Assembly (NCBI GenBank): GCA_020426325.1
Contig: JAGQQG010000051.1
Span: 1 to 44,333, forward strand
Source of the DNA: Planctomycetaceae bacterium
GTDB taxonomy: Bacteria > Planctomycetota > Planctomycetia > Planctomycetales > Planctomycetaceae
Direction: 5' to 3'
Length of the DNA: 44,333 bases
Every line of letters begins with the position of its first letter. Within the stretch, counting starts at the first letter, position 1. Positions 1-44,333 of the stretch are shown here, in pieces. The position numbers and the translations under genes are program-made. The notes below the pieces were generated by a model. It saw only the letters and a program-made list of their open reading frames with translations. It had not been told where the DNA came from and did not search any database.

Positions 1-630
1 GTAGTCGAACGAATTGAGCGCCTCGTCCATCTCCTTGCGGGCCTGGGCGCGGACCTCATCGCTCGGCGTACCGGTGACCGTGCGATAAACCCGCTCGCGA
101 ATCCCGTCCCGACCGCCACGCAGGCTGAACATCACATGGGCCACGTGCGGCCTCAACTCTTTGATGAATGGATCGATCACCGTCCGCGTGTGCTCAGCAG
201 CGAGATGATTCTTGTCCAGTGTGCAGAAGTCGCACACGCCGGCCGGCTCGGGCGTCGTCCAGCCTTGACCATCATCAATGCCCCACGGGTGGACCATGAT
301 CACCGCCGTCTGATCACTCCGCAGCCGGTTCGGCATCTCGATGATGCCCCGCGCGTTGTACGAGAACCGCCAAGCCCGTACCGATAGATCGGCCCCCTCA
401 TCATCCACCAGCAGCGGCGCCTCAAACCGCGTCACCTCTTTCACCGGCTGCACAAACTTCGGGTGATCCGCCAGCAGCGGAGCGGGATTCTCCAGCCGCG
501 TGAGCGTGTTGCGATAGGTGCGAGGCTCACTTGCGGAAGACGTGTCCTCAGCAAATGTCGAGGGCGCGAGGCAAGACATCAGCAGCAGTAAGCTCACACG
601 TGTCTGACCTCGCATGAACGCGTTCAACAT
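1..630 (-). CDS. Secreted conserved protein of unknown function, 3' end outside window
   Basis: An open frame reads leftwards from an ATG at 630 and is still open at base 1, so 210 residues are visible and the C-terminus is missing. The N-terminus is a typical signal peptide: a short basic start (MLNAFMRGQTR), a Leu-rich core and an A-E cleavage-like site near residue 28. The mature part has a well-conserved look around VHPWGIDDGQGW and a Cys pair (CDFC) near residue 145, followed by HVMFSLRGGRDG. I do not recognise the family with certainty. The VHPWG block vaguely resembles the core of isochorismatase-like or alpha/beta hydrolases, but no catalytic triad can be assigned. It is divergent from the obg gene, with about 285 bp between the two starts. 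Confidence 0.7.
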   Translation of the reverse strand, partial: MLNAFMRGQTRVSLLLLMSCLAPSTFAEDTSSASEPRTYRNTLTRLENPAPLLADHPKFVQPVKEVTRFEAPLLVDDEGADLSVRAWRFSYNARGIIEMPNRLRSDQTAVIMVHPWGIDDGQGWTTPEPAGVCDFCTLDKNHLAAEHTRTVIDPFIKELRPHVAHVMFSLRGGRDGIRERVYRTVTGTPSDEVRAQARKEMDEALNSFDY

Positions 631-915
631 CGCCCGATCTCCTCTTCGATGATCTCAGGGGGGTTTTCAATCTGATTCTCCATCAATCTACACTATTGAA
701 CCAGTGGCTATTGGTCGATTTCAATGGAATCGGGACCGCCTCTTCGATACTTCGCTCAAGAATTCGATCCCGGCATTTCACCTTCGATGGACGAACAAGC
801 CCCTCCTCACCGGAAAGGGCCGCTCAATGCTGGGCCGGGACGACGGGAACGTTCCCGATTTGTTACAGTCAGGATTGGCGTTTCGACGGAAACTCAGGGT
901 AGTGAATGGTGATTG

Positions 916-1974
916 ATGTTCGTTGATCGTGTGACGATTACGTGTGAGGCGGGGGATGGCGGGGATGGCTGTATGAGCTTTCGCCGGGAGGCTCACGTGC
1001 CGCGCGGTGGGCCGGACGGCGGCGACGGCGGGCATGGTGGTGATGTGATTGTCAAAGCCGAGAGAAACCTCGGCAGTCTGGCAAACATCGCGGGACATCG
1101 CCATTGGCGGGGAGGTCGGGGAGAACACGGCAAGGGCAGCCTCCGAACGGGTAAGTGCGGCGATAAAGTGGTGGTCCTGGTGCCGCCGGGCACACTCGTG
1201 CGTGATGCGGTTCGTGGACATCTGTTGAAGGACCTCGCGAACGATGGAGACGAGGTGGTCGTTGCCAGAGGCGGTCAGGGGGGTCGTGGCAACAAGCGAT
1301 TCGCGACGGCAACTCATCAGGCGCCCCGCGAATTCGAGTACGGCGGAAAAGGGGAGCACCGCGAGGTTTCTTTAGAGTTGAAACTCATCGCGGATGTCGG
1401 GCTGGTGGGAAAGCCGAACGCAGGCAAGTCGACCCTGCTCAGCCGCATGTCGAATGCAACACCTGAGATTGCTGATTACCCCTTCACGACAAAGTACCCC
1501 AACTTGGGACTGGTGCGACTCGGATTCGAACATCAGTTCGTGGTCGCGGACATCCCCGGGCTCATCGAGGGGGCACACGCAGGGATCGGATTGGGGCACG
1601 AGTTCTTGAAACATGTCCAGCGGACGAAGGTGCTAGTCCATCTGGTTGAACCTTCGCCCATGGATCAGTCAGATCCGATTGTCAACTATCGACAGATTCG
1701 CGAGGAGATGCGTCTGTACGATGAGTCGCTGATGGACCGACCGGAAATCGTCTGCGTCTCGAAATGCGAGCTTCCGGATGCAGAGGCGGCCGCCGAACTG
1801 CTCATCGAGGAATTCGGCTTCCCGGTGATGCTGATCTCCGCAGCGACCGGGAAGGGCCTGCCCGAACTTACACAGCGACTGTTGGAGACTCTCGCGGAAG
1901 AAGAGCAAAGGGCAGACGAAGGCGCAGCACTTTCCGCAGAAGCAAAAGTGTCACAGGACGAGCCTGCGGATTAG
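916..1974 (+). CDS. obg: GTPase Obg (CgtA), ribosome-assembly / stress GTPase
   Basis: Obg-family GTPases bind the large ribosomal subunit and act in 50S maturation and the stringent response. The N-terminal Gly-rich Obg fold (residues about 2-156, including GGPDGGDGGHGGDV) is clear. It is followed by the G domain with P-loop GKPNAGKST (165-173), switch YPFTT (189-193) and DIPG (212-215). The guanine-specificity loop reads VSKCEL (281-286), where most Obg proteins have NKxD. The C-terminal OCT domain is absent; an acidic tail ends the protein at 352 residues. The ATG at 916 is preferred over a TTG one codon earlier because it gives the family-standard MFVDRV start. The gene stands alone, with no close downstream partner on the same strand. 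Confidence 0.95.
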   Translation: MFVDRVTITCEAGDGGDGCMSFRREAHVPRGGPDGGDGGHGGDVIVKAERNLGSLANIAGHRHWRGGRGEHGKGSLRTGKCGDKVVVLVPPGTLVRDAVRGHLLKDLANDGDEVVVARGGQGGRGNKRFATATHQAPREFEYGGKGEHREVSLELKLIADVGLVGKPNAGKSTLLSRMSNATPEIADYPFTTKYPNLGLVRLGFEHQFVVADIPGLIEGAHAGIGLGHEFLKHVQRTKVLVHLVEPSPMDQSDPIVNYRQIREEMRLYDESLMDRPEIVCVSKCELPDAEAAAELLIEEFGFPVMLISAATGKGLPELTQRLLETLAEEEQRADEGAALSAEAKVSQDEPAD

Positions 1975-2013
1975 GAACCATCCCGTCAAGCCGTGCCAAG
2001 TCGCCCCGACTCA

Positions 2014-2175
2014 TCACTCAGAGTCGTGCAACAACTGTGCAACCTGACGACGGTATCTGACAGCCCTGTATGAGAACTGCCTTGTCTTCGTCACGCTTTT
2101 TGCGTTTCGGGACAGACGTTCGTATTTTTCCGCCAAAGCGGTTTTAACTTTCACGAGATGATTGTTGTCGCTCAT
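2014..2175 (-). CDS. Small basic conserved protein (53 aa)
   Basis: The frame from the ATG at 2175 encodes 53 residues rich in Lys and Arg (MSDNNHLVKVKTALAEKYER...), predicted to be mostly helical. An AAGG about 8 bases upstream of this ATG supports the start; the frame stays open further upstream but without a ribosome site. The pattern (LVK-KTALAEKYE.L, then YRRQ near the C-terminus) matches my memory of a small planctomycete protein family without known function. It is divergently placed to the metal-transport operon, so the 130-bp region between them may serve both. No signal peptide or membrane segment is present, so a cytoplasmic nucleic-acid- or ribosome-associated role is possible but is only a guess. 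Confidence 0.6.
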   Translation of the reverse strand: MSDNNHLVKVKTALAEKYERLSRNAKSVTKTRQFSYRAVRYRRQVAQLLHDSE

Positions 2176-2244
2176 GAGCGGAACCTTCGGATCGGTCGAT
2201 ACTGAACTTTTTTCGAGCCGCAGAGTATAGCCGATTTTCAGGTC

Positions 2245-2274
2245 TTGCAAGAAACATCTGAGTTTTTGTATCAT
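2245..2274 (+). promoter_or_regulatory. Candidate sigma-70 promoter of the metal ABC transporter operon
   Basis: A -35-like TTGCAA (2245-2250) and a -10-like TATCAT (2269-2274) are separated by 18 bases. They lie directly upstream of the binding-protein gene, placing the predicted start of transcription near 2281. This is inferred by eye from consensus only. Confidence 0.4.
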
Positions 2275-2294
2275 CAAAAATTAGTTTTTGATGA
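2271..2294. promoter_or_regulatory. Palindromic operator candidate, 10-bp arms
   Basis: TCATCAAAAA (2271-2280) and its exact reverse complement TTTTTGATGA (2285-2294) are separated by TTAG. The palindrome overlaps the predicted -10 box and transcription start of the metal-import operon, the classic place for a repressor site. The length and symmetry fit a dimeric metal regulator such as DtxR/MntR or Fur/Zur, but no separate regulator gene is seen nearby. There is no clear U-tract, and an intrinsic terminator upstream of the operon's first gene would be out of place. Confidence 0.5.
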
Positions 2295-2306
2295 CAGAAA
2301 ATATCG

Positions 2307-3338
2307 ATGCAACTCGTTGACTCCTATTCCCATAAGAGAGCACACGGCTGGTGCTGGTTATCGATTGTGCTCTCCGTGACAGGTTGTGGTTCATCGAATC
2401 CCACAGAACCATCGACAGCCAATGTGGAAGGAAGATATTCCATTGTTTGCACAACCGGCATGGTGGCGGACATTGTCACTCAGGTCGCAGGTGACCGGGC
2501 TGAGGTGACAGCTCTGATGGCAGAGGGAGTCGACCCCCACCTCTACGTGCCGACGCGAAGCGATGTCGTGCGAATGCAGGAGGCAGACATCATCTTCTAC
2601 AGCGGCCTTCGGCTGGAAGGCGCTATGCAGAAGACCTTCGAAACTTTGTCAGGCAATGGACGGCCTGTCTATGCCGTCACGGCTGAGATCCCGCAAAACG
2701 ACCTGCTGGCCCCCCCCAACTTCGAAGGGCATCCTGATCCGCACGTCTGGAATGACGTCAAGCTTTGGAGCCAGGCGGTCGCCTTCGTGGCTGCAAGACT
2801 GGAAGCGTATGATACCACCAATGCAGAAGAATATCGCGCAAATGCAGAAGCGTATCGACAACAACTCAACGCCCTCGACACCTACGTCCGTGAAGTGATC
2901 GGCACCATTCCGGAAGCCCAACGCTATCTGGTGACCGCACATGATGCCTTCGAGTACTTCAGTCGCTCATACAGAATCCCTGTGGAATCGGTTCAGGGGA
3001 TCACAACGGAGTCAGAGGCCGGCGTCGACGACATCAACCGACTCGTCGACCTGCTGGTCACGAAGAAAGTGCCGGCCATCTTCGTCGAGTCGAGCGTCAA
3101 TGCAGCGAACATTCAGGCGGTCATCAATGGCGCTCAAAGCCAGGGCTGGGCGGTCAATAATGGTGGGACTCTCTTCTCCGATGCCATGGGAGCCGAGGGA
3201 ACCTATGAAGGAACGTATCTCGGCATGATCGATCACAACGCAACCACGATCACCCTGTCGCTCGGGGGCGTGGCTCCAAACAACGGTATGCAGGGCAAGT
3301 TGAATGGAGCAGCAGTTACCACAAATCAGGGCAAATAA
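2307..3338 (+). CDS. Metal-binding lipoprotein of ABC importer (TroA/MntA/ZnuA family)
   Basis: This is the extracytoplasmic solute-binding protein of a Mn/Zn/Fe importer (cluster A-I, TroA fold). The N-terminus has a hydrophobic stretch ending in a lipobox-like SVTGC, with Cys27 as the likely lipidated residue. The four metal ligands expected in this family are present: His78 (GVDPHLY), His146 (PDPHVW), His212 (TAHDAF) and Asp292 (FSDAMG). The His-His-His-Asp set fits TroA/ZnuA-like proteins; whether the metal is Mn, Zn or Fe cannot be settled. No His-rich loop typical of ZnuA is seen, which slightly favours Mn or a broad metal range. It is the first gene of a four-gene operon; the ATPase gene starts 9 bases after its stop. 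No strong ribosome site precedes the ATG. A short out-of-frame ORF begins at 2291 and overlaps this start. Confidence 0.92.
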   Translation: MQLVDSYSHKRAHGWCWLSIVLSVTGCGSSNPTEPSTANVEGRYSIVCTTGMVADIVTQVAGDRAEVTALMAEGVDPHLYVPTRSDVVRMQEADIIFYSGLRLEGAMQKTFETLSGNGRPVYAVTAEIPQNDLLAPPNFEGHPDPHVWNDVKLWSQAVAFVAARLEAYDTTNAEEYRANAEAYRQQLNALDTYVREVIGTIPEAQRYLVTAHDAFEYFSRSYRIPVESVQGITTESEAGVDDINRLVDLLVTKKVPAIFVESSVNAANIQAVINGAQSQGWAVNNGGTLFSDAMGAEGTYEGTYLGMIDHNATTITLSLGGVAPNNGMQGKLNGAAVTTNQGK

Positions 3339-3347
3339 CCTCGACTC

Positions 3348-4181
3348 GTGTCTAGTGTCACCTCCAATTCGGAGACGTCCTCGCAGACGTCGGTTCCCGC
3401 GGAAACATTTGCGTCAGACCATCCCGAGTCCTCGCCTCTGTCGATTCACGACATGACAGTTGCTTATCACCGGAGGCCGGTGATTTGGGATGTCGACTAC
3501 GACGCTCCGGCCGGCAAATTGATCGCCATCGTTGGTCCAAACGGAGCTGGCAAAAGCACTCTCATCAAGGCGACTCTCGATCTCGTCCCCAAGGTCTCCG
3601 GTGACGTGCGTGTTTTCGGTCAACCCTACGAAGAGCAACGCACACGCGTGGCCTATGTCCCCCAGCGGACAAGTGTCGACTGGGACTTTCCTGTGAGCGC
3701 TCAAGACGTCGTCGCGATGGGACTCTATAAGAAGATCGGCTGGTGCCGACCGGTCACGCGCAGGTGGAGAATCGAAGCTCGCGAAGCACTCGACCGGGTC
3801 GGACTGGCTGACTTCTCACGTCGGCAGATCAGCCAACTGTCGGGAGGTCAACAGCAACGAGTTTTCCTCGCGAGAGCCTTAGTACAGCGGGCGGATCTCT
3901 ATCTGATGGATGAACCATTCGCTGGTGTGGATGCAGCCACGGAACGTGCCATCCTGCAAGTACTTCGAGACCTGCGCTCGACAGGAAAGACGGCTCTCGT
4001 GGTCCATCATGACTTGCAGACCGTCGCAGACTACTTCGACCATGTCCTGCTGCTCAACATGCGTCTGGTGGCCTCGGGGCCGACGGCTGAGGTCTTCACG
4101 GAGGAGAATCTTCGCCGCACCTATGGAGGTCGTCTCGCCCTGCTCGATCAAGTCGGCACACGACTGGCAGAGGGGCAGTGA
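3348..4181 (+). CDS. ATPase subunit of metal ABC importer (MntB/ZnuC type)
   Basis: This is the nucleotide-binding subunit that powers the importer. Walker [10 protein letters not shown] (63-71), signature LSGGQQQR (164-171), Walker B LYLMDEP (184-190) and the switch His in VVHHD (220-222) are all intact. The core begins around residue 31, so the first 30 residues, rich in Ser and Thr, are an extra N-terminal tail. The frame starts with GTG at 3348; no good ribosome site precedes it, so coupling to the binding-protein gene 9 bases upstream is likely. Its stop overlaps the start of the first permease by four bases (GTGA). Ending and context match MntB/ZnuC/TroB proteins. Confidence 0.93.
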
Positions 4182-5734
4182 AAATGAAACAACTCCTTTC
4201 CGGACTGGTGGTGGCAGTTCTCGGTGCCATTGTCCTCGTCGAGGCTCACAATACGTCAGAAGAGGGGCACAGCTTTCGAGACTGGCCAATCACTTTCTCC
4301 ATCGCCCCTCAAGCGACAACCGTGGCCCACGCCCCGGAGGTTCCGACCGCCAATGCCTCCCCCCCTACTCCTCCAACACTACTCTCACGTTTGTGGCGGG
4401 TCCTCAGCCTGCGGGATTACAACACGCGCGTGGTGCTGCTGGGGACCACGATACTCGGCATCACCGCAGGGATTGTCGGCACCTTCATGCTGTTGCGTAA
4501 GCGGGCGCTCGTGGGAGATGTGGTGGGGCACTCTGCTCTGCCCGGCATCGCGATTGCTTTTCTGGTGATGGAAGGATTGTCACCCGGCACAGGCAAATGG
4601 CTGCCCGGCTTACTCGCAGGGGCATTTGTCTTTGGGGTGGCAGGTGCCGTGAGTGTGATGTTGATTGAGAAGTACTCCCGCATCAAACCGGATGCGGCAA
4701 TGGCGATGACGCTCAGCGTGTTTTATGGTCTGGGAGCAGCATTATTCACTGTCGTCCAGAAAGTTCCCGGGGGCAATGCAGCCGGACTGAAGACGTATCT
4801 CAGCGGCAAGACAGCATCACTCATCACGGACGATGTCTGGCTGTTTGCAGTCGTCGCTGGAGTGGTGCTCACAGTCACGATGCTGCTGATGAAAGAACTG
4901 ACTATCCTTTGTTTTGACGGTGAATTTGCGGCCGCAGACGGCTGGCCCGTCTTCTGGCTGGATACGCTCTTGATTGGATTGGTGGTGACCGTCACAATTA
5001 TTGGTATGCAGAGCGTCGGCCTGATTCTGGTCGTAGCGACACTCATCATCCCGCCGGCTTCCGCGCGCTTCTGGACGGACGATCTCCGCCGAATGACGCT
5101 CGGAGCGGGCCTGGCCGGCGGGATGAGTTCTTTTTTCGGCACCATCATGAGTGCCCTCTTCCCTCACGTGGCTGCCGGGGCAGTCATTGTGCTCACGGGA
5201 GCATGCCTGTTCGCAGTGAGTTTGCTGTTCGGTACTAAGCGGGGTGTGCTGATCCACTGGTGGAGGCAACGCCAATTACGTCGGGAGGTTGGTCGAGTTG
5301 ACCTGCTGCGTGCGGCTTTCGAACTGGTTGAGCATGCCGTCAGTGCTCCAATTCCCGAGTTTGACGAACTGACAGCTCACGAACTTTCGCTGGCCGATCT
5401 GCTGATGATGCGGACATGGGATGCAGCGTCATTGCAACGGCTGATTATCGCAGCAGTCCGGGAGGGTCTGATGCATCCCACCGGAAAAGATACCTGGAGG
5501 CTGACCCGATCAGGAGCCGAAGAGGCACGTCGTCTCGCAAGGAATCATCGACTGTGGGAGATGTATCTCATGAAATATGCGCATATCGCTCCCAGTCATG
5601 TCGACCGGGATGCTGATCTGATCGAACATGTCCTCGATCCGGAACTCGTTGCTGAGTTGGAATACCAACTCGACCATCCGGACGACGAAATTCCGCAAAG
5701 TTCGCATGCAACCAGCGTCAGTTCACTCGAATAA
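4178..5734 (+). CDS. Metal ABC importer permease fused to a DtxR/MntR-like domain (first copy)
   Basis: Residues about 80-355 form an ABC-3 (ZnuB/MntC) permease with many hydrophobic helices and the conserved [12 protein letters not shown] segment (112-123). After a basic linker (about 360-375) the protein continues for 140 residues that look like a DtxR/MntR metalloregulator: a winged-helix-like part (about 395-448, ending [12 protein letters not shown]) and a dimerisation/metal part with NHRLWEMYL (456-464) and DADLIEHVL (478-486). Aligned by eye to DtxR/MntR, His457, Glu461, Asp480, Glu483 and His484 occupy metal-ligand positions. The first 75 residues carry a signal-like segment and a Pro-rich stretch. 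The start is GTG 4178 overlapping the ATPase stop, or ATG 4184 two codons on. The second permease starts 26 bases downstream. Confidence 0.9.
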
Positions 5735-5760
5735 TCAAAGCGTGCACGCATCCCTTTGCC

Positions 5761-7167
5761 ATGATTCATGAGTTCTTTCAACTCCTGTCTGGCTGGTCAT
5801 CGCTCGACACCGCGATTGCAGGAAGTGCTGCGCTCACAGCCATGTCCTGTTCGCTCCCCGGCGCCTGGCTTGTGCTACGTAAACACTCCATGATGGGGGA
5901 TGCACTCTCGCACACGGCCCTCCCCGGCGTGGTTCTGGCGTTTCTGTTCTCCATCAGCATGAAACAGGCGGGCTGGGTCTCTGCGGCTCAGGAAGACGCT
6001 TTTCTGCAGCTGTTTCTGTTTGTGGGTGCGGTCGTCGTCGGAGTGGGAACCGCATGGTTGACGGAATGGGTTCAACGACTTGGTCGGCTGGAAGGTTCCG
6101 CATCGCTTGGAGTGGTTTTCACCGCCGTGTTCGCATTAGGGCTGCTACTCATCCGGCTTGATGTTGACAATGTTCATCTTGACGTCGATTGCGTGTTGTT
6201 CGGCATTATTGAAACGGCAGCTTTGCAAAAGGTGCCCGGGACATCGATTCCTGAGCCCGTGTTGGTCAACGGAGCTATCTTCCTTGCCAATCTGTTGTTG
6301 GTGGTGCTTTTCTACAAAGAGTTAAAAATCTCCGCTTTCGATCCAGGCCTGGCAACGAGTCTCGGGATTCCGGCACGTGGCATTCATTATGGATTGATGG
6401 CTGTGACGGCGGTCACGGTTGTCGCTGCTTTCACCACAGTCGGCAGCATTCTGGTGATCGGCTTGTTGATCATACCCACTGCCACCGCACTGCTGTTGAG
6501 CGAACGGTTGAGTGTGGTGCTGGCGCTGAGTGTCTGTCTGGCAGCGATCAGTGCCGCGCTGGGTCATGCCTTGACGTTGACGGTGCCTCGCATGCTTTTC
6601 TCGAGACTGGGATACCCGACAATTGAGGATGCAGGAACAGCCGGCATGATGTCCGTGACAGCGGGCCTGTTGTTCCTCATGGCACTGATCCTCGCTCCGG
6701 GGCAGGGTCTGATCTCGAAACTCATCCATCGCCTGCGACTAGGCTTGAAGATTTCTGGTGATGACATCCTCGGCGTGCTGTTCCGTTTCGAGGAGAAGAC
6801 GGCCATGCGACCAATAGACATCTCAGTACCAGCATTGGTTGCCAGGCAGAATGGGATGCGTCCGTGGATGGTCTCACTGTCGGTCCGCAGACTGTTACGA
6901 CGTGACTTAGTCACAAGGCAGACGTCTGGTGAACTCGTTCTCACTGACCGCGGCCGGGAAAGTGCCAAGTCCCTGATACGTGCTCACCGTCTCTGGGAGG
7001 CGTATATGTCCAAACACTTCGAACTCCCGGACGATCACCTCCACGAAACGGCCCACCGCGTTGAGCACTTCATTGACGATGACATACAAGAACGCCTGCA
7101 AAGTGAACTCAACGCACCGACCAAGGACCCACACGGGAAACGCATCCCGGAACTGTCGGACTCCTGA
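5761..7167 (+). CDS. Metal ABC importer permease fused to a DtxR-like domain (second copy)
   Basis: This second ABC-3 permease (about residues 15-315, with MMGDALSHTALPG at 44-56) probably pairs with the first as a heterodimer. The C-terminal 140 residues are an even clearer DtxR-type module: a winged-helix-like region (about 350-402, ending LVLTDRGRESA), then HRLWEAYM (409-416), the metal stretch HETAHRVEHF (428-437) and a DPHGKRIP tail (456-463) like the SPFGNPIP tail of DtxR. By eye, His409, Glu413 and His428 match DtxR site 1 (His79, Glu83, His98). His432, Glu435 and His436 match site 2 (Cys102, Glu105, His106). This is the last gene of the operon. The sensor could gate transport or bind DNA from the membrane; neither is shown by the sequence. 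Confidence 0.92.
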   Translation: MIHEFFQLLSGWSSLDTAIAGSAALTAMSCSLPGAWLVLRKHSMMGDALSHTALPGVVLAFLFSISMKQAGWVSAAQEDAFLQLFLFVGAVVVGVGTAWLTEWVQRLGRLEGSASLGVVFTAVFALGLLLIRLDVDNVHLDVDCVLFGIIETAALQKVPGTSIPEPVLVNGAIFLANLLLVVLFYKELKISAFDPGLATSLGIPARGIHYGLMAVTAVTVVAAFTTVGSILVIGLLIIPTATALLLSERLSVVLALSVCLAAISAALGHALTLTVPRMLFSRLGYPTIEDAGTAGMMSVTAGLLFLMALILAPGQGLISKLIHRLRLGLKISGDDILGVLFRFEEKTAMRPIDISVPALVARQNGMRPWMVSLSVRRLLRRDLVTRQTSGELVLTDRGRESAKSLIRAHRLWEAYMSKHFELPDDHLHETAHRVEHFIDDDIQERLQSELNAPTKDPHGKRIPELSDS

Positions 7168-7547
7168 AAATACGAGCTGTGTCATGCCGATGGAGAATTG
7201 GCTTTGGCTATCAGAGGCGAGGTCTCTCCCATGCGTGTTGACGAATCACGTTGACCGCGAAGTTCCTCGATGGTGACACCGAAATTCGTGTCACTTTTGT
7301 GCATCATGATGCCGGAATGCATCATCATTTTCCCAACCTGCACACACTGTTTGGTGACATTCTGAATCACCATGTATTGATCAAGCAACATACTTCAACT
7401 GCATATCGTGCGCGATCCGTCAAATCGTCGACTGCCTGCTGGAACCTCTCGTCATTGAGTCTTGTCACCTCATCTGATCGTTTGATGTGGCCTAGGGTTG
7501 GTTGCGCGTGTGCCTCCGATGTGATCACTTGGCGGTTTAATGAATTC
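7168..7547. other. Intergenic stretch with two small inverted repeats, no convincing gene
   Basis: This 380-bp gap follows the metal-import operon. Short open frames exist on the minus strand (about 7182-7391 and 7367-7558) but lack ribosome sites and recognisable sequence. They overlap in different frames, so a decayed gene is possible but unproven. Two inverted repeats sit at 7273-7294 and 7301-7325. Confidence 0.4.
7273..7294 (+). terminator. Possible intrinsic terminator hairpin downstream of metal operon
   Basis: GTGACAC (7273-7279) and GTGTCAC (7288-7294) form a 7-bp stem with an 8-base loop, followed by TTTT. It lies 106 bases past the last permease stop, which is rather far for a terminator. 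A second palindrome (GCATCATGATGC, 7301-7312, and ATGATGC/GCATCAT, 7306-7325) follows at once, so it may instead be part of a regulatory or repeat element. Confidence 0.3.
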
Positions 7548-8306
7548 ATGTTTCGCACCCTTTTAATGGCCCTCCTGTTCTTGTTCGCGACCTCTCACGC
7601 AATGGGAGGGTTGGTGATCAATGAGGTCCTGTACGACTCAACGTCCAACGATGGGTCAGACGGCAGCAACGGCGAGTGGATTGAGCTTTACAATGACAGC
7701 AACACCGCTACCGACGTTACCAACTTCATCCTTTCGGATGGAGACTGGACGATTGTGTTACCTAGCCAGACAATCGCTGCTCACGATTATTTCCTGATTG
7801 GATATGCATCGACGGCTTCTGACCTGAACGGCAGCCCGACGTTTGATATCGATCTGGATACTTATTCCTCCTCGATGATCGGAGGAGCCACGCCGATGAC
7901 TCTCACGAACTCCGGTGAGTTCTTGGGAATCTTCGATGCCTCCGGCACACTTCTGGATGGTGTGGTGTGGGAAAACCCATCCACAAATAACAGGCCGGGG
8001 TCAGGGACCTCTGCCAACGTGGCCTTACCATCCGGGCACCCTCTCGGTGGAACTCTGACAATTCCGACCACGGGGTTTACGTCGATCTCCGGGAACGCAG
8101 GCAACGGTGAATCGATCGCTCGCGATTTGGATGGTACCGGCAACTGGGTCTTCTCTTCGACACTCGCCTCAGGCAATACTGCGGGCAGGACGAACGCGAC
8201 ACCCGAACCAAAACAAATGCTCATGGGATGCCTGGGGGGCATCCTGCTGATGACACTCTCGCCACTCCGGTCTCGAAAACGTCGATCACCCGTTCGCAGC
8301 CTGTGA
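7548..8306 (+). CDS. Secreted lamin-tail-domain protein with PEP-CTERM-like C-terminus
   Basis: The ATG at 7548 gives a good signal peptide (FRTLLMALLFLFATSHA) and then directly a lamin-tail-like domain: LVINEVLYDS, then GEWIELYNDS and the downstream SDGDW and YFLIGY blocks. This Ig-like fold is common in exported bacterial proteins, often nucleases and surface proteins, and here it makes up nearly the whole 252-residue protein. The C-terminus has a Pro-Glu-Pro tripeptide (ATPEPKQ), a hydrophobic segment and an Arg/Lys-rich tail, the layout of a PEP-CTERM sorting signal, although its core motif is imperfect. The frame is open another 99 codons upstream, but the signal peptide argues for this start. 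The stop directly abuts the convergent stop of the next gene (TGATCA). No enzymatic domain is visible. Confidence 0.8.
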   Translation: MFRTLLMALLFLFATSHAMGGLVINEVLYDSTSNDGSDGSNGEWIELYNDSNTATDVTNFILSDGDWTIVLPSQTIAAHDYFLIGYASTASDLNGSPTFDIDLDTYSSSMIGGATPMTLTNSGEFLGIFDASGTLLDGVVWENPSTNNRPGSGTSANVALPSGHPLGGTLTIPTTGFTSISGNAGNGESIARDLDGTGNWVFSSTLASGNTAGRTNATPEPKQMLMGCLGGILLMTLSPLRSRKRRSPVRSL

Positions 8307-8840
8307 TCACGTCTCCGTCAGGACGCTGATGATCCCGCGGCAGAAGTCCGGCAGGTCATCCGGCTTGCGACTGCTGACGAAGTGTCGGTCGACCACGACC
8401 GGTTTGTTCTCCCAGATCGCACCGGCATTGATGAGATCATCCTTGATGCCCGGCGAACCCGTCACGCGAACTTGCGTGTAAACCTTGGCTGAGATGGGAA
8501 TCCAGCCCCCATGACAAATGGCAGCGATAAGCTTGAGATGAGCGTTGAACCCCTGCACGAGTTCGAGGACTTTGGGATCACGCCTGAGCTTGTCGGGCAT
8601 GAAGCCTCCGGGGCAGATGACACCGTGAAAATCGTCCACCTCCATCTCATCAATCGCAGCATCAGAAACACAGGGATACCCGTGTTTGCCGGAATATGTC
8701 ACTCCCTCTTCGGGACCAGCCACCGTCACATGGGCGCCAGCCTCCTCCAGCCGGAGCTTGGGATACCAGAGCTCGAGATCCTCATACACGTCCCCGACGA
8801 AACAGAGGATGCGTTTGCCATCAAGGGGGGTCTTGCTCAT
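8307..8840 (-). CDS. DJ-1/PfpI family protein (class I glutamine amidotransferase-like)
   Basis: The 177-residue protein has the DJ-1/PfpI fold: RILCFVGDVYEDLELW at the first strand (with the conserved acidic residues near 20-22) and the nucleophile elbow AAICHGGW with Cys109-His110. The family includes the PfpI and YhbO/YajL proteins, described as proteases, chaperones or deglycases; the in vivo reaction is disputed. The C-terminal PVVVDRHFVSSRKPDDLPDF matches the usual end of PfpI-type members. Start ATG 8840. It converges tail to tail with the lamin-tail gene and is divergent from thiS, with 94 bp between the starts. No signal peptide is present, so it acts in the cytoplasm. Confidence 0.9.
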   Translation of the reverse strand: MSKTPLDGKRILCFVGDVYEDLELWYPKLRLEEAGAHVTVAGPEEGVTYSGKHGYPCVSDAAIDEMEVDDFHGVICPGGFMPDKLRRDPKVLELVQGFNAHLKLIAAICHGGWIPISAKVYTQVRVTGSPGIKDDLINAGAIWENKPVVVDRHFVSSRKPDDLPDFCRGIISVLTET

Positions 8841-8861
8841 GTGTGGGTTCTCCAGAACTCA

Positions 8862-8890
8862 TTGATCAGCAGTTGCAGTCGACCTATAGT
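8862..8890 (+). promoter_or_regulatory. Candidate sigma-70 promoter for thiS
   Basis: TTGATC (8862-8867) and TATAGT (8885-8890) are separated by 17 bases, a near-consensus arrangement. The predicted start of transcription is about 8897, roughly 38 bases before the chosen thiS start. I see no TPP riboswitch in the short leader. Confidence 0.5.
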
Positions 8891-8934
8891 GAACACGATA
8901 CGGTTCTACGTGACGAGTGCAAGAGGCGAAAGCT

Positions 8935-9135
8935 GTGCGAATTGTCGTTAATGGTGAAGCCCAAGAAGTGGCAGACAAAATCACCGTGCAGGAGCTGCTG
9001 ATCTCTCTTGATGTAAAGACGAAAGCGGTCGCGGTCGAGCGCAACCTGGAAATCGTGCCAGCAGCACTCCATCGAGAATGCATACTCTGCGAGGGCGACC
9101 AGCTGGAGATTGTCACCCTCGTTGGCGGGGGATAA
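8935..9135 (+). CDS. thiS: Sulfur carrier protein ThiS
   Basis: ThiS is a ubiquitin-like carrier that, as a C-terminal thiocarboxylate, donates sulfur to ThiG for the thiazole ring of thiamine. The protein shows the family layout: VRIVVNGE at the first strand, TVQELLISLD, AVAVERN, IVPAA, GDQLEIVTLVGGG. It ends with the essential Gly-Gly (three glycines here). The GTG at 8935 is preferred over the GTG at 8917 because AAGAGG (8921-8926) sits 8 bases before it and the resulting 66 residues are the usual ThiS length. thiG lies 1.4 kb downstream on the same strand, separated by two unrelated genes. Confidence 0.9.
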   Translation: MRIVVNGEAQEVADKITVQELLISLDVKTKAVAVERNLEIVPAALHRECILCEGDQLEIVTLVGGG

Positions 9136-9237
9136 GACCCTCGATTCGCTTCCCCAGACTGCCGGCTGATCTGGCTTCTTTTCATCTCGATCAGCTTGTG
9201 TCTGAAATTTTCACATTATTCACGCTTACCTTCTCTT

Positions 9238-9257
9238 TGTTTATGTTAAAGTAAACA
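9238..9257. promoter_or_regulatory. Operator-like inverted repeat TGTTTA-N8-TAAACA
   Basis: TGTTTA (9238-9243) and TAAACA (9252-9257) are exact reverse complements 8 bases apart, 30 bp before the DUF2089-like regulator gene. The repeat covers a possible -10 box (TATGTT, 9242-9247). Autoregulation by the adjacent HTH protein is an obvious idea but not shown. Confidence 0.35.
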
Positions 9258-9287
9258 TCGCTTAACGCATTGTGGAGCCTCTTCAAG

Positions 9288-9617
9288 ATGACTTCCTCCC
9301 TCCGTGAATGGATCAATCAGCTGTCTGACGAAGATGTGAACTTCCTGAAGCGGTTCATTCTCGCATCGGGGTCATTGAAGGCAGTCGCTGCAGAGTACGG
9401 GGTAAGTTACCCCACGATCCGTCTGCGGGTCGACCGACTGATTCAGAAGATCCAACTCGTCGACGATGCTCGGGTGACCAGTGAGTTCGAACGTCGTGCA
9501 CGGGCGCTCTACGCCGATGGCAAGCTGGAACTCGATGCCATGCGGGAGTTGATCAAGCTGCATGACGCCGATTCCCAACAAATGTTCAAACCAGATCCTG
9601 AAGGAGATGCGACATGA
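9288..9617 (+). CDS. DUF2089-like helix-turn-helix protein
   Basis: The 109-residue protein contains a helix-turn-helix: FILASGSLKAVAAEYGV followed by SYPTIRLRVDRLIQKI, at about residues 24-56. The wording 'SLK.VA.E.GVSYPT.R.R.D.LI' is that of the DUF2089 family, small predicted transcription regulators; the N-terminal zinc ribbon of full-length members is missing here. The C-terminal half is charged and helical. The ATG at 9288 has GGAG 10 bases upstream and is preferred over a TTG at 9270. Its stop overlaps the start of the following membrane-protein gene (ATGA), so the pair is probably translationally coupled, and the regulator may sense or control through its membrane partner. The role is inferred from fold and context only. 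Confidence 0.7.
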   Translation: MTSSLREWINQLSDEDVNFLKRFILASGSLKAVAAEYGVSYPTIRLRVDRLIQKIQLVDDARVTSEFERRARALYADGKLELDAMRELIKLHDADSQQMFKPDPEGDAT

Positions 9618-10495
9618 ATAAGTTGCTTCACTCTCTCACCCTGATCGTGTTTATTCCCGTGTCTGCGATCGCCGCTGATGGTCCGCAACTCATCGAGACA
9701 TACTCGTGGGAGGCGCTCGCGGGTGCTGGTCAATTGTTGAACGGAGAAGTGGTGAAGGACGAGAGTGAAGGGACTGTCCTGAAACTCGAAAAACTCGGGG
9801 AACAGTCAACTCTCACACTCCTGGAGATTGAAAAGCCTCCCGTCACTTCGCAGATCTACGTGCTTGACGGGCGCGTTCGCTACGAAGGCGTGAGTGAGCA
9901 GGGATTTCTGGAAACGTGGAATTACTTTCCAGATGGAGGCGCCTATTTCTCACGAACCCTGGGAATGTCGGGACTGATGCAGTTCCTGACAGGAGATTCG
10001 GACTGGCGAGACTTCTCACTGCCGTTTTCGTTCGAGGCAAGTTCGTCAGCAGAACCCCCAAGTCGAATTCAGCTGAATGTCGTTTTGCCGAAAGAGGGGA
10101 CTGTGTGGCTGAGTGACGTATCGCTGAGACAATTTCCGTCGCTCATGTCGGCAACGAGTCCCCAGAGACCCTGGTGGAGTGATCGAACTTCCGGGTACGT
10201 CGGAGCTGTGATGGGGACAACACTCGGATTGCTGGGGGCTCTCATCGGCGTGCTGGGCGGAACGGGACGTGCCCGTCGATTCACCCTGTCGATTCAGATT
10301 CTCGGTATTGCTGCGGGAACTGTCTGCCTCATCATGGGCGTGATTGCTCTCATTGCCGGACAGCCGTATGCGGTGTACTACCCACTGCTGTTATGCGGAC
10401 TGATCAGCAGCGTCGTCCTGGGATTGCTGCGACCGGTGCTCAAGAACCGATACGCACACGAGGAACTTCGCCGCATGCAGGCAGTGGATGTCTGA
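9614..10495 (+). CDS. Exported protein with three C-terminal membrane helices, partner of the HTH gene
   Basis: I do not recognise this 293-residue protein. It has a signal peptide (LLHSLTLIVFIPVSAIAA) and an extracytoplasmic region of about 170 residues with beta-rich character. Three hydrophobic helices follow, near 195-217 (GAVMGTTLGLLGALIGVLGG), 225-250 and 253-275, and the protein ends in a short basic cytoplasmic tail. It starts within the stop of the HTH gene (ATGA overlap). The arrangement of a small HTH protein coupled to a sensor-like membrane protein suggests a signal pair, loosely like sigma/anti-sigma or one-component systems with a membrane co-regulator, but no known domain supports that. 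thiG begins about 80 bp downstream. Confidence 0.75.
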   Translation: MNKLLHSLTLIVFIPVSAIAADGPQLIETYSWEALAGAGQLLNGEVVKDESEGTVLKLEKLGEQSTLTLLEIEKPPVTSQIYVLDGRVRYEGVSEQGFLETWNYFPDGGAYFSRTLGMSGLMQFLTGDSDWRDFSLPFSFEASSSAEPPSRIQLNVVLPKEGTVWLSDVSLRQFPSLMSATSPQRPWWSDRTSGYVGAVMGTTLGLLGALIGVLGGTGRARRFTLSIQILGIAAGTVCLIMGVIALIAGQPYAVYYPLLLCGLISSVVLGLLRPVLKNRYAHEELRRMQAVDV

Positions 10496-10577
10496 ACGCA
10501 TGCTTTCGATGCAGAGGCGAGTGACCTAGAATCGGATGAAGTTCATAGATTTCAACTCCGACCGGTCAACACCGAAC

Positions 10578-11441
10578 ATGACATCCGCATCTGAATCCAT
10601 GCTGACAACCGACGCCACTCTCGATACTCCGCTCACTCTCGGATCGCACACGTTCTCATCAAGGTTGATCGTGGGAACCGGGAAGTATGCAACATTTGAA
10701 CTGATGCAGGAGTGCTTGACAGCAAGCGAGGCAGAAGTGATTACGGTGGCTGTCAGAAGAGAACGGCTGGTCGATTCTGACGGAAGAAACATTCTGGACT
10801 TCATCGATCTGGAACGGTTCACGATCCTGCCGAACACGGCTGGGTGTTTCGCTGCGGACGATGCGGTGCGGGTCGCCAGGATGGGGCGGGAAATCCTCAC
10901 GAACCTCAACAACCCGGGAGCTGATTGGATCAAGCTGGAGGTGTTAGGAGACACGCGGACTCTCCTCCCTGACCCTGTGGCGACGCTACAGGCGACCGAG
11001 CAACTGGTCGCGGACGGGTTTCAGGTGCTCTGCTACACGACGGACGATCCCATCACTGCCAAGCGACTGAAGGAAGCGGGAGCAACTTCCGTGATGCCCG
11101 CAGGAAGTCCCATCGGCAGCGGGCAGGGAATTCTCAATCCCAACAATCTGCGGATCTGCCTGGAGTACTTGAAGGAGAATGACCCCAACTATCCGGTCAT
11201 CGTGGATGCCGGAGTGGGGACTGCGAGTGATGTTTCCTCAGCGATGGAATTAGGATGTGACGGCGTACTCCTGAACACGGGCATCGCCGGTGCGGATGAT
11301 GCCCTGACTATGGCTCATGCCATGAAGCTCGCTTGCCGAGCGGGACGCTTCGCCTATCTGGCAGGTCGCATCCCCAAGAAGCTTTACGCGACCGCATCGA
11401 GTCCCGAACAGGGCGTCGTCACCCCGGCCCGTCGAAACTGA
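10578..11441 (+). CDS. thiG: Thiazole synthase ThiG
   Basis: ThiG condenses 1-deoxy-D-xylulose 5-phosphate, dehydroglycine and ThiS-thiocarboxylate into the thiazole phosphate of thiamine. It is a (beta/alpha)8 barrel. Visible family blocks are [10 protein letters not shown] near the start, [16 protein letters not shown], the Schiff-base Lys in [22 protein letters not shown] and the phosphate-binding [10 protein letters not shown]. Length from this ATG is 287 residues. An upstream ATG (10536) and a downstream ATG (10599) are also in frame; none has a clear ribosome site, and the extra N-terminal residues are not part of the barrel. The downstream gene is convergent, 3 bp after the stop. The companion carrier gene thiS is separated by the HTH/membrane pair. 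Confidence 0.93.
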
Positions 11442-11444
11442 ACG

Positions 11445-12539
11445 TCATCGCCGTTCCGGGACTTTCATGAGGTAGGGCTCTGGATCGAACAGCCACATCC
11501 GATGCTCGTTTCCATGACTTCCCGCATTGTCAATCGTCAGGAATTTGACACCCGAATTCCCAGCTGACACGCCAAAGTGATTACTCGCGTCACCCAGCAG
11601 ACCACGCAGCGTGTTCGCCATTTGATCGATATCGCCACCGGGTTGTGCCTGGAAGACGGCCAGATAACGGCGAAGCCTTGGATCATCTGCAGAGTCAAAA
11701 GATCCGACGGTCACGACTGACTGATAGCGATCATGCCAGACATAGGCATCGATATTGGCGTTCAGTTCTCGCAGCGCGACTGCCATTTCCCACGCGTTAT
11801 GAGACGCCTCGTTCAGGTTGTCACTGACTTGAAATGCTTCCAGAGCATCCGGGGAATTGCTGTCGCCCAAGTGTGCCAGTGTTTTCCCTGAGAAGGTTGC
11901 AATCACGAGGCTGTATTTGCCTTCGTTCTCATACAACGAGTACTTGCCTCCGCTGTTGATCTTCACGAGGAGCGGATCGTGCTTTCGGGCAGCAATCTCT
12001 TCCGGGGTGAGTAACGGATTGACGGTCAGAAATGCGCGACTGAGCGGACCCTTTTTGCGTTGAGTCTCCAGCCAACTGACACCCTCCTGCTGAAGCGATT
12101 TGGGACGAAACTTCTTGATCCATTCGAGGGTTTGCTTCGCGGTCGGATCATCGACACTGTTGTAGTTGCCTGCAATGACACAGACCTGATCGTATGTCGT
12201 GAGGAACTTTCGGGTTTCCTCTCGTCCCAGTTTGTCTTTGGTCTCGATCCGTTCGTTAATCGCCTTTTGACTGTAGGTGTAGGAAGGCAGACCTTTCTGA
12301 CGAAGTTCGAGCACCAGGTCCTGAGCGAGTTCCTCGGGAGACTTGCCTTCGGTGACAGTGCCATCCGGATTGGCCGGACGGAAACTGGCAACCATAATCT
12401 GCCACGGCCCGTTTTGTTTGTGGAGCCGATACTCCTTGCCGGGAACCGCCTCGATACTCGCAGCTGTTGTTTGGCTGGCGGAAGTCAGGACGACACTGAG
12501 GCACAGAACGAGCAACGTGCATGCGGGGGCGCGGTGCAT
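11445..12539 (-). CDS. Secreted protein with two SPOR-like repeats
   Basis: The 364-residue protein has a signal peptide (CTLLVLCLSVVLTSASQTTAA) and is therefore exported. Two similar halves follow. One starts at NGPWQIMVASFRP and includes a region on Leu/Gln-rich helices and a VCVIAGNYNSVDDPTAK strand. The other starts at GKYSLVIATFSGK and includes AYVWHDRYQSVVTVGSFDSADDP. Each half has the pattern 'W/Y-x-(V/L)-x-(V/I)-A-(S/T)-F ... V-x-(A/V)-G-(N/S)-(Y/F)', which recalls SPOR domains that bind denuded peptidoglycan; the match is by eye and weak in detail. A strong AAAGGAG precedes the ATG. It follows the argBDF-rph operon by 125 bp on the same strand but probably has its own promoter. Confidence 0.75.
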   Translation of the reverse strand: MHRAPACTLLVLCLSVVLTSASQTTAASIEAVPGKEYRLHKQNGPWQIMVASFRPANPDGTVTEGKSPEELAQDLVLELRQKGLPSYTYSQKAINERIETKDKLGREETRKFLTTYDQVCVIAGNYNSVDDPTAKQTLEWIKKFRPKSLQQEGVSWLETQRKKGPLSRAFLTVNPLLTPEEIAARKHDPLLVKINSGGKYSLYENEGKYSLVIATFSGKTLAHLGDSNSPDALEAFQVSDNLNEASHNAWEMAVALRELNANIDAYVWHDRYQSVVTVGSFDSADDPRLRRYLAVFQAQPGGDIDQMANTLRGLLGDASNHFGVSAGNSGVKFLTIDNAGSHGNEHRMWLFDPEPYLMKVPERR

Positions 12540-12664
12540 CTCACACTCCTTTGCGAAACGCGCGGATCCTCATCGGGCAATTGCCGGTGGGGCCGTGATC
12601 GATTATCGAAAATGGGATGGGTCGAGACGTGAGTCTTGAGAGAGGAGGCGGGCTTTTAACAGAA

Positions 12665-13414
12665 TCACCCGAACGAGTCCAGTGGCCAATTCTCGCCAAG
12701 AATGTCCTTCTGGATCGAAGTCAGACCAGCAATCCCGGCCTCCGCGGCGGCGAGTTGTGCATCAAGTTCCTGACGGGTAAACGTTTGCCCCTCTGCGGTC
12801 CCTTGAACTTCCACGAAATGGCCGCGTCCCGTCATCACGACGTTCATATCCACTTCCGCACGGCTGTCCTCGTAATAGTTGAGGTCCAGCAGAATCTGCC
12901 GGTCGAGCATCCCCACACTGATGGCAGCGACGCTGTCAGTGAACACTTGTCTCGCCTGCCCATTCAGAGATTCGAGGGAGTGGACAGCATCCACCAACGC
13001 GATGAACCCGCCTGTGATCGACAGAGTGCGGGTCCCGCCATCTGCTTCAAGCACGTCACAGTCCACCGTGATTGTCCGCGGGCCGAGGGCCGCCATGTCG
13101 ACGACCGAACGCAGACTGCGACCGATGAGCCGCTGAATCTCGGTCGAGCGACCGTCGACCTTACCACTGCGATCCCGACGTTTGCGCGGAGCCGTGCTGC
13201 CTGGAAGCATGCTGTACTCGGCCGTCACCCAGCCGGTGGGAGTTTCCTCGTTCTTCTTCCAGGGAGGAATCTCCTCATCGACGCTCGCCGTACAGAGAAT
13301 GGACGTTCCTCCGGCAGCAATGAGTACGCTCCCCGGAGCCGCACTCCGAAACGGCCGCTCAACAGTCACCGGGCGGAGTTCTTGAGGTTGTCTTCCATCG
13401 TAGCGCACAGGCAT
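12665..13414 (-). CDS. rph: Ribonuclease PH
   Basis: RNase PH is a phosphorolytic 3'-to-5' exoribonuclease that trims tRNA 3' ends. The family blocks are intact: [41 protein letters not shown], the phosphate-binding and hexamer-contact segment [15 protein letters not shown], and the acidic [13 protein letters not shown] with the Gly-Gly-Thr-Arg motif. The ATG at 13414 gives the family-standard N-terminus and has GGAAGA just upstream; a GTG at 13432 is an alternative start six codons earlier. The gene lies 33 bases after argF (15 bases if the GTG is used) and so is probably the last gene of an arg operon, an unusual but tolerable partner for arginine biosynthesis. Confidence 0.95.
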
Positions 13415-13447
13415 TCCGGTTCTTCCGTTCACATTCAGAGGGGATGA

Positions 13448-14362
13448 CTAAACATCGAGCAACCAGGCCAACACCCCTTTGGCCAGGTGCATGCGGTTCT
13501 CAGCTTGGGGAAAAGCCAACGACTGAGGGCCATCAATGACGTCGTCGGTCACTTCGAGACCGCGACGAGCGGGCAGACAATGCAGGAAGCGAGCCTCCGA
13601 CGGGGCTGAAGCAAGCAGAGCCGCATTGCATTGATAGTCGGCAAAGACCTTCTCCCGTGCAGACTTCTCGGACTCCTGCCCCATGCTGGCCCACACATCG
13701 GTGTAGATCACATCCGCATTCGCCACGGCTGCATGAGGATCTGTTGTTTGAGTGAGACTGGCGGACGAGTACTCCTTGCGAAGGCCGTCGAAGAACGACT
13801 CCTTCAGTTGGTAACCCTCGGGAGCCGCGATCACAAAGTGAATGTCCAGCTGAGCACAGATGGTTGCCAGTGAAACGGCGACGTTATTACCGTCGCCCAC
13901 ATAGGTGAGCGTGCGTCCGGTGACGTCGCCAAAGGCTTCCTGCATCGTGAAGATGTCGGTCAGCGCCTGACACGGATGAGAAGCGTCCGAGAGGGCATTG
14001 ATGACATGACAGCCGGACTCCTCCGCGAAGAGTTCGATCAGCTCCTGTGAAAATGTGCGCAGGGCGATGACATCTGAGTAACCACCGATCACGCGGGCGA
14101 CGTCAGCAGTTGACTCACGTCCTTCGAGGCCCGCCTCTTTCCCCGACAGGAAAATGCTGTATCCCCCGAGCTGTCCGATCGCAGCCTCGAAGCTGACTCT
14201 CGTGCGAAGCGATGGCTTTTCAAACACCTGTGTGAGCACGCGACCCTGAAGTACTGGTTTGCGGTCACCTGCCTTGAGTTGCGACTTCAGTTCCGCTGTG
14301 CGACTCAGGATCTGTTGGACTTGTGATGGAGTGAGATCACGGAGCGAGAGAAGATGCTGCAT
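13448..14362 (-). CDS. argF: Ornithine carbamoyltransferase
   Basis: This enzyme makes citrulline from ornithine and carbamoyl phosphate in arginine synthesis. The carbamoyl-phosphate motif KPSLRTRVSFE is followed by the conserved HPCQALTD (carbamoyl-phosphate and ornithine contacts) and the family signature HCLPARRG near the C-terminus; 304 residues is the usual length. A perfect AGGAGG lies 7 bases before the ATG. The start shares one base with the argD stop (TGATG), so translation is coupled. The gene order argB-argD-argF points to an anabolic rather than catabolic enzyme. Confidence 0.96.
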   Translation of the reverse strand: MQHLLSLRDLTPSQVQQILSRTAELKSQLKAGDRKPVLQGRVLTQVFEKPSLRTRVSFEAAIGQLGGYSIFLSGKEAGLEGRESTADVARVIGGYSDVIALRTFSQELIELFAEESGCHVINALSDASHPCQALTDIFTMQEAFGDVTGRTLTYVGDGNNVAVSLATICAQLDIHFVIAAPEGYQLKESFFDGLRKEYSSASLTQTTDPHAAVANADVIYTDVWASMGQESEKSAREKVFADYQCNAALLASAPSEARFLHCLPARRGLEVTDDVIDGPQSLAFPQAENRMHLAKGVLAWLLDV

Positions 14363-15567
14363 CAGTCGACCTCCTCTGCCATTTCACGCAGGACGCTGGT
14401 GATGATGTCACAACCTTCTTCGACCTCTGCCGCAGTCACATTTAGCGGCGGCAACAGGCGAACGACCGTGTCGTGAGTGGCATTGATGAGCAGCCCACGC
14501 TCCATGCATTTGGCAACAGCGGGCGTCGACGGAATCGTGAGGTCGACTCCAACCATTAACCCTTTGACACGGACTTCCTCGATGATCGGCAGCTCATCTT
14601 TCAAAGCCTCAAAGCGGGAACGGAAGAGACCCGACATCTCCTGACAATTGTCGAGCAAGCCATCCTGCTCGATGGTCTCGACTGTCGCGACACCAGCCGC
14701 ACAGGCAATGGGATTCCCGCCAAACGTACTGGCGTGCATCCCGGGTCTCAAACTTGGGGCAACTTCATCGGTGGCGATAAAGGCTCCCGCTGCAACACCG
14801 CCAGCAAGTCCCTTTGCGAGTGTCATGATGTCCGGCTGGACGTTCCATTGCTGATAACCGAACCATGTCCCCGTACGGCCCATCCCTGTTTGGACCTCGT
14901 CGAAGATCAACAACAAACCATGTTCGTCAGCGATGTCTCGCAGGCCTTGAAGGAACCCGTCGTCCGGCAGGTTGACGCCTCCTTCACCTTGCACAGGCTC
15001 AATGAGAATGCCGCAGGTCTCATCATCGACCAAGGCACGGACCGCGTCGAGATCATTCGTCGGAGCATATTGAAAGCCCGCCACTAACGGACCGAGTCCG
15101 TCGTGATACTTCGGCTGAGCCGTCGCGGTGACCGCTGCGAGAGTACGGCCGTGAAAGCCGTTCTCAAACGTGATGATCTTGTATTTGTCGGGAGGCGTAT
15201 GCAGACGAGCGAGTTTGATGGCTCCTTCGATCGCCTCAGCCCCACTGTTGCAGAAGAAGGCCTTGCCGAATCCGCGCGTGCAAAGTGCTTCAGCAAACTC
15301 CCCCTGAGGCTCCATATACCACGTGTTGGGCACGTGGATGAGTTTGGCAGCCTGCTCCTGAATCGCTCGCACCACACGAGGCGGCGAGTACCCGAGGATG
15401 TTGCAGCCCCATCCCGGGAAAAGGTCGAGATAACGATTCCCCTCAGCATCCCAAACCGCAGTTCCCTCACCCCGCACAAGGCTGATCGGGTAACGACGGT
15501 AGTTGGGAATGACGTACTTGTCGAACTGGGCAATTGTTTCAGCAGAAGAATGAGTGGCTGTGGTCAT
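14362..15567 (-). CDS. argD: Acetylornithine aminotransferase
   Basis: This class-III PLP aminotransferase converts N-acetylglutamate semialdehyde to N-acetylornithine, fourth step of arginine synthesis; homologues also act on succinyl-diaminopimelate. The 401-residue protein shows [38 protein letters not shown] with the PLP-ring Asp, the Schiff-base Lys in TLAKGLAGG, and [13 protein letters not shown]. It lies 15 bases after argB and overlaps argF by one base, so it is the middle gene of the operon. Start ATG 15567. Confidence 0.95.
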
Positions 15568-15582
15568 GATTGGCTGATTGTT

Positions 15583-16479
15583 TTAGCGAATGGCAGTTGG
15601 CTGACGTTTGACAATCTCGGTGCCGATCCCCTCGTCCGAGTAGATCTCCAGCAGGAGTGAGTGAGGGAAGCGGGCGTCGACCATGTGGACTTTGCGGACG
15701 CCCGCTTCGAGGGCTTCGATACCCGCCTCGACTTTGGGGATCATCCCCGCGTCGATCGTGCCCGCCGCGATGAGTTCGCGACAGCGGGCCGCTGTGAGAT
15801 GCCGTTGGAGTGTCGTCTCGTCGTTGCGGTCGAGGTAGATGCCTGCGACATCACTGAGAAAGACGAGCTTTTCGGCATTGAGGAGTCTCGCAATTGAGGC
15901 TGCGGCGGTGTCGGCATTGACATTCAACAACCCTCCGGAGCGATCCACTGCGATCGAAGGCAGAACGGGTACGGTGTCTGACCGGCAGGCCGCCATCAAG
16001 ACGTCCCGTTGGATGTCGACAACACGACCGACACGGCCGAGGTCGACAGGTTCGCCCCCTTCCTTGTCCAATGTCAGACGTTCGCCGATCAGCACGTTTT
16101 GCGTACGAAAGCTGAGGCCAATGGCACGGCCCCCCTGCGTCTGTATCTCGTCAACCAATGAATCACAGATGTCTTTCGCGAGAACGCGGGAGACGATGTC
16201 CAGCGTGGCCTCGTCGGTGTAGCGACGCCCCTCGACGAAGCGGGGTTCAATCCCCGCATCCTGCATCGCGCGGCTGATCGCCTTGCCCCCGCCATGCACG
16301 AGGATGGGACGCATCCCCACGGTTTCCATGAATATGACATCCGTGAGACATGCCCGGACGGACGCGGGATCCTCGAGTGCACTGCCCCCCAGCTTGATCA
16401 CGACGTACCGGTCGCGGAACTGGCGAATCCAGCTCAACGCTTCGACTAACACATCGGCCTTGCGGATGGCATTTTCCAC
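15583..16479 (-). CDS. argB: Acetylglutamate kinase
   Basis: This enzyme phosphorylates N-acetylglutamate, the usual controlled step of arginine synthesis. The amino-acid-kinase blocks are clear: VIKLGGSAL (N-terminal Lys-Gly-Gly), [35 protein letters not shown] and LSDVAGIY; 298 residues. The start is GTG 16479, with GGGAG 8 bases upstream. It is the first certain gene of argB-argD-argF-rph; a possible small gene ends 42 bases upstream. The N-terminal extension of about 20 residues before VIKLGG is helical, as in arginine-inhibited hexameric enzymes, so feedback by arginine is possible. Confidence 0.95.
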
Positions 16480-16521
16480 GGATCACTCCCGGCAGGGGAA
16501 ACCACTCATTGTAAGACGGGT

Positions 16522-16710
16522 TCAGGGATCGTCAAACAACTTCCGAATCGTGACATCGCGGCCATTCAGACATACAATAAGCACCGCGCCAGTGTCGTTG
16601 TCCATTTTGAAGGCGATTTTCGGGACAACCTCGAAGTTTCGTCCAGAGAATGCGTTTACGGTGTAGGTGGAATTTCGGACAACCACGCACACCGAATCGG
16701 CCAATCTCAA
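16522..16710 (-). CDS. Possible small protein upstream of argB
   Basis: The minus-strand frame ending at 16522 reads like a real protein: VRNSTYTVNAFSGRNFEV, then AFKMDNDTGAVLIVCL and NGRDVTIRKLFDDP. Codon use (GAC, AAC, ATC, GTC) resembles that of the neighbours. The start is uncertain. A TTG at 16710 gives 62 residues without a strong ribosome site. The frame stays open to an ATG at 16836, but that would overlap the start of the divergent repeat-protein gene. I do not recognise a family. If real it could be the first gene of the arg operon. It may also be a chance open frame in the divergent promoter region. Confidence 0.4.
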   Translation of the reverse strand: MRLADSVCVVVRNSTYTVNAFSGRNFEVVPKIAFKMDNDTGAVLIVCLNGRDVTIRKLFDDP

Positions 16711-16746
16711 GTCTTTCGTCAGTTTCTCAGCAGGGGAGCCCTTGTC

Positions 16747-17883
16747 ATGCAATTGAAGACAACTCGTCAACTCATTCTGGTCCTGGCAGTTGTGTGGATG
16801 GCGGGACTGTCCGCTCCAACGTTGACTTGTGCTCAATCGACTGAAACCAAAACTTCTTCAGTGCCCCGGGTGAAGACGTTTTTACACAGCAATGGCAATA
16901 AGCTTGGCGAGGGAACGTTGGTTGACGATGTGCGAGACGGTGTGTGGACCTGGTGGTACGACACCGGTGAAGAATTCGCTTCGATGACATATGACATGGG
17001 CACCCCTGTCGGTACTGAACGGCATCTTTCTCGTGACGGCAAGATCCTGACCACGGGTGAGTACAAAGACGGCAAGGAATACGACGGCACCTTCGTCGAC
17101 TTCAATGGCGAGTTGGCAGTCCTCTCGATGCGGACCTACAAGGAAGGTGACCCCGACGGCAAGTGGCAGTGGTGGCACCCGAACGGAGCCGTCAATACTG
17201 AAGGAGCGTTTGAAGGGGGAGACAAGCACGGAACCTGGACCTGGTACTACCCGAACGGCCAGAAGTTCGCAGAGTCCAACTTTGATCACGGGACCATGGT
17301 TGGTCGGGAAAGTCATTGGAATGCCGACGGCGACGTGATGACGACCGGGGAATACCGCGACGGATCTCCGTGGACAGGCCAGTTCGTCGACTTTCTGGGG
17401 GCGGATCTGGTGATCACATTCCAGCGAGGCTTTTTCGATGGCGAGCCACACGGCGATTGGATCTGGCGTTATGACGATGGCACGCTCAACACTCTCGGTG
17501 GATTCCTCAACGGCAACAAAGATGGTCGCTGGGAGTGGTGGTATGCCAATGGCGAGAAGTTCGCTGAGACCGAATACAACAACGGTGTCTCCAAAGGCAA
17601 GCTCAGCTATTACTCCGACGATGGCAAACTGCTCGCAGAAGGGTTCTATGACGAAAACGGCAGCGAGGTGAAAGGTACGTTCGTCGACTTCACCAGCGAA
17701 CTGATTCTCACGGCGGAAAGGTCATGGGTTGACGGACAGCGTGACGGGACATGGAAGACATGGCACGAGAACGGTCAGCTGGCATCGGAATCAAAATATA
17801 ACAAAGGTCGTCAGACCGGTACCTGGACGACCTGGAATGAAGAGGGTGTCAAGACCAGCGAAGAGCGATTTGCCGCTGAATAG
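16747..17883 (+). CDS. Secreted YwqK/MORN-like repeat protein
   Basis: A signal peptide (LILVLAVVWMAGLSAPTLTCA) is followed by at least seven repeats of the kind (D/H)GxWxWWYxNGxxFxExxYxxG. Examples are DGVWTWWYDTGEEFA, DGKWQWWHPNGAVN, HGTWTWYYPNGQKFAE, HGDWIWRYDDGTLN, DGRWEWWYANGEKFAE and DGTWKTWHENGQLASE. These match the MORN_2/YwqK pattern often annotated 'antitoxin component YwqK', a label without functional weight here. Each repeat is a beta-hairpin, giving an elongated rod, probably a surface or periplasmic scaffold. GGGGAG about 9 bases upstream supports the ATG at 16747. The gene is convergent with the giant beta-helix gene; a weak 6-bp-stem hairpin (17905-17922) lies between the two stops. 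Confidence 0.85.
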   Translation: MQLKTTRQLILVLAVVWMAGLSAPTLTCAQSTETKTSSVPRVKTFLHSNGNKLGEGTLVDDVRDGVWTWWYDTGEEFASMTYDMGTPVGTERHLSRDGKILTTGEYKDGKEYDGTFVDFNGELAVLSMRTYKEGDPDGKWQWWHPNGAVNTEGAFEGGDKHGTWTWYYPNGQKFAESNFDHGTMVGRESHWNADGDVMTTGEYRDGSPWTGQFVDFLGADLVITFQRGFFDGEPHGDWIWRYDDGTLNTLGGFLNGNKDGRWEWWYANGEKFAETEYNNGVSKGKLSYYSDDGKLLAEGFYDENGSEVKGTFVDFTSELILTAERSWVDGQRDGTWKTWHENGQLASESKYNKGRQTGTWTTWNEEGVKTSEERFAAE

Positions 17884-17928
17884 GGGCTTGTCTCCCAGCC
17901 TCCAAACTCACCAACTTGAGTTCCCGAT

Positions 17929-20900
17929 TCAACTCGTGAATTCAACGGCCCCGATGTCCACGCGATCGATAATGGCAGGATCGGGGTCGTCAAAGATTCT
18001 CGGGAACCCGGTTCCGCGTTGATCGTTTACCAGCGTGATGCCGTTCACATCGCGTGCCAGGGCGTTGTTCCCCCGGTTAATCGCCAGACTCCCGGGGACT
18101 AATGCGTGTGTCGCTGTTGGTCCGCCGTTATCACCAAGGACGGTGATGAGAATCTCGTTGATCGGACGCGTGCCAACTCCCATCACGCCGACGATATTGC
18201 CGTTCACTGCATTCACGAGACCGCCAGCTGTCCCTGCGTCTCCAATGAGGTTGTAGGCCGACGCGGTGACAGCTCCTCCGATATCACTCGGGATCGGAGC
18301 CGCCATGCCGGCCATGTTGCCAGCAACGATCGTATTCCGCAGTCGTGCGATGCCCGTGTTCGACAACCCGCCGCCGAAGCTCAGGCCGATGTCGTCCGTG
18401 TCGGCAATGTTGCCGGTGACAGTGACGTTCGCCATGTACAGCTCGCCCTGGTTATCAATGCCGCCGCCGATCCCGGTCGCAGTGTTCCCGGAGAGCGTGC
18501 TGTTGGTGATCGTCGTGACACCAGCGAGATCGAAGATCCCGCCACCGCTTCCGGAGGCATTGTCCGCAGCGTTGTGATTGATGGTCGAGTTACGGACATC
18601 GAGCCGACCTCCGTTGTTGAAGATGCCGCCACCTCCATCGTGTGTCTGCGGACCGGAGGCGATGTTTCCGGTGACCATGACACTGTCGAGAGTCATGATG
18701 GCCCCCCCCTGATTCCAGAGTCCACCCCCTTCGAGCGCCGCCTTGTTGTTCTGAACTCGGCCGCCTTCAATATTGGTGCGTGCTGAGCCGGTGACGTGCA
18801 ATCCCCCGCCGTTCCCCGGATTGGCCGATCCAAACGGACCAGCCACGTTGCCAGCAGCTCCGAATGTGCCGCCGAGAATGACGTTCTTGAGGCCAACGTG
18901 GCCGTCGACGACCTCGATGCCGCCACCTGCACGGTTGGCCATGTTCGCAGAGATCGTCGAATCACTGACCGTCACCGCTCCGTTGATGGAGAAAATTCCG
19001 CCACCGCTGCCGGATGTACCATCAGCCACGTTACCGTCAATGACCACACCGTTAAGGACGTTCAGCCGTCCCCCGTTGTTGAAGATGCCGCCACCTCCAT
19101 CGTCAGCAGCAGCCCCGGACGCCTGATTACTTTGGATGCGGGTCCCGTTACGGACGATCATCACTGCACCAGGACCGCTGTTCCACAGACCACCACCCTC
19201 ACGGGCCGCATGGTTGTTGGCGATCAGACCGCCGTCCACGATCGTACGCGCCAAGCCCGTGACATGGAGTCCACCACCATTCCCCGGATTCGCTGTCCCT
19301 AGAGGTCCGGCCACGTTCCCGCTCATGACGGTGCCGCCTCCGAGCGTGGTGTTGGTGAGGATGGCGATGCCTTCGACCAGTTCGATTCCACCACCGGCCC
19401 GGTTGGCCATGTTGCCACTGATGGTTGCGTTATCGATTGTCACCCCACCGTTGATGGAGAAGATGCCGCCACCACTGCCGGAGCCGCCATTGGCATTGTT
19501 GTTGCGAATGCTGACGCCATCCTGAATCGCAAGACGTCCGCCATTGTTGAAGATGCCACCACCCCCATCGTCGGATGCATCACCGGACGCCGTGTTGTGA
19601 CTGATCTCGACACCATCTCGAATCACCATCCTGGCCCCAGGCCCGGAGTTCCACAGTCCGCCTCCTTCACGCGCTGCAACATTGTTGCTGACACTGCCAC
19701 CTTTGATGGTGACATCCGCCCCACCGCTGACGTGCAGTCCGCCACCGTTACCGGGAGCTGCCGAACCAGAGGGACCAGCAATGTTGCCGTGAGCCATCAA
19801 CGGTCCACCCAACGTACTCCCTGTCAGCAAGACAGTCCCCTCGACAACCTCGATGCCACCTCCCGCCCGGTTGGCGACATTTCCACGAATAGCAGAACTC
19901 TCGACGGTTACGGCTCCGTTCAACGAAAGGATGCCGCCACCACTGCCCAGCGCTCCGTCCGCCCGGTTGTTCTGGATCGTCACGCCATTCACGATGGCCA
20001 GACGTCCTCCATTGTTGAAGATTCCGCCGCCGCCATCATGAGCGGCTGCACCTGATGCCCTGTTCTCAGACACCATCGTGCCGTTGTTGATAATCATCGT
20101 CCCTGTGGAAGAGTTCCACAATCCGCCACCTTCGAGGGCCGCGACATTGTTCAACACCTGACTGTTGTTGAGAGTCACACGTGCCAAGCCAGTGACGTGC
20201 AGACCTCCACCATTGCCCGGATTCGCTGAACCCAGCGGACCTGCGATGTTGCCTTCATCCGGATTCACTCCACCCAGACTCGATTCCGTGATCACCACCG
20301 TCCCGGTAACAACTTCGATGCCACCACCTGCACGATTCGCCTTGTTACCGCTGATACTCGCCGCATCAATCGTGACGACTCCTCCCGTTGAGAAGATGCC
20401 CCCGCCACTTCCCGCGGTGCCGTTCGCAACGTTGTCACGCACATTGACACCAAGGGTCAACGCGAGGCGTCCCCCATTATTGAAGATTCCGCCGCCACCA
20501 TCGTCGGCTGAATCACCTGAGGCGAGATTGTCCTTAATCACCGTGCCATTGGTGACGATCATCACAGCACCGGCCTGATTCCAGAGTCCGCCTCCTTCGC
20601 TTGCAGCTTTGTTATTCTCAACACGACCGGCATCGATCGTCACGGTCGCCGCTCCGCTGACGTGCAATCCTCCACCGTTCCCCGGATTCGCTGTCCCCAC
20701 AGGTCCCGCGATGTTGCCATCAACCGGCATGGTGCCACCTAATGTGACACTGGAGAGTGAAAGGGATCCGGTGATCACTTCGATCCCCCCCCCTGCCCGG
20801 TTCGCCATGTTCCCGGAGATCGTGGTCCCGCTGAGGATCATGCTGGCGCGATCGGAGAAGACTCCTCCGCCGCTGCCGGACGTTCCGCTCGCCATATTCC

Positions 20901-21831
20901 CGGAGATGCTTCCGCCGGTGATGTTGACCGTTCCGTCAAAGGAGTAGACGCCGCCCCCCCCTTGGTTGGCCGAGTTCCCTTGAGCATCATTGCCCATGAT
21001 CGTCGCACCGCTGATCGTCAGCGAGCCTGTCAGGAAGTTACCGACGCCGCCACCACTTCCGATTCCAGAACCGCCACCGGTCGCCGTATTGCCACTGATG
21101 GTACCTCCATTGATCGTGACCGTGCCGCCATCGTTATTCAGACCGCCTCCATCGGAAGCCGTGTTTCCAGTCAGGTTGACGTTCGTGAGGTTAGCCGTCG
21201 AATTGTTGACGTTCACGCCACCACCAAAGCCGGTCCCTGCTGTACTGGTTGAAATGTTCAGCGAAGTCAAATTGGTTGTGCCTCCACCGGCCAATTGAAT
21301 GGCACCGCCATTCCCACCTGCAGAATTGCCGTTCGTCAGGTTCAAGCTTGAGAGGTTGACTGTCTCCGCCGTATTCACATTGAAGATGCGGCTCGCATTT
21401 GCGGCATCGATCGTCAGGCCGAGTCCACCACCATTGATCGAGAGGTCGTCCGTAATGCCGAACTCTCCGTTGCCGATTGTGATCGTCTGGATCAATCCTG
21501 GCCCAAAGACTGCCGGATCAAAGGTGATCGTATCTCCATCGGCTGCTCCAGCCGGTGCATCACCAAAAACAGCGTTTGTGTTGGCTGCGATGATCGCCTC
21601 TCGCAGACTGATCATTCCATCTGCTGCTCCCGCGAGGTCGGCCGCATCATCGGTCGCGGCATTGACGACAAAGTTCGTCAGCAGGGTGCGGTCCTCCAGC
21701 ATCTCCACAAGTGCAGTTCGCCCAACGCCCACACTGCGATCGGCCCCACGACGGTGGGAAGTTCCAGTCGACCGCATCCAGGCAGCGGTGGGATTGAACA
21801 GTAAATTGCGCAGATTGGTGAGACCTGACAT
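17929..21831 (-). CDS. Giant exported parallel beta-helix protein (CSLREA / choice-of-anchor Q type)
   Basis: The 1300-residue protein begins with a basic N-terminus and EMLEDRTLL (43-51), the planctomycete LEPR-XLL-like export motif. It then has a CSLREA-type segment (GMISLREAI, 72-80) and a very long Gly/Asn-rich beta-helix. The C-terminus has GDNGGPTATHAL and DQRGTGFPRI...VDIGAVEF, the hallmark of 'choice-of-anchor Q' surface proteins. Most of the body is five near-identical units of about 155 residues, each holding NRAGGGIE, GNIAGP, NPGNGGGLHV, EGGGLWN and DGGGGIFNNGGRL. The ATG at 21831 has GAGG upstream and is preferred over the ATG at 21915. It is likely a cell-surface or extracellular structural or adhesive protein; no enzymatic residues are visible. 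Confidence 0.88.
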   Translation of the reverse strand: MSGLTNLRNLLFNPTAAWMRSTGTSHRRGADRSVGVGRTALVEMLEDRTLLTNFVVNAATDDAADLAGAADGMISLREAIIAANTNAVFGDAPAGAADGDTITFDPAVFGPGLIQTITIGNGEFGITDDLSINGGGLGLTIDAANASRIFNVNTAETVNLSSLNLTNGNSAGGNGGAIQLAGGGTTNLTSLNISTSTAGTGFGGGVNVNNSTANLTNVNLTGNTASDGGGLNNDGGTVTINGGTISGNTATGGGSGIGSGGGVGNFLTGSLTISGATIMGNDAQGNSANQGGGGVYSFDGTVNITGGSISGNMASGTSGSGGGVFSDRASMILSGTTISGNMANRAGGGIEVITGSLSLSSVTLGGTMPVDGNIAGPVGTANPGNGGGLHVSGAATVTIDAGRVENNKAASEGGGLWNQAGAVMIVTNGTVIKDNLASGDSADDGGGGIFNNGGRLALTLGVNVRDNVANGTAGSGGGIFSTGGVVTIDAASISGNKANRAGGGIEVVTGTVVITESSLGGVNPDEGNIAGPLGSANPGNGGGLHVTGLARVTLNNSQVLNNVAALEGGGLWNSSTGTMIINNGTMVSENRASGAAAHDGGGGIFNNGGRLAIVNGVTIQNNRADGALGSGGGILSLNGAVTVESSAIRGNVANRAGGGIEVVEGTVLLTGSTLGGPLMAHGNIAGPSGSAAPGNGGGLHVSGGADVTIKGGSVSNNVAAREGGGLWNSGPGARMVIRDGVEISHNTASGDASDDGGGGIFNNGGRLAIQDGVSIRNNNANGGSGSGGGIFSINGGVTIDNATISGNMANRAGGGIELVEGIAILTNTTLGGGTVMSGNVAGPLGTANPGNGGGLHVTGLARTIVDGGLIANNHAAREGGGLWNSGPGAVMIVRNGTRIQSNQASGAAADDGGGGIFNNGGRLNVLNGVVIDGNVADGTSGSGGGIFSINGAVTVSDSTISANMANRAGGGIEVVDGHVGLKNVILGGTFGAAGNVAGPFGSANPGNGGGLHVTGSARTNIEGGRVQNNKAALEGGGLWNQGGAIMTLDSVMVTGNIASGPQTHDGGGGIFNNGGRLDVRNSTINHNAADNASGSGGGIFDLAGVTTITNSTLSGNTATGIGGGIDNQGELYMANVTVTGNIADTDDIGLSFGGGLSNTGIARLRNTIVAGNMAGMAAPIPSDIGGAVTASAYNLIGDAGTAGGLVNAVNGNIVGVMGVGTRPINEILITVLGDNGGPTATHALVPGSLAINRGNNALARDVNGITLVNDQRGTGFPRIFDDPDPAIIDRVDIGAVEFTS
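18481..20806. repeat. Five tandem 465-bp coding repeats inside the beta-helix gene
   Basis: The codons for NRAGGGIE recur near 18930, 19400, 19865, 20330 and 20795, a steady step of about 465 bp (155 codons), with the reading frame kept. Borders are approximate. The units differ by many substitutions, so they are old enough to have diverged but similar enough to recombine or to confuse short-read assembly. They also create long false open frames on the opposite strand. Confidence 0.85.
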
Positions 21832-21993
21832 GAGAACCTCATGGTCATTTGGGGAGAATACTGTCACCGATCCATGCCAATTGCGCAGCATGGGGCATTT
21901 AGGTATTGTGCACATTAAGGTGAATTGCGTGCACTTTTCAACCCAAAGGCTACTTCGATCTCAATTCGGCTCTCCCCATGACCAGAGTGGTAG

Positions 21994-23451
21994 CTACTCG
22001 CCAGATGACGAAGTCTCTCTGCAGGACTGCTGCCAATCGTTGAGCGTCCGCATCATGTGGCGGACGACATCGGTGTGACGGTCCCCCAGATCGGTCGCCT
22101 CCCCCGGGTCAGCCAGCAGATCGAAGAGCATGGTTCTGTCTCCGTCTTTCGAGACAATCGCCGTCTCGTCGTTTCCTTCGATCATTCCAACCGGATAGGA
22201 GACCAATTTGAACCGATTGTCTGACAAAGCCAGTTTGCCTTTGAAGGTGAACGGGATCGGCACAGGACGCTCGTCGAGCGCCCCGTCAAACAGTGCAAGA
22301 AGACTGATCCCGTCGAACGGACGATCATTGGGCAGATCGACATCGAGGATGTCCAGAACCGTCGGGAGATAATCGCTCGTCACGGCTGGAAAGTCGGTTG
22401 ATCCCGGGGCAATCCTCGCTGGCCATTCGATGAGTCCCGGAACTCGAATGCCCCCTTCGAACAAATCACGCTTGCGTCCACGAAACGGACCAGCAGATCC
22501 CGGTGCCTCTCCTTCGCGACCCTCCGGTCCATTGTCCGAACAGAAAGTGACCAGCGTGTTCTCGTCGATCCCGAACTCTTTCAGGCTGGCCCGCAGGCGA
22601 CCGATCTGCTCATCCAACGCCGTGATGCATCCGTAGTAGTTCTGCTGATAGGAACTGTACTCCGCATACATCGCCCGATGCTTCGGACTCGCCACGACGG
22701 GTAAGTGCGGCGCATGAAACCAGACGATTGCGAGAAATGGCTGACCCTCTTTTGCAGCCTGTCGCAGGAATGGCACGACTCGATCGACGATGACGCGGGA
22801 ATCATCACCTTCCAGATTGTCGGTGATGATCTCGCCGCGTTCGTCCCAGTACCTCGTTCCATAAGGGACGGCTTGAGTCTGGTCTGCAATCGGTTCCCAG
22901 CCATCGCCGCTCGCCTGCTTACTCGGCTTCAGCATCGGATCGTACGTCGGCACCTTGGCTTCGGTACTGAAGCAGACATCGAATCCGTTGTTCCACGGAG
23001 GCGAGAAGTGTTTGCTTCCCGTCCGTCCTCCACGGTTTGAATCGCGGACCGTTTCCGTCAATGTCCCCAGATGCCACTTGCCGAAGTGCCCAGTGACGTA
23101 TCCCTGTTGTTTGAGCAACTCTGCCAGAGAAAGTTCATCGGGCAGCAGATGCCCGTCATTCGCAGTATGAATGCCGTACCTCGAAGGATGCCGCCCGGTA
23201 ACGAACGACCCGCGTGTCGGACTACACACGGCTGACGCCGCATAAAACCGTGTGAAACGCAACGAGTTCGCAGCCATCTCGTCCAGGTGGGGTGTCTGGA
23301 TGACGGTGTTTCCATGGAAGCCGACGTCACCCCAGCCAAGGTCGTCACACATGATGAGCAGAAAGTTCGGCTGCTCAGCTGCTGACGAAATAAGCGGATT
23401 CAGGAGACCCGTCACCAGACCAAACAGAAGCAACCAGTTCCGCGTCGACAT
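21994..23451 (-). CDS. Secreted sulfatase (formylglycine type)
   Basis: This 485-residue type-I sulfatase hydrolyses a sulfate ester, most likely on a polysaccharide, as is typical for marine planctomycetes. A signal peptide (WLLLFGLVTGLLNPLISSAA) is followed by the metal-binding start PNFLLIMCDDLGWGDVG and the active-site CSPTRG, whose Cys76 is the site of formylglycine formation. GHFGKWHLG, HAPHLPVV and FCSDNGPEG complete the Ca2+ site and catalytic set. The substrate cannot be told from sequence. The ATG at 23451 starts the signal peptide; the frame is open 41 codons further up without signal-peptide character. No maturase gene (FGE or anSME) is in the window. It is divergent from the propeller/cytochrome gene. 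Confidence 0.95.
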   Translation of the reverse strand: MSTRNWLLLFGLVTGLLNPLISSAAEQPNFLLIMCDDLGWGDVGFHGNTVIQTPHLDEMAANSLRFTRFYAASAVCSPTRGSFVTGRHPSRYGIHTANDGHLLPDELSLAELLKQQGYVTGHFGKWHLGTLTETVRDSNRGGRTGSKHFSPPWNNGFDVCFSTEAKVPTYDPMLKPSKQASGDGWEPIADQTQAVPYGTRYWDERGEIITDNLEGDDSRVIVDRVVPFLRQAAKEGQPFLAIVWFHAPHLPVVASPKHRAMYAEYSSYQQNYYGCITALDEQIGRLRASLKEFGIDENTLVTFCSDNGPEGREGEAPGSAGPFRGRKRDLFEGGIRVPGLIEWPARIAPGSTDFPAVTSDYLPTVLDILDVDLPNDRPFDGISLLALFDGALDERPVPIPFTFKGKLALSDNRFKLVSYPVGMIEGNDETAIVSKDGDRTMLFDLLADPGEATDLGDRHTDVVRHMMRTLNDWQQSCRETSSSGE

Positions 23452-23661
23452 AAGCACGCTCCGTGAAGTCAATCGATCTATTGAATCCTCGTGGCCAGCA
23501 ATTTCGTCAGCACCTTCTCGAGATGAATCTGCCAGCTGGTGTTCACACTGAAACCATCCGTCGTCCAAAATCACTCTGATAGAATCAGGAATTCCATTAC
23601 CATATCAGCGAGTCGGGATCATCAGTCGACATCTCTGTCCATCTCACTGAGAAGCTTCACC

Positions 23662-25434
23662 ATGCCAGGAAGAGCAGCAGAGAGCATACTCATTCTGAGC
23701 CTGATCTTCCTTGCTCAAGCTTTGGCTTGGGCAGATGTGACGTCGCTTCATGAGGCCTCTCTGATTCGCCGTCCGATCGCCGCTGCGTTGTGCAATGGGG
23801 GGCAACTGCTCTGTGTCGCCAATCAACGAAGCGGCACGCTGAGCATTGTCGACCTCAAGCAGGCACAACTCACCGCCGAATACAAACTGGGAAAGTCGTT
23901 GTCGGATGTCGTTTCATGGGGTGAGGACGAGAGGCTGCTGGTTCTCGACGATTCGGCTCACGAGCTTCTGGTTGTGCGACTAGTCGATCAGGGACTGGAG
24001 GTGCTCCAGCGATTGCTCACGCCACATTCACCCGTCAGCGTAGCTGTCAGTCCAGACGGTCGACTGGTCTCGGTCGCCGGATTGTGGTCGCATCGGGTTG
24101 CACTCTTCGACGGCAATGAAGATGAGACTGACGAACCGCTGGCGCATCGTGCGACCGTCCAACTGCCTTTTGCTGCAAGAAAGCAGGTATTCGCTGGCGG
24201 AGCGTCACCTCGACTGATTGTTGCGGACGCCTTCGGAGGGCAACTCGCTTCGATCGACGTTGCAAACGCTGAAGTGGTATCAATCCACGAGTTGCCCGGC
24301 CACAATTTGCGTGGACTCGCCCTGTCGAGTGACGGAAAGGCTCTGGTCATTACCCACCAGAAATTGAATGCTCACGCAAGAGCTGATTACAACGACGTCA
24401 TCTGGGGTAACCTGATGCAGAACGTGGTTCGCGAAGTGCCTCTGTCGAGTCTTATCGGGCCTGCTGAAGATTGGCTGAACGAGAGTCATGTGACGCGACT
24501 GGGTGAGGCGGGAGACGGTGCCGCGGACCCCGCTGGAATTGCGATACTCCCAGACCGACGGGGAAACATGATCGTTCTGTCCGGAGTTGGCGAAATCGTC
24601 ATTCATCTGGAGGGGACAAGCAACCGTGTTGCTGTAGGAGACCGGCCAGTCGAGATCGTCTGGGACGAGATGCGGCAGGTTGCCTACGTGATCTGTTCGT
24701 TGGACGATGCAGTCGCGATCGTTGACCCAGTCGCTGGTGATGTGATTCAGAGGATCTCGCTGGGACCGCAAGCGAAACTCACTCCGCGTGATCGGGGAGA
24801 GCGGTTGTTCTATGACGGCCATCAATCGCTGGACGGGTGGTTGTCTTGCCACAGTTGTCACCCGGATGGACACACGAATCACGGCCTCGCGGACACCCTG
24901 GGCGATGATTCCTTCGACTCACCGAAGAAAATCCCCTCTCTCCTCGGGGTTCGGGACGCGAACCCTTGGGCGTGGAATGGAAAGTTCCGGGAACTGCACG
25001 AGCAGGTCCGCTCGTCGTTTGTCTCGACGATGAGAGGGAGTGGAGTGGATGCCGAAGGGGTGAATGACGTCGTCGCCTTCCTGCACACGCTGGAACCGCC
25101 GCCACCAAAGAGTGCAGGAAGTTGGACAAATGAAGACTTCCTGCAGATAGAGGCAGGCCAACACCTGTTCGACAGCCTTGGTTGCCGAAAGTGTCATGTC
25201 CCGCCGCTGACCTACACGATCGACATGACATTCGATGTCGGCCTGGAGGATGAAGACGGCTTGAAGAAGTTCAACCCGCCGATGCTGCGAGGCGTGAGCC
25301 AGCGACAATCATTCCTGCACGATGCTCGAGCACAGTCGCTTAAAGACGTGTTTGTGACACACGGACATCAGTTGAAAAGAGAACTTACGAATCCTGAACT
25401 CGAAGCACTCTTGATGTTTTTAGGGAGCCTGTAG
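23662..25434 (+). CDS. Exported beta-propeller protein with two c-type haem sites
   Basis: The ATG at 23662 opens a signal peptide (ILILSLIFLAQALAWA). Residues about 30-370 are YncE-like propeller blades (ANQRSGTLSIVDL, VSVSPDGRLVSVAG-like segments, AVAIVDPVAGDVI). The C-terminal 220 residues carry two CxxCH haem-binding sites, LSCHSCH (about 396) and CRKCH (about 508), in a layout like di-haem cytochrome c peroxidase/MauG proteins (GNPWAWNGKF-like and FNPPMLRGVS segments). It is likely a periplasmic redox protein; the propeller may be a docking or substrate part. The stop overlaps the next start (TAGTG), so it is translationally coupled to the DUF1570 gene. Confidence 0.88.
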   Translation: MPGRAAESILILSLIFLAQALAWADVTSLHEASLIRRPIAAALCNGGQLLCVANQRSGTLSIVDLKQAQLTAEYKLGKSLSDVVSWGEDERLLVLDDSAHELLVVRLVDQGLEVLQRLLTPHSPVSVAVSPDGRLVSVAGLWSHRVALFDGNEDETDEPLAHRATVQLPFAARKQVFAGGASPRLIVADAFGGQLASIDVANAEVVSIHELPGHNLRGLALSSDGKALVITHQKLNAHARADYNDVIWGNLMQNVVREVPLSSLIGPAEDWLNESHVTRLGEAGDGAADPAGIAILPDRRGNMIVLSGVGEIVIHLEGTSNRVAVGDRPVEIVWDEMRQVAYVICSLDDAVAIVDPVAGDVIQRISLGPQAKLTPRDRGERLFYDGHQSLDGWLSCHSCHPDGHTNHGLADTLGDDSFDSPKKIPSLLGVRDANPWAWNGKFRELHEQVRSSFVSTMRGSGVDAEGVNDVVAFLHTLEPPPPKSAGSWTNEDFLQIEAGQHLFDSLGCRKCHVPPLTYTIDMTFDVGLEDEDGLKKFNPPMLRGVSQRQSFLHDARAQSLKDVFVTHGHQLKRELTNPELEALLMFLGSL

Positions 25435-26625
25435 TGTCCAAACGTCATTGCAACTGGACATTCACGGTATTGGCATTTGCATTGATGTCGTTGAGGCCGC
25501 CGGGGATTCGTGCTGACGAAACTTCATCGGACCGGTCGCTGTGGCGAGTGGAGTTCACCGTCGATGCCGCGGAAGCGGAAAATGTACAACTGATTGAAGG
25601 GCGCATCCTCGTCGAGGCTCAGGATGGCGGAATCTTGTTGGAAGACCGTGCAGGGGTCTTGTGGAACTTGACACCAGATCGCCTTATCCGCCGCGAACAG
25701 ACGGACGAAGACTACTCGCGAATGCCAGCCCAGGAACTGGCAGACCAGCTTCGACTTCAGATAGGAGGGACAGCACAGATCGTCACCACGGACCATTACC
25801 TCATCGCGACCACTGGAAGTCGCTTACATGCTGAATGGTGCGGTGCGCTCCTGGAACGTTTGCTCAAAGCCTTCATGGGCTACTGGCGCTCGCCTGAGCT
25901 GAATCTCAATCTACCTGATTCACCTCTGCCTGTAGTCATCTACCCGGACCACGAAAGCTATAAATGCAGCCATTGCAGAAGGGGGTGCTACGTTTGCCAA
26001 AGCGAACGGTTACTACTCGATGAAGTCGAATCGTGTTTCCCTGTTTGATCATACAAGTGAGTCGAACAACAACTCACGTCCACTTCGCTCACGAGCCGAT
26101 GTCCAGAGGTTCATGATTGGCAATACATCTTACGTGTCAACGATCGCACACGAAGCAACACATCAGATCGCCTTTAATAGTGGCATGCACACTCGCTACG
26201 CGGATAATCCCATTTGGTTAACGGAAGGCATGGCGATGTTTTTCGAATTGCCAGACCTCCACAGCCGGTCCGGCTGGCGAACCATGGGACGTGTCAATCC
26301 TTCACGAATGCTCCGCTTTCGTGACTCATTGACGACGGAGAGAATGCTTGACTCGTTGTCCTCGCTTACGGCCGATGATGCGAGGTTCCAAAACCCGGAG
26401 AACATTGAAGCTGCCTATGCAGAGGCTTGGCTGTTTACGCACTTCTTAATTCACTCCCATCGCCGCGAATATATGGCATATCTCAGGATTTGCAGTGAAC
26501 ACACTCCGCTTAACTGGAAAACCCGCGAGGAGAGACTTCGAGAATTCGAAGAAGCATTCGGACACTCACCAATGAACTTCGAGAGTCAATTGCGACAATA
26601 TGCTGCCAAACAAGGCCCACGATAG
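25434..26625 (+). pseudogene. DUF1570 metallopeptidase-like gene broken by a one-base insertion
   Basis: Two open frames (25434-26048 and 26020-26625) are the halves of one exported DUF1570 protein. After VVIYPDHESY (codon TAT at 25959-25961) the first frame goes off into CSHCRRGC-type nonsense. Removing one A from AAA (25962-25964) restores N-A-A-I-A-E-G-G-A-T-F-A-K-A and joins the second frame, giving 396 residues. The second half holds the zinc-type HExxH in AHEATHQ and a downstream Glu in WLTEGMAMFFE, as in gluzincin-like peptidases. The start is GTG 25434, sharing a base with the preceding stop. The signal peptide is weak (FTVLAFALMSLRPPGIRA). The break may be a sequencing error in a short A-run or a true lesion; the second half starts with no ribosome site. 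Confidence 0.75.
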
Positions 26626-26736
26626 GGACCTGTGTGTGACTTTTTGATTCCACCATGAGGTGATTGCTGCATGTCTTCTTACACGCATCAGAATATGTTG
26701 ATATTTCAATCAAAGTGATTTTGTCGTATCCGATGA

Positions 26737-26770
26737 TTGACAGATCGTCATGGGTGCGATGAAATAATAA
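26737..26770 (+). promoter_or_regulatory. Weak promoter candidate before the tail-anchored protein gene
   Basis: A perfect -35 TTGACA (26737-26742) is followed by an A/T-rich AATAATAA (26763-26770). The spacing to the -10-like box is about 20 bases, longer than ideal. It lies in a 200-bp gap after the broken gene and 55 bp before the next start. Confidence 0.3.
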
Positions 26771-26825
26771 GAACTGCTGCTTACCTCTTCAGGCGTTCAT
26801 ACAACGTGTGTTCGAGAGAACTGCG

Positions 26826-27980
26826 ATGCGGCATCTTTTTCTCTGTGGCATCGGACTTCTGGTGTTGCTCACCAGCCTGATCAAGGCATCGCTGGCCGAT
26901 GCAGATGACACTTTGCTCCCATCTGAAGTCGACCAGTCTACACTGGATGAGGCGGCCCTGATTGAGGCGATTTTGGAACATAACACTGCGTGTCGCGAAG
27001 AAGTGGTTTCCGCGGAGATCAATTATCTCTGGCACATCTCTACTTATGACAATCCGGCGAACACAGCCGACCATGTGCGGCAACTGTTAAACGAGTTCGA
27101 CCTTGTCGGCAATCCCGACAGCCTGCAACTCCTGGTGGATGCTCTTGGTTGGCATCAGAATTCGAATGTCCCACTGTGGGATGATCGAGATTTTGTCATG
27201 CTGGGGGACAAGCGTCGCGCAGATACGTTTGAGGGTTCGGTGGAAATTGTCGACAGCGATCACGAACTGACATACAGCATGCCCAACCGTCAGCTGGATG
27301 TTACGTCTCGCGGCAATTCCAGTGTCCATAAAACCCATATTGAGGACTTCCGATCCTTTCCACCTACGGTCTTGTCGGCTGACAGATTCCGTGTGGTTGG
27401 TTACGAACCTGATTGCGTAACACTATCAGTCGTGCCCTCGCCTGCAATTGAGCCAGCCGGGAAGAGTGCAAGAGAATCTCAGGTCGCCACTTCACCTTTT
27501 GATCAATACACCTTCGACATTTCCACACATACTCTGATTCATGCGATTAGCTACTCTCAAGAGCAGGTTTATCGTGAGGTCTGGCAGCAAGCTCTCACCA
27601 AGTATCCCGGTGGTGTTGTGTTGCCCAGTCTTCGGCTTAAGGCCATCTACAATGACGGTATCTTAAAATCGTTGACTGTCTGGCTCATCGAGGAGGCACA
27701 ACTGAACAGTCCCGTTGATGAATCGCGATTTCTCATGCCTGTTGCGGAGAACACTGTTCTTGTTGATAGCCGGTTCAAAGAGCGGCTCGTTCACAAAGTT
27801 CGGAATCCAGTCGATGATGTGCGTTCTATCCTTGTTCCCGTGATGGCAAGCCACTCAACCGACGCACATAAGTCGGGATCCAACTGGCGATGGATTTTGA
27901 TCTTCAACGGCATCATCCTGATTGGGTTTTCGATCTGGCTTTGGAGACGGGAATCCTCTCCGGTAAAATCGGGAACTTAA
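26826..27980 (+). CDS. Exported protein with C-terminal membrane anchor, unknown function
   Basis: The ATG at 26826 has GAGAGAA 5 bases upstream and opens a signal peptide (HLFLCGIGLLVLLTSLIKASLA). The 384-residue protein has no domain I can name. It shows helical charged regions (DEAALIEAILEHNTACREEVVSAEI) and then a beta-rich part that resembles outer-membrane lipoprotein-sorting or LolA-like sheets (FDQYTFDISTHTLIHAISY, LRLKAIYNDGILKSLTVWL). One transmembrane helix near the end (WILIFNGIILIGFSIWLW, about 356-373) is followed by a short basic tail. It probably faces the periplasm. The neighbours on both sides are also exported proteins. Confidence 0.75.
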   Translation: MRHLFLCGIGLLVLLTSLIKASLADADDTLLPSEVDQSTLDEAALIEAILEHNTACREEVVSAEINYLWHISTYDNPANTADHVRQLLNEFDLVGNPDSLQLLVDALGWHQNSNVPLWDDRDFVMLGDKRRADTFEGSVEIVDSDHELTYSMPNRQLDVTSRGNSSVHKTHIEDFRSFPPTVLSADRFRVVGYEPDCVTLSVVPSPAIEPAGKSARESQVATSPFDQYTFDISTHTLIHAISYSQEQVYREVWQQALTKYPGGVVLPSLRLKAIYNDGILKSLTVWLIEEAQLNSPVDESRFLMPVAENTVLVDSRFKERLVHKVRNPVDDVRSILVPVMASHSTDAHKSGSNWRWILIFNGIILIGFSIWLWRRESSPVKSGT

Positions 27981-28088
27981 CAAATCTCAATGGACCACCG
28001 GGAGCCTCTCAAGTTTCTGTCAACAATCGTGCAACCTACCAATCGGATGTCGATTTCTTCCAACTCACCCAAGCAAAGGATCGCGACG

Positions 28089-28538
28089 ATGACCAGACGT
28101 GTGCTTTCAGCAGTTTGTTGTTTTGGTGGACTCTCATGTGTCATCGCAGGCTTGGAATCGACTAGCGCAGCCTCGAGTTGCACTGAAGTATTGCATCAAT
28201 CAAAAGAGTGTGTGAACGCGTACTCGGAAGCACCGATCGAAAATGCGTCCGGTGGTTACTGCGAATTGAACGCCAGTGGAATGTGTGTTGCTTCGACCTC
28301 CGGAAATACATGTACCGACCGCTTTGGTGTGGTTCACTCTGGAAAATGCAAACCACATTTTCTTGGAACAACCAGCACGTATGATTGCTATGAGGACTCG
28401 GTCCAGACCGTCCTTCGGGTCCATCTCTACACTGCCGAGTGTATTGCGGAAGGATCTGGATGCAAATGCATATGGAGTTCAACGGCAGAGACGGAGCCGG
28501 TGACGACTTGTGATTGCTACGACGTGGAACAAGACTGA
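28089..28538 (+). CDS. Small secreted cysteine-rich protein
   Basis: The start at 28089 (AAGGA upstream) gives a signal peptide (RRVLSAVCCFGGLSCVIAGL) and a mature part of about 120 residues with 12 cysteines. They are spread as single C-x(7-12)-C steps and a final cluster GCKCIW...TTCDCYD. An even number of cysteines in an exported protein suggests several disulfides. No known fold is recognised; the spacing is not a thioredoxin, haem or zinc-finger pattern. The frame is open upstream to 27990 but without a leader-like start. It sits in a run of exported genes and ends about 100 bp before the DUF1573-like lipoprotein. Confidence 0.75.
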   Translation: MTRRVLSAVCCFGGLSCVIAGLESTSAASSCTEVLHQSKECVNAYSEAPIENASGGYCELNASGMCVASTSGNTCTDRFGVVHSGKCKPHFLGTTSTYDCYEDSVQTVLRVHLYTAECIAEGSGCKCIWSSTAETEPVTTCDCYDVEQD

Positions 28539-28640
28539 ACACGAATCAAGCGAGAGCAGAGAACATCCTCGTTCTTTCTATATCTGGCACTTCTCATGAA
28601 TGGTTAGCTAACACTCGTGCCATTTTTTCAGTCTCGTGAT

Positions 28641-29990
28641 ATGTTCAAACCGCTTTGGTTCATTCTTTGTGCGGTGTCGCTGGTTGTCGGTTGTGGGTCG
28701 GACTTGCTGACAAACACACTTCCGATCCAGGTCGACAATCTCAATCGAGTTTCTCCGGCATTGCTGCTCAGCGAGGTTGAGAAGGCAGATGATCCGAAAG
28801 AGTTGCTGGATGCAGATTTCCAGTTAGAAAATCATTCGACACTCCCACAGTCTCTCACTCTCGCAGGAAAGAGTTGCTCCTGTTATGGCGTGAAACTGGA
28901 TGGTGCCCTTCTCGAACCGCACACTCCGTTTACAATCGCACCTGCTTCAAGCCGCGTTCTCACGTTTGATGTTGCTCCACCGGCTAAGCCTGAGGAGAAC
29001 TCCTGGACTGTCAGACTCGCGAGTGGAGACGACCCCCAACAGGAGTTGCATCTCACTCTCCGTGTTCGAGTCCATGCTGATGTTCGTCTGGAACCGGACG
29101 CCATCATCACCACGACCCCTTCTGCTTCCGCTCAGAACGGGCCGGGTCCGCCATCTGCAGAACAACACGAACTTGTCGTCCGCCACACTTGGAGAGGCGA
29201 AAAGGAGGACGGGGGCTTTCCCGCACTCACGGGACTTCCCACAGGATGGGAATTCACCAACCCGATTGCCAGCGAAGAACCTCTGTCAACTGATGATGAC
29301 TTGTGGCAGCAGATTTGGCTGACAACTGTTCAATTCCGTAAGCCTGATGCTGGAAATGAGCAGCATGGCCTGATGAAAGATCCAAGTCAACTTGAAATTC
29401 GGCTCAAACCCGTCCCTGAGATGGAAGCGCAGAGGACGATTGGTTCCCGGCGCACAGAGTCGGAAGCCGGCATTCACCACATGAAAGTCTCTTTTGAAAA
29501 TCGTGCCGGTGAGGTGGTCTCTGCTTATGGCCGGCTTGTCGTGAGAGAACCGTCTGGGATCGTTGCCCCAAGTGTCATCCATTGGGGCAACATTTTGGTG
29601 GATGCATCCCAGTTTCGAAGGGTCATGCTGACCGCGGGTGATGATCGAGCTTTTTCGGTTTTAGGGCTCACCCTGGATCGACCAGCGAATGATGAACGGA
29701 CTTTGGAAAGTTCTTCTGATGGGATGTCGGCGGAGGGTCAGTTGGAGACACATTCCGCGACACAGACTTGGCGAGTTCAGACGACCGATTTCGAGCTTGC
29801 GGTTTCGATGGATGCGGCGGCATCCGGGACACAGCAAAGCCTGCACTTCGACTTCTTGCCGCATCATGAAGGGCAGATTGATGAGACGTTGATCATTAAT
29901 ACGGATCATCCACTCACACCCACAGTCCAAATTCGCCTGATGGCGATCGTGACTCCGGCGGAAGCTGAAACCTCCGTGCTCACTCCTTAA
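28641..29990 (+). CDS. DUF1573-like lipoprotein
   Basis: The ATG at 28641 gives a lipoprotein signal (WFILCAVSLVVGC) with Cys18 as the likely lipidated residue. Residues about 50-140 show an Ig-like strand pattern with FQLENHSTLPQSLTLAGKSC followed by SCYGVKLDGALLEP. This resembles the DUF1573 pattern (N-x-(S/T)-...-I...-SCGC), which is common in Bacteroidetes and planctomycetes and is found on the surface or in the periplasm. A second such region near 390-445 (LHFDFLPHHEGQIDETLIINTDHP) suggests two or three tandem Ig-like domains over 449 residues. Function unknown. It is the last gene of the plus-strand run of exported proteins and converges with the PQQ/TPR gene, 13 bp between the stops. 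Confidence 0.78.
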   Translation: MFKPLWFILCAVSLVVGCGSDLLTNTLPIQVDNLNRVSPALLLSEVEKADDPKELLDADFQLENHSTLPQSLTLAGKSCSCYGVKLDGALLEPHTPFTIAPASSRVLTFDVAPPAKPEENSWTVRLASGDDPQQELHLTLRVRVHADVRLEPDAIITTTPSASAQNGPGPPSAEQHELVVRHTWRGEKEDGGFPALTGLPTGWEFTNPIASEEPLSTDDDLWQQIWLTTVQFRKPDAGNEQHGLMKDPSQLEIRLKPVPEMEAQRTIGSRRTESEAGIHHMKVSFENRAGEVVSAYGRLVVREPSGIVAPSVIHWGNILVDASQFRRVMLTAGDDRAFSVLGLTLDRPANDERTLESSSDGMSAEGQLETHSATQTWRVQTTDFELAVSMDAAASGTQQSLHFDFLPHHEGQIDETLIINTDHPLTPTVQIRLMAIVTPAEAETSVLTP

Positions 29991-30003
29991 TGAATGTGGG
30001 GTC

Positions 30004-33000
30004 TCAACGATTCGTCGTATTTGCTTCGTCAGCAGCAACCCGAAGAGGTTGTTGGCTGGTGGGTTCCTGAAACTGGATACTGATCTGTGAGTCCATCCCG
30101 ATCAAACTCGCAACAACAACATGTGAGTTTGTTGAAGAGGTCAAGGAACTCACTGAGAATGGCTGTCCCGGGACTCTCGTATTCTTGAACTGTTGTGGTT
30201 CGCCGGGAAGCTTGATGGATGACATCGAGTGACACTGATATCCCACGATGCGCGTCCGCAACAGTTGTTCACGATGTGCGAGTGTGATCCCGGTGAGAGG
30301 ATCAAGGAATTCAACAGTCAATGATGTGGTTTGAGGGGTATGACCGCGGGTGCGATTTGGGCGATCATCAGTGGCCCTGCTCAAGAGTGTCAGCACGGCT
30401 GGTGCTGCTTCCGGCTGTACTGGCAGGCAGGCGTCGGGCACGATGCGTGACCACAGCAGTTTACTCGTGACGCGGTCAATCGCAATCAGTCTCCCCCGGA
30501 CACGAATATGTGGGAGATCGAACTCATCTGTCGGAGCAGTGAGATTCAACTCGGTCTTGTCCGAGTCTGTGGCGAAATTGATGTAGAATCTGTCGCGGTC
30601 AGCGAAAGCAATCAACGACGAGGATGCGAGTAGTTCTTCCAAAAGGGTTCGACCATCAGTCCTTGTTGAATCTTCAAATGATACATCCAACAGGAACTCT
30701 GCTTTGTCTGCGTGGATGACCTGCAGGCGTCCGTCTGACGTGATGCACGCAAAGTCTTCGTCGCCGGGGAGAGGAGCAACAAGCCGTTCGGCCAAGGGGA
30801 TGTCCATCGTCAACCGGTCATTCAGACTGTCCCAGATCGAGAGCCTGCTTCCCGTCGCGTCAGAGACGACTTCAACAAGATGCCTGCCTACAGCCCAGCG
30901 GTTTCGACGATTGGCCCCCGACGCAAGTATCCGAGTTCCTTCACGAATCTCACGACCTGACTGTGTGCGATAGAGCGTGTAGGATGTCTGATCTTCGTCG
31001 AAGACACATAGCGATTGGGAGTCTCCGAGAATGCCAATCGACTCGTTTCCCTGCAACCCGATCCCCGGGGGGAGATGTGTTCGCTTCCACAGGGTTCTTC
31101 CTGTTGCAGGATGAACAACTTGAAGTTCCTGAGACGATTGCAATACGCAGAAATCCGTCCCGATGGGCCCGACTTTGATTTTCTCGTTTGTTCGACGAGA
31201 TGTTTCGGGAACGATGGACCAAAGCGTTTTCGATTCCAGGAGCGAGATTCCATGAGTTGCTTCGTTACTGATGACCATGATGTGACCGGTTCCTGCATTC
31301 GTGGGACGGGGCAACGGCCAATATGCCGATGGGACGTCGACAACTCCTTGTGACAATCCCGTCTCTCGGTCGACAAGCGTGAGACGACTGTGTGTTCGAG
31401 GACTCTTGTTGCTCCCCTGATCGAGGACGAGGATGCTCCCGGAAAGCTGAGGAACGAAGACGCGACGAAGACCCTCTGTATCGCGAAGTCGTCTTGCACG
31501 TTGACACCCGCATTCGTTCCCCTGGTTGCAGGATTCCGTGCAAAGGTGTTCAAGAACCAGATACTTGGGAGCCAATGTCGGTGTCGACGCTTGTTCGATC
31601 ATGGCCGTCTGGAGAGCATCCACCGGGTGGAGGGTGGCAGGTCTTGCCATCCGAAGCGAAAGAAACTCAGCATCCGGTCCCAGACGGGCGAGCCGGGTTT
31701 TCCAGACTGGCTCAGATGAGACACCCTTCCGGCCAGTTGTGAGCTGTTGCTCGGATTCCCACCGCATTCCCTGTGCGACATACAGTTCGTTCAGGAGACG
31801 ACTTGATACTGCAGGTGCCCGAGTTCCATCGTCGGATGTGTGGGACAACAGGAGTTGTTCAGCCTCCTGAGTTCGACCGGCAGCGATCCACCTCTCGGCA
31901 AGCAAGGACTGAACCGGTCGTGTCTCCGGCCAGTCAGCGAACAATGTGACAAATCTTTCGAGATCCGGGACCTCTTTCGACTGAAGTAACTCGAGAGACC
32001 GGCTCTCCAGATAGTCTGTGATCGCGATGTTGAGCTGTGGTTGTTCATCGTCCAGCAGCATCGAAAGACGGTCCCGGAAACATTGCTCCGCAGAGACTGT
32101 GTACGACTCATCGCCGTCCAGAGTGATGAGCGTGGAAGTCGGCAAGGACTGAAATGCATCAAGCGTCTCGATCAACATGAGAGCGTCGTCATATTGCAAT
32201 GACACCGATAAGCGGCTGAGTTGCAGTCGAAGCTGTTCATCGTCCGTGTGTGCCATGTCAGCCAGTTGCTGCAGTGTGGGGAACGGATCTTTCGCGTTGT
32301 CCAATCGAGCATAGAGGACTTCCCGTAGAAGTAGCTCAGTCTCCTGCTGAATCTCTTCGGAAGGATCGAACACAAGAAGTTGCTGGAGCACCTCCCCTGC
32401 CGTATCGATCTCCCCGATCGTCATCAGCAGCTGAGCATGTAACAGTTGCTCTGCACTTGACAGCGGGCGACGCGTGGCGACATCCCTCAGACGGGCCAGT
32501 CGATGCTGTGCCTGTGGGTAGACACGGATTCCCAGCGGCGTGGTCTCAATAATCACATGATCATGAGCCAGCAGGTTTCCAGCAGGGGCTTGTTCGTCGA
32601 CACAAAGCCGATGCATGAGCCGGTTGAAGCGTCGACTTTCAATTTGTCCATCTCGCAGATTGATCGACAAGCAGGGCCCATTCGAAATGGGAAGCAGAAA
32701 CAGGTCACCGCTCACAATTCCCGTCCCTGCAGGTTCAGGTGTCGAAGTCTGCCAGAGCAGTCGCCCATCTGTCGAATTCAGCGCCACGCACTCTCTGTCC
32801 CCCAGCAGGAGAACCGATGACTCAGTCACGCCGCCGATCGCAATCGCATTGTTTCTTGGCTGCTTCCAGATGAGGCGTCCCGTCACCACATCGAGACAAT
32901 GCACCTCTTGGGATCGTACGGGCAAGTAAACGAGACGACCATGTTGCAAATAGACATGATTAGGCAAAAGTGCTCGATCTGAGTTTCTTCCGTTGCTGTA

Positions 33001-34746
33001 AGCCCAACGTCCTGAGTTAGACCGTTGCTCATCATTCATGTGGTCATAGACCCATTCCAGTCGCCCGGTGAGTGCTTCAACGCCAACAACAACTCCGATT
33101 TCTGTCGGACAACAAATGATTCCGTTGTGATACACGGGCGTGCAAGACGTGCGCAGTCGGAGTGCATCCTCGGTCACTGGTCGCTCAACAAGGGCGATCG
33201 GCTGTTTCCAGATCGTCCGGCCGGTTCCCGCATCAAGGGCGAACAGGCTGATCTGTTGATCGGCTTCGACCAGGAGATAGAGGCGACCGTCGACACAAAG
33301 TGGACAGCCAAGAAATGCAGCATCCCTCAGGTCGTCATGATCGATTCCAGAGTGAGTCCCTCGCATCCACAGGGGATTAGCCAGATGAAGGTCCGTTGAG
33401 GTTCCTGAAGTCTCTGCAGTTCTGTTGCGGACCGGAAGTGCAACCAGCTGATCGGGAAATGGTGACCGTGAGGTGCACTGGTCTATCAGGAACACACAAT
33501 GTTCATCGGTGGCCAGCCGTCCGAACACCGAATTACCGCTGAACCGCGCGTGGAAATCGAGACTGTTTCCCTGATGACCATGTCCCGGCTGCTCGAGAGA
33601 CTGGGCTGCTGCTGCCAGTGAAGACGCACATGCATACCTCCAAATCTCCTGGCCTGTAAACAGGTTCACTGCTCTGGCATGGGTGAAGTCGCGGAAGATC
33701 AACACGTCATCCGCAACAATCGCATCGTTGACGGAGGCCACTGGCAGCCCGAAATCCATGAGATGGTGCATCCAGGTGCCATGCGACTCGGAGATCACAT
33801 TGGCAGCGGTACGGTCCGGGTTGTTATGCACATCTTCTTGGTCTGACACCGATGCGGGGAGATCGGCATCGAAGCGAGCTGTCCAGATTGGAACCGGATA
33901 GGGAGCAGGATTCTCGCGAGGCTGCTCGTCAAGCGACACATGACTCACGTGTTGAATGGATTGGAGGTGTTCAGGCCGATATCGCTGAGTTGGCGACACA
34001 TCATGAGCAACCGCCTCCGACAGGTGTCGGTCAACGAGATTTTTGAGCGATGGTGAAAGACCATTCCAATGGAACGGATCTGCTGCCAGGAACCTGGCCC
34101 ATTCCTGTGCGTGAAGGTGGTGACCTGTGTCATTTGAAAGGAGAAGTTGATGCACGGCCGCATCACGAGCTGATTTCGAGGGGCCATAGCGCTGAGTCAA
34201 CTCAACAAGGAACTCGTCATGACACGTTTCGAGATACCTCGCGAATAGATCCCTGGCGCGGTCGCCAAACAGGCGATCGTAGTCTTGTCGCACATAGTCT
34301 GGAGACGAGTGAAACTGGCCGATCACCTCGGAACGGGCGCCGCGTGGTTGAGAAGCATCATTGCCCCAGAAGAAGGCGTCCTGCGAAGCATCGAGCAGGG
34401 CTTGGAGGTGAGAGATCGCCTCGAGTGATCGGCCATCTTGCAGGGATTGCGTCCCGCGTTTCAGGAGCAGATGATGTCGTCGATCCCGGATCAGGAGAGG
34501 ATTCAGTGCAGTCCGCTGAGCAGACAGATGGGACTGGCCGGAGGGAGGATCTGCTGTCGAAGGTTCTCCGCTTGGCAACGAAGCAGGTCGAGGATGAACT
34601 GTCGGAGGGGGAGGAGGAGATCCACCTCCGCGATCTGGAGAGTCATTGGCATGGAGACCAGGTGGCCCCAGACAGAAAATGAACCCTATTGTCGCAACCC
34701 GACAGATCGGAACCGTTTGCCATCCTTGACGATTACGCTTGGCCAT
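30004..34746 (-). CDS. Very large exported PQQ-propeller / TPR protein
   Basis: The 1580-residue protein has a signal-like N-terminus (VATIGFIFCLGPPGLHAN), then a Pro-rich linker and a helical TPR-like region (about 90-270, HLLLKRGTQSLQDGRSLEAI). A first PQQ-like propeller follows (about 330-740) with blades such as FTGQEIWRYA, AGTGRTIWKQP, TGRLIWKQP and DGRLLWQTS. Next comes a second helical/TPR stretch (about 760-1060, QLLVFDPSEEIQQETELLL), then a second propeller (about 1110-1510; ATGRTLWKRT, TSKLLWSRI). AAAGGAG precedes the ATG. Its role is likely as a periplasmic or outer-membrane scaffold (BamB-like in fold only). The start faces a 370-bp gap and, beyond it, a small unknown gene. Confidence 0.85.
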   Translation of the reverse strand: MAKRNRQGWQTVPICRVATIGFIFCLGPPGLHANDSPDRGGGSPPPPPTVHPRPASLPSGEPSTADPPSGQSHLSAQRTALNPLLIRDRRHHLLLKRGTQSLQDGRSLEAISHLQALLDASQDAFFWGNDASQPRGARSEVIGQFHSSPDYVRQDYDRLFGDRARDLFARYLETCHDEFLVELTQRYGPSKSARDAAVHQLLLSNDTGHHLHAQEWARFLAADPFHWNGLSPSLKNLVDRHLSEAVAHDVSPTQRYRPEHLQSIQHVSHVSLDEQPRENPAPYPVPIWTARFDADLPASVSDQEDVHNNPDRTAANVISESHGTWMHHLMDFGLPVASVNDAIVADDVLIFRDFTHARAVNLFTGQEIWRYACASSLAAAAQSLEQPGHGHQGNSLDFHARFSGNSVFGRLATDEHCVFLIDQCTSRSPFPDQLVALPVRNRTAETSGTSTDLHLANPLWMRGTHSGIDHDDLRDAAFLGCPLCVDGRLYLLVEADQQISLFALDAGTGRTIWKQPIALVERPVTEDALRLRTSCTPVYHNGIICCPTEIGVVVGVEALTGRLEWVYDHMNDEQRSNSGRWAYSNGRNSDRALLPNHVYLQHGRLVYLPVRSQEVHCLDVVTGRLIWKQPRNNAIAIGGVTESSVLLLGDRECVALNSTDGRLLWQTSTPEPAGTGIVSGDLFLLPISNGPCLSINLRDGQIESRRFNRLMHRLCVDEQAPAGNLLAHDHVIIETTPLGIRVYPQAQHRLARLRDVATRRPLSSAEQLLHAQLLMTIGEIDTAGEVLQQLLVFDPSEEIQQETELLLREVLYARLDNAKDPFPTLQQLADMAHTDDEQLRLQLSRLSVSLQYDDALMLIETLDAFQSLPTSTLITLDGDESYTVSAEQCFRDRLSMLLDDEQPQLNIAITDYLESRSLELLQSKEVPDLERFVTLFADWPETRPVQSLLAERWIAAGRTQEAEQLLLSHTSDDGTRAPAVSSRLLNELYVAQGMRWESEQQLTTGRKGVSSEPVWKTRLARLGPDAEFLSLRMARPATLHPVDALQTAMIEQASTPTLAPKYLVLEHLCTESCNQGNECGCQRARRLRDTEGLRRVFVPQLSGSILVLDQGSNKSPRTHSRLTLVDRETGLSQGVVDVPSAYWPLPRPTNAGTGHIMVISNEATHGISLLESKTLWSIVPETSRRTNEKIKVGPIGTDFCVLQSSQELQVVHPATGRTLWKRTHLPPGIGLQGNESIGILGDSQSLCVFDEDQTSYTLYRTQSGREIREGTRILASGANRRNRWAVGRHLVEVVSDATGSRLSIWDSLNDRLTMDIPLAERLVAPLPGDEDFACITSDGRLQVIHADKAEFLLDVSFEDSTRTDGRTLLEELLASSSLIAFADRDRFYINFATDSDKTELNLTAPTDEFDLPHIRVRGRLIAIDRVTSKLLWSRIVPDACLPVQPEAAPAVLTLLSRATDDRPNRTRGHTPQTTSLTVEFLDPLTGITLAHREQLLRTRIVGYQCHSMSSIKLPGEPQQFKNTRVPGQPFSVSSLTSSTNSHVVVASLIGMDSQISIQFQEPTSQQPLRVAADEANTTNR

Positions 34747-35116
34747 CCCTCAACTCCTTTGAGGAAATGTGCCCAATCAACCCGTCTCAGAGTGACGCGA
34801 AGCGTTTAACGGACTTCGCAGCCTCTTCAGGGGGCGTTGGGCATCAGCCCACCCTGCGCAGAGCGGAACATTACAACATCGCAGCCTTTCGACCTAGAGA
34901 CGATCTCAGCAACGTCGGTGCCAGAGGAGGCTGGTCCCATCCCAGCAATCCGGGAATCGCCACATCTCATAGGAAAACAAGATGTTACAACACGCACCCA
35001 TGCCATGCCCTCTCAGGCAACGCGGGGAATCCGGTGTTGTTACTCTCAATGATGATGTTGCGCCCCTGAGCAACGATGCAACGAAGGGAAGCAGGGAAGC
35101 TTAAATGTGTGAGTGT
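34747..35116. other. Intergenic region, no supported gene
   Basis: Short plus-strand frames here lack coding character and cross into the start of the PQQ gene. The region presumably holds the promoter of the large gene and the 3' end signals of the neighbour. I see no clear hairpin with a T-run. Confidence 0.4.
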
Positions 35117-35500
35117 TCAAAGCGTCGGGAGAAGAGCAAACTCGCTATAGCCATGTTTGGTGAGACGGAATGAAATCAGCCGTTTCCGTTCATCCAGCGA
35201 AAGCCCGTGAAGGACCGAAAAGCTGATGCAGCCAATGGCGACCGTCGCGACCTCCGAGACAGCGAATGGCAATTGAAACTCCTTGAGATCCGCGAAAAGC
35301 TCGCACCCATTGCAAATCTCTCCGAACTTTTGTCCACGATAGAGCAGCGTCACGCCGTGAAGGTCATGGCTCCATTCATAGTCGAACGGACCATATTCAC
35401 GTCGTCGATGAATGACCCAAAACCGCGAGTCTTCCCAGCGGATGCCTCTTGCAGGCCTGCGAAGATTGGTTGAATCGGATGAGATGGGTTCGAGTGACAT
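35117..35500 (-). CDS. Conserved protein of unknown function (127 aa)
   Basis: The 127-residue product has no signal peptide or membrane helix. It contains blocks that look conserved: RPARGIRWEDSRFWVIHRRR, FDYEWSHDLHGVTLLYRGQK and SFRLTKHGYSEF. The alternation of aromatic and basic residues suggests a small beta-rich fold. I have an impression of similar small proteins in other planctomycetes but no named family. The ATG at 35500 is chosen over a TTG nine codons earlier; neither has a strong ribosome site. It lies alone between two longer non-coding gaps. Confidence 0.6.
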   Translation of the reverse strand: MSLEPISSDSTNLRRPARGIRWEDSRFWVIHRRREYGPFDYEWSHDLHGVTLLYRGQKFGEICNGCELFADLKEFQLPFAVSEVATVAIGCISFSVLHGLSLDERKRLISFRLTKHGYSEFALLPTL

Positions 35501-35939
35501 TGTCATCTGTAAGAATTGTCGGTGCAACGAATCATAGGCGTCATCTCGTCACATGAAAACCTGAGATTGACCGGCAGAATCGGCCGAAAGCTGCTGTCCC
35601 GACTTGCGACGAAACGTGTGAGTTCGACTGGCTTGCAGCAAAACGACACGCCTCTTGTCAGAGAGATCCCTACAACCGTCAGGACACGTCGACTGATTGC
35701 GAAAATGCAACGTGGAACTCAGCGACTGACCTGTTCGCGACCTACGATTGTGAGGCTTTCACAAGTCATCGTCTCGACTGTTTTCATGAACCGGTCACTC
35801 ATCACACATCCTTGCGTTGAGGCGGTTCCTGACACATCACATAACGCCAGATGATCGTGTGTTTCCGCAAGCATTCGCGATGCGGGTCACAAGTTGAATC
35901 AATTCGTTTGGCAACTTTTCAATCGAGTAAATCCTCATC
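35501..35939. other. Intergenic region before the HD-GYP genes
   Basis: This 439-bp gap has no convincing gene; a plus-strand frame (35516-35854) has no family resemblance or ribosome site. A small hairpin-forming segment (CCGCA near 35866 with TGCGG near 35880) is the only structure noted. The promoter of the HD-GYP pair must lie here, but I cannot pick it with confidence. Confidence 0.4.
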
Positions 35940-37127
35940 ATGAACTGGCCATCACTTCCTCGCAACATTCGCGTCGTTGCGCTGATGATCACTGCTCAGG
36001 CAATTTGCCTGATCTTTGGTCTCTGGATGCAGGACCAGTTCATGGTTGCATCCGCACGATGGCAAGCCAGTCAGGAGGTTGCGTCCACCAATACCGGGCC
36101 GCATGGCGAACCAATTGCTCAACCCGATGATGCATTAACCGTTGAAGCATTGCTCGGAGCGATGCTTGGCAGCCGTGCGCTGGGCTTTGTGTGGATCTGT
36201 GGCTTGCAATCGATCGTTGCCTATCTCGTGCTCACGCGGATGTATGTCGCACACGAGCAACGGGAAATGCAGTCCCATGAAGAGAATCTGCTCCGAGCCA
36301 AGGAACTCGTACGCACTCGAGATGCTGTCATCTTCGGTCTGGCCAAGTTGGCCGAATCACGCGATCCAGACACGGGCCATCACCTCGAACGAATTGCCAT
36401 GTATGCGACACGTCTTGCATCAGCAATTCGTCGACACTCGAAATATCGCAAAATCGTCACCCCATCGTTCGTCCGAACGATTGGCATCAGCTCGGCATTG
36501 CACGACATCGGCAAGGTCGGCGTTGAAGACGCTGTCCTCTTAAAACCCGGACGTCTTGACGAAGACGAACGCTTTCGAATGCAGATTCATACAACACTCG
36601 GCGGTGAGTGTATTCGTCAGATTGAGCAACGCCTGGGGAACTCCAACTTTTTGGAGATGGCTCGTGAGATCGCCTTCTGCCACCACGAACGCTGGGACGG
36701 CGATGGCTATCCTGTTGGCCTGGTAGGACAGGAGATCCCCCTGTCCGCACGCATCGTTTCGATTGCAGACGTCTACGATGCCCTGGCATCTCGACGTGTG
36801 TACAAAGAACCCTATCCGCACGATAAGTGCATCGAAATCATCAAAGCAGAAGCCGGCAAGCAGTTTGACCCGCAATTGGTCGAGATCTTCCTTTCGATCC
36901 ACGAACAGTTCCGGGAAATCAGCAAGAAATTTGCAGAGCCATACGCTGAATTCGTGTCTCCGACGCAAGCTGCCGACGAGGACTTCATTCCTCTCAACAC
37001 TGACAAGTTGACCCGCGAGCAGGAGTTGCTGCTTACTCAGACCATGGAACAGGCAAACAGTGCATTGGCATCTGCGAGCACGGGTGCATCGGACGCAGCC
37101 ACGGAAGCCGTCACAGACTCGCTGTGA
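35940..37127 (+). CDS. Membrane-anchored HD-GYP phosphodiesterase
   Basis: HD-GYP proteins hydrolyse cyclic-di-GMP. The N-terminus has two membrane helices (about 12-30 and 80-100) bounding a short periplasmic loop, followed by a helical linker. The HD-GYP domain (about 125-330) holds all key residues: GHHLERIA (147-153), HD in SALHDIGKVG (188-189), His217 (IHTTLGGE), HHERWDGDGYP (248-258) and ADVYDAL. The full motif set predicts an active enzyme. The Ser/Thr/Ala-rich C-terminal tail (about 370-395) is unusual. A related but degenerate copy follows 63 bases on, so the two probably form an operon. No ribosome site is evident. Confidence 0.92.
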   Translation: MNWPSLPRNIRVVALMITAQAICLIFGLWMQDQFMVASARWQASQEVASTNTGPHGEPIAQPDDALTVEALLGAMLGSRALGFVWICGLQSIVAYLVLTRMYVAHEQREMQSHEENLLRAKELVRTRDAVIFGLAKLAESRDPDTGHHLERIAMYATRLASAIRRHSKYRKIVTPSFVRTIGISSALHDIGKVGVEDAVLLKPGRLDEDERFRMQIHTTLGGECIRQIEQRLGNSNFLEMAREIAFCHHERWDGDGYPVGLVGQEIPLSARIVSIADVYDALASRRVYKEPYPHDKCIEIIKAEAGKQFDPQLVEIFLSIHEQFREISKKFAEPYAEFVSPTQAADEDFIPLNTDKLTREQELLLTQTMEQANSALASASTGASDAATEAVTDSL

Positions 37128-37190
37128 GACCAGTCACTCAGAAAAATGCGAGATTCCTCTCCTAACCAATCATCGACAGAGGCCAGTACC

Positions 37191-38149
37191 ATGAACCTGA
37201 ATGACAAAAATCAGCGTTGGGTCGAGATCTTTCTCGTCCTGATTACTGTTTGCATCACCTGCGTGCTCTATCAGACGGTCGGTCACAAGATGATCGTACT
37301 GAACCTGTTCTATCTGCCGGTAGTGCTGGCCGGCTTCTTCTTGGGGCGATATCGAGCAGGCGTCCTGGCCTTGCTCAGCGTCGTCGGCGCCACAATTGTG
37401 ATCGTTGGCAACATGAATGCCTTCGCGGCAGTGTCCTCTCCAGTGATCGTCGGTCTGTCCATCACCGTCTGGGGATCAGTACTCGGCCTCACCTCGCTGT
37501 TGGGGTTGGAACTTTGTGCGACGATCGCACAGCGAAAGCTCTCGAAGCGCGAGAAGCCCATGTGGGGGTGGTTGAAGTGCTCGCACGCTACTTGCAGAAC
37601 GCCAACCCGAAACTCCAGTCACGAGCCCTGCGAATCTCCTCCATGAGTGAGGCTGTTGCCAAGCGGATGAGGCTCTCCGAAAGAGAAATCGATGATATTC
37701 GAGTTGCCGCCCTGCTGATGGACATGGAAAACCTGGAAATCACCGCCCGAGTTATCAAGAAGGCTGTTGGCGAGTTGGAAGACTACGACAATGCCCCGCA
37801 CACCTTTCATGGCACCGAACTCGTTGAATCGCTTGGTTCCGTGCTGACAGGAGCATTCCCTCTGTTACTCACTCAAACTGACGAGCCCGCCAGACTCCAG
37901 GGTGACAAGGTTCCTTTTGGTGCTCGCATCATTCGCACGGTTCGCGCCTACGATCATCTGACCCAGAACGTCTACGGAAGCTCAGTTCCTTCCGCAAAAG
38001 ACGTGCTGGAAGAAATGGAAAGCGATCACGACGCTGACTACCATCCAGCAGTCCTGCACGCTCTCGAAGAAGTCATCCAGGCCAACGGATCAAAGCTCCA
38101 GAAATCTCAGGACGCTTCTACGGAAGAGCCCGAACTCGTCGGTGCCTGA
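37191..38149 (+). pseudogene. Degenerate HD-GYP membrane protein split by a one-base deletion
   Basis: Two overlapping frames make one protein. The N-terminal frame (ATG 37191, GAGG 8 bases upstream) holds four membrane helices (WVEIFLVLITVCITCVLY onward) and ends in nonsense after CATIAQRK. Adding one base at about 37538/37539 (AAAG|CTC) restores K-A-L-E-A-R-E-A-H and joins the second frame (VGVVEVLARYLQ...), giving 319 residues. The soluble part is an HD-GYP relative in which the catalytic HD is MD (LLMDMENLEI, 37712-37740) and the HHxxxDGxGYP block is lost (LTQTDEPARL). It is thus likely non-enzymatic even when intact, perhaps a partner or regulator of the active neighbour. The indel could be a sequencing error. 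Confidence 0.7.
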
Positions 38150-38175
38150 GATTCTTGATGTGACGACCACTGGCT

Positions 38176-39816
38176 TCATCGAACTGGATTTGCCCGCCAC
38201 CATTCGGCTGCATCTGACTGGTTCCAACGAAGCGACTTTGACACGGTCGAGAGTGCCGTGCTGAGGCTCTGGGCGTCCGGATAGCGGTCCGAGGGGGCCT
38301 TCTCCAGACAGCGAAGGACGATTTTCTCGAGTTCATCGGGGACTGGCTGCCATCGTGATGGCGGTTCGACCGGATCACGGGCGTGGGCGATCAGCACGGA
38401 CATGATATTGTCCCCGTCGAATGGCGGACGACCGGTGAGCAGGAAGTACGCGACGGCTCCGACAGCGTACAGATCGGCGCGGTGATCAACGTCTGTCGAG
38501 GAGGAGGCCTGTTCAGGAGCCATGTACTTGGGCGTCCCCAATAGCGTGCCCGCGATTGAAGGGTTGGTTCTCTGCTCCTTCTGGAGTGAAATCGACGTTT
38601 CGACGGATTCTTTCACCAGCCCAAAATCCAGCACTTTGGCGACGTCGTAACGTCGACCGATATTAGCCGCGAAGATATTCGCCGGCTTAAGGTCACGGTG
38701 AATAAGTCCGGACGCATGGGCTTCCGCCAAGCCATCGCATGTCTGACGCAGCAACCAGGTGACACGTTCCGGCGGTAACGGTCCGTGCTGCTCGACGAGG
38801 TCTTCCAGGTTGAGGCCGTGCAATTCCTCCATCACGTAATAGAAGGTGCCGTCGTCCGTGTGTCCGTAGTCGTACACGTCGACGATGTTGGGATGTGACA
38901 ACCGGGCCATGGCTTGCACTTCCCGCTCCAGTCGAGCGAGAGCCTTGCGATCTCCGGCTCGGTCCGAACGAATGAGTTTAATGGCACAGTTTCGCTTGAG
39001 CAGGCGATGCTCGGCTCGGAACACGTCCCCCATGCCACCCGATCCCAGTCGTTCCCCCAGTTGGTACTGGTTGAGTCGCCGAGCCTCGAAGACGTCCTGA
39101 CGCAGCGTCTCCAGAATGTGAACACCGAACAGCGACAAGCACATCGCCACCAAAGTCATGGTCAGGTTCATCCCGGTCACCTCGAACCACATCTCTGATC
39201 TGGCGACCTGACCGGAGGCCGGATGGACCGCGAAGACGATCCCGGCCGTGACCAACGGGTAGATCGCCAGCCCGACAACCATCGGCACCGCAGCCCGAAC
39301 CGTATTGGGAACGAGAAGCGTGTAGGCCAGCAAAAGCGTTAGGGAATTGATCAAGCCGTCCTTGATGGCCGTCTTGGCCCATTGGGCATCCGAACGTTCG
39401 ATGCCCATGCCCATGAAGTCAGCTTGAATCCAGACGAACGACCCGGCAACTAACCCAAAGCTGGCAACCTCGACGACTCTCAATGCAGCCGCAGACCGGG
39501 GCTGTCGTGGCGACAGGAACCAATGAGCTGCGAGCAAACTTCCTACGACGAAGGTCGGATGAACGAAGATCGCTCCTCCCAGCAATCCCTGAAACAGGAT
39601 GACACCCCACCAGACCGCCAGAAACAGTACAGCCGCCCGCAGGCGACTCTGCCTCAGCGCCCGATATGCGTCCTGCGAGGGCGACGTCCCAACAGTGACC
39701 TCCGCCAGCGAACGATGAAGTGTTGCCGAGCTGTCTTCGTCACCCTCTGACGACGAGAATATGATCGTCGCTTCATCGACTGTTGACGGACTTGAGCTGT
39801 GTGACTCAGCACTCAA
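38176..39816 (-). CDS. Membrane Ser/Thr protein kinase with N-terminal membrane domain
   Basis: The order is inverted compared with PknB: an acidic Ser-rich cytoplasmic N-terminus (1-50), then a membrane region of about five or six helices (62-235), then a Hanks-type kinase domain (251-520) at the C-terminus. The kinase has the Gly-rich loop GSGGMG (258-263), Lys280 (CAIKLI), HRDLKPAN (373-380), DFG (397-399) and APEQ (YMAPEQA). All catalytic residues are intact, so it should be active. No extracellular sensor domain is visible beyond loops between helices; the membrane part itself may sense. The gene is alone and convergent with the HD-GYP pair, 26 bp between the stops. Confidence 0.93.
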   Translation of the reverse strand: MSAESHSSSPSTVDEATIIFSSSEGDEDSSATLHRSLAEVTVGTSPSQDAYRALRQSRLRAAVLFLAVWWGVILFQGLLGGAIFVHPTFVVGSLLAAHWFLSPRQPRSAAALRVVEVASFGLVAGSFVWIQADFMGMGIERSDAQWAKTAIKDGLINSLTLLLAYTLLVPNTVRAAVPMVVGLAIYPLVTAGIVFAVHPASGQVARSEMWFEVTGMNLTMTLVAMCLSLFGVHILETLRQDVFEARRLNQYQLGERLGSGGMGDVFRAEHRLLKRNCAIKLIRSDRAGDRKALARLEREVQAMARLSHPNIVDVYDYGHTDDGTFYYVMEELHGLNLEDLVEQHGPLPPERVTWLLRQTCDGLAEAHASGLIHRDLKPANIFAANIGRRYDVAKVLDFGLVKESVETSISLQKEQRTNPSIAGTLLGTPKYMAPEQASSSTDVDHRADLYAVGAVAYFLLTGRPPFDGDNIMSVLIAHARDPVEPPSRWQPVPDELEKIVLRCLEKAPSDRYPDAQSLSTALSTVSKSLRWNQSDAAEWWRANPVR

Positions 39817-39951
39817 TGGAATTGCCTCTGTTTTTGATTGATCGCCATCTCAGACAATGATGCACGGACGAAGTCAGTTACGTAGATCAGATCAATCATC
39901 CACATGAAATCAGACAATGCTCGCAGCCCAGAAGCGAGCCCACTATTCATG

Positions 39952-41037
39952 TCAGTTGATCCCAGCTTGGCTCTCCAGGCGTGCGAGGTCAAACGTCGGG
40001 CATTCAACATTGCGGTTCATCCGCTCGACTGCTGCCGGATCTTTGAAGCCGATACCGGTCAGTAGGCAGACGATCGGGGCGTCTGCGGTGATTTCGCCTC
40101 GTTCGGCCGCTTGCAGTGCGCCGGTGAGGGCGACGGCGGCGGCCGGTTCGACGAACAGGCCTTCCTCGCGGGCCAGACGTTCCTGTATGTGCCAGATGGC
40201 ATCGTCCGTGACGATGTGACCAGTGCCGCCGGTGGGGCGGCAGGCTTCGATCGCCAGGTGGCCGTCGACGACGCTCGACACTTGCAGGCCGCTGATCTTT
40301 GAGGTGCATTCGACATTACGTGCCCGTTCGTGGCCCTCACGGAGCGGTGTCGCGATCGTGTCGTTCCCTTCCGGCTGGACGCAGTGAACGGCCGGGCTGC
40401 GATCGAGGCGTCCGTGCTTGACCAGCTTGGCAAATCCACGAGCCGTGGCGACGCAGAGTCCGCCCCCGCCTGCCTGCAGGAACACGTGCTTCACTTCCGG
40501 AAGTTGCTCAGCCAGTTCGAAGCCGACTGTTTCAACGCCGCTCATGCCTTCAGGGCTGAAGACATATCCGCTCACCTGCAGCGCGCGGCCCGGTTGCCGG
40601 CCCATCTTCTTGAGGGCCTGAAACACCCGCTTATCGACCTCCGGATCAAGACCGAACCGCTCGACTTTGTAGATGCTGGCTCCATAGGCAAGCATCTGTG
40701 ACAGCTTGCCGATCGGAGCAGTCTCAACAATGGCAATCGACGCCGTGATCCCAGCCGCCGCAGCGTAGGCCGCGAGTGATGCACCCGTGTTGCCGCTGGA
40801 CGTGGCGATGATCTCACTCGCCCCCGTCTGCAACATGTGAGAGACGGCTGCCGCTGCAAACCGGTCCTTGAACGAACCGGTCGGGTTCGTCCCCTCAAGC
40901 TTGAAGTACAGATTCGTCAGACCTGCACTCGGCCCAATGCTTCGCGATTTCACGAGAGGGGTGTTCCCCTCACCCAGCGTGATGCGATTCACCGGGTCGA
41001 TGGGCGTGATCCAGTCTGCGTATTGCCAGATGCTCAT
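39952..41037 (-). CDS. thrC: Threonine-synthase-like PLP enzyme
   Basis: This fold-type-II PLP enzyme matches threonine synthase, which makes threonine from O-phosphohomoserine. Blocks include LGEGNTPLVKS, the Schiff-base Lys57 in NPTGSFKDRF, TSSGNTGASLAAYAA, LQAGGGGL (phosphate cup) and EPAAAVAL. At 361 residues it is the short form, similar to class-II threonine synthases. It is the last gene of a minus-strand cluster of transport and catabolic genes and follows a structured repeat, so a related role (threonine/serine dehydratase-like or another beta-replacement) is possible. The symbol rests on similarity, not proof. Start ATG 41037. Confidence 0.85.
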   Translation of the reverse strand: MSIWQYADWITPIDPVNRITLGEGNTPLVKSRSIGPSAGLTNLYFKLEGTNPTGSFKDRFAAAAVSHMLQTGASEIIATSSGNTGASLAAYAAAAGITASIAIVETAPIGKLSQMLAYGASIYKVERFGLDPEVDKRVFQALKKMGRQPGRALQVSGYVFSPEGMSGVETVGFELAEQLPEVKHVFLQAGGGGLCVATARGFAKLVKHGRLDRSPAVHCVQPEGNDTIATPLREGHERARNVECTSKISGLQVSSVVDGHLAIEACRPTGGTGHIVTDDAIWHIQERLAREEGLFVEPAAAVALTGALQAAERGEITADAPIVCLLTGIGFKDPAAVERMNRNVECPTFDLARLESQAGIN

Positions 41038-41088
41038 GAGTGTGAATGAAGAATGTCGAAATCAGAATGACGAAATCTGAAACTGGCT

Positions 41089-41182
41089 GGGTGGCATGCT
41101 CTCACGCAGACAGGTGGGTGAGCATGTCTTCTGGGACGTCACAACATGGCGACCCGGCTAACGTCGTGACGCCATGCCACCC
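41089..41182. repeat. Structured intergenic element, three-way-junction-like
   Basis: An outer stem GGGTGG(CATG) (41089-41098) pairs with CATGCCACCC (41173-41182). Inside, CATGCTC (41095-41101) pairs with GAGCATG (41120-41126) and CGTCAC (41137-41142) with GTGACG (41166-41171). The outer CATG can pair with either partner, so two foldings compete. It lies between the hydrolase and PLP-enzyme genes. It may be a dispersed repeat (MITE or REP type) or a structured mRNA element. Confidence 0.55.
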
Positions 41183-41204
41183 GAGGACACCTTGTTGTCT
41201 GCTC

Positions 41205-42128
41205 TCAATCATCGGTGACGGCGAAGCTCAAGTCGAGGACGACGCCCACGGATTCGCCGGACCGGACTCGCGGGAATGTGCGTTGCACCAGGACGATCCC
41301 GTCATGTTCCGAGGGGATGCTGTGTGGTTTTCCTTGTTCCAAGTCGTAGACCATGCCGAACGTTTCTCCTTTCGTAATTTGATCGCCCAGCTCCTTAGCA
41401 GGCTCGAAGTACCCGTCGACCGGTGAGGGATGACAGACCTGCATGTGTCCTGAGGCAGGACGCGGATCCTCGACAGTGTGTTCAACGAGATTCGGCATCC
41501 GTTCTCGCGCCAGCATGCCGAGCTCTGCCATGACATTGAGACAGCCATCGACGTAGGCTTCGACCCCCTCGGGGCTGCACGTGGCCGAGCCAAGATACTC
41601 GCAATAGATGGCCGGCACGTTCGCATCACGGGCGACGGACAGCGAGCGGCCATCGAGATTGGCAGCCGTCCCCCACACGATCGGCAGGTCGAATGCACGG
41701 GCCATCCGCCGCTGTGCTGCCAGAACTGCCGGGTCCTCGTGCAGCATGTATCCCGCAAGCGGATGTACTGACAGTTCGGTCCCGCCCGTATGCAGATCGA
41801 TGTAAAAGTCAGCCTGACGAATTAACTCGCTGAGCGCGTGAGCGGTCTGTTCGGTGACTGAGCCGTCCGCACGTCCGGGGCATTTGCGAGCCAAATCAAG
41901 CCCGTCCTCCGCACATCGATGGCCGCGCAGGAACGCGGCTTCATTGACGATGGGCACAAACGTCACGCGGCCAGTCAACTCCGTGGACAGCGATGGCGGT
42001 CCGGTGAACATCTCGATCAATCGGCGAATGGCGGCAATCGGTTCAAACTCGTCTCCATGTACTCCTCCCGTGACGAGCAGATGCGGGCCGTCGAGATGGC
42101 CGGTGAACTTGTGACACGTCAAAAGCAT
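41205..42128 (-). CDS. AstE/AspA-family zinc carboxypeptidase-like deacylase
   Basis: This 307-residue protein belongs to the succinylglutamate desuccinylase/aspartoacylase family (M14-like), zinc enzymes that remove an acyl group from an N-acyl amino acid. The zinc ligands are His24 and Glu27 (GGVHGDEFE) and His113 (DLHTGG); NEAAFLRGHRCAEDGLDLAR and the C-terminal beta domain (ISKGETFG-like) are typical. The exact substrate is not set by sequence. The ATG at 42128 is the good start; the frame stays open 42 codons further, overlapping the SDR gene. It lies 14 bases after the SDR stop, so the two are in one operon. Confidence 0.88.
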   Translation of the reverse strand: MLLTCHKFTGHLDGPHLLVTGGVHGDEFEPIAAIRRLIEMFTGPPSLSTELTGRVTFVPIVNEAAFLRGHRCAEDGLDLARKCPGRADGSVTEQTAHALSELIRQADFYIDLHTGGTELSVHPLAGYMLHEDPAVLAAQRRMARAFDLPIVWGTAANLDGRSLSVARDANVPAIYCEYLGSATCSPEGVEAYVDGCLNVMAELGMLARERMPNLVEHTVEDPRPASGHMQVCHPSPVDGYFEPAKELGDQITKGETFGMVYDLEQGKPHSIPSEHDGIVLVQRTFPRVRSGESVGVVLDLSFAVTDD

Positions 42129-42142
42129 GTTGTGAATTGTCG

Positions 42143-42937
42143 TCAATCTCGATCGGGATGATGACGATCGATCGGAGTGCGGCAGTCCTTGTAGCGGAAG
42201 CAGCCGTCCACGGCCAAGATCGTACCGGTGATGTATTCGGCATCGTCCGAGCACAGGAACGTTGCGGCCTTGCCGATCTCAGCGGGTTGTCCGACACGTC
42301 CCCAAGGCAGTCGCCTCCCTTCCCGCTCGAACTCCTCGTCAGTAAACGTCAGATGCTCACCGGGCGTGTCGATCCACCCGGGTTCAATCGCATTAACGTT
42401 GATCCGTTGTTCTGCAAGTTCAACAGCGATCGAGCGCATCAGGTGATTCAGTCCTGCTTTCGCCGCGTTGTAAGCACAGCAAGGAGCATAAGGCATCCCC
42501 GCATGCACGCTTGAAATGAACACAATCTTGCCTCCCGCACCTCTCGCAACCATATGCCTCGCAACGAGCTGGCTCATGTGGAAACCGCTCGTGAGAGTCC
42601 CCTGCATCGTGCGTTCGAACTCGTCTGGATCGTACTCAAGGAACTTCCCTCGACGACTATAAGCAGGATTACTAACGAAGACGTCGATATGATCGACCAC
42701 GTTCAGAGCCTGCGCGACGAGTTGCTCACAACCTGTGCGTGAAAACACGTCTCCTTCTAAGGCATGACACGTGCGACCGAGACTGCGGATCTCCTCAGCC
42801 GTCGGTTCGAGGTTGGGGCTGCCGGGTCGGTCGTTGATGATGAGGTCGGCACCGTGCCGGGCCAATTCGAGCGCACACCCCTTGCCGATGCCGCGACCGG
42901 CTCCGGTGACGAGGGCGATCTTGCCTGTGACGTCCAT
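42143..42937 (-). CDS. Short-chain dehydrogenase/reductase
   Basis: This classical SDR of 264 residues has the NAD(P) motif TGAGRGIG (11-18), the Ser in ISSVHAG (142-143) and the catalytic YxxxK (Tyr156, Lys160; AYNAAKAG). The NNAG segment is replaced by VSNPAY. An acidic residue after the second strand (IINDRPG) fits NAD preference. The C-terminal PxGxxxxPxEI-like GRVGQPAEIG is standard. The substrate is unknown; glucose-dehydrogenase-like or 3-oxoacyl-reductase-like annotation is usual. The ATG at 42937 has GGGAGA upstream; a TTG one codon earlier is less likely. It lies between a symporter/aldolase pair and the hydrolase gene. Confidence 0.93.
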   Translation of the reverse strand: MDVTGKIALVTGAGRGIGKGCALELARHGADLIINDRPGSPNLEPTAEEIRSLGRTCHALEGDVFSRTGCEQLVAQALNVVDHIDVFVSNPAYSRRGKFLEYDPDEFERTMQGTLTSGFHMSQLVARHMVARGAGGKIVFISSVHAGMPYAPCCAYNAAKAGLNHLMRSIAVELAEQRINVNAIEPGWIDTPGEHLTFTDEEFEREGRRLPWGRVGQPAEIGKAATFLCSDDAEYITGTILAVDGCFRYKDCRTPIDRHHPDRD

Positions 42938-42969
42938 CAATCAGTCTCCCAATGAATGAATCAATTCAC

Positions 42970-43131
42970 GGCGAGCGGGGGACGTCAGTCCCCTGTCCCA
43001 GTGATCTTCTGAAAGGTTTGAGTTACGCAATTCGGATACGCGTGGTGTCTGAGTCGCGGCATGAGAGGGATCTGCATTGGGCCTGGTTGACGACCGTTAC
43101 AGAGACAGGGGACTGACGTCCCCCGCTCGCC
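42970..43131. repeat. Pair of inverted 28-bp REP-like hairpins
   Basis: A 28-bp sequence (42970-42997) is repeated exactly as its reverse complement at 43104-43131, with 106 bp between. Each arm also contains its own hairpin: GGGGAC-GTCA-GTCCCC at 42978-42993 and GGGGAC-TGAC-GTCCCC at 43108-43123. This looks like a REP/BIME-type pair and sits between the SDR and aldolase genes, ending 3 bp before the aldolase stop codon. The region between the arms holds no gene. Confidence 0.7.
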
Positions 43132-43133
43132 GG

Positions 43134-43889
43134 TCAGCCGAACGCTGTGATGCCCGTCTTGAGCATGCTCATGAAGGCGCCAAAGTCGCCGCCGTGATTG
43201 AGGAGTTGTCCCCCCTGCTCCCGGCGACGTTTGACATCTTCGGGAGTGGCACAGGGGAGGCCCCAGGCTTTGCCGTGCTTCTTGCAGGCAGCGGCCACCT
43301 GTTCGATCGCGCTTTCAAGTGTCAGGTCACCGACGTGATGCTTCAGTCGCAGACCCAAGTCACCCGGTCCAACGAAGAGGCCATCGACACCTTCGACCGC
43401 AGCAATTGCATCCGCGTTGGCGACTGCTTCTGGCGTTTCGATCTGCACGACAAGGAATGTCTGCTGATTCACCTCAGCAAGATAATCCTCAGCTCCATTC
43501 ACGTAAAAGTCCGCATCCAGACCGGCTCCATCGAGACCGCGGTCACCGATGGGTGGGAACTTGACCGCATCCACGAGCATCTTTGCTTTTTCGGGTGTGC
43601 TCACGTGCGGGATCATCAGCCCGGCCGCTCCGTCTTCGAGATAACGGTACAGCCCCGTCTTCTCCAGCGTCGGAGCGCGGAGCATGATGTCGATATCGAA
43701 CAGATGCGAGAACGCGAGTATCGCCTGCACATCCCGTGGGTTCCAGTGGCGATGCTCCAGATCCAGCCAGATGCAGTCGTAACCAAAGTGAGCTGCGTGC
43801 TTGACATAGCCGGGAATGAAATGTCCCAGACAACACATGCGGACGACATCGTTGTCGCGAAGGCGGGCGAGGGTCTTGCTTGTTCTCAT
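43134..43889 (-). CDS. HpcH/HpaI-family aldolase
   Basis: These Mg/Mn-dependent class-II aldolases split 2-keto-3-deoxy acids, such as 2-dehydro-3-deoxyglucarate, to pyruvate and an aldehyde. The 251-residue protein shows DCIWLDLEH (conserved Asp-Glu-His), MLRAPTLEKTGLYRYLEDGAAGLMIPHV, VVQIETPEAVAN (metal Glu) and FVGPGDLGLRL (metal Asp). The family is clear, but substrates vary and one should not be assigned. The ATG at 43889 overlaps the stop of the symporter gene (ATGA), so translation is coupled; the frame is open upstream for 61 codons without family sequence. Confidence 0.92.
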   Translation of the reverse strand: MRTSKTLARLRDNDVVRMCCLGHFIPGYVKHAAHFGYDCIWLDLEHRHWNPRDVQAILAFSHLFDIDIMLRAPTLEKTGLYRYLEDGAAGLMIPHVSTPEKAKMLVDAVKFPPIGDRGLDGAGLDADFYVNGAEDYLAEVNQQTFLVVQIETPEAVANADAIAAVEGVDGLFVGPGDLGLRLKHHVGDLTLESAIEQVAAACKKHGKAWGLPCATPEDVKRRREQGGQLLNHGGDFGAFMSMLKTGITAFG

Positions 43890-44333
43890 TGGGTTCTCGA
43901 TGGAAAGATCAGGCTGACGAGGCAGCCGGTAATAATGTTCACCGTGATAGCAGCCGGAGCGATCCATTGGAAGCTGATCGGGTCCAGATCGGTGCCGGGC
44001 ACGGTTCCGAAGATCGGACCAGAGAAGGCAATCAGCACGGCTGTGAGCGTCCCGAAGAATGTCCCCACCCATGCCCCTAACGGCGTCGCGAACGGGACAA
44101 ACAGGGCATAAAAGAACAACCCGAAGATCGGAGTCGTCAGCAGGTTGGACGTCTTACTCGTGACCGAGGTGATGTTTCCCGGCACCCAGCCCATCAGCGA
44201 ACTCCCAATGATGGCAATGGCTCCAATGGCGAATGCCAGCCAGCGTGCCGCGTTGACATGCTGCTTCTCGGTTTGCTCGGTCGTTCCTCGCAGACGATCA
44301 AAGCCGTCTGTCATCACGACTGCTGTGATCGAG
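43886..44333 (-). CDS. Sodium:solute symporter (SSF), C-terminal part
   Basis: The frame is open to the window edge, so the N-terminus is missing. The visible 148 residues include a conserved end of helix with MTDGFDRL (as in NS-x-T-V-x-x-D-x-Y/F segments of SSF proteins), then four hydrophobic helices (WLAFAIGAIAIIGSSLMGWV, TTPIFGLFFYALFVPFATPL, FFGTLTAVLIAFSGPIFG, IAPAAITVNIITGCLVSLIF). It is the usual C-terminal third of a sodium-coupled importer of sugars, carboxylates or amino acids. Its stop overlaps the aldolase start, tying uptake and breakdown together. Confidence 0.85.
   Translation of the reverse strand, partial: SITAVVMTDGFDRLRGTTEQTEKQHVNAARWLAFAIGAIAIIGSSLMGWVPGNITSVTSKTSNLLTTPIFGLFFYALFVPFATPLGAWVGTFFGTLTAVLIAFSGPIFGTVPGTDLDPISFQWIAPAAITVNIITGCLVSLIFPSRTQ

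Follow-up and report, generated by a model that had tools for sequence, protein, structure and literature searches.

We describe here an operon of a Planctomycetaceae bacterium that encodes a divalent-metal importer of the TroABCD/PsaBCA type, both permeases of which (P1 and P2) end in a module resembling the metal sensors of the DtxR/MntR family. Such modules normally occur in free gene repressors. We think it probable that this importer carries its own cytosolic metal sensor on both permeases and is subject to trans-inhibition, with transcription controlled by a free DtxR/MntR protein. The domains, the predicted fold, the conservation of the ligands, the fixed spacing, the variable recognition helix, the free regulator and the operator-class association were obtained by computation; metal binding and the identity of the metal, the pairing of the P1 and P2 tails, gating and the sign of that gating, and binding of the palindrome by the free regulator are what we infer.

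The importer and the fold of its tails

All coordinates (Table 1) refer to the window, that is, the whole 44,333-nt stretch that was analyzed (assembly GCA_020426325.1, contig JAGQQG010000051.1, positions 1-44,333, forward strand).

Table 1. Features of the importer operon in the window
Feature	Position	Strand	Remarks
Likely operator, imperfect palindrome	2264..2301		Inverted-repeat arms 2264-2280 and 2285-2301, 88% complementary
TroA/ZnuA-type substrate-binding lipoprotein	2307..3338	+	PF01297 1.7e-76; T. pallidum TroA 1.1e-68
Importer ABC ATPase	3348..4181	+	ABC_tran 1.2e-28
Permease 1 (P1)	4178..5734	+	ABC-3 domain residues 83-351, then DtxR-like tail
P1 tail, residues 353-518	5234..5731	+	Winged-helix part and metal/dimerisation domain
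Permease 2 (P2)	5761..7167	+	ABC-3 domain, then DtxR-like tail
P2 tail, residues 313-468	6697..7164	+	Helix 317-347 with Asp335, winged-helix part, metal/dimerisation domain

A single operon holds the binding protein, the ATPase and the ABC-3 permeases that TroABCD/PsaBCA importers require. The top NCBIfam models for the ATPase are Mn/Fe and Mn importer ATPases, both under the model cut-offs, and the imported metal is probably Mn, perhaps Fe or Zn. The ABC-3 domain of P2 extends over residues 18-273 according to Pfam and 5-320 according to the structure. The AlphaFold2 model of P1 has a pLDDT of 88.3, and its core best matches PsaBC.

The initial annotation had placed a winged-helix-like part and a metal part behind each ABC-3 permease and read them as DtxR/MntR-like sensor modules; profile, fold and ligands bear this out. 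PF02742 matches both tails above its gathering cut-off (in P1, residues 443-503, nt 5504-5686), and both are predicted to adopt the two-domain DtxR fold, a winged helix followed by a helical domain. The alignments used for folding comprised, besides the window sequence, 70/75 usable P2 rows and 55/64 usable P1 rows. A chance similarity to DtxR was rejected, as profile, sequence and fold all agree. So was a frameshift or assembly artefact in P1, because both tails recur within the same genus and family; orthologous permease-DtxR fusions have been reported in 11 phyla in the account at hand (PMC5599777).

The predicted metal sites and the helix that joins them to the membrane domain

Conservation was read from 101 P2 and 87 P1 tails, each being a distinct tail detected by the sensor-domain model, with permeases lacking that domain left out. 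The named loci were fetched with the fused P2 alignment (best 80 of 587 relatives) and have P2 tails, but not P1 tails, by construction; the remaining loci were selected by their PF02742 match. In P2, the metal/dimerisation domain contains H409, E413, H428, H432, E435 and H436, plus the motif DPHGxxIP. These six residues fall on the DtxR sites, as the annotation had proposed: ligand positions 79, 98, 105 and 106 are identical in 101/101 tails and position 83 in 100/101, and the H-E-H-x-E-H set found in 100 of the 101 is the primary DtxR/MntR metal ligand set. Asp335 falls on the Met10 position, which is Asp in 92/98 rows. P2, judged by its residues, holds the canonical DtxR site, and its ligands are near-invariant over loci labelled with several phyla. 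An exception, as read by eye, is locus L142, where three of the six ligand positions of the P2 tail are altered and P1 has no sensor domain; the sensor is therefore dispensable.

The corresponding residues of the P1 tail are H457, E461, D476, D480, E483 and H484, with D375 in helix 1. As aligned, this site is a conserved Asp-rich variant of the DtxR site, with the signature HEDDEH in 71/87 distinct P1 tails having the sensor domain. The P1 rows used for spacing, entropy and helix-1 counts are those with this signature (73 rows), so that conserved P1 ligands and a low helix-5 entropy arise by construction, but the results for spacing and the recognition helix do not. In them, the helix-1 position is His in 46/73, Asp in 17/73 and Asn in 10/73. 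Of the named loci in which both permeases are complete (68, drawn from the best-match relatives), five lack a P1 tail and nine have one with a different signature. An Asp-type P1 tail is the sole tail retained in two loci. Frameshifts were ruled out for the absent P1 tails (L059, L068, L101, L119 and L128): P1 ends where the P2 core starts, which leaves no space for a hidden tail.

In both predicted models, one unbroken helix spans the junction between permease and tail. Eighteen residues separate Gly316 of P2 from the helix-1 ligand in all 97 rows that have both anchors (out of 98, tails longer than 215 residues and identical tails being omitted), and eighteen lie between Gly356 and position 375 of P1 in 73/73. 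From Glu345 to His409, a stretch that takes in the wing as well as helices 2 and 3, the spacing ranges between 46 and 90. According to the models, then, helix 1 of the tail is a direct, fixed-length extension of the helix behind the last membrane segment. It likely supplies one metal ligand (Asp335 in P2, Asp375 in P1), with the others coming from the sensor domain. The junction by which this regulatory domain is fused to the permeases is Arg/Lys-rich, and the tails are therefore presumed to be on the cytosolic side.

Conserved ligands on the presumed cytosolic face of an importer, together with an Asp-rich P1 site that is fixed in pattern, could also describe domains that receive or buffer metal, taking it from the channel and passing it on without any gating. 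However, a buffer would not require an entire two-domain fold whose helix 1 carries a ligand at a constant distance, and each class of tail conserves a complete DtxR-like site instead of a loose cluster; we find this explanation quite improbable.

DNA reading, the likely operator and the free regulator

The profile search of the tails proposed in the initial annotation succeeded for PF02742 only: neither tail was matched by PF01325, the N-terminal DNA-binding domain, even with E allowed to reach 5, and the same profile matches the free L003 protein at 2.7e-12. Further, with all sets subsampled to 15 sequences, recognition-helix entropy reaches 2.10 bits for P1 tails and 2.36 bits for P2 tails, compared with about 1.4 bits for free regulators, figures that are uncertain because the gapped winged-helix region aligns poorly and misalignment inflates entropy. 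Helix 4 of the sensor domain, subsampled in the same way, gives 1.25 for free regulators, 1.32 for P1 and 1.35 for P2. Even within operons of operator class a, the recognition helix is still variable (P2 2.28, P1 1.98). The winged-helix fold is nevertheless kept, and its net charge is +1.6 and +2.1 in the tails versus -0.1 in the free regulators; charge therefore offers no argument for lost DNA contact. Overall, the tails appear from their sequences to have abandoned DNA reading in favour of metal sensing at the pump.

The variable recognition helix, along with the loss of tails in some relatives (G024, L143), might suggest that a fused repressor has decayed to a passive tail. Decay would not have spared the P2 metal ligands across several phyla or the constant linker length, however, and this vestigial state is therefore very unlikely.

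The palindrome ends five bases 5' of the ATG of the first gene. One possible reading divides it into a pair of neighbouring boxes, TTTTGTATCATCAAAA (2264-2279) and TTTTGATGACAGAAAA (2286-2301), with centres 22 bp apart. Its core is a single site genome-wide at up to 3 mismatches. A candidate second operator was discarded: TTTTGANTANTCAAAA with one mismatch has one site, on contig C419, with no metal gene there by eye. Box class a (TTTTGANNNNTCAAAA) was called 5' of 38/84 loci. The initial annotation had seen no separate regulator gene nearby, a statement that was wrong or at least incomplete, as the genome encodes, on contig C379, a complete free DtxR protein with three domains (PF01325, PF02742 and FeoA), the L003 protein mentioned above. 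Genomes with the fusion were also surveyed for a stand-alone DtxR, as had been suggested: by a hand tally, a DtxR/MntR-type frame apart from the fusion occurs in 28 of the 29 fused genomes in the set of relatives.

The operator class goes with the free regulator. Where a long-type regulator lies in the same stretch, class a occurs in six loci, class b in none and neither in seven, the class-a calls being weak in two of the six (L113, L132); for the short type, the counts are 0, 7 and 2, with the regulators of L029 and L040 added by hand from BLAST. Fisher's test gives 0.00058 on the 13 loci having a class, with kinship ignored, as in all counts given here, and box patterns derived from the same upstream regions on which they were scored. 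The free regulator probably binds the palindrome.

These results bear on the reading that the tail, cleaved or tethered, is itself a metal-dependent repressor of the operon. Its appeal is clear: the architecture is that of the chlamydial YtgC-YtgR, with promoter binding and cleavage reported in the available accounts (PMC5599777, PMC7755916); the tails retain a winged helix of slightly positive charge; a palindrome lies 5' of the operon; and one relative, G029, yields no DtxR frame outside the fusion at E values up to 0.001 and has a canonical P1 tail. But neither box class is found 5' of the G029 operon, and the idea that its canonical P1 tail is explained by the missing free regulator is weakened because L144 and L145 combine the same layout (canonical P1, untailed P2) with a free regulator adjoining the operon. 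The family of G029 contains one genome only. The helical join of fixed length also speaks against this reading. The initial annotation left two options for a transporter that senses metal. The membrane-tethered repressor is disfavoured because the recognition helix is unconserved, PF01325 is unmatched, 28/29 genomes have a free regulator and operator class follows that regulator; we regard a repressor fusion as unlikely. The gating option, in which transport itself would respond, fits best.

Transporters are known to sequester regulators such as MalT or Mlc, and the tails could in principle capture the free DtxR/MntR protein through the shared dimerisation domain, coupling transporter state to transcription. 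Tail and free regulator do share this domain family and co-occur in those 28 genomes. Yet the free regulators that accompany retained tails are of two unlike types, a long and a short one with differing ligand signatures, and P1 and P2 tails are already potential partners for each other, which makes capture very improbable.

A putative metal-operated clamp and its relation to known systems

If trans-inhibition operates, assembly of P1 with P2 would bring the two tail modules side by side, able to pair via the DtxR dimerisation surface. At high cytosolic metal, the ion would tie helix 1 and the sensor domain together and the paired modules would lock; the pull, transmitted through the helix, would then reach the membrane domain and arrest transport. 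Transcription of the operon would be handled by the free repressor at the palindrome. There is perhaps an even chance that the DtxR fold has here been turned into a metal-operated clamp, the canonical and Asp-rich halves of which pair only on assembly and stop import, as a free sister repressor runs the gene. We know of no earlier allosteric ABC-importer gate built of DtxR modules; this one, if truly a clamp, would be the first. It would also extend beyond Planctomycetota to several further phyla, and its role may be the older one, with the chlamydial repressor having arisen alongside it or out of it.

Sensing of metal on the transporter would mean that one sensor family governs both synthesis and activity of the importer, and thus a two-speed metal response. 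The cell could throttle metal uptake directly, metal-site mutants would be expected to change uptake and not transcription, and to annotate such proteins as repressors, or simply as permeases, would be misleading in several phyla. In the accounts at hand, permease-DtxR fusions have so far been interpreted, via Chlamydia, as a route to a repressor.

Contrary to the initial annotation, such a fusion has been studied functionally: for YtgR of Chlamydia (CT069, ytgABCD), own-promoter binding, cleavage and repressor action are reported in the accounts available (PMC5599777, PMC7755916). Both systems join an ABC-3-type permease and a C-terminal DtxR-like module in one frame and retain metal-coordinating residues. 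As described, however, only YtgC is fused, whereas here both permeases are, with different conserved signatures; homology reportedly revealed no clear counterpart of Fur, DtxR or Irr in Chlamydia, whereas a free DtxR is present here; and the chlamydial module is a cleaved repressor, whereas the recognition helix here is unconserved, the chlamydial side being taken from published descriptions. The continuous, fixed-length helix of our models argues against proteolytic release of the tail, without excluding cleavage.

The importer layout is the one seen in Treponema troABCDR, and among solved structures the binding protein is closest to T. pallidum TroA; in the T. denticola description, TroR is a separate gene in the operon (PMC2628430), whereas here the modules are fused to the permeases. 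The PDB chain of PsaBC, from the Mn importer of Streptococcus pneumoniae, has 272 residues and stops where the tails start. The tails share the two-domain fold and ligand positions of DtxR, IdeR, MntR and DR2539, but are membrane-tethered, with no third domain. Among the literature matches listed, none dealt with DtxR modules as gates of a transporter. A functional parallel is provided by MetNI and ModBC, the two ABC importers that a review names for trans-inhibition; they have a pair of cytosolic C-terminal regulatory domains that, in this account, bind the transported substrate (PMC10710835). Those domains belong to the ATPase side and differ in fold, whereas the ones described here are DtxR-like and on the permeases, with inhibition presumed. 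Fused regulatory domains are, according to the same review, a common theme in the post-translational control of transporters (PMC10710835).

Tails on both permeases

The window carries a four-gene operon for a TroA-like binding lipoprotein (PF01297, 1.7e-76; T. pallidum TroA, 1.1e-68), an ABC ATPase and two ABC-3 permeases, P1 (518 aa) and P2 (468 aa), which are the only ABC-3 matches in its genome. Past the membrane domain, each permease runs into a tail matching Fe_dep_repr_C at 55.6 (P1) and 78.9 (P2) bits, over the cut-off of 27; the initial description of these tails as DtxR/MntR-like thus holds. In phmmer searches of the PDB, the P2 tail matched Mn- and Fe-dependent repressors (best 9.2e-16), and the P1 tail matched more weakly (7.8e-5). 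P1 also has about 75 extra N-terminal residues, predicted to form an additional hydrophobic helix (residues 2-26) followed by a linker, modelled at low confidence, that leads to the first ABC-3 helix.

At the metal-ligand positions (79, 83, 98, 102, 105 and 106 in DtxR numbering), 100 of 101 distinct P2 tails read H-E-H-x-E-H, position 102 being E in 58 of all 101, H in 20, D in 7, M in 6, A in 5, S in 3, and N and G in one each. The P1 signature is H-E-D-D-E-H (71 of 87 distinct tails), and a sensor-domain tree separates P1 (85/85, support 0.75) from P2 (101/101, support 0.95). These separate signatures and the split indicate that the pair is asymmetric and long established. In P2, Asp335 is found in 92 of 98 tails; the P1 helix-1 position is His in 46 of 73 rows, Asp in 17 and Asn in 10. 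Arg342, in helix 1 of P2, is present in all 98 tails and is perhaps a contact to the transporter; the equivalent place in free regulators is variable (commonest Gln, 35%).

ABC-3 permeases occur in 23 of the 25 genomes of the window's family, and in 22 of these 23 one or more of the permeases carry a DtxR tail; G024, a family member, has two short ABC-3 frames, neither tailed. A wider scan (one genome per species, queried with the fused P2 alignment) retained the best 80 of 587 relatives, so that P2 tails are present by selection. The taxon labels of these loci, some of which may be wrong for MAGs, are mostly Planctomycetota, with Verrucomicrobia, Kiritimatiellae, Latescibacterota, Poribacteria and Spirochaetaceae; the closest named relative among the best 80 of 587 is an uncultured Schlesneria sp. 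(52% identity), and the named relatives as a whole point to a planctomycete. P1 tails lie outside the selection and were counted on the 68 named loci with both permeases complete, the other 12 being truncated or without P1 in the stretch. A P1 sensor domain is present in 63 (HEDDEH 53, other 9, canonical 1) and the tail is absent in 5; P1 HEDDEH with P2 HEHxEH is the most frequent combination (52/68).

At three loci (L046, L144 and L145, the latter two judged by eye) the P2 tail is absent and the P1 tail is canonical, H-E-H-E-E-H. L044 and L132 also lack the P2 tail, yet their sole remaining tail is Asp-type on P1; the rule is therefore not strict. Read by eye, L142 has a P2 tail altered at three of its six ligand positions, lacks a recognisable sensor domain on P1 and adjoins a free DtxR gene; it appears to be a natural loss of the sensor. 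Neither permease is tailed in L143, where the protein directly upstream has two tandem DtxR/MntR-like repeats.

Coordinates of the operon and of related loci in stretches from other genomes
Stretch	Positions	Feature
Window	2264-2301	Imperfect palindrome, likely operator
Window	2307-7167	Four-gene operon
Window	4178-5734	P1
Window	4178-4405	N-terminal extension of P1
Window	5761-7167	P2
L003 (window's genome)	1225-1902	Free regulator
L013	4590-6257; 9477-10169	P2 with extended tail; free DtxR gene
L015	4724-6262	Single ABC-3 permease, long tail
L020	4499-6040	Single ABC-3 permease, long tail
L137	5612-7162	Single ABC-3 permease, long tail
L147	4174-6147	Single ABC-3 permease, long tail
L136	5939-7810	ABC_tran ATPase, C-terminal Fe_dep_repr_C, CPHGxxIPxG ending
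L138	5235-6338	As L136
L139	4483-5571	As L136
L140	4768-5808	DtxR sensor and FeoA frame
L142	4714-5955	Altered P2 tail
L143	5327-6256	Tandem-repeat protein

The free regulator and the operator

The initial annotation saw no separate regulator gene nearby; the genome does encode a complete free DtxR-type regulator, with PF01325, PF02742 and FeoA. A survey of the fusion with and without a stand-alone DtxR found a separate DtxR/MntR-type frame in 28 of 29 fused genomes (a hand tally counting the window's own, most frames being assessed by length and score only). The exception, G029, has no free regulator and neither operator box upstream.

The 38-bp palindrome ends five bases ahead of the first ATG, and its core is a single genomic site at up to 3 mismatches. 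Box patterns derived from the upstream palindromes themselves (called at >=10 of 12 letters and in no more than 10% of 50 shuffles) divide 84 loci into class a (TTTTGANNNNTCAAAA, 38), class b (TGTAGCNNNNGCTACA, 21), both (2) and neither (23). Twenty-two loci have a free regulator gene in their own stretch: the long type accompanies class a in 6, b in 0 and neither in 7, and the short MntR type a in 0, b in 7 and neither in 2; two of the six class a calls are weak, and two short genes were added by hand. Fisher values, uncorrected for kinship, are 0.00058 for the 13 loci with a class and, with "neither" included, 0.0002 for b and 0.046 for a. In a hand tally of 22 genomes whose upstream region was inspected (the window plus 21 unnamed loci), class a was found in 17/17 with a long regulator; the four with only a short regulator divide equally between b and a. 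Class follows regulator type while tails of the same kind occur in both classes, and the operator therefore tracks the free protein. In L013, a free DtxR gene lies divergently beside the operon, and the P2 tail, which extends beyond its sensor domain, matches FeoA weakly (18.1 bits, under cut-off).

A proposed sensor acting in place

Conservation was gauged against 17 free DtxR-type regulators from the same genomes and stretches, every set being subsampled to 15. Mean column entropies (bits; free, P1, P2) are 1.39, 2.10 and 2.36 in the recognition helix and 1.55, 2.21 and 2.18 in the wing, a gapped region where misalignment can inflate entropy; they are 1.25, 1.32 and 1.35 in sensor helix 4, and 0.89, 0.74 (lowered by row selection) and 1.24 in ligand helix 5. 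Where the sensor domain is 50-60% identical, winged-helix identity is 26% in P1, 29% in P2 and 38% in free regulators, and sorting by operator class a leaves the recognition helix only slightly better conserved. Against a loss of DNA reading, the winged-helix part carries on average a slightly more positive charge in the tails than in free regulators. A spacer of 18 residues separates the helix-1 ligand from the glycine that follows the last membrane helix, in all 97 P2 rows that have both anchors (98 rows in total) and in 73/73 P1 rows; the P2 Glu345-His409 span, which covers the last part of helix 1, helices 2 and 3 and the wing, varies from 46 to 90 residues. A stiff metal-site join and a loose DNA-binding half would be the pattern expected of a mechanical sensor.

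The fixed join, the variable DNA half and an operator tracking the free protein lead us to favour a sensor acting in place on the transporter. Of the two options in the initial proposal, a transporter that senses cytosolic metal and gates its own transport is thus retained; the other, a membrane-tethered repressor, fits poorly with the variable recognition helix and the operator's tracking of the free regulator. Metal reaching the cytosol would bind the P1:P2 tail pair, and the fixed helices would carry the signal on to arrest the membrane domain; we infer the pairing, the metal's identity and the sign of the effect. The single-permease importers (L015, L020, L137 and L147) may represent a symmetric version; G037 and G028, the sources of L015 and L020, have one ABC-3 match apiece. 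Their lone tail extends 81-88 residues beyond domain 2, which might resemble a third domain; FeoA at E up to 0.01 found no match in L137 or L147.

Relation to known systems

DtxR sensor modules are fused to transporter-type ATPases as well (L136, L138 and L139), in stretches where no ABC-3 permease was found. The frame in L140 has a hydrophobic start before its domain matches.

The initial annotation knew of no functional study of the fusion. In Chlamydia, however, YtgC-YtgR is reported to yield a metal-dependent repressor (iron or zinc, depending on the study) that is cleaved off the permease (PMC5599777; PMC7755916), and orthologous fusions are reported in 11 phyla (PMC5599777). The permease-DtxR fusion, which the window operon shares, is as such already known. 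In the portions of the literature surveyed, we did not find described two fixed signatures across the tails of both permeases, tails alongside a free regulator whose type goes with the operator, or the variable recognition helix of such tails. For the principle of trans-inhibition, MetNI and ModBC offer a precedent (PMC10710835, a review whose main text does not contain "DtxR"), but there other domains serve on the ATPase side, whereas the DtxR-like tails of the window operon are on the permeases.
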